A stretch of 34,253 nucleotides of DNA. Source: an uncultured Candidatus Saccharibacteria bacterium. Its GTDB lineage: Bacteria > Patescibacteriota > Saccharimonadia > Saccharimonadales > Saccharimonadaceae. This document shows, piece by piece, positions 1 through 34,253 of this stretch. The notes beneath the pieces are model-generated. The model had not been told where the DNA came from. It saw nothing but the letters and a program-made list of their open reading frames with translations, and did no database searches. The position numbers and the translations under genes are program-made. Each line of letters opens with the position of its first letter. The stretch's first letter is position 1. The stretch is from NCBI GenBank assembly GCA_946500965.1, contig CAMMXR010000002.1, positions 1 through 34,253 of the forward strand, given 5' to 3'.

Positions 1-207
1 ATCCGCGACGCCATCCGCCACGGTTTCCGCGAAGACGCTGAGTTGCGCCGGGAACTCTACGCCGCTGTGGACACTTACGACAAGCGCCGCTTCCGCAAAC
101 TCGCTTCCGGCTTCACCACCATTCTGCTCTGGGTCGTCTCTATCATCGTCGCTCTCTTCGTTGGCGCTTTCATTCATTGGGTTTTCTACGGCATCCAGAC
201 CAAATAG
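1..207 (+). CDS. C-terminal part of an unrecognised membrane protein
   Basis: An open frame runs from the first base of the window to a TAG at 205-207, giving 68 residues with no start codon inside the window. The first 35 residues are charged and probably helical (many Arg, Asp and Glu). They are followed by one strongly hydrophobic stretch at about residues 40-60, then a short tail ending GIQTK. This looks like a cytoplasmic domain followed by a C-terminal membrane anchor. I do not recognise the family and the N-terminal part lies outside the window. Confidence 0.6.
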   Translation: MRDAIRHGFREDAELRRELYAAVDTYDKRRFRKLASGFTTILLWVVSIIVALFVGAFIHWVFYGIQTK

Positions 208-286
208 CCTGCACACTATCCTGGCGCTCCGCTGGTCCCCAGCCGGGTCCCCGCCCCGCCGCCTTTAGCTCGGCCAAGTTTTATGG

Positions 287-292
287 TATAGT
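287..292 (+). promoter_or_regulatory. -10 box giving a probably leaderless mRNA
   Basis: TATAGT is preceded by TGG (an extended -10) and followed by exactly six bases before the ATG at 299. Transcription would start at or almost at the start codon, and no Shine-Dalgarno site is present. The same spacing recurs before other genes in the window (5798 minus, 7602, 15437 minus, 15482, 30073). Confidence 0.5.
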
Positions 293-298
293 TAATCT

Positions 299-604
299 AT
301 GTCCAAGCTCTGTCACTGTCACTGCGGGTTCAAGTCCCACCTCAAATCCCTGAAAGCGGGGAAGCTTGGCTTCCTGGGCGCACTGCTTTTTGGTTTTCAT
401 TTTCTCTTTCACGTCGTGGAGTGCCTCGTGTTGCCCGCCGTCCTAGTGGGGCTCGGCGGCCATTTCACCGAAGCTCCGGTCGTGGCACTTGAGCAGACCC
501 AGACTACTCCTGCTCCCGCTCCGCTCCCCAGTCTCACTTCTTACACTCCTGCTCTGCCTTGTCCCGCCCTGTCTGAAACCTTGCTCGTTCCGCCGACATC
601 GTAG
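299..604 (+). CDS. Small Cys-rich membrane protein of unknown function
   Basis: The 101-residue protein begins MSKLCHCHCGF, with three alternating cysteines and nearby histidines that could bind a metal. A basic stretch (about residues 12-22) follows, then a hydrophobic segment at about 23-53 long enough for one or two membrane passes, then a Pro/Ala/Thr-rich tail. The start is supported by the -10-like box six bases upstream. The DUF167 gene begins two bases after the TAG, so the two are probably co-transcribed. I do not recognise a named family. Part of the early coding sequence resembles a tRNA T-arm, but no tRNA can be built around it. The main doubt is whether this short frame is truly expressed. 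Confidence 0.55.
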   Translation: MSKLCHCHCGFKSHLKSLKAGKLGFLGALLFGFHFLFHVVECLVLPAVLVGLGGHFTEAPVVALEQTQTTPAPAPLPSLTSYTPALPCPALSETLLVPPTS

Positions 605-606
605 CT

Positions 607-846
607 ATGCTTTACCTCGTCCATGTCAAACCTGGCTCTAGGCGCGGTCCGCTCGTACTGACCGACCCGGCAAACGCCACGGAACTGACGGTCTACCTCC
701 GAGAAAAACCGGTTGATGGCGCCGCTAATCAGGCTCTCATCCAAGTGCCCGCCGACCATTTTCGGGTCGCCAAGACTCAAATCGTCATCTGCCGCGGCCA
801 CACCAGCCGCCACAAACAAGTTGAAATCCCCACCCTGAGGGGCTGA
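607..846 (+). CDS. DUF167 / YggU-family protein
   Basis: The 79-residue protein matches the small DUF167 (YggU) family. It has an early VKPGSRRGP strand, then the family hallmark REKPVDGAANQALIQ at about residues 32-46, followed by a segment (FRVAKTQIVICRGHTSRHK) equivalent to the conserved 'I..G..SR.K' region. Family members are small alpha/beta proteins of unknown biochemical role, usually 75-100 residues, so this copy is full length. It starts two bases after the upstream small membrane protein and ends with TGA. No obvious Shine-Dalgarno site precedes it, so translation coupling to the upstream gene is likely. Confidence 0.8.
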   Translation: MLYLVHVKPGSRRGPLVLTDPANATELTVYLREKPVDGAANQALIQVPADHFRVAKTQIVICRGHTSRHKQVEIPTLRG

Positions 847-884
847 CCAAGACCAGCCGCCCTTATTTAGAACTAAACCACAAC

Positions 885-931
885 CTTGTCTCAAGACAAG
901 TCTTGCACTTTTGCCGCGGGTGTAGTTAAAT
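885..931 (+). promoter_or_regulatory. Promoter with overlapping palindromes, a candidate operator
   Basis: Two perfect inverted repeats overlap: CTTGTCT/AGACAAG around a CA centre (885-900) and CAAGAC/GTCTTG around AA (892-905). Immediately overlapping is a TTGCAC -35 (903-908), then a 17-base spacer and TTAAAT (926-931). The TM2 gene starts at 960 behind an AAGGAG site (947-952). The palindromes cover the -35 edge, a typical place for a repressor. The regulator is unknown, and a purely structural role in RNA cannot be excluded. Confidence 0.45.
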
Positions 932-959
932 AAAATTATACTAAAAAAGGAGCAAAACT

Positions 960-1424
960 ATGGCAGAGATTCTCAGCATCAACGGTGCGGAGGTTAAAAT
1001 TGGCGTGGAGGGCGGCAAAATTGCCACCGTTCCCATTGCCTCGCTTCAGTTCGCCAATCCGCAAGTCGGCGACCAAGTTGAAGTTTACCAAGATGGCAAA
1101 GAATACATCGTCAAGAAAACCGCTTCGGCAGGCGCTTGTGCTGACGGTGAAGGCAAGAGCATCAATAAACATGTGTTCGTCTGGGTTGGCAACTTCCTCT
1201 TCGGCGGCTTGGGTGTAGACCGGTTTATGCGTGGTCAAGCTGGTCTCGGCGTCTTTAAGCTTTTGTTGAGCCTGTTGGGCTGGATCCCCTTCGGTATTGG
1301 CACGATTGCGGTTTGGATTTGGGTGCTTGTAGACTGGATTATCTCCATGACTAAAGCCTACGGCTCTGCCTATCGTGGCACCGAAAACCTCACCTTTGAT
1401 GCTGAAGGGCACTACACCCGCTAA
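960..1424 (+). CDS. TM2 domain-containing membrane protein
   Basis: The protein has 154 residues. Residues 1-52 form a soluble, strand-rich segment (GAEVKIGVEGGKIATVP and GDQVEVYQDGKEYIV) that resembles a small beta-barrel. Residues about 67-140 are a TM2 domain: the FGGLGVDRFMRGQAGLG signature sits at the turn between two hydrophobic helices, and the second helix ends in VDWIISM. TM2 proteins have two membrane spans and mostly unknown function. The start is well supported by AAGGAG seven bases upstream. The next gene begins ten bases after the TAA, so the pair probably forms an operon. An overlapping palindrome near the -35 suggests regulation. Confidence 0.85.
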   Translation: MAEILSINGAEVKIGVEGGKIATVPIASLQFANPQVGDQVEVYQDGKEYIVKKTASAGACADGEGKSINKHVFVWVGNFLFGGLGVDRFMRGQAGLGVFKLLLSLLGWIPFGIGTIAVWIWVLVDWIISMTKAYGSAYRGTENLTFDAEGHYTR

Positions 1425-1434
1425 GGCTGCCACT

Positions 1435-2673
1435 ATGAAAACTCGTCAACTTCCCATTCTGGGCGCAGTCGTAGCCTGTGCTGGTCTGGTTTTGTCGCTG
1501 GCGGTCCTCACGCCGACCACCTACGCCGATACCACAGCTCAGCCCGAAGTTAATGCTAAGGCCGAGACCGCAGCCGACGCTGACACTACCGCTAACCCCG
1601 AAGCCACGACCAGCTCCGACCTCCCCGACCCAACTTTCTCAGTTGAAGTGGACCAGCAAAACGACATCGCTAGTTTCTGGTTCGGCTCTAATCTATTCGC
1701 CTTCGGCAACCTCCTAGAACTTGGCGACGCCACCGACGCCGGGCTGCTTCTGGCCGCCGGCAGCGAGCTGAACCTCGGCGCCACCTCAGATTATGGCTTC
1801 GTAGCCGGCGTCGCCGTCAATTATACCGGCACTACCAGCCACGACCTCTTTATCCTAGCTAGCAACATTGAACTTGACTCCGCCGCCCATATCGGTGGTG
1901 ACGTCTATGCTGCCGGTAACGTTATGACCGTCGCCGCCGACCTGCCTAGTGATCTCTCCGTGGCCGCCGCCGAACTTACCTTGCGCGACGTCACCATCGC
2001 CGGCAACCTCAATCTCTCCGTTGACCGCCTCAACTTTGAGGGCGACGTCAAGATCCACGGTACGCTTAACTACAACGCGGACGCCGTGCTCTCTGGAGAC
2101 TACGATGCCGCCGCCACTTCCACCTACGAGGTGATTGAGCCCAGTCCCGCCGCCGTCATTGCTGCCACCATCTACTCCAAGCTGCTCAGCATCGCTGGCC
2201 TCTTCATCACTACCATCGTCTTCCTCGCCCTCTTCCCTTCACTCTATCAACAACTGGTCGCGAAATCCACCACTCAGAGATTCGGTTTCCATCTCACCGC
2301 CGGCCTGGTCGCACTGGTAGCAGTCCCGCTGGTTAGCCTCTTTGCCTTCTGCACTATTGCCGCCGCCCCGCTCGCCGTCATCGTGATGGTCGCTTACGCC
2401 ATCCTCGTCTACCTCGCACAAGGTATCACCGGCACCTGGCTCGGCCACCTCATCACCGCCCAGCTCTTCAAGCGCCCCGCCAACCGCTTCATTGAAGCCC
2501 TCGTCGGCATCGTCCTTCTCGGCCTGGTTTCGTTAATTCCGTTCCTCGGCTGGATTACCGGCTTCCTCGCGCTGCTCTTTGGACTTGGCTTCATCGCGCA
2601 GGCTGGCTTCCTCCGCCACTTCAAGAACCTCAAATCCGCTTCGCCGGCTAAATCCGCCAAAGCTGCCAAATAA
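1435..2673 (+). CDS. Secreted/membrane protein with bactofilin-like beta repeats and several membrane spans
   Basis: I place the start at 1435 (412 residues), because from there the protein opens with a clear signal peptide: basic MKTR, a hydrophobic core at residues 6-28 and a TTYADT cleavage region. AAGG lies nine bases upstream. A Thr/Ala-rich linker (32-65) leads to a region of short repeated strands (about 85-225) with regular G-D-V and G-N-L turns, like the right-handed beta helix of bactofilin-type polymer-forming proteins. Four or five hydrophobic segments follow (about 246-392), then a Lys/Ala tail ending SPAKSAKAAK. The stop codon overlaps the ung start. A role in cell-envelope shape or scaffolding is an inference; no catalytic motif is visible. 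Confidence 0.7.
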   Translation: MKTRQLPILGAVVACAGLVLSLAVLTPTTYADTTAQPEVNAKAETAADADTTANPEATTSSDLPDPTFSVEVDQQNDIASFWFGSNLFAFGNLLELGDATDAGLLLAAGSELNLGATSDYGFVAGVAVNYTGTTSHDLFILASNIELDSAAHIGGDVYAAGNVMTVAADLPSDLSVAAAELTLRDVTIAGNLNLSVDRLNFEGDVKIHGTLNYNADAVLSGDYDAAATSTYEVIEPSPAAVIAATIYSKLLSIAGLFITTIVFLALFPSLYQQLVAKSTTQRFGFHLTAGLVALVAVPLVSLFAFCTIAAAPLAVIVMVAYAILVYLAQGITGTWLGHLITAQLFKRPANRFIEALVGIVLLGLVSLIPFLGWITGFLALLFGLGFIAQAGFLRHFKNLKSASPAKSAKAAK

Positions 2674-3320
2674 TGCACCCTAGTTGGAAACCTTTTCTCC
2701 AGTCCGAGTTCGCTAAGCCCTATTTCCAAGAGCTCAGCGCCTTCCTGCACGAAGCTTATGCCACCAAGACGATTTTTCCGCCCAAGGCCCAGGTCTTCCG
2801 CGCCTTCACCACCGACCTCAGCGCCGTCAAGGTCGTCATCCTGGGCCAGGACCCCTATCACACGCCAGGTGCCGCTCACGGCTTGGCCTTCTCGGTCCCA
2901 GATTCGCAGCCAATTCCGCCTTCGCTCGCCAACATCTATCGTGAGATTGACGCCGAATATGGTCACCACGCCAATCCCACCGGCAATCTCACGAACTGGC
3001 AGCGCCAGGGCGTGTTGTTGCTTAATAACGTCCTCACCGTTGAGGCCCACCGCGCCGGTTCTCACCGCGGTCACGGCTGGGAAAGCTTTACTGAAGCCGT
3101 GATTCGCTATCTCAGCGACCAGCGACCGCATCTCGTCTTTCTGCTCTGGGGTCGTGACGCTCGCAGCAAGAAACCCCTGATTGACGCCTCTCGCCATCTG
3201 ATTCTGGAGTCGCCGCACCCCTCGCCGCTCTCAGCCCATAGCGGCTTTTTCGGCAACAATCACTTCCGCCTGGCCAACCAGTTTCTGGAACAGCACGACC
3301 TCGCGCCAATAGAATGGTAG
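2673..3320 (+). CDS. ung: Uracil-DNA glycosylase, family 1
   Basis: This base-excision repair enzyme removes uracil from DNA. All family-1 motifs are present in the 215-residue protein: the water-activating motif GQDPYHTPGAAHG (Asp60, residues 59-70), the uracil pocket Phe73, LLLNNVLTV (115-123, base-recognition Asn118), and the leucine-intercalation loop HPSPLSAH with catalytic His182. Length is normal for the family. The ATG overlaps the upstream stop (TAATG), which suggests translational coupling to the bactofilin-like gene, although the two have no obvious functional link. The high conservation leaves little doubt about function. Confidence 0.97.
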   Translation: MHPSWKPFLQSEFAKPYFQELSAFLHEAYATKTIFPPKAQVFRAFTTDLSAVKVVILGQDPYHTPGAAHGLAFSVPDSQPIPPSLANIYREIDAEYGHHANPTGNLTNWQRQGVLLLNNVLTVEAHRAGSHRGHGWESFTEAVIRYLSDQRPHLVFLLWGRDARSKKPLIDASRHLILESPHPSPLSAHSGFFGNNHFRLANQFLEQHDLAPIEW

Positions 3321-3384
3321 TTGCGCCAGGCTCTATGTTGAACATTATCCGCCAGACTTTTTTCGCTAAATAACGCGCTAGTGG

Positions 3385-3414
3385 TTGGTGGTCGCCCGGC
3401 TTTTTTGCTAGGCT
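3385..3414 (+). promoter_or_regulatory. Weak candidate promoter for the cutinase gene
   Basis: TTGGTG (3385-3390) lies 18 bases before TGC-TAGGCT (3409-3414), and the ATG at 3421 follows after six bases. The -10 matches the consensus poorly, but the distance to the ATG equals that of the better leaderless promoters in this window. GGGAG lies immediately before the start, too close for normal ribosome binding. Confidence 0.3.
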
Positions 3415-3420
3415 GGGAGT

Positions 3421-5541
3421 ATGAGATTATTACGACCGTTTCCAACACCATCCCGCCGTCGCTCTGATGGCACACCCGCTTCATCCCGCCGTCCCAACCG
3501 CGCCCGAACCCGATCTCGTCGCCACGACCGCTCACGGCGTCTCCAACTCTCACCCCTTTTTGCGTCCAGCCTGCTGGTAATTAACATGCTCTTTTCTAGT
3601 GTCACCCCACCTCCTCGTGCGAACGCTAGCAGCTGTGACGACCTCAAGATTATCTTCGCCCGCGGCTCCGGCGAACCGCTGGGTGGCAGCAGTGCCGCCG
3701 CCTGGCAGCGCGAGTTAGACGCCCAACTCCAGTCCAGCCAGCTCTCCTATAGTTTCTACGAACTCGGCAGCGCACCCCAGGCGGGCGCCCAGTATCCGGC
3801 CGTCGCAATTTCCGGCTCAACGGATGGAGTCCTCACTATGTTAGGCGCGCTGTTTAGCGCTGGCTCTGCCTATGACTTTGGCGATAGTGTCGCTGCCGGC
3901 GTGCGCGAGCTCCAATCCTACATCTCCACCGTCAGCGCCGCCTGCCCCGAGACCAAGTTCATCCTCGGCGGTTACTCGCAGGGCGCCATGGTTATCTCGC
4001 GCACTCTCCCTGACCTCAACCCGGAGCAGATTATTTATACCGCCACCTTCGGCGACCCCAAGCTCTATCTCCCCGAAGGCGCCGGTCTCCCCTCGGCCGC
4101 CTGTCTTGGTCGGGCCTATTCCAGCTACCGTGCTTACGTCCCCGATTGTCAAGCCTATCTCGGCGTTCTCGGCGGTTATCAGCCCTACGAACCAGTCGGC
4201 TTTACCGGTAAGCTCGGCACCTGGTGCAACCAAGATGACATTATGTGTAGCTCTGGCTGGAGCCTAGCCGACCACTCCGCCTACGTCTCTGAGAATCTTT
4301 ACTATGACGCCGCCGTCAAGATTCGCGCTGCCGTGCGTTCAGCCTATCCTGATGCCTGGGCGACGCCTGCCGCCACTTCCACGCACGATCTTGCCATTCT
4401 TTTAGACACGACCAGCTCTATGCAAAATATGATTGACATTTATCGCTCCGAAGCCGAACGTCTCGCGGACCAGGTTTACGCCAGCGGCGGTCGCGTCGCC
4501 CTCTTTGAATTTCGTGACCTCCAGTTTGACGGCGCACCCGTAGAGCGCTGCGGTTTTGAGTGTAGTCGCAGCGAATTTCTCCAGACCCTCGCCACGATTG
4601 AAGTGGATGGCGGCGGCGATGCGCCGGAGTCCGTTCTTTCCGCCTCGCTCTTCGCCATGAATACCCTCAAATGGCGCCCCAACGTCACCAAGACTATCGT
4701 TCTCTTGACTGATTCCGGCTATCTCTCTCCCGACCGCGACGGTACCACCTTAGCCGAGGTCGTCCAGCGCAGCTTGGAAATTGATCCGGTCAACTTCTAT
4801 ATTATTACGACAAGCGGGTTTATTGGCAGGAACTATACCGACCTGGCTGAACTTACCGGCGGTCGCGTCGCCCAACTTGATGACCGCGTCTCTATCACCG
4901 ACGCTATCGTTAATCGTCCCACCGTGGCGCTGACGGCACCCACCTACGCTGGCCGAGTTGGCTACCAATTCTATTTCGCGGTTAATAGTCCTAGTTCTGA
5001 CCTGCGTTACGATTGGGACCTGGACGGCGACGGGCAGTTTGAGATCACTGATACCCCCGCCGTTCTCCACGCCTACTCCACGGCTTTCACCGGCTTCATC
5101 CAAGTCCGCGCCACCGACGCCGCCGGACTTAGCAGTACCATGTCAGCCGCCGTCACCGTCACCACCGCTACCGAACCCGCCGCTGTCATCACTTCCGCCA
5201 CCGCTCAGCTGGGTGCCGGCTCTGCCACGGTCAACTTCTCCACCATGCATACAGCTAAACTACTCATAGCGTTGGACGACGCCGTGCTGGGCTTCCTTGA
5301 CCCGTCCCTTCACTCCGCCTTCACGCTGACCGACATTGAGACCGGCTCCGTCCTGACCCTAGTCCCCTATAACGCCGCCGGTCAGCGGGGAACCAGCGTC
5401 ACGCTCAAACTCGGCGACGCCAAATCTTCTACTGATAGCTTATCGCCCGACCCCGCCGCCTCCGATCACCCAACCACCTCTCCCTCACTCACCCCCAAGG
5501 CCCCCAACGCTGGCGCTCCGCCTCGTCACACCAACCTTTGA
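3421..5541 (+). CDS. Secreted cutinase-family esterase fused to a VWA domain and a PKD-like domain
   Basis: The protein has 706 residues. Residues 1-42 are extremely Arg-rich, then a hydrophobic segment (about 45-60) acts as signal peptide or anchor. Residues 71-310 form a cutinase domain: early IIFARGSGEPLG, nucleophile elbow GGYSQG with Ser186, Cys269/Cys276 flanking Asp272/273, and His285, completing a Ser-Asp-His triad. Residues 322-500 form a von Willebrand A domain with a MIDAS-like DTTSS (Asp329, Thr331, Ser333) and a later LLTDS. Residues about 505-580 resemble a PKD domain (YDWDLDGDGQF), followed by a Ser/Pro-rich tail. Cutinases hydrolyse esters of lipids, cutin or mycolates; VWA and PKD domains usually mediate adhesion. 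A surface enzyme acting on a host's envelope is a reasonable guess. The stop is TGA. Confidence 0.85.
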   Translation: MRLLRPFPTPSRRRSDGTPASSRRPNRARTRSRRHDRSRRLQLSPLFASSLLVINMLFSSVTPPPRANASSCDDLKIIFARGSGEPLGGSSAAAWQRELDAQLQSSQLSYSFYELGSAPQAGAQYPAVAISGSTDGVLTMLGALFSAGSAYDFGDSVAAGVRELQSYISTVSAACPETKFILGGYSQGAMVISRTLPDLNPEQIIYTATFGDPKLYLPEGAGLPSAACLGRAYSSYRAYVPDCQAYLGVLGGYQPYEPVGFTGKLGTWCNQDDIMCSSGWSLADHSAYVSENLYYDAAVKIRAAVRSAYPDAWATPAATSTHDLAILLDTTSSMQNMIDIYRSEAERLADQVYASGGRVALFEFRDLQFDGAPVERCGFECSRSEFLQTLATIEVDGGGDAPESVLSASLFAMNTLKWRPNVTKTIVLLTDSGYLSPDRDGTTLAEVVQRSLEIDPVNFYIITTSGFIGRNYTDLAELTGGRVAQLDDRVSITDAIVNRPTVALTAPTYAGRVGYQFYFAVNSPSSDLRYDWDLDGDGQFEITDTPAVLHAYSTAFTGFIQVRATDAAGLSSTMSAAVTVTTATEPAAVITSATAQLGAGSATVNFSTMHTAKLLIALDDAVLGFLDPSLHSAFTLTDIETGSVLTLVPYNAAGQRGTSVTLKLGDAKSSTDSLSPDPAASDHPTTSPSLTPKAPNAGAPPRHTNL

Positions 5542-5591
5542 CTCGCCCAAGCCGCTGCTCGCCCCGCCACTATATCAATCCATAACCCGCC

Positions 5592-5798
5592 CTAGTCGCC
5601 GCTCGCCCGATGTGAACTCAAATGCCAATGCTCCCCATACTCACACTTATATACACTCAATTTCGGTCCGCCGTGGTCGTGCTGCGCCACCAGCGCCGCC
5701 GCCTCCGCTTCCTCACGCGTGGCATAACAAACCTTCTGCTGGTCACCCACCCAGCATTTTGGCGGCACATATTCATAGCGCGACCTATAGTTTTTCAT
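5592..5798 (-). CDS. Small conserved-type protein with a Cys/His C-terminus
   Basis: The 68-residue minus-strand protein reads KNYRSRYEYVPP at the start, has an alanine-rich helix (REEAEAAALVAQHDH) and ends VYKCEYGEHWHLSS. This pattern (Tyr-rich start, helix, then 'vY.C.....WHL') resembles short proteins common in Actinobacteria and their phages, whose function is unknown; that resemblance is from memory. On the minus strand, TATAAT (5810-5805) is followed by six bases and then the ATG, which supports both the frame and the start. It is divergent from the FAD-oxidase gene. Confidence 0.65.
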   Translation of the reverse strand: MKNYRSRYEYVPPKCWVGDQQKVCYATREEAEAAALVAQHDHGGPKLSVYKCEYGEHWHLSSHRASGD

Positions 5799-5804
5799 CC
5801 TTAT

Positions 5805-5847
5805 ATTATACCAAAATCTTCCCCACCGCCCAATCCTGTGCTATAAT
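5805..5847. promoter_or_regulatory. Divergent promoter pair
   Basis: The minus strand carries TATAAT at 5810-5805, six bases before the ATG at 5798, giving a leaderless transcript. The plus strand carries TGC-TATAAT at 5842-5847, serving the GTG start at 5873 with a short leader that contains AGGA (5863-5866). Neither has a convincing -35 box. Confidence 0.6.
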
Positions 5848-5872
5848 AGCCATAAGTTAAATAGGAAATTGG

Positions 5873-7510
5873 GTGAGCAAACTAGCACAATACATTAACC
5901 GGCACATCATTGGCAATGTTTTTGATAGCCCTACGGTCATTTCGCATTACACTACCGATCGCTCCATTCTAGAATACCGACCCCGCTTGGTCGCTTTCCC
6001 TAAGAATACCACCGACCTCCGTAAGCTCATCCGCTTCTCGCACCAGCTTGCTGCCAAAGGCTACGAGCTCCCCGTCACCCTGCGCGGCACGGGTCTTGAC
6101 GCCACAGGCGCCGCGATTGGCTCCGGCTTACTCATCTCCACCGCCAGCCTCAACCGCATTGAAGAGATTGACTTGCGTGGACGCCTGGTCCGAGTTCAAC
6201 CCGGCGTCACTCTCGGCGATCTTAATCAAGCTCTCAGTCTGCACGGCCTCTGGCTACCGGTCTCCTACCACCCGAACGCCACCATCGGTGGCCTGATTGC
6301 CAACGCGCCCCGCGATAATCTCAGCCAGCGCTACGGTGGCATTGCCGCAGCGGTTGAGCGGCTGGAGTTCGTACTTTCCGACGGCACCGTCACCGAACTT
6401 TCCCCCTACAGCGCGCGCAGCGTTCGTCACCTCATCCAAACCACCGCCCGTCGCTCCGCCACCACCACCACCGAAGCCCGCCTTTATCGCCAGCTCAACC
6501 AACTCCTGGACCGCCACGCCGACCTGGTCGCCGCCGATCCTCGCCTCAGCCGCATCCGCACCAAGCACCAGTGGAATCTCCTACCCCTCATCTTTGGCTC
6601 CCAGGGAACGCTCGGTGCCATCACCGACATCATCCTGCATGTTGAACTGCTCCCCTCCACTCCCCGCCGCCTCGCCGCCATCTTCCGTGACCTCTCAGCC
6701 GCCCTCAACTTCCTGAGCGCCGTCAAACCCCTTGCGCCGCGCACCGCCAAGCTCTTTGACTTGCGTATTTTTGCCCAGGCTGCCGCGCACGGTGTCCAGC
6801 CCGAGTTCTTCGGTCGCAGCGTTCCCCAGGGCTGGCTGGTCCAGCTGAGTTTTGACGATCGTCCCTTCCGGGCCAATCGCAAGCTGCGCCGCTGCCAGGA
6901 ACTCCTGCCTGCCAGCTCACGCGTGCTGATAGAAGCCCCCGAAACCGCCACCGCCTTCACCAAACTTGACAGCGCCCTGCTCACCTACCTCAATACCGAC
7001 GGCGATCACTCGCCGATTGTCCCCGATGTCTATCTTCCGCCCGATCGCCTGCCCGACTTTACCGCCGGTCTCTCTCTGCTGGAACAAACTTTGAGCCTCA
7101 ACCTCCCCCTCTACGGCTCCTATCTCACCAATAATTATCAAGTCCGCCCCGGTTTCAATTATCAGGAACTCTCCGGTCGCCAATCCGCCATCGCCTTCCT
7201 CCGCCAATATCTCCAACTCGTCACCGATTGCGGCGGCTCGGTCACGGGTGGCAGCCCGGCTGGGCGTCTCAAGCTCGCTCCGTCAACCACCGCTCGTCCT
7301 ACCGACCCCAACACCAAAGTCACCAAGTCTTCCGCCGCCACCGCCCAACCTACCGTCTCCCCCTCCGACCTCTCCGCCCTCGCTGCAGCCGTCAAGACTA
7401 CCTTTGACCCCTATAATATCTTCAACCCCGACCTCCAGCTTGGCGCCGACCTCAGCCAATCCCTCCGCCACCTCCGCACCCACAACCACTCCGGCCTTGT
7501 CACTCCCTAG
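5873..7510 (+). CDS. FAD-binding oxidoreductase, glycolate oxidase (GlcD)-like
   Basis: The protein has 545 residues. The PCMH-type FAD domain occupies about residues 36-260: LVAFPKNTTDLRKLIRF, the pyrophosphate loop RGTGLDATGA (71-80), VQPGVTLGDLNQAL (108-121), ATIGGLIAN (136-144) and FGSQGTLGAITDI (about 232-244). The C-terminus has the usual TFDPYNIFNPD motif of the FAD-oxidase C domain, interrupted before it by a Ser/Thr/Pro-rich insert (about 470-490). These enzymes oxidise 2-hydroxy acids such as lactate or glycolate; no iron-sulfur domain is present and the substrate is not determinable. The GTG start is supported by an upstream AGGA and a good -10. It appears to be monocistronic. Confidence 0.85.
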   Translation: MSKLAQYINRHIIGNVFDSPTVISHYTTDRSILEYRPRLVAFPKNTTDLRKLIRFSHQLAAKGYELPVTLRGTGLDATGAAIGSGLLISTASLNRIEEIDLRGRLVRVQPGVTLGDLNQALSLHGLWLPVSYHPNATIGGLIANAPRDNLSQRYGGIAAAVERLEFVLSDGTVTELSPYSARSVRHLIQTTARRSATTTTEARLYRQLNQLLDRHADLVAADPRLSRIRTKHQWNLLPLIFGSQGTLGAITDIILHVELLPSTPRRLAAIFRDLSAALNFLSAVKPLAPRTAKLFDLRIFAQAAAHGVQPEFFGRSVPQGWLVQLSFDDRPFRANRKLRRCQELLPASSRVLIEAPETATAFTKLDSALLTYLNTDGDHSPIVPDVYLPPDRLPDFTAGLSLLEQTLSLNLPLYGSYLTNNYQVRPGFNYQELSGRQSAIAFLRQYLQLVTDCGGSVTGGSPAGRLKLAPSTTARPTDPNTKVTKSSAATAQPTVSPSDLSALAAAVKTTFDPYNIFNPDLQLGADLSQSLRHLRTHNHSGLVTP

Positions 7511-7588
7511 CCTAAGCCCCAAATCCCAAACCAAAATCCCAGACCCAAACCCAAAGTCCGCTCCCTAGCCCTCACCCCTCATCTGTGC

Positions 7589-7594
7589 TATAAT
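7589..7594 (+). promoter_or_regulatory. Extended -10 promoter of tig, leaderless spacing
   Basis: TGC-TATAAT ends seven bases before the ATG at 7602. No Shine-Dalgarno site fits between them, so the mRNA probably begins at the start codon. No clear -35 is visible. Confidence 0.65.
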
Positions 7595-7601
7595 CAACCC
7601 C

Positions 7602-8981
7602 ATGAAGACTACCACAAAGCAACTATCCGACACCCAGGTTGAACTCACGGTGACCCTTGACGGCTCCGACCTCCAACCTGCCCGCGACGCCGCCTTGCGC
7701 CGCCTCGCCCAAACTGTTAAACTCCCCGGCTTCCGCCAAGGCAAAGCCCCGCTCGCCCTTGCCGAGCGCGCCATCTCCCCCAACGACCTCAGCAGCGAGA
7801 CCCTGGACCAGGCCGTTCGCCGCACCCTGATGCGCGCCCTTGACCAGTCCAAACTCCTCCCCCTCACCTCCCCCCACATCAACGTCACCAAGTTCGTCCC
7901 CGAGCAGACCCTTGAATACGTCGCCAGTGTGGAAATCCTCCCCGAGATCAAGCTCGGCGACATCCATAAGCTCAAAACCAAACCACCCAAAATCACCGTC
8001 AGTGACGCCGAGGTCCAAGAGGTGCTTGACCGTATCGCCGGTGCCTACAGCGAAAAATCCGTCGCCCAGCGCCCCGCCGCAGCTAAAGATGAAGTCATTA
8101 TCGACTTCACCGGCAAAAAAGACGGCACCGCCTTCCCCGGTGGCTCCGCCAAAGATTACCACCTCACCCTTGGCTCCGGTCAATTCATTCCGGGCTTTGA
8201 AGATGGCATCATCGGTCACGCCGCCGGCGACAGCTTCACGCTTGACCTCACCTTCCCCAAGGATTATCCCGAGTCCTCTCTCGCCGGCGCCAAGACCACT
8301 TTTGACGTGCTCCTCAAACAAGTCAACGCCGTCAAGACCCCAGCCCTGGACGATGCCCTCGCCCAGAAGTGCGGCGACTTCAAAACCCTTGACGACCTCA
8401 AGGCCGACATTCGTAAGAACCTTGAAGCTCAGAACCGCCACCGCGCTATGGAACAATACCGCGACGACCTCGTCATGGAACTGGTCGGCGCCTCCAAAGT
8501 CTCTGCCCCCGAAATCCTCATCAAAGACCAATTCCGCTTTATCAAGGACGATGTCACCCGCAACGCCGCTTCCCGCGGTCTCACGCTGGAGAAATACCTG
8601 GAGCGGATGGGTCAGACCGAGGAAGACTGGCAAAAGCAGGCCCGTAGCATCGCTGAAGATCGGGTGAAAGCTTCGCTGGTCCTCCAGGTCCTCGCCCGCG
8701 AACAGGGAATTACGGCCGATGCTGCCGAGGTGGATGCCAAGCTCGCCGAGCTCCGCGACGTTTATCAAAAGTCCGCCGAGGCCCTCAAGAATCTCAAGAA
8801 ACCGGAGGTCCGCCAGGACATCAAGAACCGGCTGATCTTGGATAAGACCCTGGACTTCCTGGTCGCCGCGAACAGCGACTCCGCCAAGCCCGCTAAATCT
8901 GCCAAAGCCGCCAAGACTACCAAGCCCACCAAATCCAGCAAAGCCAAACCCGCCAAGTCCAAATCCACTAAGTCCGCCTAA
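7602..8981 (+). CDS. tig: Trigger factor, ribosome-associated chaperone/prolyl isomerase
   Basis: The protein has 459 residues in the three-part trigger-factor layout. The N-terminal ribosome-binding domain carries the signature GFRQGKAP (43-50). An FKBP-type PPIase domain follows at about 160-245 (DEVIIDFTGKKDG, FIPGFEDGIIGH), then the helical chaperone domain (about 250-425). It folds nascent chains at the ribosome exit. The last 30 residues are an added Lys/Ala/Ser/Thr tail (from KPAKSAKAAK onward) not typical of the family but similar to tails on other proteins in this window. It is expressed from its own -10-like promoter with leaderless spacing and is followed by a minus-strand-oriented terminator. 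Confidence 0.96.
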   Translation: MKTTTKQLSDTQVELTVTLDGSDLQPARDAALRRLAQTVKLPGFRQGKAPLALAERAISPNDLSSETLDQAVRRTLMRALDQSKLLPLTSPHINVTKFVPEQTLEYVASVEILPEIKLGDIHKLKTKPPKITVSDAEVQEVLDRIAGAYSEKSVAQRPAAAKDEVIIDFTGKKDGTAFPGGSAKDYHLTLGSGQFIPGFEDGIIGHAAGDSFTLDLTFPKDYPESSLAGAKTTFDVLLKQVNAVKTPALDDALAQKCGDFKTLDDLKADIRKNLEAQNRHRAMEQYRDDLVMELVGASKVSAPEILIKDQFRFIKDDVTRNAASRGLTLEKYLERMGQTEEDWQKQARSIAEDRVKASLVLQVLAREQGITADAAEVDAKLAELRDVYQKSAEALKNLKKPEVRQDIKNRLILDKTLDFLVAANSDSAKPAKSAKAAKTTKPTKSSKAKPAKSKSTKSA

Positions 8982-9010
8982 AAAAGTGCCCCGAGCAAAC
9001 CGCTCGGGGC
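8980..9010 (-). terminator. Intrinsic terminator for the minus-strand gene at 9047-9667
   Basis: A perfect nine-base-pair stem (8988-8996 with 9002-9010, GCCCCGAGC arms) has a five-base loop. Read on the minus strand it is followed by AC and six T residues (8985-8980), the classic terminator form. The T-tract overlaps the TAA of tig. On the plus strand the U-tract is missing, so termination of tig here would be weak. Confidence 0.75.
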
Positions 9011-9046
9011 ATTGGACTAAGGGGGTGAGGGAACTTGGGAATAATC

Positions 9047-9667
9047 TCAACCAAAATCACTTCCGCCGCGCAGACCGAAGTCGCACAGCAGCTGATCTTG
9101 ACGCTGGAACGCCTGGCGCAATTTCTGCGCTGCCGCCTCCACGCACAGCCGGTTCAGGTTATCCGAACGCCCCGACATCGTGAGATAAAGATCCATCACG
9201 CGCCAGGGAATCGTCAGATTGGGATGCAGCCGGCGGGCAGCGGTTTGGTCCAGCACTTCCACGCGCAGGAAGGTTTGCGTCGGCAGCACCAACGGCCCCA
9301 GCCGCGCATCTAGTCGCGGCGCTTCCTTGTGCTTTTTTCGCAGCCAGGCTATCAGCGACGAACGGCGCGTATCCTTCAGTTGCTGCTCTACCCCCAGCAG
9401 CGGATAATTCCGGCCGCCCGGCAGCACCGGCCATTCCAGCTGCAGCGTCCCCTCGAACCGCGGCTCTAGAGACGGCCGACCCAACCAAGCCACCGCCTCA
9501 TCATAAAACGGCGCCACCTTGAGCGTCATCGTCCCGGCATATTCCGGGTCGTAGCGGACCACAATCTCCGCAATCTGAGTCTGAATCTCTTCCACCAGCG
9601 GCCAAAACGGCTGCTCCAACAGAATCTGCTTGAGTTGCTTCTCGGGGTTCGGGTTTTTCGCATTCAC
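9047..9667 (-). CDS. Unrecognised soluble protein
   Basis: I choose the GTG at 9667 (206 residues), because GGAGG lies nine bases upstream; the in-frame TTG at 9676 directly touches that GGAGG. The protein begins MNAKNPNPEKQLKQIL and has no signal peptide or membrane segment. It has a mixed alpha/beta look with charged helices (EEIQTQIAEIVVRYDPEY; LIAWLRKKHKEAPRLD) and ends GLRGGSDFG. I recognise no domain. It stands alone, with a near-consensus promoter and its own terminator. The promoter is almost identical to that of the gene at 21664-22302, so the two are likely co-regulated even though the proteins do not look similar by eye. TGA stop. Confidence 0.7.
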   Translation of the reverse strand: MNAKNPNPEKQLKQILLEQPFWPLVEEIQTQIAEIVVRYDPEYAGTMTLKVAPFYDEAVAWLGRPSLEPRFEGTLQLEWPVLPGGRNYPLLGVEQQLKDTRRSSLIAWLRKKHKEAPRLDARLGPLVLPTQTFLRVEVLDQTAARRLHPNLTIPWRVMDLYLTMSGRSDNLNRLCVEAAAQKLRQAFQRQDQLLCDFGLRGGSDFG

Positions 9668-9699
9668 ACATATCAACCTCCTTCAGTCATTTTAAGGTA

Positions 9700-9739
9700 A
9701 CCCCCCTTCATTATATCACAGATAACCATAAAAGTCAAG
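9700..9739 (-). promoter_or_regulatory. Copy A of a duplicated 40-bp strong promoter module
   Basis: On the minus strand it reads TTGACT (9738-9733), a 17-base spacer and TATAAT (9715-9710), then GAAGGGGGGT, a near-perfect sigma-70 type promoter. The 40 bases match 22357-22396 at 39 positions. The identical spacer and downstream G-tract go beyond what promoter function alone requires. It drives the gene starting at 9667. Confidence 0.85.
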
Positions 9740-9832
9740 GAGACGCCATCAAGCGCCACTAAGCGCCCCCAAAATGACACCACCTGCCCCCAAAACGCCT
9801 AAGCTACTCAAGCCACCAACATCACCTAACCC

Positions 9833-9861
9833 TTGCCTTCTCGTCCCACTTGTGCTACAAT
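9833..9861 (+). promoter_or_regulatory. Promoter of rpsL-rpsG
   Basis: TTGCCT (9833-9838), a 17-base spacer ending TGTGC, and TACAAT (9856-9861). The leader of about 70 bases contains GCCG/CGGC-closed and AGC/GCT pairings (about 9880-9905) that could form a hairpin before the GTG start. Its meaning is unknown. Confidence 0.7.
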
Positions 9862-9937
9862 TGATCCAGAGTTTCACGCCGCGTAGCGATTGCTGTAAGC
9901 TGCCGGCACAATATCAAGTTAATCAGGAAGAATTATC

Positions 9938-10348
9938 GTGCCTACTATCAACCAATTGATTCGTAAGCCGCGCCAGAAGTCTACCAAGAAATCCAAGGCT
10001 CCGGCGCTCGGCTCCATCGTCAATACCTTGAAGACGCGTCGCTATGAGCAGCCCGCTCCCTTGAAACGCGGCGTCTGTCTCAAGGTGACCACCAAAACCC
10101 CGAAGAAACCGAACTCCGCGCTTCGCAAGGTCGCCCGTGTGCGCCTGACCAACGGCCAGGAAGTTTGGGCCTACATCGGTGGTGAAGGCCACAACCTCCA
10201 GGAGCACGCCGTGGTGCTGGTGCGCGGCGGTCGTGTCCCTGATCTGCCAGGTGTGCGCTATCATATCGTCCGCGGCACGCTGGACCTCCAAGGTGTCCAG
10301 GGTCGCAAACAGGGTCGCTCCAAATACGGTGCGAAGAAGGGAGAATAA
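9938..10348 (+). CDS. rpsL: 30S ribosomal protein uS12
   Basis: The protein has 136 residues. It contains the invariant decoding-centre motifs [11 protein letters not shown] and [14 protein letters not shown], and ends with [11 protein letters not shown]. Like Bacillus S12 it has a longer N-terminal region (about 12 residues more than E. coli). One oddity is clear: the loop normally read [13 protein letters not shown] is [13 protein letters not shown] here, so the lysine known as K87/K88 (linked to streptomycin action and accuracy) is proline. GTG start; GGAAG lies eight bases upstream. rpsG follows after three bases. Confidence 0.97.
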
Positions 10349-10351
10349 TCT

Positions 10352-10831
10352 ATGTCACGTAAAGTTACCAAATCTCTCCAACGCAAGCTCACTCCCGATC
10401 GCAAGTATCAGTCTGTTCTGGTTCAGCGCCTAATCAACAAATCCATGCTGGACGGCAAGAAACAGGTCGCCGAACGCGCGGTCTATCAAGCCCTGGAAGG
10501 TGCCGCCAAGAAGGTTGGATCCGAAGACCCCGTCGCCGTGTTTGAGAAAGCGCTCGCCAACGTTTCGCCGGACTTTGAAGTTAAGTCCCGCCGCGTCGGT
10601 GGTGCCAACTATCAGATTCCGTTCCCGATTTCCGGTCACCGCCAGCTCCACTTTGCCTTTTCTTGGCTGGTGCAGGCGGCCCGCGCTCGCCAAGGTATGC
10701 CCTATGCCAAGCGCCTAGAGCAGGAAATCGTTGACGCCTACCATGAGACCGGTGCAGCCTACAAGAAGAAGGAAGACTGCCATCGCATGGCCGAGGCCAA
10801 CCGCGCCTTCGCGCACTTTGCCCGCGCTTAG
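10352..10831 (+). CDS. rpsG: 30S ribosomal protein uS7
   Basis: The protein has 159 residues, the usual length for uS7. Conserved stretches include LINKSMLDGKKQVAERAVY, the rRNA-binding VGGANYQIPFPI and the C-terminal MAEANRAFAHFARA. It nucleates assembly of the 30S head. The Shine-Dalgarno site (GGGAGAA) is inside the end of rpsL, so the pair is one operon. In most bacteria fusA and tuf follow; here a series of hairpins ending in a terminator follows instead, then gap. Confidence 0.97.
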   Translation: MSRKVTKSLQRKLTPDRKYQSVLVQRLINKSMLDGKKQVAERAVYQALEGAAKKVGSEDPVAVFEKALANVSPDFEVKSRRVGGANYQIPFPISGHRQLHFAFSWLVQAARARQGMPYAKRLEQEIVDAYHETGAAYKKKEDCHRMAEANRAFAHFARA

Positions 10832-10834
10832 TCT

Positions 10835-10879
10835 GACTAGTTCAACTAGTCTGGCTACGTGCGCGTGCCGGGGCGGCAC
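10835..10879 (+). other. Two perfect small hairpins between rpsG and gap
   Basis: GACTAGT/ACTAGTC with a TCA loop (10835-10851) and GTGCCG/CGGCAC with a GGG loop (10865-10879). Neither is followed by a T-tract. They could stabilise the 3-prime end of the rpsL-rpsG message; the true terminator lies further on. Confidence 0.5.
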
Positions 10880-10917
10880 CAACCCTCTATCGGCTGAACT
10901 CACCGCCTCACACCGTC

Positions 10918-10945
10918 AAAATGCGACCACTTCGGTCGCATTTTT
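10918..10945 (+). terminator. Intrinsic terminator of the rpsL-rpsG operon
   Basis: An 11-base-pair stem, AAAATGCGACC with GGTCGCATTTT, has a five-base loop ACTTC and ends in a run of five T. The leading A-tract makes it potentially bidirectional. Confidence 0.9.
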
Positions 10946-10969
10946 GCTGCACCGCGAACGAACTTATGC

Positions 10970-10975
10970 TATAAT
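10970..10975 (+). promoter_or_regulatory. Extended -10 promoter of gap
   Basis: TGC-TATAAT, 29 bases before the ATG at 11005. Unlike the leaderless genes it leaves room for a strong Shine-Dalgarno site, AGGAGG (10994-10999). Confidence 0.7.
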
Positions 10976-11004
10976 GAAGTAAAATAGCGTTTTAGGAGGC
11001 ATTA

Positions 11005-12012
11005 ATGGTAAGATTAGCAATCAACGGGTTCGGTCGCATCGGACGCTGCGCATTCAAAATCGCTTTTGAGCGCCGCGACGCCGAGATCATCGCCATCAAT
11101 AGCTTAGGCGATGCCAAGACCTTCGCCCATCTACTCAAATACGATTCCGCCTATGGCATTTATGACCACAAGGTCAGCTACGACGATAAACACATCATCG
11201 TGGACGGACACAAAATCCTCTTCCTCTGTGAACCCGACCCGGCTAAGCTTCCCTGGGGCAAACTCAAGATTGATACCGTGATGGAGTGTACCGGCGCCTT
11301 CCGCAAGCTCGCCGACACTAAGAAACACCTCACCGCCGGCGCCCGCAAAGTCGTCCTCTCCGCCCCTGCCAAGGGTAGCGGCATCAAAACCGTCGTGCTC
11401 GGCGTCAACGAAGAAGTCGTCACCGCAGATGACCGCATCCTCTCCAACGCTTCCTGCACTACCAACTGTATTGCCCCAGTCATGAAAGTCCTGGAAGACA
11501 ATTTCGGAATTGAGAAGGCGATGATGACCACCGTCCACTCCTACACCGCTTCCCAGCGTCTCCAAGACGACGCCGCCCGCGACCTCCGCGAGGCGCGCGC
11601 CGCGGCCGCCAACATCGTCCCCACCACCACTGGTGCCTCTCAAGCCGCCGCCCTCACCATCCCGAGCCTGGAGGACCATTTCAAGGGTCTTTCGGTCCGG
11701 GTCCCCAGCCTTGTCGTCTCCCTGGCCGACATTACCGCCGTCTTGCGCCGCGACGTTACTAAGGCAGAAATCAACCAAGTCTTTGAAAAATCCGCCGCCG
11801 AACCCTATTACGAAGGCATTCTCACCGTCACCCACGACGAACTGGTTAGTACCGACTTCCGCGGCAACTCTCACTCCGCCATCGTAGACCTGCCCCTTAC
11901 CGATGTGGTAGGTGGCAATCTTGTCAAGGTCGTGGCCTGGTACGATAACGAATGGGGCTATTCCAACCGCCTGGTGGAGCTAGCCGTGGATTTCGGCCGC
12001 GACGTCGCCTAA
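11005..12012 (+). CDS. gap: Glyceraldehyde-3-phosphate dehydrogenase, possibly NADP-preferring
   Basis: The enzyme has 335 residues and is standard in length. It has the Rossmann motif NGFGRIGR (7-14), the catalytic ASCTTNC with Cys151, His178 and the C-terminal WYDNEWGYSNR. It oxidises glyceraldehyde-3-phosphate in lower glycolysis. Cofactor residues are unusual: the acidic residue that binds the adenosine ribose of NAD (INDL/D32 in NAD enzymes) is Ser33 (INSLGD), and the Leu187-Pro188 pair of NAD enzymes is Asp189-Ala190. Similar changes occur in NADP-using GapB-type enzymes, so NADP or dual use is inferred. AGGAGG supports the start. rpiB-like follows after 23 bases. Confidence 0.95.
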   Translation: MVRLAINGFGRIGRCAFKIAFERRDAEIIAINSLGDAKTFAHLLKYDSAYGIYDHKVSYDDKHIIVDGHKILFLCEPDPAKLPWGKLKIDTVMECTGAFRKLADTKKHLTAGARKVVLSAPAKGSGIKTVVLGVNEEVVTADDRILSNASCTTNCIAPVMKVLEDNFGIEKAMMTTVHSYTASQRLQDDAARDLREARAAAANIVPTTTGASQAAALTIPSLEDHFKGLSVRVPSLVVSLADITAVLRRDVTKAEINQVFEKSAAEPYYEGILTVTHDELVSTDFRGNSHSAIVDLPLTDVVGGNLVKVVAWYDNEWGYSNRLVELAVDFGRDVA

Positions 12013-12035
12013 TTAACTAGCAGAAAGGAGTCAAT

Positions 12036-12512
12036 ATGCCAGAATATACCATCTATCTCGGAGCCGACCACCGCGGTTTTGCTAAGAAGGAAGAGCTGTT
12101 CCCGCTGCTCTGCGGCTGTCACGAGAACGTGAACGTGGAGGATCTCGGTGCGGACGAATATCAGGAAGACGATGATTTTAACGACCCCGCTATCGCCGTC
12201 GCTCAGGCCGTCGCCGCCAACCCACACGGGATCGGTGTCCTGCTCTGCGGCTCCGCTCACGGAGTCACGATGCAAGCCAATCGTTTTCCGGGTGCCCGTG
12301 CCATCAATGCCCTCACCCCTGAATCCGCTGCCGCCGGCCGCCGCGACGACCACGCCAACATCGTCTGTCTCGCCGCAGACCAGCTTGACGCCGTCACCAT
12401 GGAGCAAATCATCAAAACCTTCTGCCACACCCGCCCTGCCACCGATGAACGTTATCTGCGCCGCGTCCGGCGTCTTGACCAGACTCCGGCGGCTGACGCC
12501 AAGGAGCAATAA
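12036..12512 (+). CDS. rpiB: RpiB/LacA/LacB-family sugar-phosphate isomerase
   Basis: The protein has 158 residues. It has the family start YLGADHRGF, the phosphate/anion loop GVLLCGSAHGVTMQANRFPG with the candidate base Cys71, and the later ANIVCLAAD segment. Type B ribose-5-phosphate isomerases interconvert ribose-5-P and ribulose-5-P. Two deviations are visible: CGSAHG replaces the usual CGSG/TG(I/H)G, and the usual HN pair before the ANV segment appears as Asp104-Asp105, so specificity could differ (an allose- or galactose-phosphate isomerase is possible). AAAGGAG precedes the ATG. The Rpe-like gene follows after two bases, with its Shine-Dalgarno site inside this gene. Confidence 0.85.
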   Translation: MPEYTIYLGADHRGFAKKEELFPLLCGCHENVNVEDLGADEYQEDDDFNDPAIAVAQAVAANPHGIGVLLCGSAHGVTMQANRFPGARAINALTPESAAAGRRDDHANIVCLAADQLDAVTMEQIIKTFCHTRPATDERYLRRVRRLDQTPAADAKEQ

Positions 12513-12514
12513 CC

Positions 12515-13171
12515 ATGCCTATTATCGTCCCCACCATCACCACCAGCGATCCCAACGTTTTCGCCACCAACCTGACCAAGTTCAGCACCTTCGCCAAGCG
12601 CATCCAGATTGACGCTTCAGATGGCAGTTTCGCACCTACCAACCTTGTTCCGCTTACCGCCCTCCAACCCACCCAATTCCCGCAGGGCGTTACCATTGAT
12701 ATTCACCTGATGTCCGCCCGCCCCAGCGAACATCTCCCGGCCATTCTCGCTCTTAAGCCCTCGCTTTGTATCCTGCACGCCGAGGTGGATGATAACCTCG
12801 CCGCGGTCTTTGCTCAGCTCAAACAAGCCGGCATCAAAACCGGCATCGCCTTCATCAAAACCACTTTCCCCGGTCGGGTGCGCGAGCTGGTGGCAAGCTG
12901 CGACCACGCAATGGTCTTTGCCGGCACCTTGGGTAGCCAAGGCGGCGCCATTGATCTGCTCCAGACCGAGAAAATCCCCCTGCTTCGCGCCATCAAGCCC
13001 GAACTAGAAATCGGCTGGGACGGCGGCGCTAATCTCAGCAATATCCGCGCCTTGGCCCATTCCGATCTTGACGTTATCAACGTCGGCAGCGCCATCTCCC
13101 AGGCCAGCGACCCCGCTGCTATGTATCAGTCTTTGCTTACTGAGGCCGACAAGAAGGGGGTACTAATCTAA
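12515..13171 (+). CDS. Ribulose-phosphate 3-epimerase-like TIM barrel
   Basis: The protein has 218 residues, like Rpe. Motifs match in position but not perfectly: the metal/catalytic motif normally HxDxMD reads Q31-I-D33-A-S-D36, the IHLM motif (His64) is intact, and WDGGAN supplies the C-terminal catalytic Asp169. Thus three of the four usual metal ligands remain and the first histidine is glutamine. Rpe interconverts ribulose-5-P and xylulose-5-P; with the change it may use another metal geometry or another hexulose/pentulose phosphate. It is placed between rpiB-like and PfkB genes, with the next ATG directly after its TAA. Confidence 0.75.
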   Translation: MPIIVPTITTSDPNVFATNLTKFSTFAKRIQIDASDGSFAPTNLVPLTALQPTQFPQGVTIDIHLMSARPSEHLPAILALKPSLCILHAEVDDNLAAVFAQLKQAGIKTGIAFIKTTFPGRVRELVASCDHAMVFAGTLGSQGGAIDLLQTEKIPLLRAIKPELEIGWDGGANLSNIRALAHSDLDVINVGSAISQASDPAAMYQSLLTEADKKGVLI

Positions 13172-14134
13172 ATGGCTCGTATCGTCTCGCTCGGCCGCGT
13201 CCTCCAGGATATTATCTTGATTGATCGCGACGACTTCGCCAGTGTGGAAATCGCCGGGCAGTCTATTTTCTCCGAACTTACCATCGGTTCCAAAATTGAC
13301 ATTGACCACCTGCGCTACAGCGTTGGCGGTGGTGCTTTGAACTCCGCCACCACCTTCGCCCGCTGCGGACACGAGAGCGTCCTCTTTGGCACCATTGCCC
13401 ATGACTCCGCCGGCGAAGCGATTCTGGCTGCCCTGGACCGCGAGAGCATTGACAGCAGCTACCTCGCCACCGAGCGTGGCACCACCGGCTGTTCCATCAT
13501 CCTATTGGACGCCAAGACCGGCGAACGCACCATCCTCACCCACCGCGGCGTTTCCGGCCAGTTCCGCCGGTTCTCCGCTAGCGACCTGGATCTAGTGGCG
13601 CCGGACTGGCTCTATGCCACCACTACCGGCGGCGATATGGACAAGCTCCTAGCCTTCTTTGAACACGCCCACGAGCTTGGGATTAAGATTATGTTCAACC
13701 CCGGCGCCGCCGAAATCTCTCATCTCCCCAAACTTCACGGCTTATTAGAACTGGTGGATGTCCTGCTCGTCAACAAAACCGAAGCCGCTCAGATCGTCCC
13801 CGGCGTGGTGCTGAGCGAGTTGATTGAGCATCTCGCCTACTACTGCCCGACAGTTTTGATTACCGACGGTGTAATGGGCTCCATCGCCACCGACGGTAAA
13901 GCCACCTGGCGCCTCGGTGTTTATGGGCAAGTCCGCATGCGCGACGCCACCGGCGCCGGCGACGCTTTCGGCTCAGGCTTCCTGGCTAAACTGGCCGACG
14001 GCGCCGAGTTCGTGGACGCCTTACAGTTCGCCTCTGCCAATGCCGCCAGCGTCGTTCAGAAATACGGTGCCAGCACCGGCATCCTCACCGGCAGCGAAGA
14101 CCTCCACCCTATGCCGATTCAGCAACTAACCTAA
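13172..14134 (+). CDS. PfkB/ribokinase-family carbohydrate or nucleoside kinase
   Basis: The protein has 320 residues. PfkB signatures are present: the sugar-binding GGGALNSATTFARCG (52-66), the NKTE motif (201-204) and the anion-hole/catalytic DATGAGDAFGSGF (258-270) with base Asp264. The family phosphorylates ribose, fructose, adenosine, 1-phosphofructose and others; the sequence alone does not settle the substrate. In its operon (pentose isomerase, epimerase, LOG), ribose or a nucleoside is the most plausible. The ATG immediately follows the upstream stop. The LOG gene starts 17 bases downstream behind AAGGA. Confidence 0.85.
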   Translation: MARIVSLGRVLQDIILIDRDDFASVEIAGQSIFSELTIGSKIDIDHLRYSVGGGALNSATTFARCGHESVLFGTIAHDSAGEAILAALDRESIDSSYLATERGTTGCSIILLDAKTGERTILTHRGVSGQFRRFSASDLDLVAPDWLYATTTGGDMDKLLAFFEHAHELGIKIMFNPGAAEISHLPKLHGLLELVDVLLVNKTEAAQIVPGVVLSELIEHLAYYCPTVLITDGVMGSIATDGKATWRLGVYGQVRMRDATGAGDAFGSGFLAKLADGAEFVDALQFASANAASVVQKYGASTGILTGSEDLHPMPIQQLT

Positions 14135-14151
14135 GAAAGGACCTCCCCCCA

Positions 14152-14859
14152 ATGTTTGACCAAGATATTCTTAAACAGCTAGAAAAAGCCGATGTCGCCC
14201 GCGCCAAAGCCTATGCCAAAGACCTGGAACAGGGGCTGAAAATCGTACGCACTTACCCGCAGGGCGTCACGGTCTTTGGTTCGGCCCGGCTCCCCCAAGA
14301 CCATAAATACTGCCTCAAGGCCCGTGAACTGGGCCAAAAACTCGCCCAAAACGGTCATGCCACCATCACCGGCGGCGGCCCTGGTATTATGGAAGCCGCC
14401 AACCACGGCGCCTACGAATACGGCGGCCAGAGTATCGGCCTCAACATCGCCCTCTCGCACGAGCAGCATCCCAATCCTTACCTCACCAACACTCTCCAGT
14501 TTCGCTACTTCTTCGCCCGCAAGGTTATGCTGGCGATGTCGGCCAAGGTTTACGTCTTTTTCCCTGGTGGCCTCGGCACTATGGACGAATTTACCGAAAT
14601 CACTATCCTAATGCAGGAGGGCAAAATGCCCAAGATGCCGGTTTTCTGCTTCGGCACCAGTTTTTGGCGTCCCCTGGACAAGTTCTATCAAGAGAAGATG
14701 CTGCCGCTCGGCCTAGTCTCTAAGCCTGATCTCAAAATCTATAAACTCACCGACGACGTGGATGAAATCGTTGCCGCTGCCAACAAAATCGGCCACCCCC
14801 TGCTCCACACCAACTACTACGACGGCTTCTCTAGCGCCTCGCAAATGGCCGACGCTTAG
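14152..14859 (+). CDS. LOG-family (TIGR00730) nucleoside 5'-monophosphate phosphoribohydrolase
   Basis: The protein has 235 residues. Both LOG signatures are intact: GGGPGIMEAAN (74-84) and PGGLGTMDE (138-146), the latter with the catalytic acidic residue. Such enzymes split NMPs into free base and ribose-5-phosphate; some release cytokinins from their nucleotides, and others (PpnN type) act on purine nucleotides. It is the last gene of the gap-rpiB-rpe-pfkB cluster, where ribose-5-phosphate would be the input for the isomerase, so a salvage role is inferred. It is convergent with the trmH-like gene, 44 bases apart. Confidence 0.85.
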   Translation: MFDQDILKQLEKADVARAKAYAKDLEQGLKIVRTYPQGVTVFGSARLPQDHKYCLKARELGQKLAQNGHATITGGGPGIMEAANHGAYEYGGQSIGLNIALSHEQHPNPYLTNTLQFRYFFARKVMLAMSAKVYVFFPGGLGTMDEFTEITILMQEGKMPKMPVFCFGTSFWRPLDKFYQEKMLPLGLVSKPDLKIYKLTDDVDEIVAAANKIGHPLLHTNYYDGFSSASQMADA

Positions 14860-14903
14860 CAACCTCATCACTTCTGCTCTAGGACTAGCCGACACGAAGC
14901 TGC

Positions 14904-15437
14904 CTACCGCTGTGTCGCCAGCTGTTCCAGCCCCCACAGCGCAATTCCTGTCGCCACCGAGACATTGAACGACTCCTTGCGCCCCTGCATCGGAATCTCT
15001 ATAAATAACTCGCACTCCGCCCGCACCTCGGTCGGGATCCCCGCCACTTCCTCTCCCAACACCAGAATGACCTGTTCCGCACTCCGAAGTCCCGTCGCTA
15101 GCTCCGCGCTGCCCAGCTGTCGTACTCGCGCCTGTTCCGTCGGCGCGAGATTGTTCTCTAGCCCCAGCACCCGCACCCCGCGCGCTCGTTCTTTACTCAA
15201 CCAAGCCGGCAGGTCCTCCACCGCCGTCTGCCGCACCAGCTGCTCCGCCCCCAGCGCCGCCTTGCTGATCTGACGGTTCAGCTTCTCACGCAGATGCGGC
15301 AGTAGCCTAGCATCCGCAAAGCGCGGCGTATATCCCGCATAAACCACCCGTTCCACTCCCAGCCCCTCGGCCGTCCGCAAGATTGCCCCCACGTTATAAA
15401 CCGAGCGCAGATTGTGCAGTACCAGCGTGATTTTCAT
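14904..15437 (-). CDS. SpoU/TrmH-family RNA 2'-O-methyltransferase
   Basis: The protein has 177 residues, a compact SPOUT methyltransferase with all three motifs: motif 1 LRSVYNVGAILRTAEGLG (residues 10-27), motif 2 LVLGEEVAGIP and motif 3 IPMQGRKESFNVSVATGIAL near the C-terminus, which form the trefoil knot that binds S-adenosylmethionine. Family members methylate tRNA (Gm18 or the anticodon-loop position) or 23S rRNA ribose; the target cannot be named. There is no extra N-terminal substrate-binding domain. It is divergent from leuS. Its TATAAT ends seven bases before the ATG, so the transcript is probably leaderless. Confidence 0.9.
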   Translation of the reverse strand: MKITLVLHNLRSVYNVGAILRTAEGLGVERVVYAGYTPRFADARLLPHLREKLNRQISKAALGAEQLVRQTAVEDLPAWLSKERARGVRVLGLENNLAPTEQARVRQLGSAELATGLRSAEQVILVLGEEVAGIPTEVRAECELFIEIPMQGRKESFNVSVATGIALWGLEQLATQR

Positions 15438-15444
15438 GACAAAA

Positions 15445-15475
15445 ATTATATCATATCTGTAAACAATGGTATAAT
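15445..15475. promoter_or_regulatory. Divergent leaderless promoters for trmH-like and leuS
   Basis: Minus strand: TATAAT at 15450-15445, seven bases before the ATG at 15437. Plus strand: TGG-TATAAT at 15470-15475, six bases before the ATG at 15482. Only 44 bases separate the two start codons and no Shine-Dalgarno site fits either gene. Confidence 0.7.
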
Positions 15476-15481
15476 CTAGCT

Positions 15482-17920
15482 ATGGATAGATATGACCCTC
15501 TGAAGATTGAATCAAAATGGCAAAAAATCTGGGCCGATACTGAGGCATTTAAGGCTGGCCCAGTCGGCGACCCGCGCCCCAAGAAATTCGTCGCCGAAAT
15601 GTTCCCCTACCCCTCTGGCGCTGGTCTTCACGTTGGTCATGTCCGCAACTTCACCATTGTTGACGTGCTCGCTCGCTTCTACGCGCAGCAAGGCATGAAC
15701 GTTCTTCGCCCCTTCGGCTATGACACCTTTGGTCTACCCGCTGAGAATTATGCCATCAAAACCGGCATCTCGCCTCAGTCCGCCACCACCACCAACATCC
15801 AAAACTTCCGTAAACAGGCCCAAAAGCTCGGTTACGCCATTGACTGGAGCCGCGAGATCAACACTTCCGACCCCGAATACTACCGCTGGACCCAGTGGTG
15901 CTTCCTCCAACTCTACAAAGCCGGCCTCGCCTACCAGAAGGAAAGCTACCAGTGGTGGTGCCCGGTTGACCAGACCGTGCTAGCCAACGAGCAGGTTGAG
16001 AACGGCCATTGCTGGCGCTGTGGCGCTGAAGTAGAAAAGAAGAAAATGAAGCAATGGTTCTTCAAAATTACCGATTACGCCGACGAGCTGCTGGCGTCGT
16101 TGGATGAAGTAGAATGGCCCGAAAAGATTAAGACCATGCAGAAGAACTGGATCGGCCGCAGCGAAGGTGCGGAGATTGATTTTCGCGTTCAAGTTGCTGC
16201 TGATGAACCTGCCGCCAACCCCTCCGATCCATCCGCCCCCCTCATCACCGTCTTTACCACCCGCCCCGACACCATCTTCGGTGCTACCTTCCTGGTGCTG
16301 GCGCCCGAGCATCCGCTGGTCGCCCAGCTTACCACACCCGGCACCCGCGCCAAGGTTGACCAATATCGCGAAGCCGCCCTCAAGAAATCCGAGATTGAAC
16401 GCCAAGAGAACAAAACCAAAACCGGCGTCTTCACCGGCAGTTACGCCATCAACCCCGCCACCGGCGAGCCGATTCCGATTTGGGTGGCCGACTACGTCCT
16501 CATGGGCTACGGCACCGGCGCGATTATGGCCGTTCCTGGTCACGACGAGCGTGATTTCGAGTTCGCCGAAAAGTTTGACCTGCCAATCAAGCAGGTGATT
16601 GAGAAGCCCGAGGGCAGTGACGATACCGACCGCTACTATCACGGCGAAGGCGAGCTCGTCAACTCCGGCCAGTTCAACGGCACCCGCAGCGAAGACGCCC
16701 GTGAACAGATTGTCGCCTGGCTGAACGCTCAAGGCGTCGGTCGCTCCAAAGTCACCTACCGGATGCGCGACTGGCTGATTTCCCGCCAGCGCTACTGGGG
16801 CTGTCCAATTCCGGTCGCCTATGATAAGAATGGTCAAGTCCATCCCATTCCCGAAGATCAGCTTCCGGTGTTAATCCCGGAGGTGGACGATTATCAGCCC
16901 GACCACACCGGTCGCTCCGCCCTCGCTAAGGCCAAAGATTGGCTTAAAGTGACCATTGACGGCGAGGAGATGACGCGCGAAACCGACACCCTTGATGGTT
17001 ACGCCTGTTCTTCCTGGTACCTCTGGCGCTACGCCAGCCCCCACGACCGCAGCGCTGCTTGGGACCCCGAAGCCGTCAAATACTGGTCACCGCTGGACGT
17101 TTACGTCGGCGGCGATCACGCCGTGGCGCACCTGCTCTACATCCGCTTCTGGTGCAAATTCTTCGCTGACCAAGGCTACCTGCCCTTCCGCGAACCCATC
17201 AAAAAGCTCCTCTATAACGGCTACATCAACGCCCCCGACGGCAAGAAAATGTCCAAGTCCAAGGGGAACGTGATTGATCCGCTGGAAGTGATTGATAGCG
17301 GCTATGGCGCCGACACCCTCCGCACCTACGAAATGTTCATCGGCCCCTACGATCAGGATGCCGCTTGGGACACTAAAGCTATCGGTGGGGTTTATCGCTT
17401 CTTGAATCGCTGCTGGACGCTCTGCTTTAACCCAGCCGAACCCGCCCAGCCCCTTGCCGCCGACGACCCCGCTCGCCTTGCCGCCCGTCATCAGACTATC
17501 AAGAAAGTCACCACTGACCTCCATCGCAACAGCTTCAACACCGCCGTGGCAGCGCTGATGGAATACGTCAATCAACTCTACAAAACCGGCGCCGAGACCG
17601 ACGACCTGGTCGCGCTCGCTCGCCTGTTGAAGCCCTTTGCGCCCCACCTCGCCTCGGAGATGCTGGAGCAACTAGAGACCGACGACACCTGGCCGACCTG
17701 GGAAGAGCAATACCTAGAAGCTCAGCTCGTAGAAGTAGTGGTCCAAGTCAACGGCAAACTCCGCGCCAAACTCCAAGCTAGTCCCGAGCTACTTGACCAG
17801 CCCGACGAACTGCGCGCCCTGGCGCTGGCTGACCCCAATGTCCAGCGCTTCCTGGCTGACCGCCCCGTCGAAAAAGTCATCATCCCCCGCGGCGCCAAGC
17901 TGGTCAACCTCGTCGTCTAG
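15482..17920 (+). CDS. leuS: Leucyl-tRNA synthetase
   Basis: The protein has 812 residues, class I. The HIGH motif appears as HVGH (50-53) in PYPSGAGLHVGHVRN; KMSKSKGN lies near residue 587. The CP1 editing domain (about 220-410) has its TRPDTIFGATF threonine-rich region and GYGTGAIMAVPGHDERD, so post-transfer editing is expected. A zinc-type module (CPVDQTVLANEQV, then CWRC) is present as in E. coli, where an Asp also occupies one position. The C-terminal anticodon and tRNA-binding region ends KVIIPRGAKLVNLVV. Function: attaches leucine to tRNA(Leu). The mRNA is probably leaderless. Confidence 0.98.
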   Translation: MDRYDPLKIESKWQKIWADTEAFKAGPVGDPRPKKFVAEMFPYPSGAGLHVGHVRNFTIVDVLARFYAQQGMNVLRPFGYDTFGLPAENYAIKTGISPQSATTTNIQNFRKQAQKLGYAIDWSREINTSDPEYYRWTQWCFLQLYKAGLAYQKESYQWWCPVDQTVLANEQVENGHCWRCGAEVEKKKMKQWFFKITDYADELLASLDEVEWPEKIKTMQKNWIGRSEGAEIDFRVQVAADEPAANPSDPSAPLITVFTTRPDTIFGATFLVLAPEHPLVAQLTTPGTRAKVDQYREAALKKSEIERQENKTKTGVFTGSYAINPATGEPIPIWVADYVLMGYGTGAIMAVPGHDERDFEFAEKFDLPIKQVIEKPEGSDDTDRYYHGEGELVNSGQFNGTRSEDAREQIVAWLNAQGVGRSKVTYRMRDWLISRQRYWGCPIPVAYDKNGQVHPIPEDQLPVLIPEVDDYQPDHTGRSALAKAKDWLKVTIDGEEMTRETDTLDGYACSSWYLWRYASPHDRSAAWDPEAVKYWSPLDVYVGGDHAVAHLLYIRFWCKFFADQGYLPFREPIKKLLYNGYINAPDGKKMSKSKGNVIDPLEVIDSGYGADTLRTYEMFIGPYDQDAAWDTKAIGGVYRFLNRCWTLCFNPAEPAQPLAADDPARLAARHQTIKKVTTDLHRNSFNTAVAALMEYVNQLYKTGAETDDLVALARLLKPFAPHLASEMLEQLETDDTWPTWEEQYLEAQLVEVVVQVNGKLRAKLQASPELLDQPDELRALALADPNVQRFLADRPVEKVIIPRGAKLVNLVV

Positions 17921-17983
17921 ACCCGACCGCCCGCAGTTAGCCGCCGATTTTCTCCACTCTGCCTGCGCGCTTCGCCGACCCCC

Positions 17984-18012
17984 TTGTCAATCTCCACCAA
18001 ATATGCTAAGAT
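17984..18012 (+). promoter_or_regulatory. Promoter of the bL32-nusB-NUDIX-rnc group
   Basis: TTGTCA (17984-17989), a 17-base spacer ending TATGC, and TAAGAT (18007-18012), followed by an AT-rich leader with AAAGGAG before the ATG at 18044. Confidence 0.75.
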
Positions 18013-18043
18013 GACATATAGTATTTTATATTAAAGGAGCATT

Positions 18044-18304
18044 ATGCCTGAACCTAAGAAACAGAGTAGCCCGCGCAAGACTGGTCTGCGCCGGAGCCAC
18101 CTTCGCCTCGAGTTGGCCCGTGCGGTCAACCGCCTTTCGCCAGTCAAAGCCTTTGAAACGGCTAAGAAAACCCCTAACTTAAAAGTCAAGACTGTTAAAC
18201 CGGCGCGCACGCAGTCGGTCAAGGCCCAGAAAGCCGCGGCCAAATCCGCCGCCGCTCCGGCCACCAAGAAAACCACTACTCGCGTCACTAAGAAATCTAA
18301 ATAA
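18044..18304 (+). CDS. Probable bL32-like ribosomal protein without zinc ribbon
   Basis: This very basic protein has 86 residues. The start MPEPKKQSSPRKTGLRRSH has the cadence of bL32 (MAVPKKKTSKSRRxxRRSH), whose N-terminus threads through 23S rRNA. The usual C-terminal zinc ribbon with two CxxC pairs is absent; instead there is a cysteine-free helix-like stretch (LRLELARAVNRLSPVKAFE) and a long Lys/Ala/Thr tail. The neighbours fit: nusB follows after 12 bases and rnc is close, a common place for rpmF-type genes. The alternative is a histone-H1-like or nucleoid-binding basic protein. The start is supported by AAAGGAG. The bL32 call rests on the N-terminal 19 residues and context only. Confidence 0.55.
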   Translation: MPEPKKQSSPRKTGLRRSHLRLELARAVNRLSPVKAFETAKKTPNLKVKTVKPARTQSVKAQKAAAKSAAAPATKKTTTRVTKKSK

Positions 18305-18316
18305 AAGGGAAGGCAT

Positions 18317-18862
18317 ATGGCAAGCAACCGGCATCTAGGCAGGATTATCGTTTTACAAAGTTTATACGAATACGAGTTTCGCAAGAAAGCCGGTGACGCC
18401 ACCGCCGAGATTGACACTATCGTTGCGAAGAACATTGAGCCCTACGCCAAGGCGCTGGGTGATACTGAGTTTGTCTACAATCTCGCCCGCAACGTCTCCG
18501 CGCGTTTCCAGCCGCTGGACGATCTGCTCCAGCCGCTCGCCCCGGAGTGGCCACTTTCAACTATTGCTGCCGTGGATCGCAACGTGCTCCGGATGGGGCT
18601 TTACGAACTTCGCGAGTGTGCCGATACCGTTCCGCCCAAAGTTGCCATCAACGAAGCCGTTGAGCTCGCCAAGGCCTTTGGCTCAGATAATTCCTCTAAG
18701 TTTGTAAACGGCGTTCTCGGCACCGCCTACCGCCAAATCTATCAGGAAACCGAACCGCAAGGTTCCAAGGAATCACATGACCAAAAAACATTATCACAAA
18801 CGCCCGCGCCCGACGCCGGGCAGCCGACCCAACCCGTCGCACCCCCGGAGTCAGTCGCCTAG
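18317..18862 (+). CDS. nusB: Transcription antitermination factor NusB
   Basis: The protein has 181 residues. The helical NusB fold is recognisable from the start RHLGRIIVLQSLYEYEF through AAVDRNVLRMGLYEL and the hallmark PPKVAINEAVELAKAFGSDNSSKFVNGVLG (about residues 100-130). NusB pairs with NusE/uS10 at boxA for rRNA antitermination. About 30 extra C-terminal residues, rich in Pro/Gln/Ser, extend past the usual end. Their coding DNA overlaps the first 86 bases of the NUDIX gene in another frame. AAGGGAAGG precedes the ATG. Confidence 0.93.
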   Translation: MASNRHLGRIIVLQSLYEYEFRKKAGDATAEIDTIVAKNIEPYAKALGDTEFVYNLARNVSARFQPLDDLLQPLAPEWPLSTIAAVDRNVLRMGLYELRECADTVPPKVAINEAVELAKAFGSDNSSKFVNGVLGTAYRQIYQETEPQGSKESHDQKTLSQTPAPDAGQPTQPVAPPESVA

Positions 18863-19487
18863 CGCCCGCCCAGCTTCCGCCCAGGCGGCCAGCCGCACAG
18901 CTTCGGCCCCGCGACCAGTGGCTGGTCCCCAGGCAACCCCGGCTTCGCACCCTCAGCGTAAAGTCCCCGAGGCCCTGCCGCTCAAATCCGAGCGCACCAA
19001 GCTGAATCCGCTTTCTCGTCTCACCACCAAAGTCTTTAAGAAACCGTCCATTCAAGAAGTTGTCCGCGAGCCAACCGCCGGGGGGATTGTCTTTCGGATG
19101 AGCGCGGACCAAAAAGACATTGACATTCTCCTCATCCAGGACTCCAAGGGCCGCTGGACCATCCCCAAGGGTCACATTGAGCCCGGCGAAACCGCCCGCC
19201 AGACCGCCATCCGCGAAATCGGTGAGGAGGCCGGCCTCTTCCACATCCAAGTCCTCACCTGGCTCGGCAAAATCCATTTCCAATATCGCCGCGTGGACAA
19301 ACTGGTCCTGATGACCACCCAAATCTACCTCGTCCGCGCCCTGGACAACGCCGAAATCCCCACCAAGGAACAATGGATGAAGGGCATTAAATGGTTCCGC
19401 TTCAAGGACGCCATCAACGCCATTGAATACGAAGACATTGAGAAACTGATGCTGCTGGCCAAAAACAAAATCCGCCAGGGACTTTAG
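18777..19487 (+). CDS. NUDIX hydrolase with a long basic/proline-rich N-terminal extension
   Basis: The protein has 236 residues. A perfect NUDIX box spans Gly132 to Leu154 (GHIEPGETARQTAIREIGEE then AGL) inside a domain covering about residues 95-225, preceded by RWTIPKGH typical of diadenosine-polyphosphate or RNA-cap-type hydrolases. The substrate is unknown. Residues 1-75 are low-complexity Arg/Pro/Ser/Ala. The ATG at 18777 has AAGG upstream and lies inside nusB, giving an 86-base overlap. No later start within the extension was found to have a better ribosome site, but a shorter protein cannot be excluded. Confidence 0.88.
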   Translation: MTKKHYHKRPRPTPGSRPNPSHPRSQSPSARPASAQAASRTASAPRPVAGPQATPASHPQRKVPEALPLKSERTKLNPLSRLTTKVFKKPSIQEVVREPTAGGIVFRMSADQKDIDILLIQDSKGRWTIPKGHIEPGETARQTAIREIGEEAGLFHIQVLTWLGKIHFQYRRVDKLVLMTTQIYLVRALDNAEIPTKEQWMKGIKWFRFKDAINAIEYEDIEKLMLLAKNKIRQGL

Positions 19488-19581
19488 CGCCGGCCTAGAG
19501 CCGGCCAAACTGCACCTCACGTTATCTATTAATCTCGCCTTGGGCCCTGCGTCCGAGACTCAAAAGGGAAGGAAATTAACC

Positions 19582-20295
19582 ATGAACCAAACCCAAATCG
19601 CCGAATACCAAAACTTTGCCCGCGAAAAGCTCGGCTTCGAGTTCCACGATATTGACCTCTTAATCACCGCCCTCACTCACCGCAGCTACGTCAACGAACA
19701 CCGCGCCAGTGTCAAGGAACACAACGAGCGTCTGGAGTTTCTCGGCGACGCCGTTCTGGAACTCGTCACCTCTGATTTTCTCTACCGCAACTACCAGCAG
19801 CCGGAAGGAATTATGACCGCCTGGCGCGCCGCCTTGGTCCGCACCGAAAGCATCGGCGCCGCCGGCGAAGAACTCGGCTATGCTCCGCTCGTCCGCCTCT
19901 CTAAGGGCGAGAAGCACGGCTCCGACCGCGCCCACGCCGTCATCCTCGCCGATTGTTTTGAGGCCGTCATTGGCGCCATCTATCTTGACCAAGGCTACGA
20001 CACCGCCGCCGCCTTCATCGCCAAGCACATCCTGGTCAAGATTGACCAAATCCTCGCTGACGGCAGCTGGCGCGACCCCAAATCCTATCTCCAAGAACTC
20101 GCCCAGCACCACGACTCTGCCACCCCCTCTTACCGCGTCCTCGGCGAAGACGGCCCCGACCACGACAAGACCTTCACCGTCGGCGTCTTCGTCGCCGGCA
20201 AGCAGCGCGGTCGCGGCACTGGCCACTCCAAGCAGGAAGCCGAAGGCGCCGCCGCCGCCGAAGCCGTCAAATACTACCTCCGCCGCCAGTCCTAG
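19582..20295 (+). CDS. rnc: Ribonuclease III
   Basis: I take the ATG at 19582 (237 residues), which has GGAAGGAA upstream; an earlier frame start at 19540 has none. The catalytic domain carries the RNase III signature HNERLEFLGDAVLELV with Glu52 and Asp56, and the second acidic pair in ILADCFEAVIGAIYLDQG (Asp124, Glu127). A dsRNA-binding domain follows at about 166-234 (DPKSYLQELAQHH ... GHSKQEAEGAAAAEAVKYYL). It cleaves double-stranded RNA in rRNA and mRNA processing. It lies in a ribosome-related block, with the rpsP promoter starting three bases after its stop. Confidence 0.97.
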   Translation: MNQTQIAEYQNFAREKLGFEFHDIDLLITALTHRSYVNEHRASVKEHNERLEFLGDAVLELVTSDFLYRNYQQPEGIMTAWRAALVRTESIGAAGEELGYAPLVRLSKGEKHGSDRAHAVILADCFEAVIGAIYLDQGYDTAAAFIAKHILVKIDQILADGSWRDPKSYLQELAQHHDSATPSYRVLGEDGPDHDKTFTVGVFVAGKQRGRGTGHSKQEAEGAAAAEAVKYYLRRQS

Positions 20296-20297
20296 GC

Positions 20298-20326
20298 TTT
20301 ACATTTCTCCTCACCTATGCTAGAAT
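20298..20326 (+). promoter_or_regulatory. Promoter of rpsP
   Basis: TTTACA (20298-20303), 17 bases ending TATGC, TAGAAT (20321-20326). It begins immediately after the rnc stop. The leader carries AAGGAG before the ATG at 20357. Confidence 0.7.
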
Positions 20327-20356
20327 AATCCTACTATTATTAAATAAGGAGATTCC

Positions 20357-20719
20357 ATGCTCGCGATTCGTATGCAACGTAATGGCCGGACTCACACCCC
20401 TGTGTACCGGATAGTCGTCCAAGAAGCGCAGCGCCACCCGCTCTCGGGTCGTGTTGTTGCCGAGGTCGGCAATTATAACCCTGAGACTAAGAAAACGGTC
20501 CTTGACCAAGAGAAAATCGGGTTCTATCTCGCTCACGGCGCCCAGCCCTCGTCTCGGGTGGCCTTCATCCTGAAGCAGAACGGCATCAAACTGCCCGCCT
20601 GGTACCAGGAACGCCCCGCCCGCCACGCTCAGGCTAAGCACGCCGACAAGCTCCGCAAGAACCAGCCCAAGGAAGCGCCCGCCGCAGACGCAGCCGACGC
20701 CGAAGCCGCGGAAGCCTAG
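20357..20719 (+). CDS. rpsP: 30S ribosomal protein bS16
   Basis: The protein has 120 residues. The bS16 core is clear: MLAIRMQRNGRTHTPVYRIV, then EVGNYNPETKKTVLDQEKIGFYLAHGAQPSSRVAFILKQNG (listed here by its ends: residues about 36-76). The remaining 40 residues go beyond the usual 80-90 and consist of a basic stretch and an Ala/Glu/Asp-rich tail ending ADAEAAEA. It is paired with the downstream KH protein, as rpsP-khpA pairs are in many bacteria. Confidence 0.97.
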   Translation: MLAIRMQRNGRTHTPVYRIVVQEAQRHPLSGRVVAEVGNYNPETKKTVLDQEKIGFYLAHGAQPSSRVAFILKQNGIKLPAWYQERPARHAQAKHADKLRKNQPKEAPAADAADAEAAEA

Positions 20720-20781
20720 GCCCGCCCACGCTAAGGGTATCCCGCCCGTCTCGCCAATTTACCTTTTTATTCAGCTTGTGC

Positions 20782-20787
20782 TATAAT
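20782..20787 (+). promoter_or_regulatory. Extended -10 promoter of the KH-protein gene
   Basis: TGTGC-TATAAT, about 33 bases before the ATG at 20820, which has CGGAG (20810-20814) as a Shine-Dalgarno site. The -35 is weak. Confidence 0.6.
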
Positions 20788-20819
20788 AACAGCATATTAA
20801 CCTAACCATCGGAGATCTT

Positions 20820-21236
20820 ATGGCAACCATTGACCAGCAATTTGTAGAATACATCGTTAAAACCCTTGTCAACAACCCTGACAAAGTCGTCGTGGATCGT
20901 GAAATTGACGAGCGCGGCGTTCTGCTCTCGCTCAGCGTTGACCCCGAAGACGTCGGTCGCGTGATTGGTAAGCGCGGCGCCACCGCCCAGTCCATCCGCA
21001 CCCTGCTCCGTGTACTCGGCACTAAGAACGGCGCCCGCTACAACCTCAAGATCGTCAATACTGACGAAGAAGGCGCCGCCCCAGTCGAGCATGATCAGCC
21101 TACCGAACTCGCTGACGCAGCCGAAGCCGAAGTCACCGCTGCCGCTGATGAAGCTGCTGCGACGGCTGCTGAGGGCGACGATCTCGCCGAGAAAACTCGT
21201 GCCGAGCTGGCCGACCTTGACGACCTGGACATCTAG
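20820..21236 (+). CDS. khpA: KH-domain RNA-binding protein (KhpA/YlqC family) with an acidic tail
   Basis: The protein has 138 residues. The first 80 residues are a single KH domain: DQQFVEYIVKTLVNNPDKV, a strand region, and the RNA-binding GxxG loop in VGRVIGKRGATAQSIRTLL. KhpA proteins bind RNA, often with KhpB, and their gene usually follows rpsP, as here. The family is normally 75-80 residues; the extra 55 residues form an Ala/Glu/Asp-rich acidic tail ending DLDDLDI. A strong terminator follows. Confidence 0.92.
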   Translation: MATIDQQFVEYIVKTLVNNPDKVVVDREIDERGVLLSLSVDPEDVGRVIGKRGATAQSIRTLLRVLGTKNGARYNLKIVNTDEEGAAPVEHDQPTELADAAEAEVTAAADEAAATAAEGDDLAEKTRAELADLDDLDI

Positions 21237-21289
21237 CTTTGCTACCGGGCTCCGCAACCAGCCCAGTCAAAGTTAGACCTTAGCTCCAC

Positions 21290-21314
21290 AAAAATACCCC
21301 AATGGGGTATTTTT
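21290..21314 (+). terminator. Strong bidirectional intrinsic terminator after khpA
   Basis: An 11-base-pair perfect stem (AAAAATACCCC with GGGGTATTTTT) around an AAT loop. The A- and T-tracts allow action on both strands. Confidence 0.92.
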
Positions 21315-21366
21315 GCTAGCGCCCGACCCTGTTCGTGCCAATTTTGGCAGATTTTCTAAAAAACTC

Positions 21367-21395
21367 TTGTGTTTTTCCGCCGCGTCCTGTATAAT
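21367..21395 (+). promoter_or_regulatory. Promoter of the candidate small RNA
   Basis: TTGTGT (21367-21372), exactly 17 bases, TATAAT (21390-21395), preceded by an AT-rich stretch. No open reading frame with a ribosome site follows before the terminator at 21461. Confidence 0.75.
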
Positions 21396-21400
21396 CAAAA

Positions 21401-21490
21401 CAGTTCGGAAGAACATATGGCTAACTGCGAGCCAACATAAAGTTGAGAGCTTATATGTTCAAAAAGCCACCCTTTTGCGGTGGTTTTTTG
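21401..21490 (+). ncRNA. Candidate structured small RNA of unknown class, about 90 nt
   Basis: The transcript expected from the promoter at 21367 has a GTTC-GGAA-GAAC hairpin (21403-21414). An eight-base-pair closing stem, GAACATAT (21411-21418) with ATATGTTC (21453-21460), encloses GGCT/AGCC (21419-21422 with 21430-21433, seven-base loop) and AAC/GTT (21434-21436 with 21442-21444), a three-way-junction layout. It ends with a terminator hairpin and six T. The first hairpin and the closing stem compete for GAAC, and CAGTT (21401-21405) could instead pair with AACTG (21423-21427), so alternative folds exist. It resembles none of tmRNA, SRP, RNase P or 6S RNA in motif or size. No plus-strand gene follows for over 1 kb, so it is not an obvious leader. 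Confidence 0.65.
21461..21489 (+). terminator. Intrinsic terminator of the candidate small RNA
   Basis: CCACC (21467-21471) pairs with GGTGG (21479-21483) around a seven-base loop, extended by the flanking A-tract and T-tract (AAAAA with six T). Confidence 0.8.
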
Positions 21491-21568
21491 GTGGCAGTAT
21501 TTACGGCGTCCAGCCTCCAATGCCCCGTACCTCGCCACACGTCACGAAGGCTCCAACCGCATTGAAAA

Positions 21569-21590
21569 GGCCCGCCCCTTGGGGCGAGCC
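21569..21590 (-). terminator. Intrinsic terminator of the minus-strand gene 21664-22302
   Basis: A ten-base-pair stem (21569-21578 with 21581-21590) with a two-base loop. On the minus strand all ten pairs form (one U-G) and four T follow. On the plus strand the same position is a C/A mismatch, which shows the hairpin is built for minus-strand RNA. Confidence 0.75.
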
Positions 21591-21663
21591 GCTCCGCAGC
21601 CGTAAATCGGCCGCTAGACGTGATACTGACAGTAGCCGGCACAGACCGGACTCGTCAGTTAAG

Positions 21664-22302
21664 TTAGAAACGTGACAAATGGTGTCGCTTCAGGTAATCC
21701 TCAATGGACAGCAGCAAACTGGTCTCGTCCAGCGCCGTGTAAAGAATACAGCATTCTTCGCCCGACTTGTCCAAGCGGGTCGCAAACACCGCCCAGCCGG
21801 TCGGCGCCGTAATCCGGATCGTATCCTGTGTAGACAGCTGCCGGTGCGCAATCAGTGGCAGCCACTCATCAGTCAGTTCGCCCTTGAACTCCAGCGGGGA
21901 ATTGCAATAAACCTGCTCCAGGCGGGCCGGGCCATGATCCGACTTGAAGGCCACCGGAAAACTCCGGCCGGCCGGTTCTGCGTGCCGCGTCTCGGTAATC
22001 CCGTATTCGCGCCACATCATCATGGACAGGTCGCCCCGCTTAAAATGCGCTTCCACGGTTTTGAACTGCTGCTTCAGCTCCAGGGTGCCAGGCACCAGCG
22101 CAAACCGTCGCCGGAAAGACTTAGCCCGCGGCAGTCGGCTGTGATACTCGCAGATAAAACTCCGACCATCCAGCTTGACCGTCCAGCCTTTCAGCTCAAT
22201 CATGCGCCGAAACTGCCCGTCCGCGTTCAGATTCTGACTCAAACTGTCACTGCTCCGAATCCCACCAAAACCACTTGCCGTCACTTCAACTTTAATCACC
22301 AT
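21664..22302 (-). CDS. Unrecognised soluble protein, second gene under the duplicated promoter
   Basis: I place the start at the ATG at 22302 (212 residues, beginning MVIKVEVTASGFGG), with GAGGAG six bases upstream. A longer frame beginning at 22395 would run through the promoter and is rejected. The protein has no signal peptide or membrane span. It has a strand-rich, charged composition with scattered cysteines (FICEY, EECCILY) and a helical C-terminus (LSIEDYLKRHHLSRF). No domain is recognised. By eye it is not similar to the protein at 9047-9667, though both have about 210 residues, stand alone on the minus strand and share the 40-bp promoter. A stretch of 71 bases separates its stop from the terminator. 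Confidence 0.7.
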   Translation of the reverse strand: MVIKVEVTASGFGGIRSSDSLSQNLNADGQFRRMIELKGWTVKLDGRSFICEYHSRLPRAKSFRRRFALVPGTLELKQQFKTVEAHFKRGDLSMMMWREYGITETRHAEPAGRSFPVAFKSDHGPARLEQVYCNSPLEFKGELTDEWLPLIAHRQLSTQDTIRITAPTGWAVFATRLDKSGEECCILYTALDETSLLLSIEDYLKRHHLSRF

Positions 22303-22356
22303 AAGGTACTCCTCTCTGCGCTTCCTGCGCGGGTTCTCTAGGGGCTTGAGGCTCTT

Positions 22357-22396
22357 ACCCCCCTTCATTATATCACAGATAAGCATAAAAGTCAAG
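22357..22396 (-). promoter_or_regulatory. Copy B of the duplicated 40-bp strong promoter module
   Basis: On the minus strand: TTGACT, 17 bases, TATAAT, GAAGGGGGGT; 39 of 40 bases equal 9700-9739 (one C/G difference inside the spacer). It drives the gene starting at 22302 with a leader of about 45-50 bases. Confidence 0.85.
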
Positions 22397-22492
22397 ACTG
22401 CTCCTATCCACCCCGCTTTTCGGCGCCCACCACCGTCCCTAAGCCCCGTCCGCGCGCCACGTCACCTTGCCCCAATCTCCTGAAAAATCCCC

Positions 22493-22521
22493 TTGCCAAA
22501 GCTCCCAAAGTTTGCTAAAAT
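22493..22521 (+). promoter_or_regulatory. Promoter of rpoB-rpoC
   Basis: TTGCCA (22493-22498), 17 bases ending TTTGC, TAAAAT (22516-22521). The 96 bases between the minus-strand promoter and this -35 hold nothing recognisable. A leader of about 113 bases follows. Confidence 0.75.
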
Positions 22522-22541
22522 CTTAAACTAAGAAGTAGTGT

Positions 22542-22617
22542 GTGGTATTTTGGCAGCGCTTGAGAATAGCGGCATCAGGCGTAAAATACCACAGTAATCT
22601 TCGGCGCTAAAAGATTA
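22542..22617 (+). promoter_or_regulatory. Structured 5' leader of rpoB-rpoC
   Basis: A perfect ten-base-pair stem, GTGGTATTTT (22542-22551) with AAAATACCAC (22583-22592), encloses 31 bases including a CGCT/AGCG hairpin. It is followed by a second hairpin, TAATCTT/AAGATTA (22595-22617). AGCGC in the first element could pair with GCGCT in the second loop, so a switch or pseudoknot is possible. No T-tract follows either, so transcription attenuation is not indicated. The ribosome site GAGGAAAC lies 13 bases further on. No known riboswitch is recognised. Confidence 0.6.
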
Positions 22618-22640
22618 TCAACACTAAGAGAGAGGAAACT

Positions 22641-25600
22641 GTGAGCAAAACAACCACTACTGGTCGTCGCGTATTTTTCACCGAAGGCGACCAAGCCCTC
22701 CCCATTCCTGATCTGACGGCCCATCAGAAGGATAGCTGGGAGGATTTTGTCAAATCTGGTCTCCGGGAAGTGTTCAACGAACTCAACCCGATTGACGACT
22801 ACACCGGGCAAAAACTATCCTTGCGCTTCAAGGATTATTATTTCAAAACTCCGGCCGAGGACGAGAAAACCGCCAAATACAACCTGTCCACCTACGCCGC
22901 CCCGCTGCATGTAATCGTAGAGCTGACCAACAAGGTCACCGGCGAGGTCAAGGAGCAGGATATTTATTTCGGCGACTATCCCTGGATGACCGAGCGCGCC
23001 ACCTTTATTATCAACGGCACCGAGCGCGTGGTGGTTTCCCAGCTGATTCGTTCCGCCGGGGTTTTCTTCACCGCTGACGAACACAACGGCAAGCGCTACT
23101 ACGGCGCCAAAGTGATTCCGGGCCGCGGAGCCTGGCTGGAGTTTGAGACCACCCCGGGTGGCTGCATTTACGTTAAGATTGATCGCCGCCGCAAGATTCC
23201 CATCACCACCTTCCTGCGCGCGCTCGGCATCGCTTCCGACGAGGAAATCCGCGCCCAGTTTGCCGAGATTGACAACGGCCCCATCAGTTACATCAACTCC
23301 ACCCTGGAGAAAGACACCTCCACCAGCCAGGCTACGGCGCTGCTTGAAGTCTATCGCCGGCTGCGCCCGGGTGATCTCGCTACGGTTGAGAACGCCAAGT
23401 CTATGATTGAGCGCACTTTCTTTGATTATCGCCGCTACGATTGTTCGCGGGTTGGTCGCTTCAAGCTCAACCGCCGGCTCGGCTTTGATACCCCGAACGA
23501 CGCCGCCCACCGCACCCTGCAAATGCAGGATGTGCTGGCCATCATCAGCGAAATTATCCGCCTCAATAACACCCAGGAACCGGCAGATGACATTGACTCG
23601 CTGGCAAATCGCCGGGTCAAGCTGGTCGGCGAGCTGGTTCAACGTCAGTTCCGTCTCGGGATGCTCCGCCTCCAGCGCAACATTCTGGACCGGATGTCAA
23701 TGGCTGACCCCGAAGAAGTCACCCCTTCGCAGCTGCTCAACTCCCGCCCGGTGGTGGCCGCGGTCAAGGAGTTCTTCTCCAGCTCTCAGCTTTCGCAGCT
23801 GATGGACGAGGTCAACGGCTACTCCGAGCTCGCTCACAAGCGCCGCCTCTCTAGTATGGGCCCCGGCGGTCTGACGCGGGAACGCGCCGGCTTTGACGTC
23901 CGCGACGCTCACCCCACCCACTACGGCCGCATCTGCACCGTAGAGACCCCGGAAGGTGGCAACGTCGGTCTGGTCTTGAACCTGGCGACCTATGCTCGCA
24001 TCAACGAATACGGTTTCATTGAAGCCCCCTACCGCGTGGTCAAAAACGGCAAGGTGACCGACGAAGTGGTTTACGTAGACGCCGCCACCGAGGAAGATAT
24101 GATTATCGCCGACGCCTCAGTTAAACTCAATGACAAGGGCGAATTCGTGGAAGATTGGGTCTCCGCCCGGGTCAAGGGCCGCCCCAGCCAGGTCGCTTCC
24201 AACCTCGTCACCCACATTGACGCCGCTCACAAAGAGATTCTCGGCACCTCGGCCAGCCTGATTCCGTTCGTAGAGAAAAACCGCGTTGACCGCTCCTTGA
24301 TGGCCTGCGCCATGCAAAAGCAAGCCGTGCCACTGCTCAAGAACGACGCCCCGATCGTCGGCACCGGCATTGAGCACGAAATCGCAATGAATACTTCGCA
24401 AGTTGTGGTCGCTGCAGCTGCCGGTGAGGTGGTGAAGGCGGACGGCATCTCGGTCATCGTCAAATACAAAGACGGCGAAAAAGAATATCCGCTGGAGCAC
24501 TTCCAGAAGACCAACGACGACCGCTGCTACAACCAGCGTGTCAAGGTCGTGCGCGGCCAGAAGGTCAAAAAAGGCGACATCCTGATTGAGGGCGCTTCTG
24601 TCACGAATGGTGAGCTAGCGCTCGGTAAAGACCTCCTGGTAGCCTTTATGCCCTGGCGTGGTTATAATATGGATGACGCCATCGTGATCTCTTCCCGTTT
24701 AGTAGAGGACGATGAACTTACTTCCATCAACATCAAGGATTTTGACGTGGAAGTGCGCGAAACCAAGCTCGGACCCGAGCAGGTCACTCGCGACATCCCG
24801 AACGTTCCCGAGAAAAGTCTGCGCCACCTTGGCGAAGACGGTATCGTAGTTGTGGGTTCCGAAGTTCAGCCTGGCGACATCTTGGTCGGTAAAATCACCC
24901 CGAAAGGTGAGCAGGAACTCAGCTCTGAGGAGCGCCTGCTCCGTGCCATCTTCGGTGAGAAAGCTAAGGACGTCCGCGACACTTCGGTTCGCATGGATGG
25001 CTCTTCCACCGGTAAGGTGGTCGGCGTGCGGGTCTATACCCGCGAACAGGGTCACGAACTCAAAGCCGGCGTGTTGATGCAGATTCGGATTTACGTGGCC
25101 GAGATGCGCAAAATCAGCGTCGGTGACAAAATCGCCGGTCGCCATGGTAACAAAGGTGTCGTCTCCCGGATTCTGCCGGTGGAAGATATGCCGTTCATGG
25201 AGGACGGGACGCCAATTGACATTCTGCTCAGCCCGATGGGCGTGCCAAGCCGTATGAACCTCGGTCAGCTGTTTGAGGTCCACCTCGGTATGGCGGCTCG
25301 GGCGCTCGGTTACGAAGTTGCTACCCCCTCCTTCAACGGTGTGCCGGACGAAGTGATCTCTGATCAACTAGAGAAGGCCGGCTTCAGCCGTGACGGTCGC
25401 GTGCAGCTCTATGATGGTCTGACCGGCGAACCTTTCAACGAACGCACCTCGGTCGGCGTGATGCATATGCTAAAACTGCACCACATGGTGGAAGACAAGA
25501 TTCACGCTCGCTCCACTGGTCCCTACACTACTGTCACTCAGCAGCCGCTCGGTGGTAAAGCTCAGAACGGTGGTCAGCGCTTCGGGGAAATGGAGGTCTG

Positions 25601-26036
25601 GGCGTTGGAAGCCTACGGTGCCGCCACCACCCTGCAGGAAATGCTCACGATTAAATCTGATGATGTCTATGGTCGTGCGCAAGCCTACAAGTCAATCATC
25701 AAGCGTGAACCGATTGAAGGTCCCAAGCTGCCGGAAGGCTTCAATGTTCTGGTTAAAGAGTTCCAGGGGTTGGGCCTGAAGGTGGATCTGCTGGAGCAGG
25801 GTGAATCCAAAGATGCTGGTGAAGTAATTGAGAAGACTTCGCGCGAGATTGAACAAGAGAATGATGACAGCCGCATCTATGCCCAGCACGCGCACCACGC
25901 ACCGGCGGACACGATTGTGGATCTGGATGAAGAAGAAAAGGAAGTGATGGACGCAGAGGGCGTCAGTATAAGAGAGGCCGACGAGCTTGACGAATCGCCT
26001 GACGATTCCGAGGCTGGCCTTGGAGAGGAGTTATAA
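22641..26036 (+). CDS. rpoB: DNA-directed RNA polymerase beta subunit
   Basis: The protein has 1131 residues, GTG start behind GAGGAAAC. Conserved blocks run in order: the N-terminal lobe, the rifampicin region FFSSSQLSQLMDEVNGYSEL followed by AHKRRLSSMGPGG, TVETPEG, the DDAIVIS block, GEKAKDVRDTS, GDKIAGRHGNKG, and the C-terminal clamp contact PFNERTSVGVMHMLKLHHMV and GQRFGEMEVWALEAYGA. Major rifampicin contacts (equivalents of Q513, D516, H526, S531) are kept, while F514 is Leu, N518 Val and L533 Met. The C-terminus has an acidic extension ending AGLGEEL. rplJ/rplL do not precede it; rpoC follows one base after its stop. Confidence 0.98.
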   Translation: MSKTTTTGRRVFFTEGDQALPIPDLTAHQKDSWEDFVKSGLREVFNELNPIDDYTGQKLSLRFKDYYFKTPAEDEKTAKYNLSTYAAPLHVIVELTNKVTGEVKEQDIYFGDYPWMTERATFIINGTERVVVSQLIRSAGVFFTADEHNGKRYYGAKVIPGRGAWLEFETTPGGCIYVKIDRRRKIPITTFLRALGIASDEEIRAQFAEIDNGPISYINSTLEKDTSTSQATALLEVYRRLRPGDLATVENAKSMIERTFFDYRRYDCSRVGRFKLNRRLGFDTPNDAAHRTLQMQDVLAIISEIIRLNNTQEPADDIDSLANRRVKLVGELVQRQFRLGMLRLQRNILDRMSMADPEEVTPSQLLNSRPVVAAVKEFFSSSQLSQLMDEVNGYSELAHKRRLSSMGPGGLTRERAGFDVRDAHPTHYGRICTVETPEGGNVGLVLNLATYARINEYGFIEAPYRVVKNGKVTDEVVYVDAATEEDMIIADASVKLNDKGEFVEDWVSARVKGRPSQVASNLVTHIDAAHKEILGTSASLIPFVEKNRVDRSLMACAMQKQAVPLLKNDAPIVGTGIEHEIAMNTSQVVVAAAAGEVVKADGISVIVKYKDGEKEYPLEHFQKTNDDRCYNQRVKVVRGQKVKKGDILIEGASVTNGELALGKDLLVAFMPWRGYNMDDAIVISSRLVEDDELTSINIKDFDVEVRETKLGPEQVTRDIPNVPEKSLRHLGEDGIVVVGSEVQPGDILVGKITPKGEQELSSEERLLRAIFGEKAKDVRDTSVRMDGSSTGKVVGVRVYTREQGHELKAGVLMQIRIYVAEMRKISVGDKIAGRHGNKGVVSRILPVEDMPFMEDGTPIDILLSPMGVPSRMNLGQLFEVHLGMAARALGYEVATPSFNGVPDEVISDQLEKAGFSRDGRVQLYDGLTGEPFNERTSVGVMHMLKLHHMVEDKIHARSTGPYTTVTQQPLGGKAQNGGQRFGEMEVWALEAYGAATTLQEMLTIKSDDVYGRAQAYKSIIKREPIEGPKLPEGFNVLVKEFQGLGLKVDLLEQGESKDAGEVIEKTSREIEQENDDSRIYAQHAHHAPADTIVDLDEEEKEVMDAEGVSIREADELDESPDDSEAGLGEEL

Positions 26037-26037
26037 G

Positions 26038-29000
26038 ATGGCTTGGATGGATAATTACATCAGCGCCAACGATTTTGACGCCATTCGTCTCAGCGTCGCC
26101 AGCCGGGAGGACATCCTGAACTGGAGCTACGGTGAAGTCTTGAAACCGGAGACGATTAACTATCGCACCCAAAAGCCGGAACGCGACGGTCTGTTCTGTG
26201 AACGGATTTTCGGACCGGTCAAGGATATTAACCCGCACGACTCCAAGCTTAAGGGCGTGCGCTCTCGCGAGGCCGCGGTGGACAAGGAAGGGAACCTGGT
26301 CACCAAGTCCATTTCTCGCCGCGAACGCATGGGGCATATCTCCCTGGCGGCGCCGGTTGCCCACATCTGGTTTATGCGTGGCACCCCCAGCGCGCTCAGT
26401 GTATTGCTCAACCTGACCGTCAAGAACATTGAGAAAGTGGTTTACTTCGCCTCCTATCTGATCGTAGCGGCCGAAGACGAGGCCATTGCTCAGCGCCTGA
26501 CCGATCTGGAAGCCAGCACTACGGCCGCCCGCGAGGCGATCCGCCTGCGCTACGAACAGGCCGCCGAGGCCGAAGGCGCGGATCTGAAAGTCCTGGCCGA
26601 CCAACAAGCCAAGGAATCCGAAGCCTTGGAAGCTGATTATCTCAAGCGCAAGTCAGCGCTGGAGAAGATGCAAAAAGGCGCGGTGATCAGCGAGCAAGAA
26701 TACCGCAATCTTCCGGACGACTACGACGAGCTGATTACGGTTGAGATGGGCGCCACCGCGATTAAGCAGCTCCTGGAAGAGATTGATCTCAAGACCATGA
26801 TCTCTGAGCTGCGCGAGGAATCCGAAGCCTCCAAGGGCCAGAAGCAGAAGCGGATTATGAAGCGCCTCAAGGTGATTGAGGGGATGGAAGCCGCCGGCAT
26901 CAAGCCCGTGGACCTGATCCTGACCGTGATTCCGGTCATCCCACCCGATCTCCGGCCGATGATTTCGCTGCCGGGCGGTCGCTTCGCCACCTCTGATCTT
27001 AACGACCTCTATCGCCGGGTGATTAATCGCAACAACCGTCTACGCAAACTGTTGGAGCTGAACGCTCCGGCCGTCATTTGCCACAACGAGATGCGTATGC
27101 TCCAAGAAGCGGTGGATGCCTTGATTGATAACTCTGCGGTTCACGGCAGCCGCTCGGCCAGCACCCAAAACGGTCGGCGCAAACTCAAGAGCCTCTCTGA
27201 CCTCCTCAAGGGTAAACAGGGGCGCTTCCGCCAGAATCTACTCGGTAAGCGCGTAGACTACTCCGGTCGCTCCGTGATCGTGGTCGGCCCCGAGCTGAAG
27301 TTGAATGAATGTGGTCTGCCCAAGCAGATGGCGCTGGAACTCTTCAAGCCGTTTGTGATTTCCTGGCTGATGAATAACGAGTATGCCGCTAATATCCACG
27401 CCGCTACCCGGATGATTGAAGCTGGCGAAGCTGTGGTCTGGGATGCGCTGGATGACTGCATCAAGGGCAAATACGTGCTCTTAAACCGCGCCCCCTCGCT
27501 GCACCGCCTCTCAGTTCAGGCCTTCCAGCCCAAACTGATTGATGGTAAAGCAATTCAGTTGCACCCACTGGTCGCCTCCGGCTTCAACGCTGACTACGAT
27601 GGTGACCAAATGGCGGTCCACCTGCCACTCTCTGATGCTGCGCAAGCCGAGGCTGGCGAACTGATGTCAGCCAGCAAGAACCTCTTAAAGCCGGCGGACG
27701 GCGCTCCGGTGCTCGCCATCTACCAGGATGTGGTCTTAGGAATCTATTACCTCACCTACAACAAACCTGGGACCGAAACCGATCAGGTTAAACCTTTCAG
27801 CTCCGTTTACGAAGCCGAAATGGCCTATGACCAGAAGCTGATTGCGCTGCAAACCCCCATCCGGGTCTTCGCCAAAGGTGAAATCCGCAACACCACCCTC
27901 GGTCGCGTGATCTTTAACGAGATTCTACCCAAAGATTATCCCTATGATAACTCGGTTCAGAACAGCAAACAGCTCAAGCGCGTGATGGCGGACATCTTTG
28001 ATCGCTACGGCGCCGAAGAAATGGTTAAGACCGCTGACGCCGTCAAGAACCTCGCCTTTGAGTATGAGACGATTGCCTCGGTCTCCACGGCTAAGGACGA
28101 CTACCCGACCTATCCGGAGATTGACGACTTTATCGCCGAAGGTGATGCCAAGACTGCACTCATCCAAGAGCAATTTGATCAGGGCTTGGTCACCGAAGAA
28201 GAACGCTACAACCTCACCGTGGCCAACTGGCGCGATATTGATAAGAAAATCTCCGACTTCCTGAAGAGCAAGCTCGCCGAGATGGATACCGACATTGCCG
28301 TGATGGTTAACTCCGGCGCTCGCGGTAGCGTCTCCAACATCAAGCTCGCCTCAGCCGAAATCGGTATCATGGTGGACATCAACAACAACGAGATTGAGCT
28401 CCCGGTCAAGTCCAGCTACAAGAAGGGCCTCAACACCCTGGAATCCTTCATCGCTACCCGGGGTGCCCGTCAAGGTCAGGTCTCAACCGCTCTTCGGACC
28501 GCTGACTCTGGCTATCTCACCCGCCGCTTGGTGGACGTCGCTCAAGATGTCTTCACCACCGACGAAGAAGCTCCCGATCCTGGCTTCGCCGTCCACAAGA
28601 GCGAATCCGAATACACTGGCATCAGCTTTGCCGCTCGGATTGCCGGCCGCTACACCGCTGAACCTGTGCCCGGCTATGTTGACGCCGACGAACTAATCAG
28701 CCAAGAGATTGCGGAACAGATTGAAAACGATGATTCCATTGACAGCATCAAGATCCAGTCTGTCCTCACCACTACCGCCGTGGATGGCGTGCCCCGCAAG
28801 GCTTACGGGATTGATATGTCTACTCGGACGCTGGTGGAAGCTCATCAGCCGGTCGGTGTCATCGCCGCTCAGTCGCTCGGTGAGCCTGGTACGCAGCTGA
28901 CGCTTGATACCAAGCACGGCTCCGGCGTAGCTGGCTCTGGTGCCATCGCTCGCGGTCTTCCGCGTGTGGAAGAGTTACTGGAAGCCCGCACTCCGAAAGG

Positions 29001-29895
29001 TCAGGCCTATATCACCCCAATCACCGGGACGGTGGAGACCTGGGAAGAGAATAACCGTTACGTCGTTCAGATTACGCCCGAAGCTGGCGAAACTGACCGT
29101 CACGAGCTGGCTGGTCGCAAGCCAACCGTCAAGGATGGCGCTCATGTCAAAGCTGGCGATGTGATTGCCGACAAGGGCAAAGGCAAGGACCCGCTGATCT
29201 CACCGGTAGATGGTATCGCCGAGTTGGTGGAGGACGCCATCGTAATCGTCGCCGAGGCTGGCGCCCCGGTCAAGGTAGAAATCCCGGGCGATGCCGAGCT
29301 CCTCGTGAAGTCTGGTGACCATCTGGAAGCTGGTGACCGCCTCACCACCGGTTCTTTGAATCTCCAAGACCTCTTGAAATACAAGGGTGCCGAGGAAACC
29401 GCTCGCTACATCATGAACGACGTCACCGCGGTTTACGCCGCTCAGGGTCACGAAATCTCTGCAAAACACCTTGAGATTATCGTGCGTCAGATGTTCAGTC
29501 GGGTGATGATTAACGAACCGGGCGACTCCAGCTTCGTCTCTGGCGACATTGTGTCTAAAGCCGCCATTACGGCCGAAAATCAGCGCCTGGAAGCCGCCGG
29601 CAAGGAGCCAGCCACCTATGATAGTCTCCTGCTCGGTATTACCAAGGTCTCCATCTGGTCCGACTCCTTCCTCTCTGCCGCTTCCTTCCAAGACACCACT
29701 CGCGTCTTGATTAATGCCGCGATTAATGGACGGGTTGACCACCTCAAGGGTCTGAAAGAGAATGTCATCATTGGCCGCAAGATCCCGGTTGGTACCGGTG
29801 TGACGCCGCTAGAGGTGACAAACGCCGCCCGTGCCGAAGCGCAAGCCGAAGCTGCGGACCTTGGTCCCACCGCCGAGGATGTGGCTGAGCTGTAA
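26038..29895 (+). CDS. rpoC: DNA-directed RNA polymerase beta' subunit, with no zinc-site cysteines
   Basis: The start is ATG at 26038 (1285 residues, MAWMDN), behind GAGGAG at the end of rpoB. The catalytic loop NADYDGDQMAVH keeps Asp519, Asp521 and Asp523. Two structural zinc sites are gone by in-register substitution: ZBD1 cysteines of E. coli (70, 72, 85, 88) correspond to Pro66, Asp68, Val81 and Glu84; the second site (814, 888, 895, 898) to Ala845, Thr912, Pro919 and Ala922. The bridge helix reads GARQGQVSTALRT where LAD is nearly universal (Gln814-Val815-Ser816). The trigger loop reads QLTLDTKHGSG, keeping His960 but with Asp957 for the NTP-contacting Arg and Lys959 for Phe. Surrounding motifs (SGYLTRRLVDVAQD, GVIAAQSLGEPGTQL, GLPRVEELLEAR) are normal and the frame is intact, so this is a functional gene. 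Confidence 0.98.
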   Translation: MAWMDNYISANDFDAIRLSVASREDILNWSYGEVLKPETINYRTQKPERDGLFCERIFGPVKDINPHDSKLKGVRSREAAVDKEGNLVTKSISRRERMGHISLAAPVAHIWFMRGTPSALSVLLNLTVKNIEKVVYFASYLIVAAEDEAIAQRLTDLEASTTAAREAIRLRYEQAAEAEGADLKVLADQQAKESEALEADYLKRKSALEKMQKGAVISEQEYRNLPDDYDELITVEMGATAIKQLLEEIDLKTMISELREESEASKGQKQKRIMKRLKVIEGMEAAGIKPVDLILTVIPVIPPDLRPMISLPGGRFATSDLNDLYRRVINRNNRLRKLLELNAPAVICHNEMRMLQEAVDALIDNSAVHGSRSASTQNGRRKLKSLSDLLKGKQGRFRQNLLGKRVDYSGRSVIVVGPELKLNECGLPKQMALELFKPFVISWLMNNEYAANIHAATRMIEAGEAVVWDALDDCIKGKYVLLNRAPSLHRLSVQAFQPKLIDGKAIQLHPLVASGFNADYDGDQMAVHLPLSDAAQAEAGELMSASKNLLKPADGAPVLAIYQDVVLGIYYLTYNKPGTETDQVKPFSSVYEAEMAYDQKLIALQTPIRVFAKGEIRNTTLGRVIFNEILPKDYPYDNSVQNSKQLKRVMADIFDRYGAEEMVKTADAVKNLAFEYETIASVSTAKDDYPTYPEIDDFIAEGDAKTALIQEQFDQGLVTEEERYNLTVANWRDIDKKISDFLKSKLAEMDTDIAVMVNSGARGSVSNIKLASAEIGIMVDINNNEIELPVKSSYKKGLNTLESFIATRGARQGQVSTALRTADSGYLTRRLVDVAQDVFTTDEEAPDPGFAVHKSESEYTGISFAARIAGRYTAEPVPGYVDADELISQEIAEQIENDDSIDSIKIQSVLTTTAVDGVPRKAYGIDMSTRTLVEAHQPVGVIAAQSLGEPGTQLTLDTKHGSGVAGSGAIARGLPRVEELLEARTPKGQAYITPITGTVETWEENNRYVVQITPEAGETDRHELAGRKPTVKDGAHVKAGDVIADKGKGKDPLISPVDGIAELVEDAIVIVAEAGAPVKVEIPGDAELLVKSGDHLEAGDRLTTGSLNLQDLLKYKGAEETARYIMNDVTAVYAAQGHEISAKHLEIIVRQMFSRVMINEPGDSSFVSGDIVSKAAITAENQRLEAAGKEPATYDSLLLGITKVSIWSDSFLSAASFQDTTRVLINAAINGRVDHLKGLKENVIIGRKIPVGTGVTPLEVTNAARAEAQAEAADLGPTAEDVAEL

Positions 29896-29927
29896 AACTC
29901 CAGTTCCGCTAACAGCCTCACGCAGCT

Positions 29928-29953
29928 AAAGCTCCCCGTTCAAGGGGAGCTTT
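29928..29953 (+). terminator. Terminator after rpoC
   Basis: A ten-base-pair stem (AAAGCTCCCC with GGGGAGCTTT) around a six-base loop GTTCAA, followed by a broken T-tract (TTTGGTTTGG). Confidence 0.75.
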
Positions 29954-30037
29954 GGTTTGGTCGTATAATGCCCAGCCACACCTCTGTTCAAAAAGTAATT
30001 TTGACACACCGACCCCTGTTCTGGTGGTCTGCCGGTT

Positions 30038-30066
30038 TTGTTGAATTGTCTCAAATGTAGTATAAT
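30038..30066 (+). promoter_or_regulatory. Promoter of the gat operon, leaderless spacing
   Basis: TTGTTG (30038-30043), 17 bases, TATAAT (30061-30066), then six bases TACCCC before the ATG at 30073. No Shine-Dalgarno site. Confidence 0.75.
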
Positions 30067-30072
30067 TACCCC

Positions 30073-30360
30073 ATGGAAGTTAACCAAGCTACGATTCAGC
30101 ATCTTGCCCAGCTCTCTAATTTTGCGCTCACCGCCGACCAGAGCCAGCGGCTGGAATCTGATATTCGCGCAATCTTAGATTATATTTCTCAGCTTGACCA
30201 GCTGGACACCGACGGCATTGAGCCGACTTATCAGGTCTTTGAAATGGAGAATGTCTGGCGTCCGGACGTCATCACACCCCAGGACGCTACGCCCGATGAG
30301 CTGCTCGATCTCACCGTTGCCACTCAAGATCATCAAATTAAAGTACCAAAGGTATTGTAA
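30073..30360 (+). CDS. gatC: Asp-tRNA(Asn)/Glu-tRNA(Gln) amidotransferase subunit C
   Basis: The protein has 95 residues, normal for GatC. It opens with VNQATIQHLAQLSNFAL, continues with an amphipathic helix (DIRAILDYISQLDQLDTDGIEPTY is the conserved core, residues about 35-57) and ends in the extended segment WRPDVITPQ ... IKVPKVL that wraps between GatA and GatB. It stabilises the GatCAB complex that converts mischarged Glu-tRNA(Gln) or Asp-tRNA(Asn). First gene of the operon, with a probably leaderless mRNA; gatA starts two bases after its stop. Confidence 0.93.
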   Translation: MEVNQATIQHLAQLSNFALTADQSQRLESDIRAILDYISQLDQLDTDGIEPTYQVFEMENVWRPDVITPQDATPDELLDLTVATQDHQIKVPKVL

Positions 30361-30362
30361 TC

Positions 30363-31751
30363 ATGATTCAAGCTGCGAGTAAAACCCATTCTGCCGTCCA
30401 AATGGTCCGCACCGCCTTGGAGCGTGCGCATCACTATCAGGATACGCACCATATCTTTACCTTTATCAATGACGAAGCTGCCCTTGCCAAAGCCGCCGCA
30501 ATTGACCAGCGTATCCAGCGTGGCGAGACCGTCGGGCCGTTGGCCGGTGTCCCCTACGCCCTGAAGGACAACTTCCTCTCTCCCGAAGGCGAAACTACGG
30601 CCTCGGCGCACATCTTGGAAGGCTTCACCAGTCCTGTCACCGCTACCGCCGTCCAGAAACTTGAAGATGCTGGGGCGATTATGATTGGTCGCACTAATCT
30701 TGACGCCTTCGCCCACGGATCATCTACCGAGAACTCCTACTTCGGTCCTACCAAAAACTCGCGTGATCCTGAACGCGTAGCGGGGGGTTCCTCGGGCGGC
30801 TCGGCCGTCGCCGTGGCACTCGGCATCGTGCCGTTTGCGACCGGTACCGATACCGGCGGCTCTATCCGCCAGCCGGCTTCTTTCAACGGTGTTTATGGAC
30901 TTAAGCCTACCTACGGTACCATCTCGCGCTACGGCGTGGTCGCAATGGCTTCGTCCACCGATTGTATCGGCTTCTTCGCCCAGAGTCCCGAAGATCTTGA
31001 TTTACTGATGCGCGTCACCGCTGGTCAGGATCCCTATGACCTCACGACTCTGCCCGATTATTACCAAACTGCCCCTGCCGAGACCGCCCCGCGCCGCATC
31101 GGCGTAATTAAAGACTTTGACAACGAAGCCGTGGATCCAGAAATTCGCGCTGCGCTCCAGCATAAGCTTGACCTCTTGCGCCAGCAGGGCCATCAAATCA
31201 TTGAGCTCTCAATGCCCAGCCTCAAATATGCCCTAGCCGCCTACTACATCATCGTCCCCGCCGAAGTTGCCAGCAACCTTTCCCGTCATGACGGCGTGCG
31301 CTATGGCTTCCGCAGCACAAAATCCCAGCATCTCGCCGAGCTTTACCAGAATACGCGCGACGAGGGCTTTATGCCCGAGAATAAACGCCGAATTATGATT
31401 GGTAATTTTGTTTTGTCCTCCGGCTATTATGATGCCTATTATCTCAAAGCCGCCAAGGCTCGCACCCTGATCATCCAGGAATACGAAAAAGCCTTCAAAC
31501 AGTGCGACTTCATCCTGACGCCAGTATCGCCCAATCCTGCCTTCAAGCTAGGTGAGAAAGTTAATGACCCGGTTGCGATGTATCTTGAGGATGTGATGAG
31601 TGTTCCTCTCAACTTAGCCGGCGTTCCTGGCCTTGCCATTCCAGCTGGCGAGACTAAGTCTGGTCTGGCGCTCGGCTTACAACTGGTCGGGCCGCGCCGC
31701 AGTGATGCCGCCCTGCTTCAATTCGCTAAGACCCTGGAGGAAAGCCACTAA
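30363..31751 (+). CDS. gatA: Amidotransferase subunit A (glutaminase)
   Basis: The protein has 462 residues, an amidase-signature enzyme. The Ser-cisSer-Lys triad is complete: Lys68 in PYALKDNF, cis-Ser143 in GGSSGGSA (141-148) and nucleophile Ser167 in DTGGSIRQP, with the usual 24-residue spacing between the serines. It releases ammonia from glutamine (or asparagine) and passes it to GatB. The C-terminal region has the GatA pattern VPLNLAGVPGLAIPAG. The protein ends slightly early (KTLEESH), just after the GLQLVGPRRSDAALLQFA segment, so the usual last helix is short. Its stop overlaps the next ATG. Confidence 0.96.
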   Translation: MIQAASKTHSAVQMVRTALERAHHYQDTHHIFTFINDEAALAKAAAIDQRIQRGETVGPLAGVPYALKDNFLSPEGETTASAHILEGFTSPVTATAVQKLEDAGAIMIGRTNLDAFAHGSSTENSYFGPTKNSRDPERVAGGSSGGSAVAVALGIVPFATGTDTGGSIRQPASFNGVYGLKPTYGTISRYGVVAMASSTDCIGFFAQSPEDLDLLMRVTAGQDPYDLTTLPDYYQTAPAETAPRRIGVIKDFDNEAVDPEIRAALQHKLDLLRQQGHQIIELSMPSLKYALAAYYIIVPAEVASNLSRHDGVRYGFRSTKSQHLAELYQNTRDEGFMPENKRRIMIGNFVLSSGYYDAYYLKAAKARTLIIQEYEKAFKQCDFILTPVSPNPAFKLGEKVNDPVAMYLEDVMSVPLNLAGVPGLAIPAGETKSGLALGLQLVGPRRSDAALLQFAKTLEESH

Positions 31752-32167
31752 TGCCGTCGCTAATCTTTCTGATTATTGCTATTGTCGCGGTCGGCATCCT
31801 CTTGCTCATTGCGATGGGGATTACCCGCAAGCACGGTCACGCCTTTGACGTTGAAGAATACCAAACCAAATGGCTCAAAATTGAGAATAGCCTCGTGCGC
31901 GATGACCCGCGCAGCTACCCCTTAGCCGTGATTGAAGCCGACAAGCTGCTGGACCACGCCCTGATTGAACTCGGGCTGCCCGGTAAGACCATGGGCGACC
32001 GCCTCAAACGTGTCGGCGACCGCTTTTCTAAACTCAATTCCGTCTGGCACGCCCACAAATTACGCAATCAAATCGCACACGAATCCGGTTTTGAGATTGA
32101 CTACGGCCAAGCCAGCCGTTCACTCGCCGCGTTTCGCCAAGCCTTAAAAGATCTAGGAGCAATCTAA
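31751..32167 (+). CDS. Membrane-anchored HEPN-like protein inside the gat operon
   Basis: The protein has 138 residues. Residues 4-24 form one membrane helix, followed by a basic stop-transfer (TRKHGH) and a cytoplasmic all-helical domain. Near the end HKLRNQIAHE contains Arg105-Asn106-x3-His110, which fits the RX4-6H motif of HEPN-domain RNases, including the polar residue after Arg. A preceding helix has ADKLLDHALIELG, like the conserved helix of many HEPN or DUF4145-like proteins. Its ATG overlaps the gatA stop and its stop overlaps the gatB start (both TAATG), so all are tightly coupled. Function is unknown: it could be a structural anchor, a tRNA-binding partner or an RNase. Not a known GatCAB subunit. 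Confidence 0.7.
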   Translation: MPSLIFLIIAIVAVGILLLIAMGITRKHGHAFDVEEYQTKWLKIENSLVRDDPRSYPLAVIEADKLLDHALIELGLPGKTMGDRLKRVGDRFSKLNSVWHAHKLRNQIAHESGFEIDYGQASRSLAAFRQALKDLGAI

Positions 32168-33588
32168 TGACCACCGAATATCTGCCTACCATTGGTATAG
32201 AATGCCACGTCCAGCTTTCCACCAAGACTAAACTCTTCTCGGAAGTAGATAACGACGCCCGCCAGAAAGAGCCCAACAGCTGTGTCTCGCCGGTTGACTA
32301 TGGTCTGCCCGGGATGCTACCACGCCTCAACCATACCGCTATTCTCTACACTATTCGCGCCGGCCTCGCCCTGAATGCCAAGATTAACTTAAACTCACGC
32401 TTTGACCGTAAACACTATTACTACCCCGATCTCCCCAAGGGCTACCAAATCACTCAAATGTATTCCCCCATCATCGGCGCCGGTTCCGTGGAGCTTCCAG
32501 ATGGCACCATCATCCCAATTGAGCACGCCCATTTGGAAGAAGACGCCGGCAAGCTTTCGCATTACCGCGATTATTCACTGGTTGACCTCAACCGTGCCGG
32601 CACCCCGCTCATTGAGATTGTCTCTGAGCCCGCCATTCATTCTGCTGCCGCCGCCCGTGACTATGCCAAGGAACTCTGGCGCTTGATGACCTATGCTGGT
32701 GTCACCTATGGCGACCTCTACAACGGCAATATGCGCTTTGATGTCAACATCTCGCTTGCCCCTAAAGGTAGCAAAGAGCTCGGTACTCGCGCCGAGGTCA
32801 AAAACCTCAACTCCTTCCGCTCCGTTGAGCGTGTCATTGAATATGAGATCAAACGTCAGACTAGAATCCTCCAGCAGGGTGGTCAAGTTGTCCAGGAAAC
32901 CCGCGGCTGGAATGATGCGACTGGCGAAACCACTGACCAGCGCAGCAAAGAATCCGCCGCTGACTATCGCTACATGCCCGAACCCGATCTGCCACCGCTC
33001 CGCCTCACACCAGAGCTTGTAGAGGCCGAACGCCGGCAGCTGTCACCACTCCCCGCTTGGTATCGCGAGCGCCTGACACCTGTGATTGGCTCCGATCTAA
33101 CCGAGATTTTGCTGGACCACCAACCGCTGGTCGCCAAGCTTGCAGAGCTAGACGATCCCCAGGCCATCAAGCTGGTCGCCAATCTCTTCTCTAGCGTCCT
33201 GCTGGCCGAAGAAAATGCCAGCCTCTTAAACGACGAGCTGCCGAGCAAAACCCAGCTAGCCGACCTGGTTACAATGCGCAACCAGAACGAACTTTCCAGC
33301 ACCGCCGCCAAGGAAGTCTTTCTGAAGTATTTTGATCCCGAGATGCACTACAAGGACACGCGTACCATCGCCAAGGAACTCGGTGTCATCCAAGAAAACG
33401 ATACGGCTGCCCTGGAGGCCTTGGTTGACCAAGTCCTCGCTCAACCCACCACAGCCCAGGCCCAAGCCGACTATCACAACGGTCAGACCAAGGTCCTCGG
33501 TTTTCTCGTCGGTCAGGTCATGAAAGCTTCTCACGGTCAAGCCAACCCCACTGCGGTCCAAGAAATCTTACGACAGAAGCTCGCCTAG
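32167..33588 (+). CDS. gatB: Amidotransferase subunit B (kinase/transamidase)
   Basis: The protein has 473 residues. Family motifs: IGIECHVQLSTKTKLFS, the highly conserved FDRKHYYYPDLPKGYQITQ, HLEEDAGKL, DLNRAGTPLIEIV and VKNLNSFRSVERVIEYE, followed by the helical and YqeY-like tail domains ending VQEILRQKL. It phosphorylates the mischarged tRNA side chain and amidates it. The cysteine cluster that binds zinc in many GatB proteins (CxC then CPxC) is replaced: FSEVD and CVSPVDYG leave one cysteine, as also seen in some other lineages. With GatC and GatA it supplies Gln- and/or Asn-tRNA. Confidence 0.97.
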   Translation: MTTEYLPTIGIECHVQLSTKTKLFSEVDNDARQKEPNSCVSPVDYGLPGMLPRLNHTAILYTIRAGLALNAKINLNSRFDRKHYYYPDLPKGYQITQMYSPIIGAGSVELPDGTIIPIEHAHLEEDAGKLSHYRDYSLVDLNRAGTPLIEIVSEPAIHSAAAARDYAKELWRLMTYAGVTYGDLYNGNMRFDVNISLAPKGSKELGTRAEVKNLNSFRSVERVIEYEIKRQTRILQQGGQVVQETRGWNDATGETTDQRSKESAADYRYMPEPDLPPLRLTPELVEAERRQLSPLPAWYRERLTPVIGSDLTEILLDHQPLVAKLAELDDPQAIKLVANLFSSVLLAEENASLLNDELPSKTQLADLVTMRNQNELSSTAAKEVFLKYFDPEMHYKDTRTIAKELGVIQENDTAALEALVDQVLAQPTTAQAQADYHNGQTKVLGFLVGQVMKASHGQANPTAVQEILRQKLA

Positions 33589-33591
33589 CGG

Positions 33592-34253
33592 ATGCCCCTG
33601 ATCTGGACCCCGTCAACCGTTCAGCAGTGGTTCGCCGAGCACGTCAGGCTACACGGCGCTCCCTACACTCTAGATCGCGATCAGGCGCAAGCAGTATGCG
33701 ACCAGCATACCAACACACTGGTCGTAGCCCGTGCCGGCTCCGGCAAAACCCGCATCATTGTCGCGAAGGCAATTTTCTTAGTCTATGCTTGCAATTATGC
33801 CTGGAAAGAAGTGCTGATTTTTATGTTCAACCGGGCTGCGGCGACCGAAGTCAACCAGCGCCTCTCGGAAGTAAGCGTTGACCAGCGCCCTATCGCCAAG
33901 CAACCGCTCCAAGTCGCTTCTACCTTCCACAAGTTCGCCTTGGATGTCCTTAAAGGCAGCGGAAGAGCTCCGCAAATTATCTCCAGCGAACTCCAGACTG
34001 ATTACCTCCGTCAAGCCTTCACTAAGGCGCTCGGTCCCAAGCGCCTTCATCCCACCGCCCGAGTCGAAGCCTTCAAGCTCACTCAGAGTTTCATTGCCCG
34101 AGCCGGTCAATCCTACCCAGCCCAAGCCGACTTACCCGCCCTAAAATCCGCCCTCCAACAATCCGTGCTGACCGCCACCCCCTCGCAGGCCTTCTATCAA
34201 AAACTCGGTTTTGCCGCTTACACCCACTACCTCCAGCAGTTTCAGCCACCTCA
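33592..34253 (+). CDS. UvrD/Rep-like superfamily 1 DNA helicase, N-terminal part
   Basis: The frame starts at ATG 33592, three bases after gatB, and is open to the window edge (220 residues visible). Visible SF1A motifs: the Q-motif-like YTLDRDQAQAV, Walker A VVARAGSGKT (near residues 44-53), motif Ia IFMFNRAAATEVNQRL and motif Ib ASTFHKFALDVL. These mark an ATP-driven 3'-5' helicase used in repair or replication restart. The ARAGSGKT form and long N-terminal lead (about 25 residues before the Q-motif) resemble HelD-like and UvrD-like proteins; the rest is needed to choose. No clear Shine-Dalgarno site, so it may be coupled to gatB. Confidence 0.88.
   Translation, partial: MPLIWTPSTVQQWFAEHVRLHGAPYTLDRDQAQAVCDQHTNTLVVARAGSGKTRIIVAKAIFLVYACNYAWKEVLIFMFNRAAATEVNQRLSEVSVDQRPIAKQPLQVASTFHKFALDVLKGSGRAPQIISSELQTDYLRQAFTKALGPKRLHPTARVEAFKLTQSFIARAGQSYPAQADLPALKSALQQSVLTATPSQAFYQKLGFAAYTHYLQQFQPP

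Follow-up and report, generated by a model that had tools for sequence, protein, structure and literature searches.

The window, which is the whole 34,253-nucleotide stretch of Candidatus Saccharibacteria DNA analyzed here, contains the genes rnc (19540-20295), rpsP (20357-20719) and khpA (20820-21236, plus strand), followed in order by a small RNA unit, a minus-strand open reading frame and rpoB (22641-26036, plus strand). The khpA product was identified as a KH-domain RNA-binding protein (Pfam PF13083, E 9e-23), and rpoB was assigned from its sequence and position, without a family search. A perfect inverted repeat, AAAAATACCCC-AAT-GGGGTATTTTT, is located between khpA and the RNA unit at 21290-21314 of the plus strand. 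Judged by its sequence, this repeat should be a terminator that ends khpA transcription and sets khpA apart from the RNA unit.

The promoter of the RNA occupies 21367-21395 of the plus strand and consists of a -35 element, TTGTGT (21367-21372), a spacer of 17 bases and a -10 element, TATAAT (21390-21395). The -35 element is weak, with 3 of 6 consensus bases, and the promoter was therefore not listed by a consensus scan. Among related copies of the RNA, 109 of 110 have a promoter that agrees with the consensus at 8 or more of 12 bases, at a spacing of 16-18. The predicted plus-strand transcript of ~88 nt (21402-21489) would start 7 nt past the -10 element and end in a T run. An intrinsic terminator, CAAAAAGCCACCC...GGTGGTTTTTT (21461-21489, or 21467-21489 in a narrower delimitation), was assigned from the fold and from related terminators; its final letters are TTTTTT. 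The unit has its own promoter and its own intrinsic terminator, the features by which an independently transcribed bacterial small RNA is recognized.

Downstream of the RNA, the nearest gene is transcribed toward it, and 1.1 kb separates the RNA from rpoB, the next gene on the plus strand. The intervening minus-strand open reading frame (21664-22395, 243 aa) had no Pfam match; it is accompanied by a promoter-like TTGACT-17-TATAAT at 22395-22367 of the minus strand and by a minus-strand terminator at 21590-21569.

Predicted fold of the RNA

The window RNA folds better than shuffled versions of its sequence (z = -3.83), with none of 200 shuffles as good. Folding places a 5' hairpin, P0 (GUUC-GGAA-GAAC), at 21403-21414 and an 8-bp closing helix, P1, at 21411-21460, formed by GAACAUAU (21411-21418) and AUAUGUUC (21453-21460) and also indicated by base exchanges within the family. 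P0 and P1 have the same GAAC in common. P1 is extended inward by the pairing of GGCU (21419-21422) with AGCU (21448-21451), leaving U21452 bulged, so that the helix in the window's genus (GAACAUAU-GGCU with AGCU-U-AUAUGUUC) is longer than the core found across the order. The inner part of P1 is the counterpart of the order-wide GCUC/GAGC helix described below.

Enclosed by P1 are a conserved bulge or loop motif, AACUGCGAG (21423-21431; UGCGAG across the order), and a hairpin, Pb (CAAC-AUAAA-GUUG, 21433-21445), in which 21433-21436 pair with 21442-21445. An alternative local hairpin, Pa (GGCU-AACUGCG-AGCC, 21419-21433), pairs 21419-21422 with 21430-21433; it is mutually exclusive with inner P1 and has one C (21433) in common with Pb. 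The 3' strand of Pb opens a conserved block, GUUGAGAGCUUAU (21442-21454), which reads GGAGCUUUAUGUG across the order.

The original prediction had described a unit with an exact 17-base promoter spacing, a transcript of ~90 nt, an eight-base-pair closing stem around two inner hairpins and an intrinsic terminator, set in a gap of more than 1 kb devoid of plus-strand genes; all of these elements are present in the sequence, rpoB at 22641 being the next such gene. The competing pairings that it had pointed out are also borne out: GAAC is used in both the 5' hairpin and the closing stem, and the pairing of CAGTT with AACTG has its counterpart in sister genera, in the 5' hairpin AGTTC...GAACTGCGAG. 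In the window's own genus, the P0 pattern AGTTC...GAAC is found in many copies.

Conservation within the genus and family

A DNA search of 100 relatives returned clear copies in approximately 25 genomes of the same genus. These copies are all intergenic, each has a promoter and a terminator, and most are located near khpA, rpsP, rnc or rpoB. The named records carrying the pattern are Ca. Saccharibacteria, with one exception titled only "bacterium". Look-alikes that matched in the terminator only (L021-L023, L029, L030) were discarded. Two blocks, CTNACTGCGAG and GTTGAGAGCTTAT, are conspicuous in the alignment of 25 copies; the ACTGCGAG of the bulge motif and the block at 21442-21454 are unchanged in all 25. 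A sequence-only model built from 24 of these copies (R1) matched 150 of 174 genomes of the genus, including 103 of 110 good genomes, nearly always with one copy per genome and in a few genomes with two matches.

Paired changes were observed in two parts of the fold. The local hairpin Pa, around ACUGCGAG, varies in step within the genus (AAGCU/AGCUU, AAGCC/GGCUU, AAGUA/UACUU). In outer P1, two pairs show two-sided AU/GC exchange, in 8 and 5 copies, among 29 distinct family copies picked by a C[AG]T anchor; the covariation score of P1 in this set was 0.233 versus 0.183, and 12 of 500 shuffles scored as high. Covariation support for P1 in the genus is accordingly moderate. The terminator loop of many genus copies (L004, L006, L007, L009, L015 and others) contains an extra GTTGAG(AG), a motif that is also present in the core; the window copy has a terminator loop without it.

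Conservation across the order

R1 also gave weak matches in other genera and families which, on reading, follow the same plan. Of these weak matches outside the genus, 18 were used to build a second model (R2), which matched 92 of 149 genomes of the order, most of them not used in building it. In a phylum-wide search all matches but one fell within the order, and the outlier (G487) was taken as a chance match, the core being absent on reading. A third model (R3), consisting of the core stems, matched 97 of 295 genomes of the class, a figure that is not a census as R3 misses the window's genus, where the core is changed; one weak match lay outside the order. Nine R3 loci were read, eight of them from previously unseen genomes: khpA is upstream in all nine, trmD is downstream in eight, and Pb or a close variant can be paired in all nine. 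Since the three models were built stepwise from one another's matches, independent support comes from the gene order, to which none of the models had access, and from the new genomes, whose loci repeat both the core and the order rnc-rpsP-khpA-RNA-trmD. With the covariance models, the RNA is recovered from the majority of the order's sampled families and practically nowhere outside the order.

The order-wide core consists of GCUC (often AAGCUC) paired with GAGC (often GAGCUU), a 5' bulge of (N)UGCGAG, and Pb, which begins right after the bulge and ends right before GAGC; on the 3' side a conserved tail, UUUAUGUG, is followed by the intrinsic terminator. GCGAG is unchanged in all 70 order-wide copies. 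With pairs counted in a register set by a fixed rule rather than by best pairing, 70 distinct copies, from which the loop had been removed, gave 92.3% paired positions in Pb and two-sided changes in 4 of its 5 pairs. The whole core was 93.8% paired in the 70 distinct copies versus 81.1% in shuffles and at most 60% when the register was slid. The whole-core covariation score was 0.359 versus 0.125 (s.d. 0.010) in shuffles, a statistic that is inflated by kinship in sets of related sequences.

The GCUC/GAGC helix itself is nearly invariant. Its flanking pair alone shows a two-sided change, from AGCUC/GAGCU to GGCUC/GAGCC in five copies of one family, and 14 copies are unpaired there. Free folding of two diverse copies produced the same bulged helix. 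The Pa-type alternative, GCUC/GAGC around a UGC loop, is equally invariant across the order and uninformative for covariation. The invariant bases are those of the bulge, of the GCUC/GAGC helix and of the tail; none of them lies in Pb, the hairpin that covaries freely. Conservation in relatives decisively rejects a chance origin, and it is nearly certain that a gene for a small non-coding RNA is present and that the fold is real.

Gene order around the RNA

In 71 of 79 order-level loci the RNA has khpA upstream on its own strand. A same-strand trmD follows downstream in 66 of 74 order-level copies, sometimes only 9-20 bases past the terminator, and the complete series khpA-RNA-trmD is found on one strand in 62 of 74 order-level copies outside the window's genus. 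At these loci (L205-L280) the RNA occupies the khpA-trmD gap, a place where many bacteria carry rimM. Among 114 unique copies, mostly from the window's genus and its family, rpoB is next in 62, trmD is downstream in 9, and in 13 the RNA and khpA are divergently oriented.

In many order-level loci the khpA stop codon and the -10 TATAAT overlap (GATCTCGATATATAATA), and the placement of the RNA promoter inside the end of khpA means that protein and promoter constrain each other. At L205-L213, L089, L076 and other loci, the conserved KhpA C-terminus LDDLD[IVL] encodes the promoter spacer.

Comparison with known RNA families

No Rfam 15 family reached its gathering threshold in the window, and none was credible up to E = 10. 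The best sub-threshold match was RNAI (RF00106; 26.1 bits against a gathering threshold of 47, E = 0.026), an antisense RNA of plasmid replication. The likeness consists of a short stem-loop RNA with a terminator of similar sequence, but the match rests largely on this terminator and is absent in deeper copies. Ten deeper loci compared with Rfam gave two sub-threshold matches alone, both on the minus strand, and no tRNA or tmRNA was found.

Another parallel is offered by the small RNAs associated with KhpA or KhpB in Streptococcus, Clostridioides and Fusobacterium, which are likewise small and independently transcribed in hosts that encode KhpA; here the gene adjoins khpA. Those RNAs are diverse in sequence, in contrast to the present one, for which KhpA binding is a candidate property. 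Among KhpA-associated small RNAs we know of no case in which one conserved RNA is linked to khpA. A search of the open-access literature on small RNAs of Saccharibacteria and Patescibacteria yielded no description of such RNAs, and none of the RNA studied here. It is considered a new family within a known broad kind, the independently transcribed bacterial small RNAs, and an earlier mention outside the open-access literature is possible.

This evidence supports the original prediction, which had called the unit a freestanding gene for a small RNA of unknown class; the covariance search returned no known class. Two of the signs that it had named for follow-up were found: compensatory changes occur among relatives, across the order in Pb and within the family in outer P1, and the same unit recurs near rpsP, khpA or rpoB in related genomes.

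Alternative explanations

The position of the RNA upstream of trmD raises the idea of a cis-acting trmD leader, whether riboswitch, protein-binding leader or attenuator, with read-through controlled at the terminator; the genus copies that stand free would then be relics or have been re-purposed. The resemblance to riboswitches and ribosomal-protein leaders is evident in the compact conserved fold followed by an intrinsic terminator and in the frequent location upstream of trmD outside the genus; in most families trmD lies within tens of bases, making a cis role there possible. The RNA differs from such leaders, however, in having no obligate downstream gene. A regulated gene directly downstream on the same strand is absent in the window, with its convergent neighbor and distant rpoB, and in most of its genus. 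Furthermore, the core, promoter and terminator are kept in more than 100 family copies without a detected trmD. As judged by eye, terminator stems vary freely while the core stays unchanged, which leaves no conserved anti-terminator pairing visible. Where trmD does follow, it often has a -10 of its own: about half of the loci have a good -10, often TG-extended (TGNTATAAT), in the gap that separates trmD from the RNA terminator (23 of 45 scoring at least 6), and the mean best -10 score in this gap was 5.29 versus 4.29 in shuffles (45 loci). Because family copies mostly lack trmD and 13 are divergent from khpA, the function of the RNA needs no cis target, and a separate RNA is favored since trmD is mostly not downstream in the genus and family and has its own -10 elsewhere. 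A trmD leader is thus quite unlikely, and the sequence evidence is best read as an independently transcribed, trans-acting RNA and not as a riboswitch leader. It is likely that this separate RNA acts in trans through protein or RNA contacts.

An ordinary base-pairing small RNA that silences or activates several mRNAs through its UGCGAG and GAGCUUUAUGUG segments would also act in trans. The conserved segments are accessible, and each molecule has two to four occurrences of the UGCGAG/UUGAGAG motif, which genus copies have in the terminator loop as well. Targets were sought in two relatives (G315 and G272; 800 kb each, with simple gene calls and without accessibility). With composition controlled, no 6-8-mer complementary to the core was enriched at translation starts in these two genomes; the words that were enriched there are promoter elements or composition effects. 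In a ranking by duplex energy, the orthologue overlap of predicted targets between the two genomes was near that of permuted controls. CAUAAG was rejected as a seed: it looked enriched in both genomes, but in G272 no conserved segment of the RNA pairs with it. The excess of CATAAG ahead of genes, seen in both genomes, may reflect a role in the promoter spacer of this lineage. The null seed search speaks weakly against a small RNA with broad mRNA seed pairing and is compatible with single targets; the RNA also has more invariant positions than a seed needs, and we regard this explanation as rather unlikely. The 3' block could instead be a ribosome-binding start-stop element (GGAG-CUUU-AUG-UGA), through which the RNA would capture ribosomes or code for a minimal leader. 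In 73 of 74 order-level copies, NTG (AUG or UUG) comes 5-9 nt after GAGC; UGA stands directly after AUG in 40 of 74, with the AUG in most of these 7 nt from the start of GAGC. About half of the copies nevertheless do not have the UGA, many genus copies have CUG at the start position or a frame that runs on, and the spacing to GGAG is short, all of which makes such an element very improbable.

A divergent SRP RNA or 6S RNA would account for a universal, single-copy RNA of ~100 nt with its own promoter and terminator in genomes where both RNAs were otherwise undetected. SRP RNA (RF00169, RF01854) shares the housekeeping-type distribution and size but matches neither in sequence nor in structure. 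Its models gave no match above cut-off in the window's own genome or in 20 relatives and none to the window RNA up to E = 10; a hunt for the SRP core pattern in two genomes gave nothing convincing, and no conserved GGAA tetraloop was found across relatives. The Ffh M domain (PF02978) was detected in none of the 20 relatives and in all 14 control genomes, and SRP RNA identity was ruled out on account of the relatives being without Ffh. The 6S model (RF00013) gave no match in the window's own genome up to E = 1, and 6S RNA, a long open hairpin, has a different fold from the window RNA. Either identity can practically be dismissed. As a separate observation, the SRP pathway seems to be absent in the 20 Saccharibacteria genomes, which yielded neither SRP RNA above cut-off nor the Ffh M domain; two SRP subunits are missing in many CPR bacteria (PMC8080830).

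Proposed function and significance

On balance, the trans-acting RNA is probably the RNA part of a small ribonucleoprotein with a housekeeping or broadly regulatory role. As read from the sequences, most genomes of the order would produce one such RNA, transcribed from its own promoter and ended by its own terminator, which would then act in trans. Its bulge, GCUC/GAGC helix and tail would be recognized by a protein or a single conserved partner RNA; recognition of this kind suits the RNA better than ordinary mRNA seed pairing because its invariant bases lie outside the covarying hairpin.

KhpA would be the first candidate for the partner. KhpA or KhpA/B binds small RNAs in Streptococcus, Clostridioides and Fusobacterium (PMC7196914, PMC12456014), and by analogy with this binding and from the gene neighborhood we tentatively propose KhpA here. 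The position is weak evidence for such a partnership, since the cluster rnc-rpsP-khpA-trmD is conserved irrespective of the RNA. Two GAGC copies are available for pairing with the GCUC strand, and binding of a protein or other partner could change the fold. A fold that switches in the cell, at which the original prediction had hinted, is possible from the sequence: the alternative pairings are conserved, their invariant bases fitting a switch and two uses of one sequence alike. The fullest form of the proposal is speculative and rather unlikely: a lineage-defining housekeeping RNA that would be a ribonucleoprotein subunit, possibly with KhpA, required for growth in the order, with no counterpart elsewhere and with GCUC switching between its GAGC partners.

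Saccharibacteria are tiny parasitic bacteria that live as epibionts and have reduced genomes. A single-copy, order-wide, structured RNA within the core translation and RNA-processing cluster rnc-rpsP-khpA-trmD provides a concrete starting point for work on post-transcriptional control in such epibionts, and its covariance model provides an added marker RNA for annotating the lineage. The RNA can be tested directly in Saccharibacteria that are cultured and genetically tractable. It may also be a defined natural ligand for KhpA, an RNA-binding protein of many bacteria whose recognition rules are unclear.
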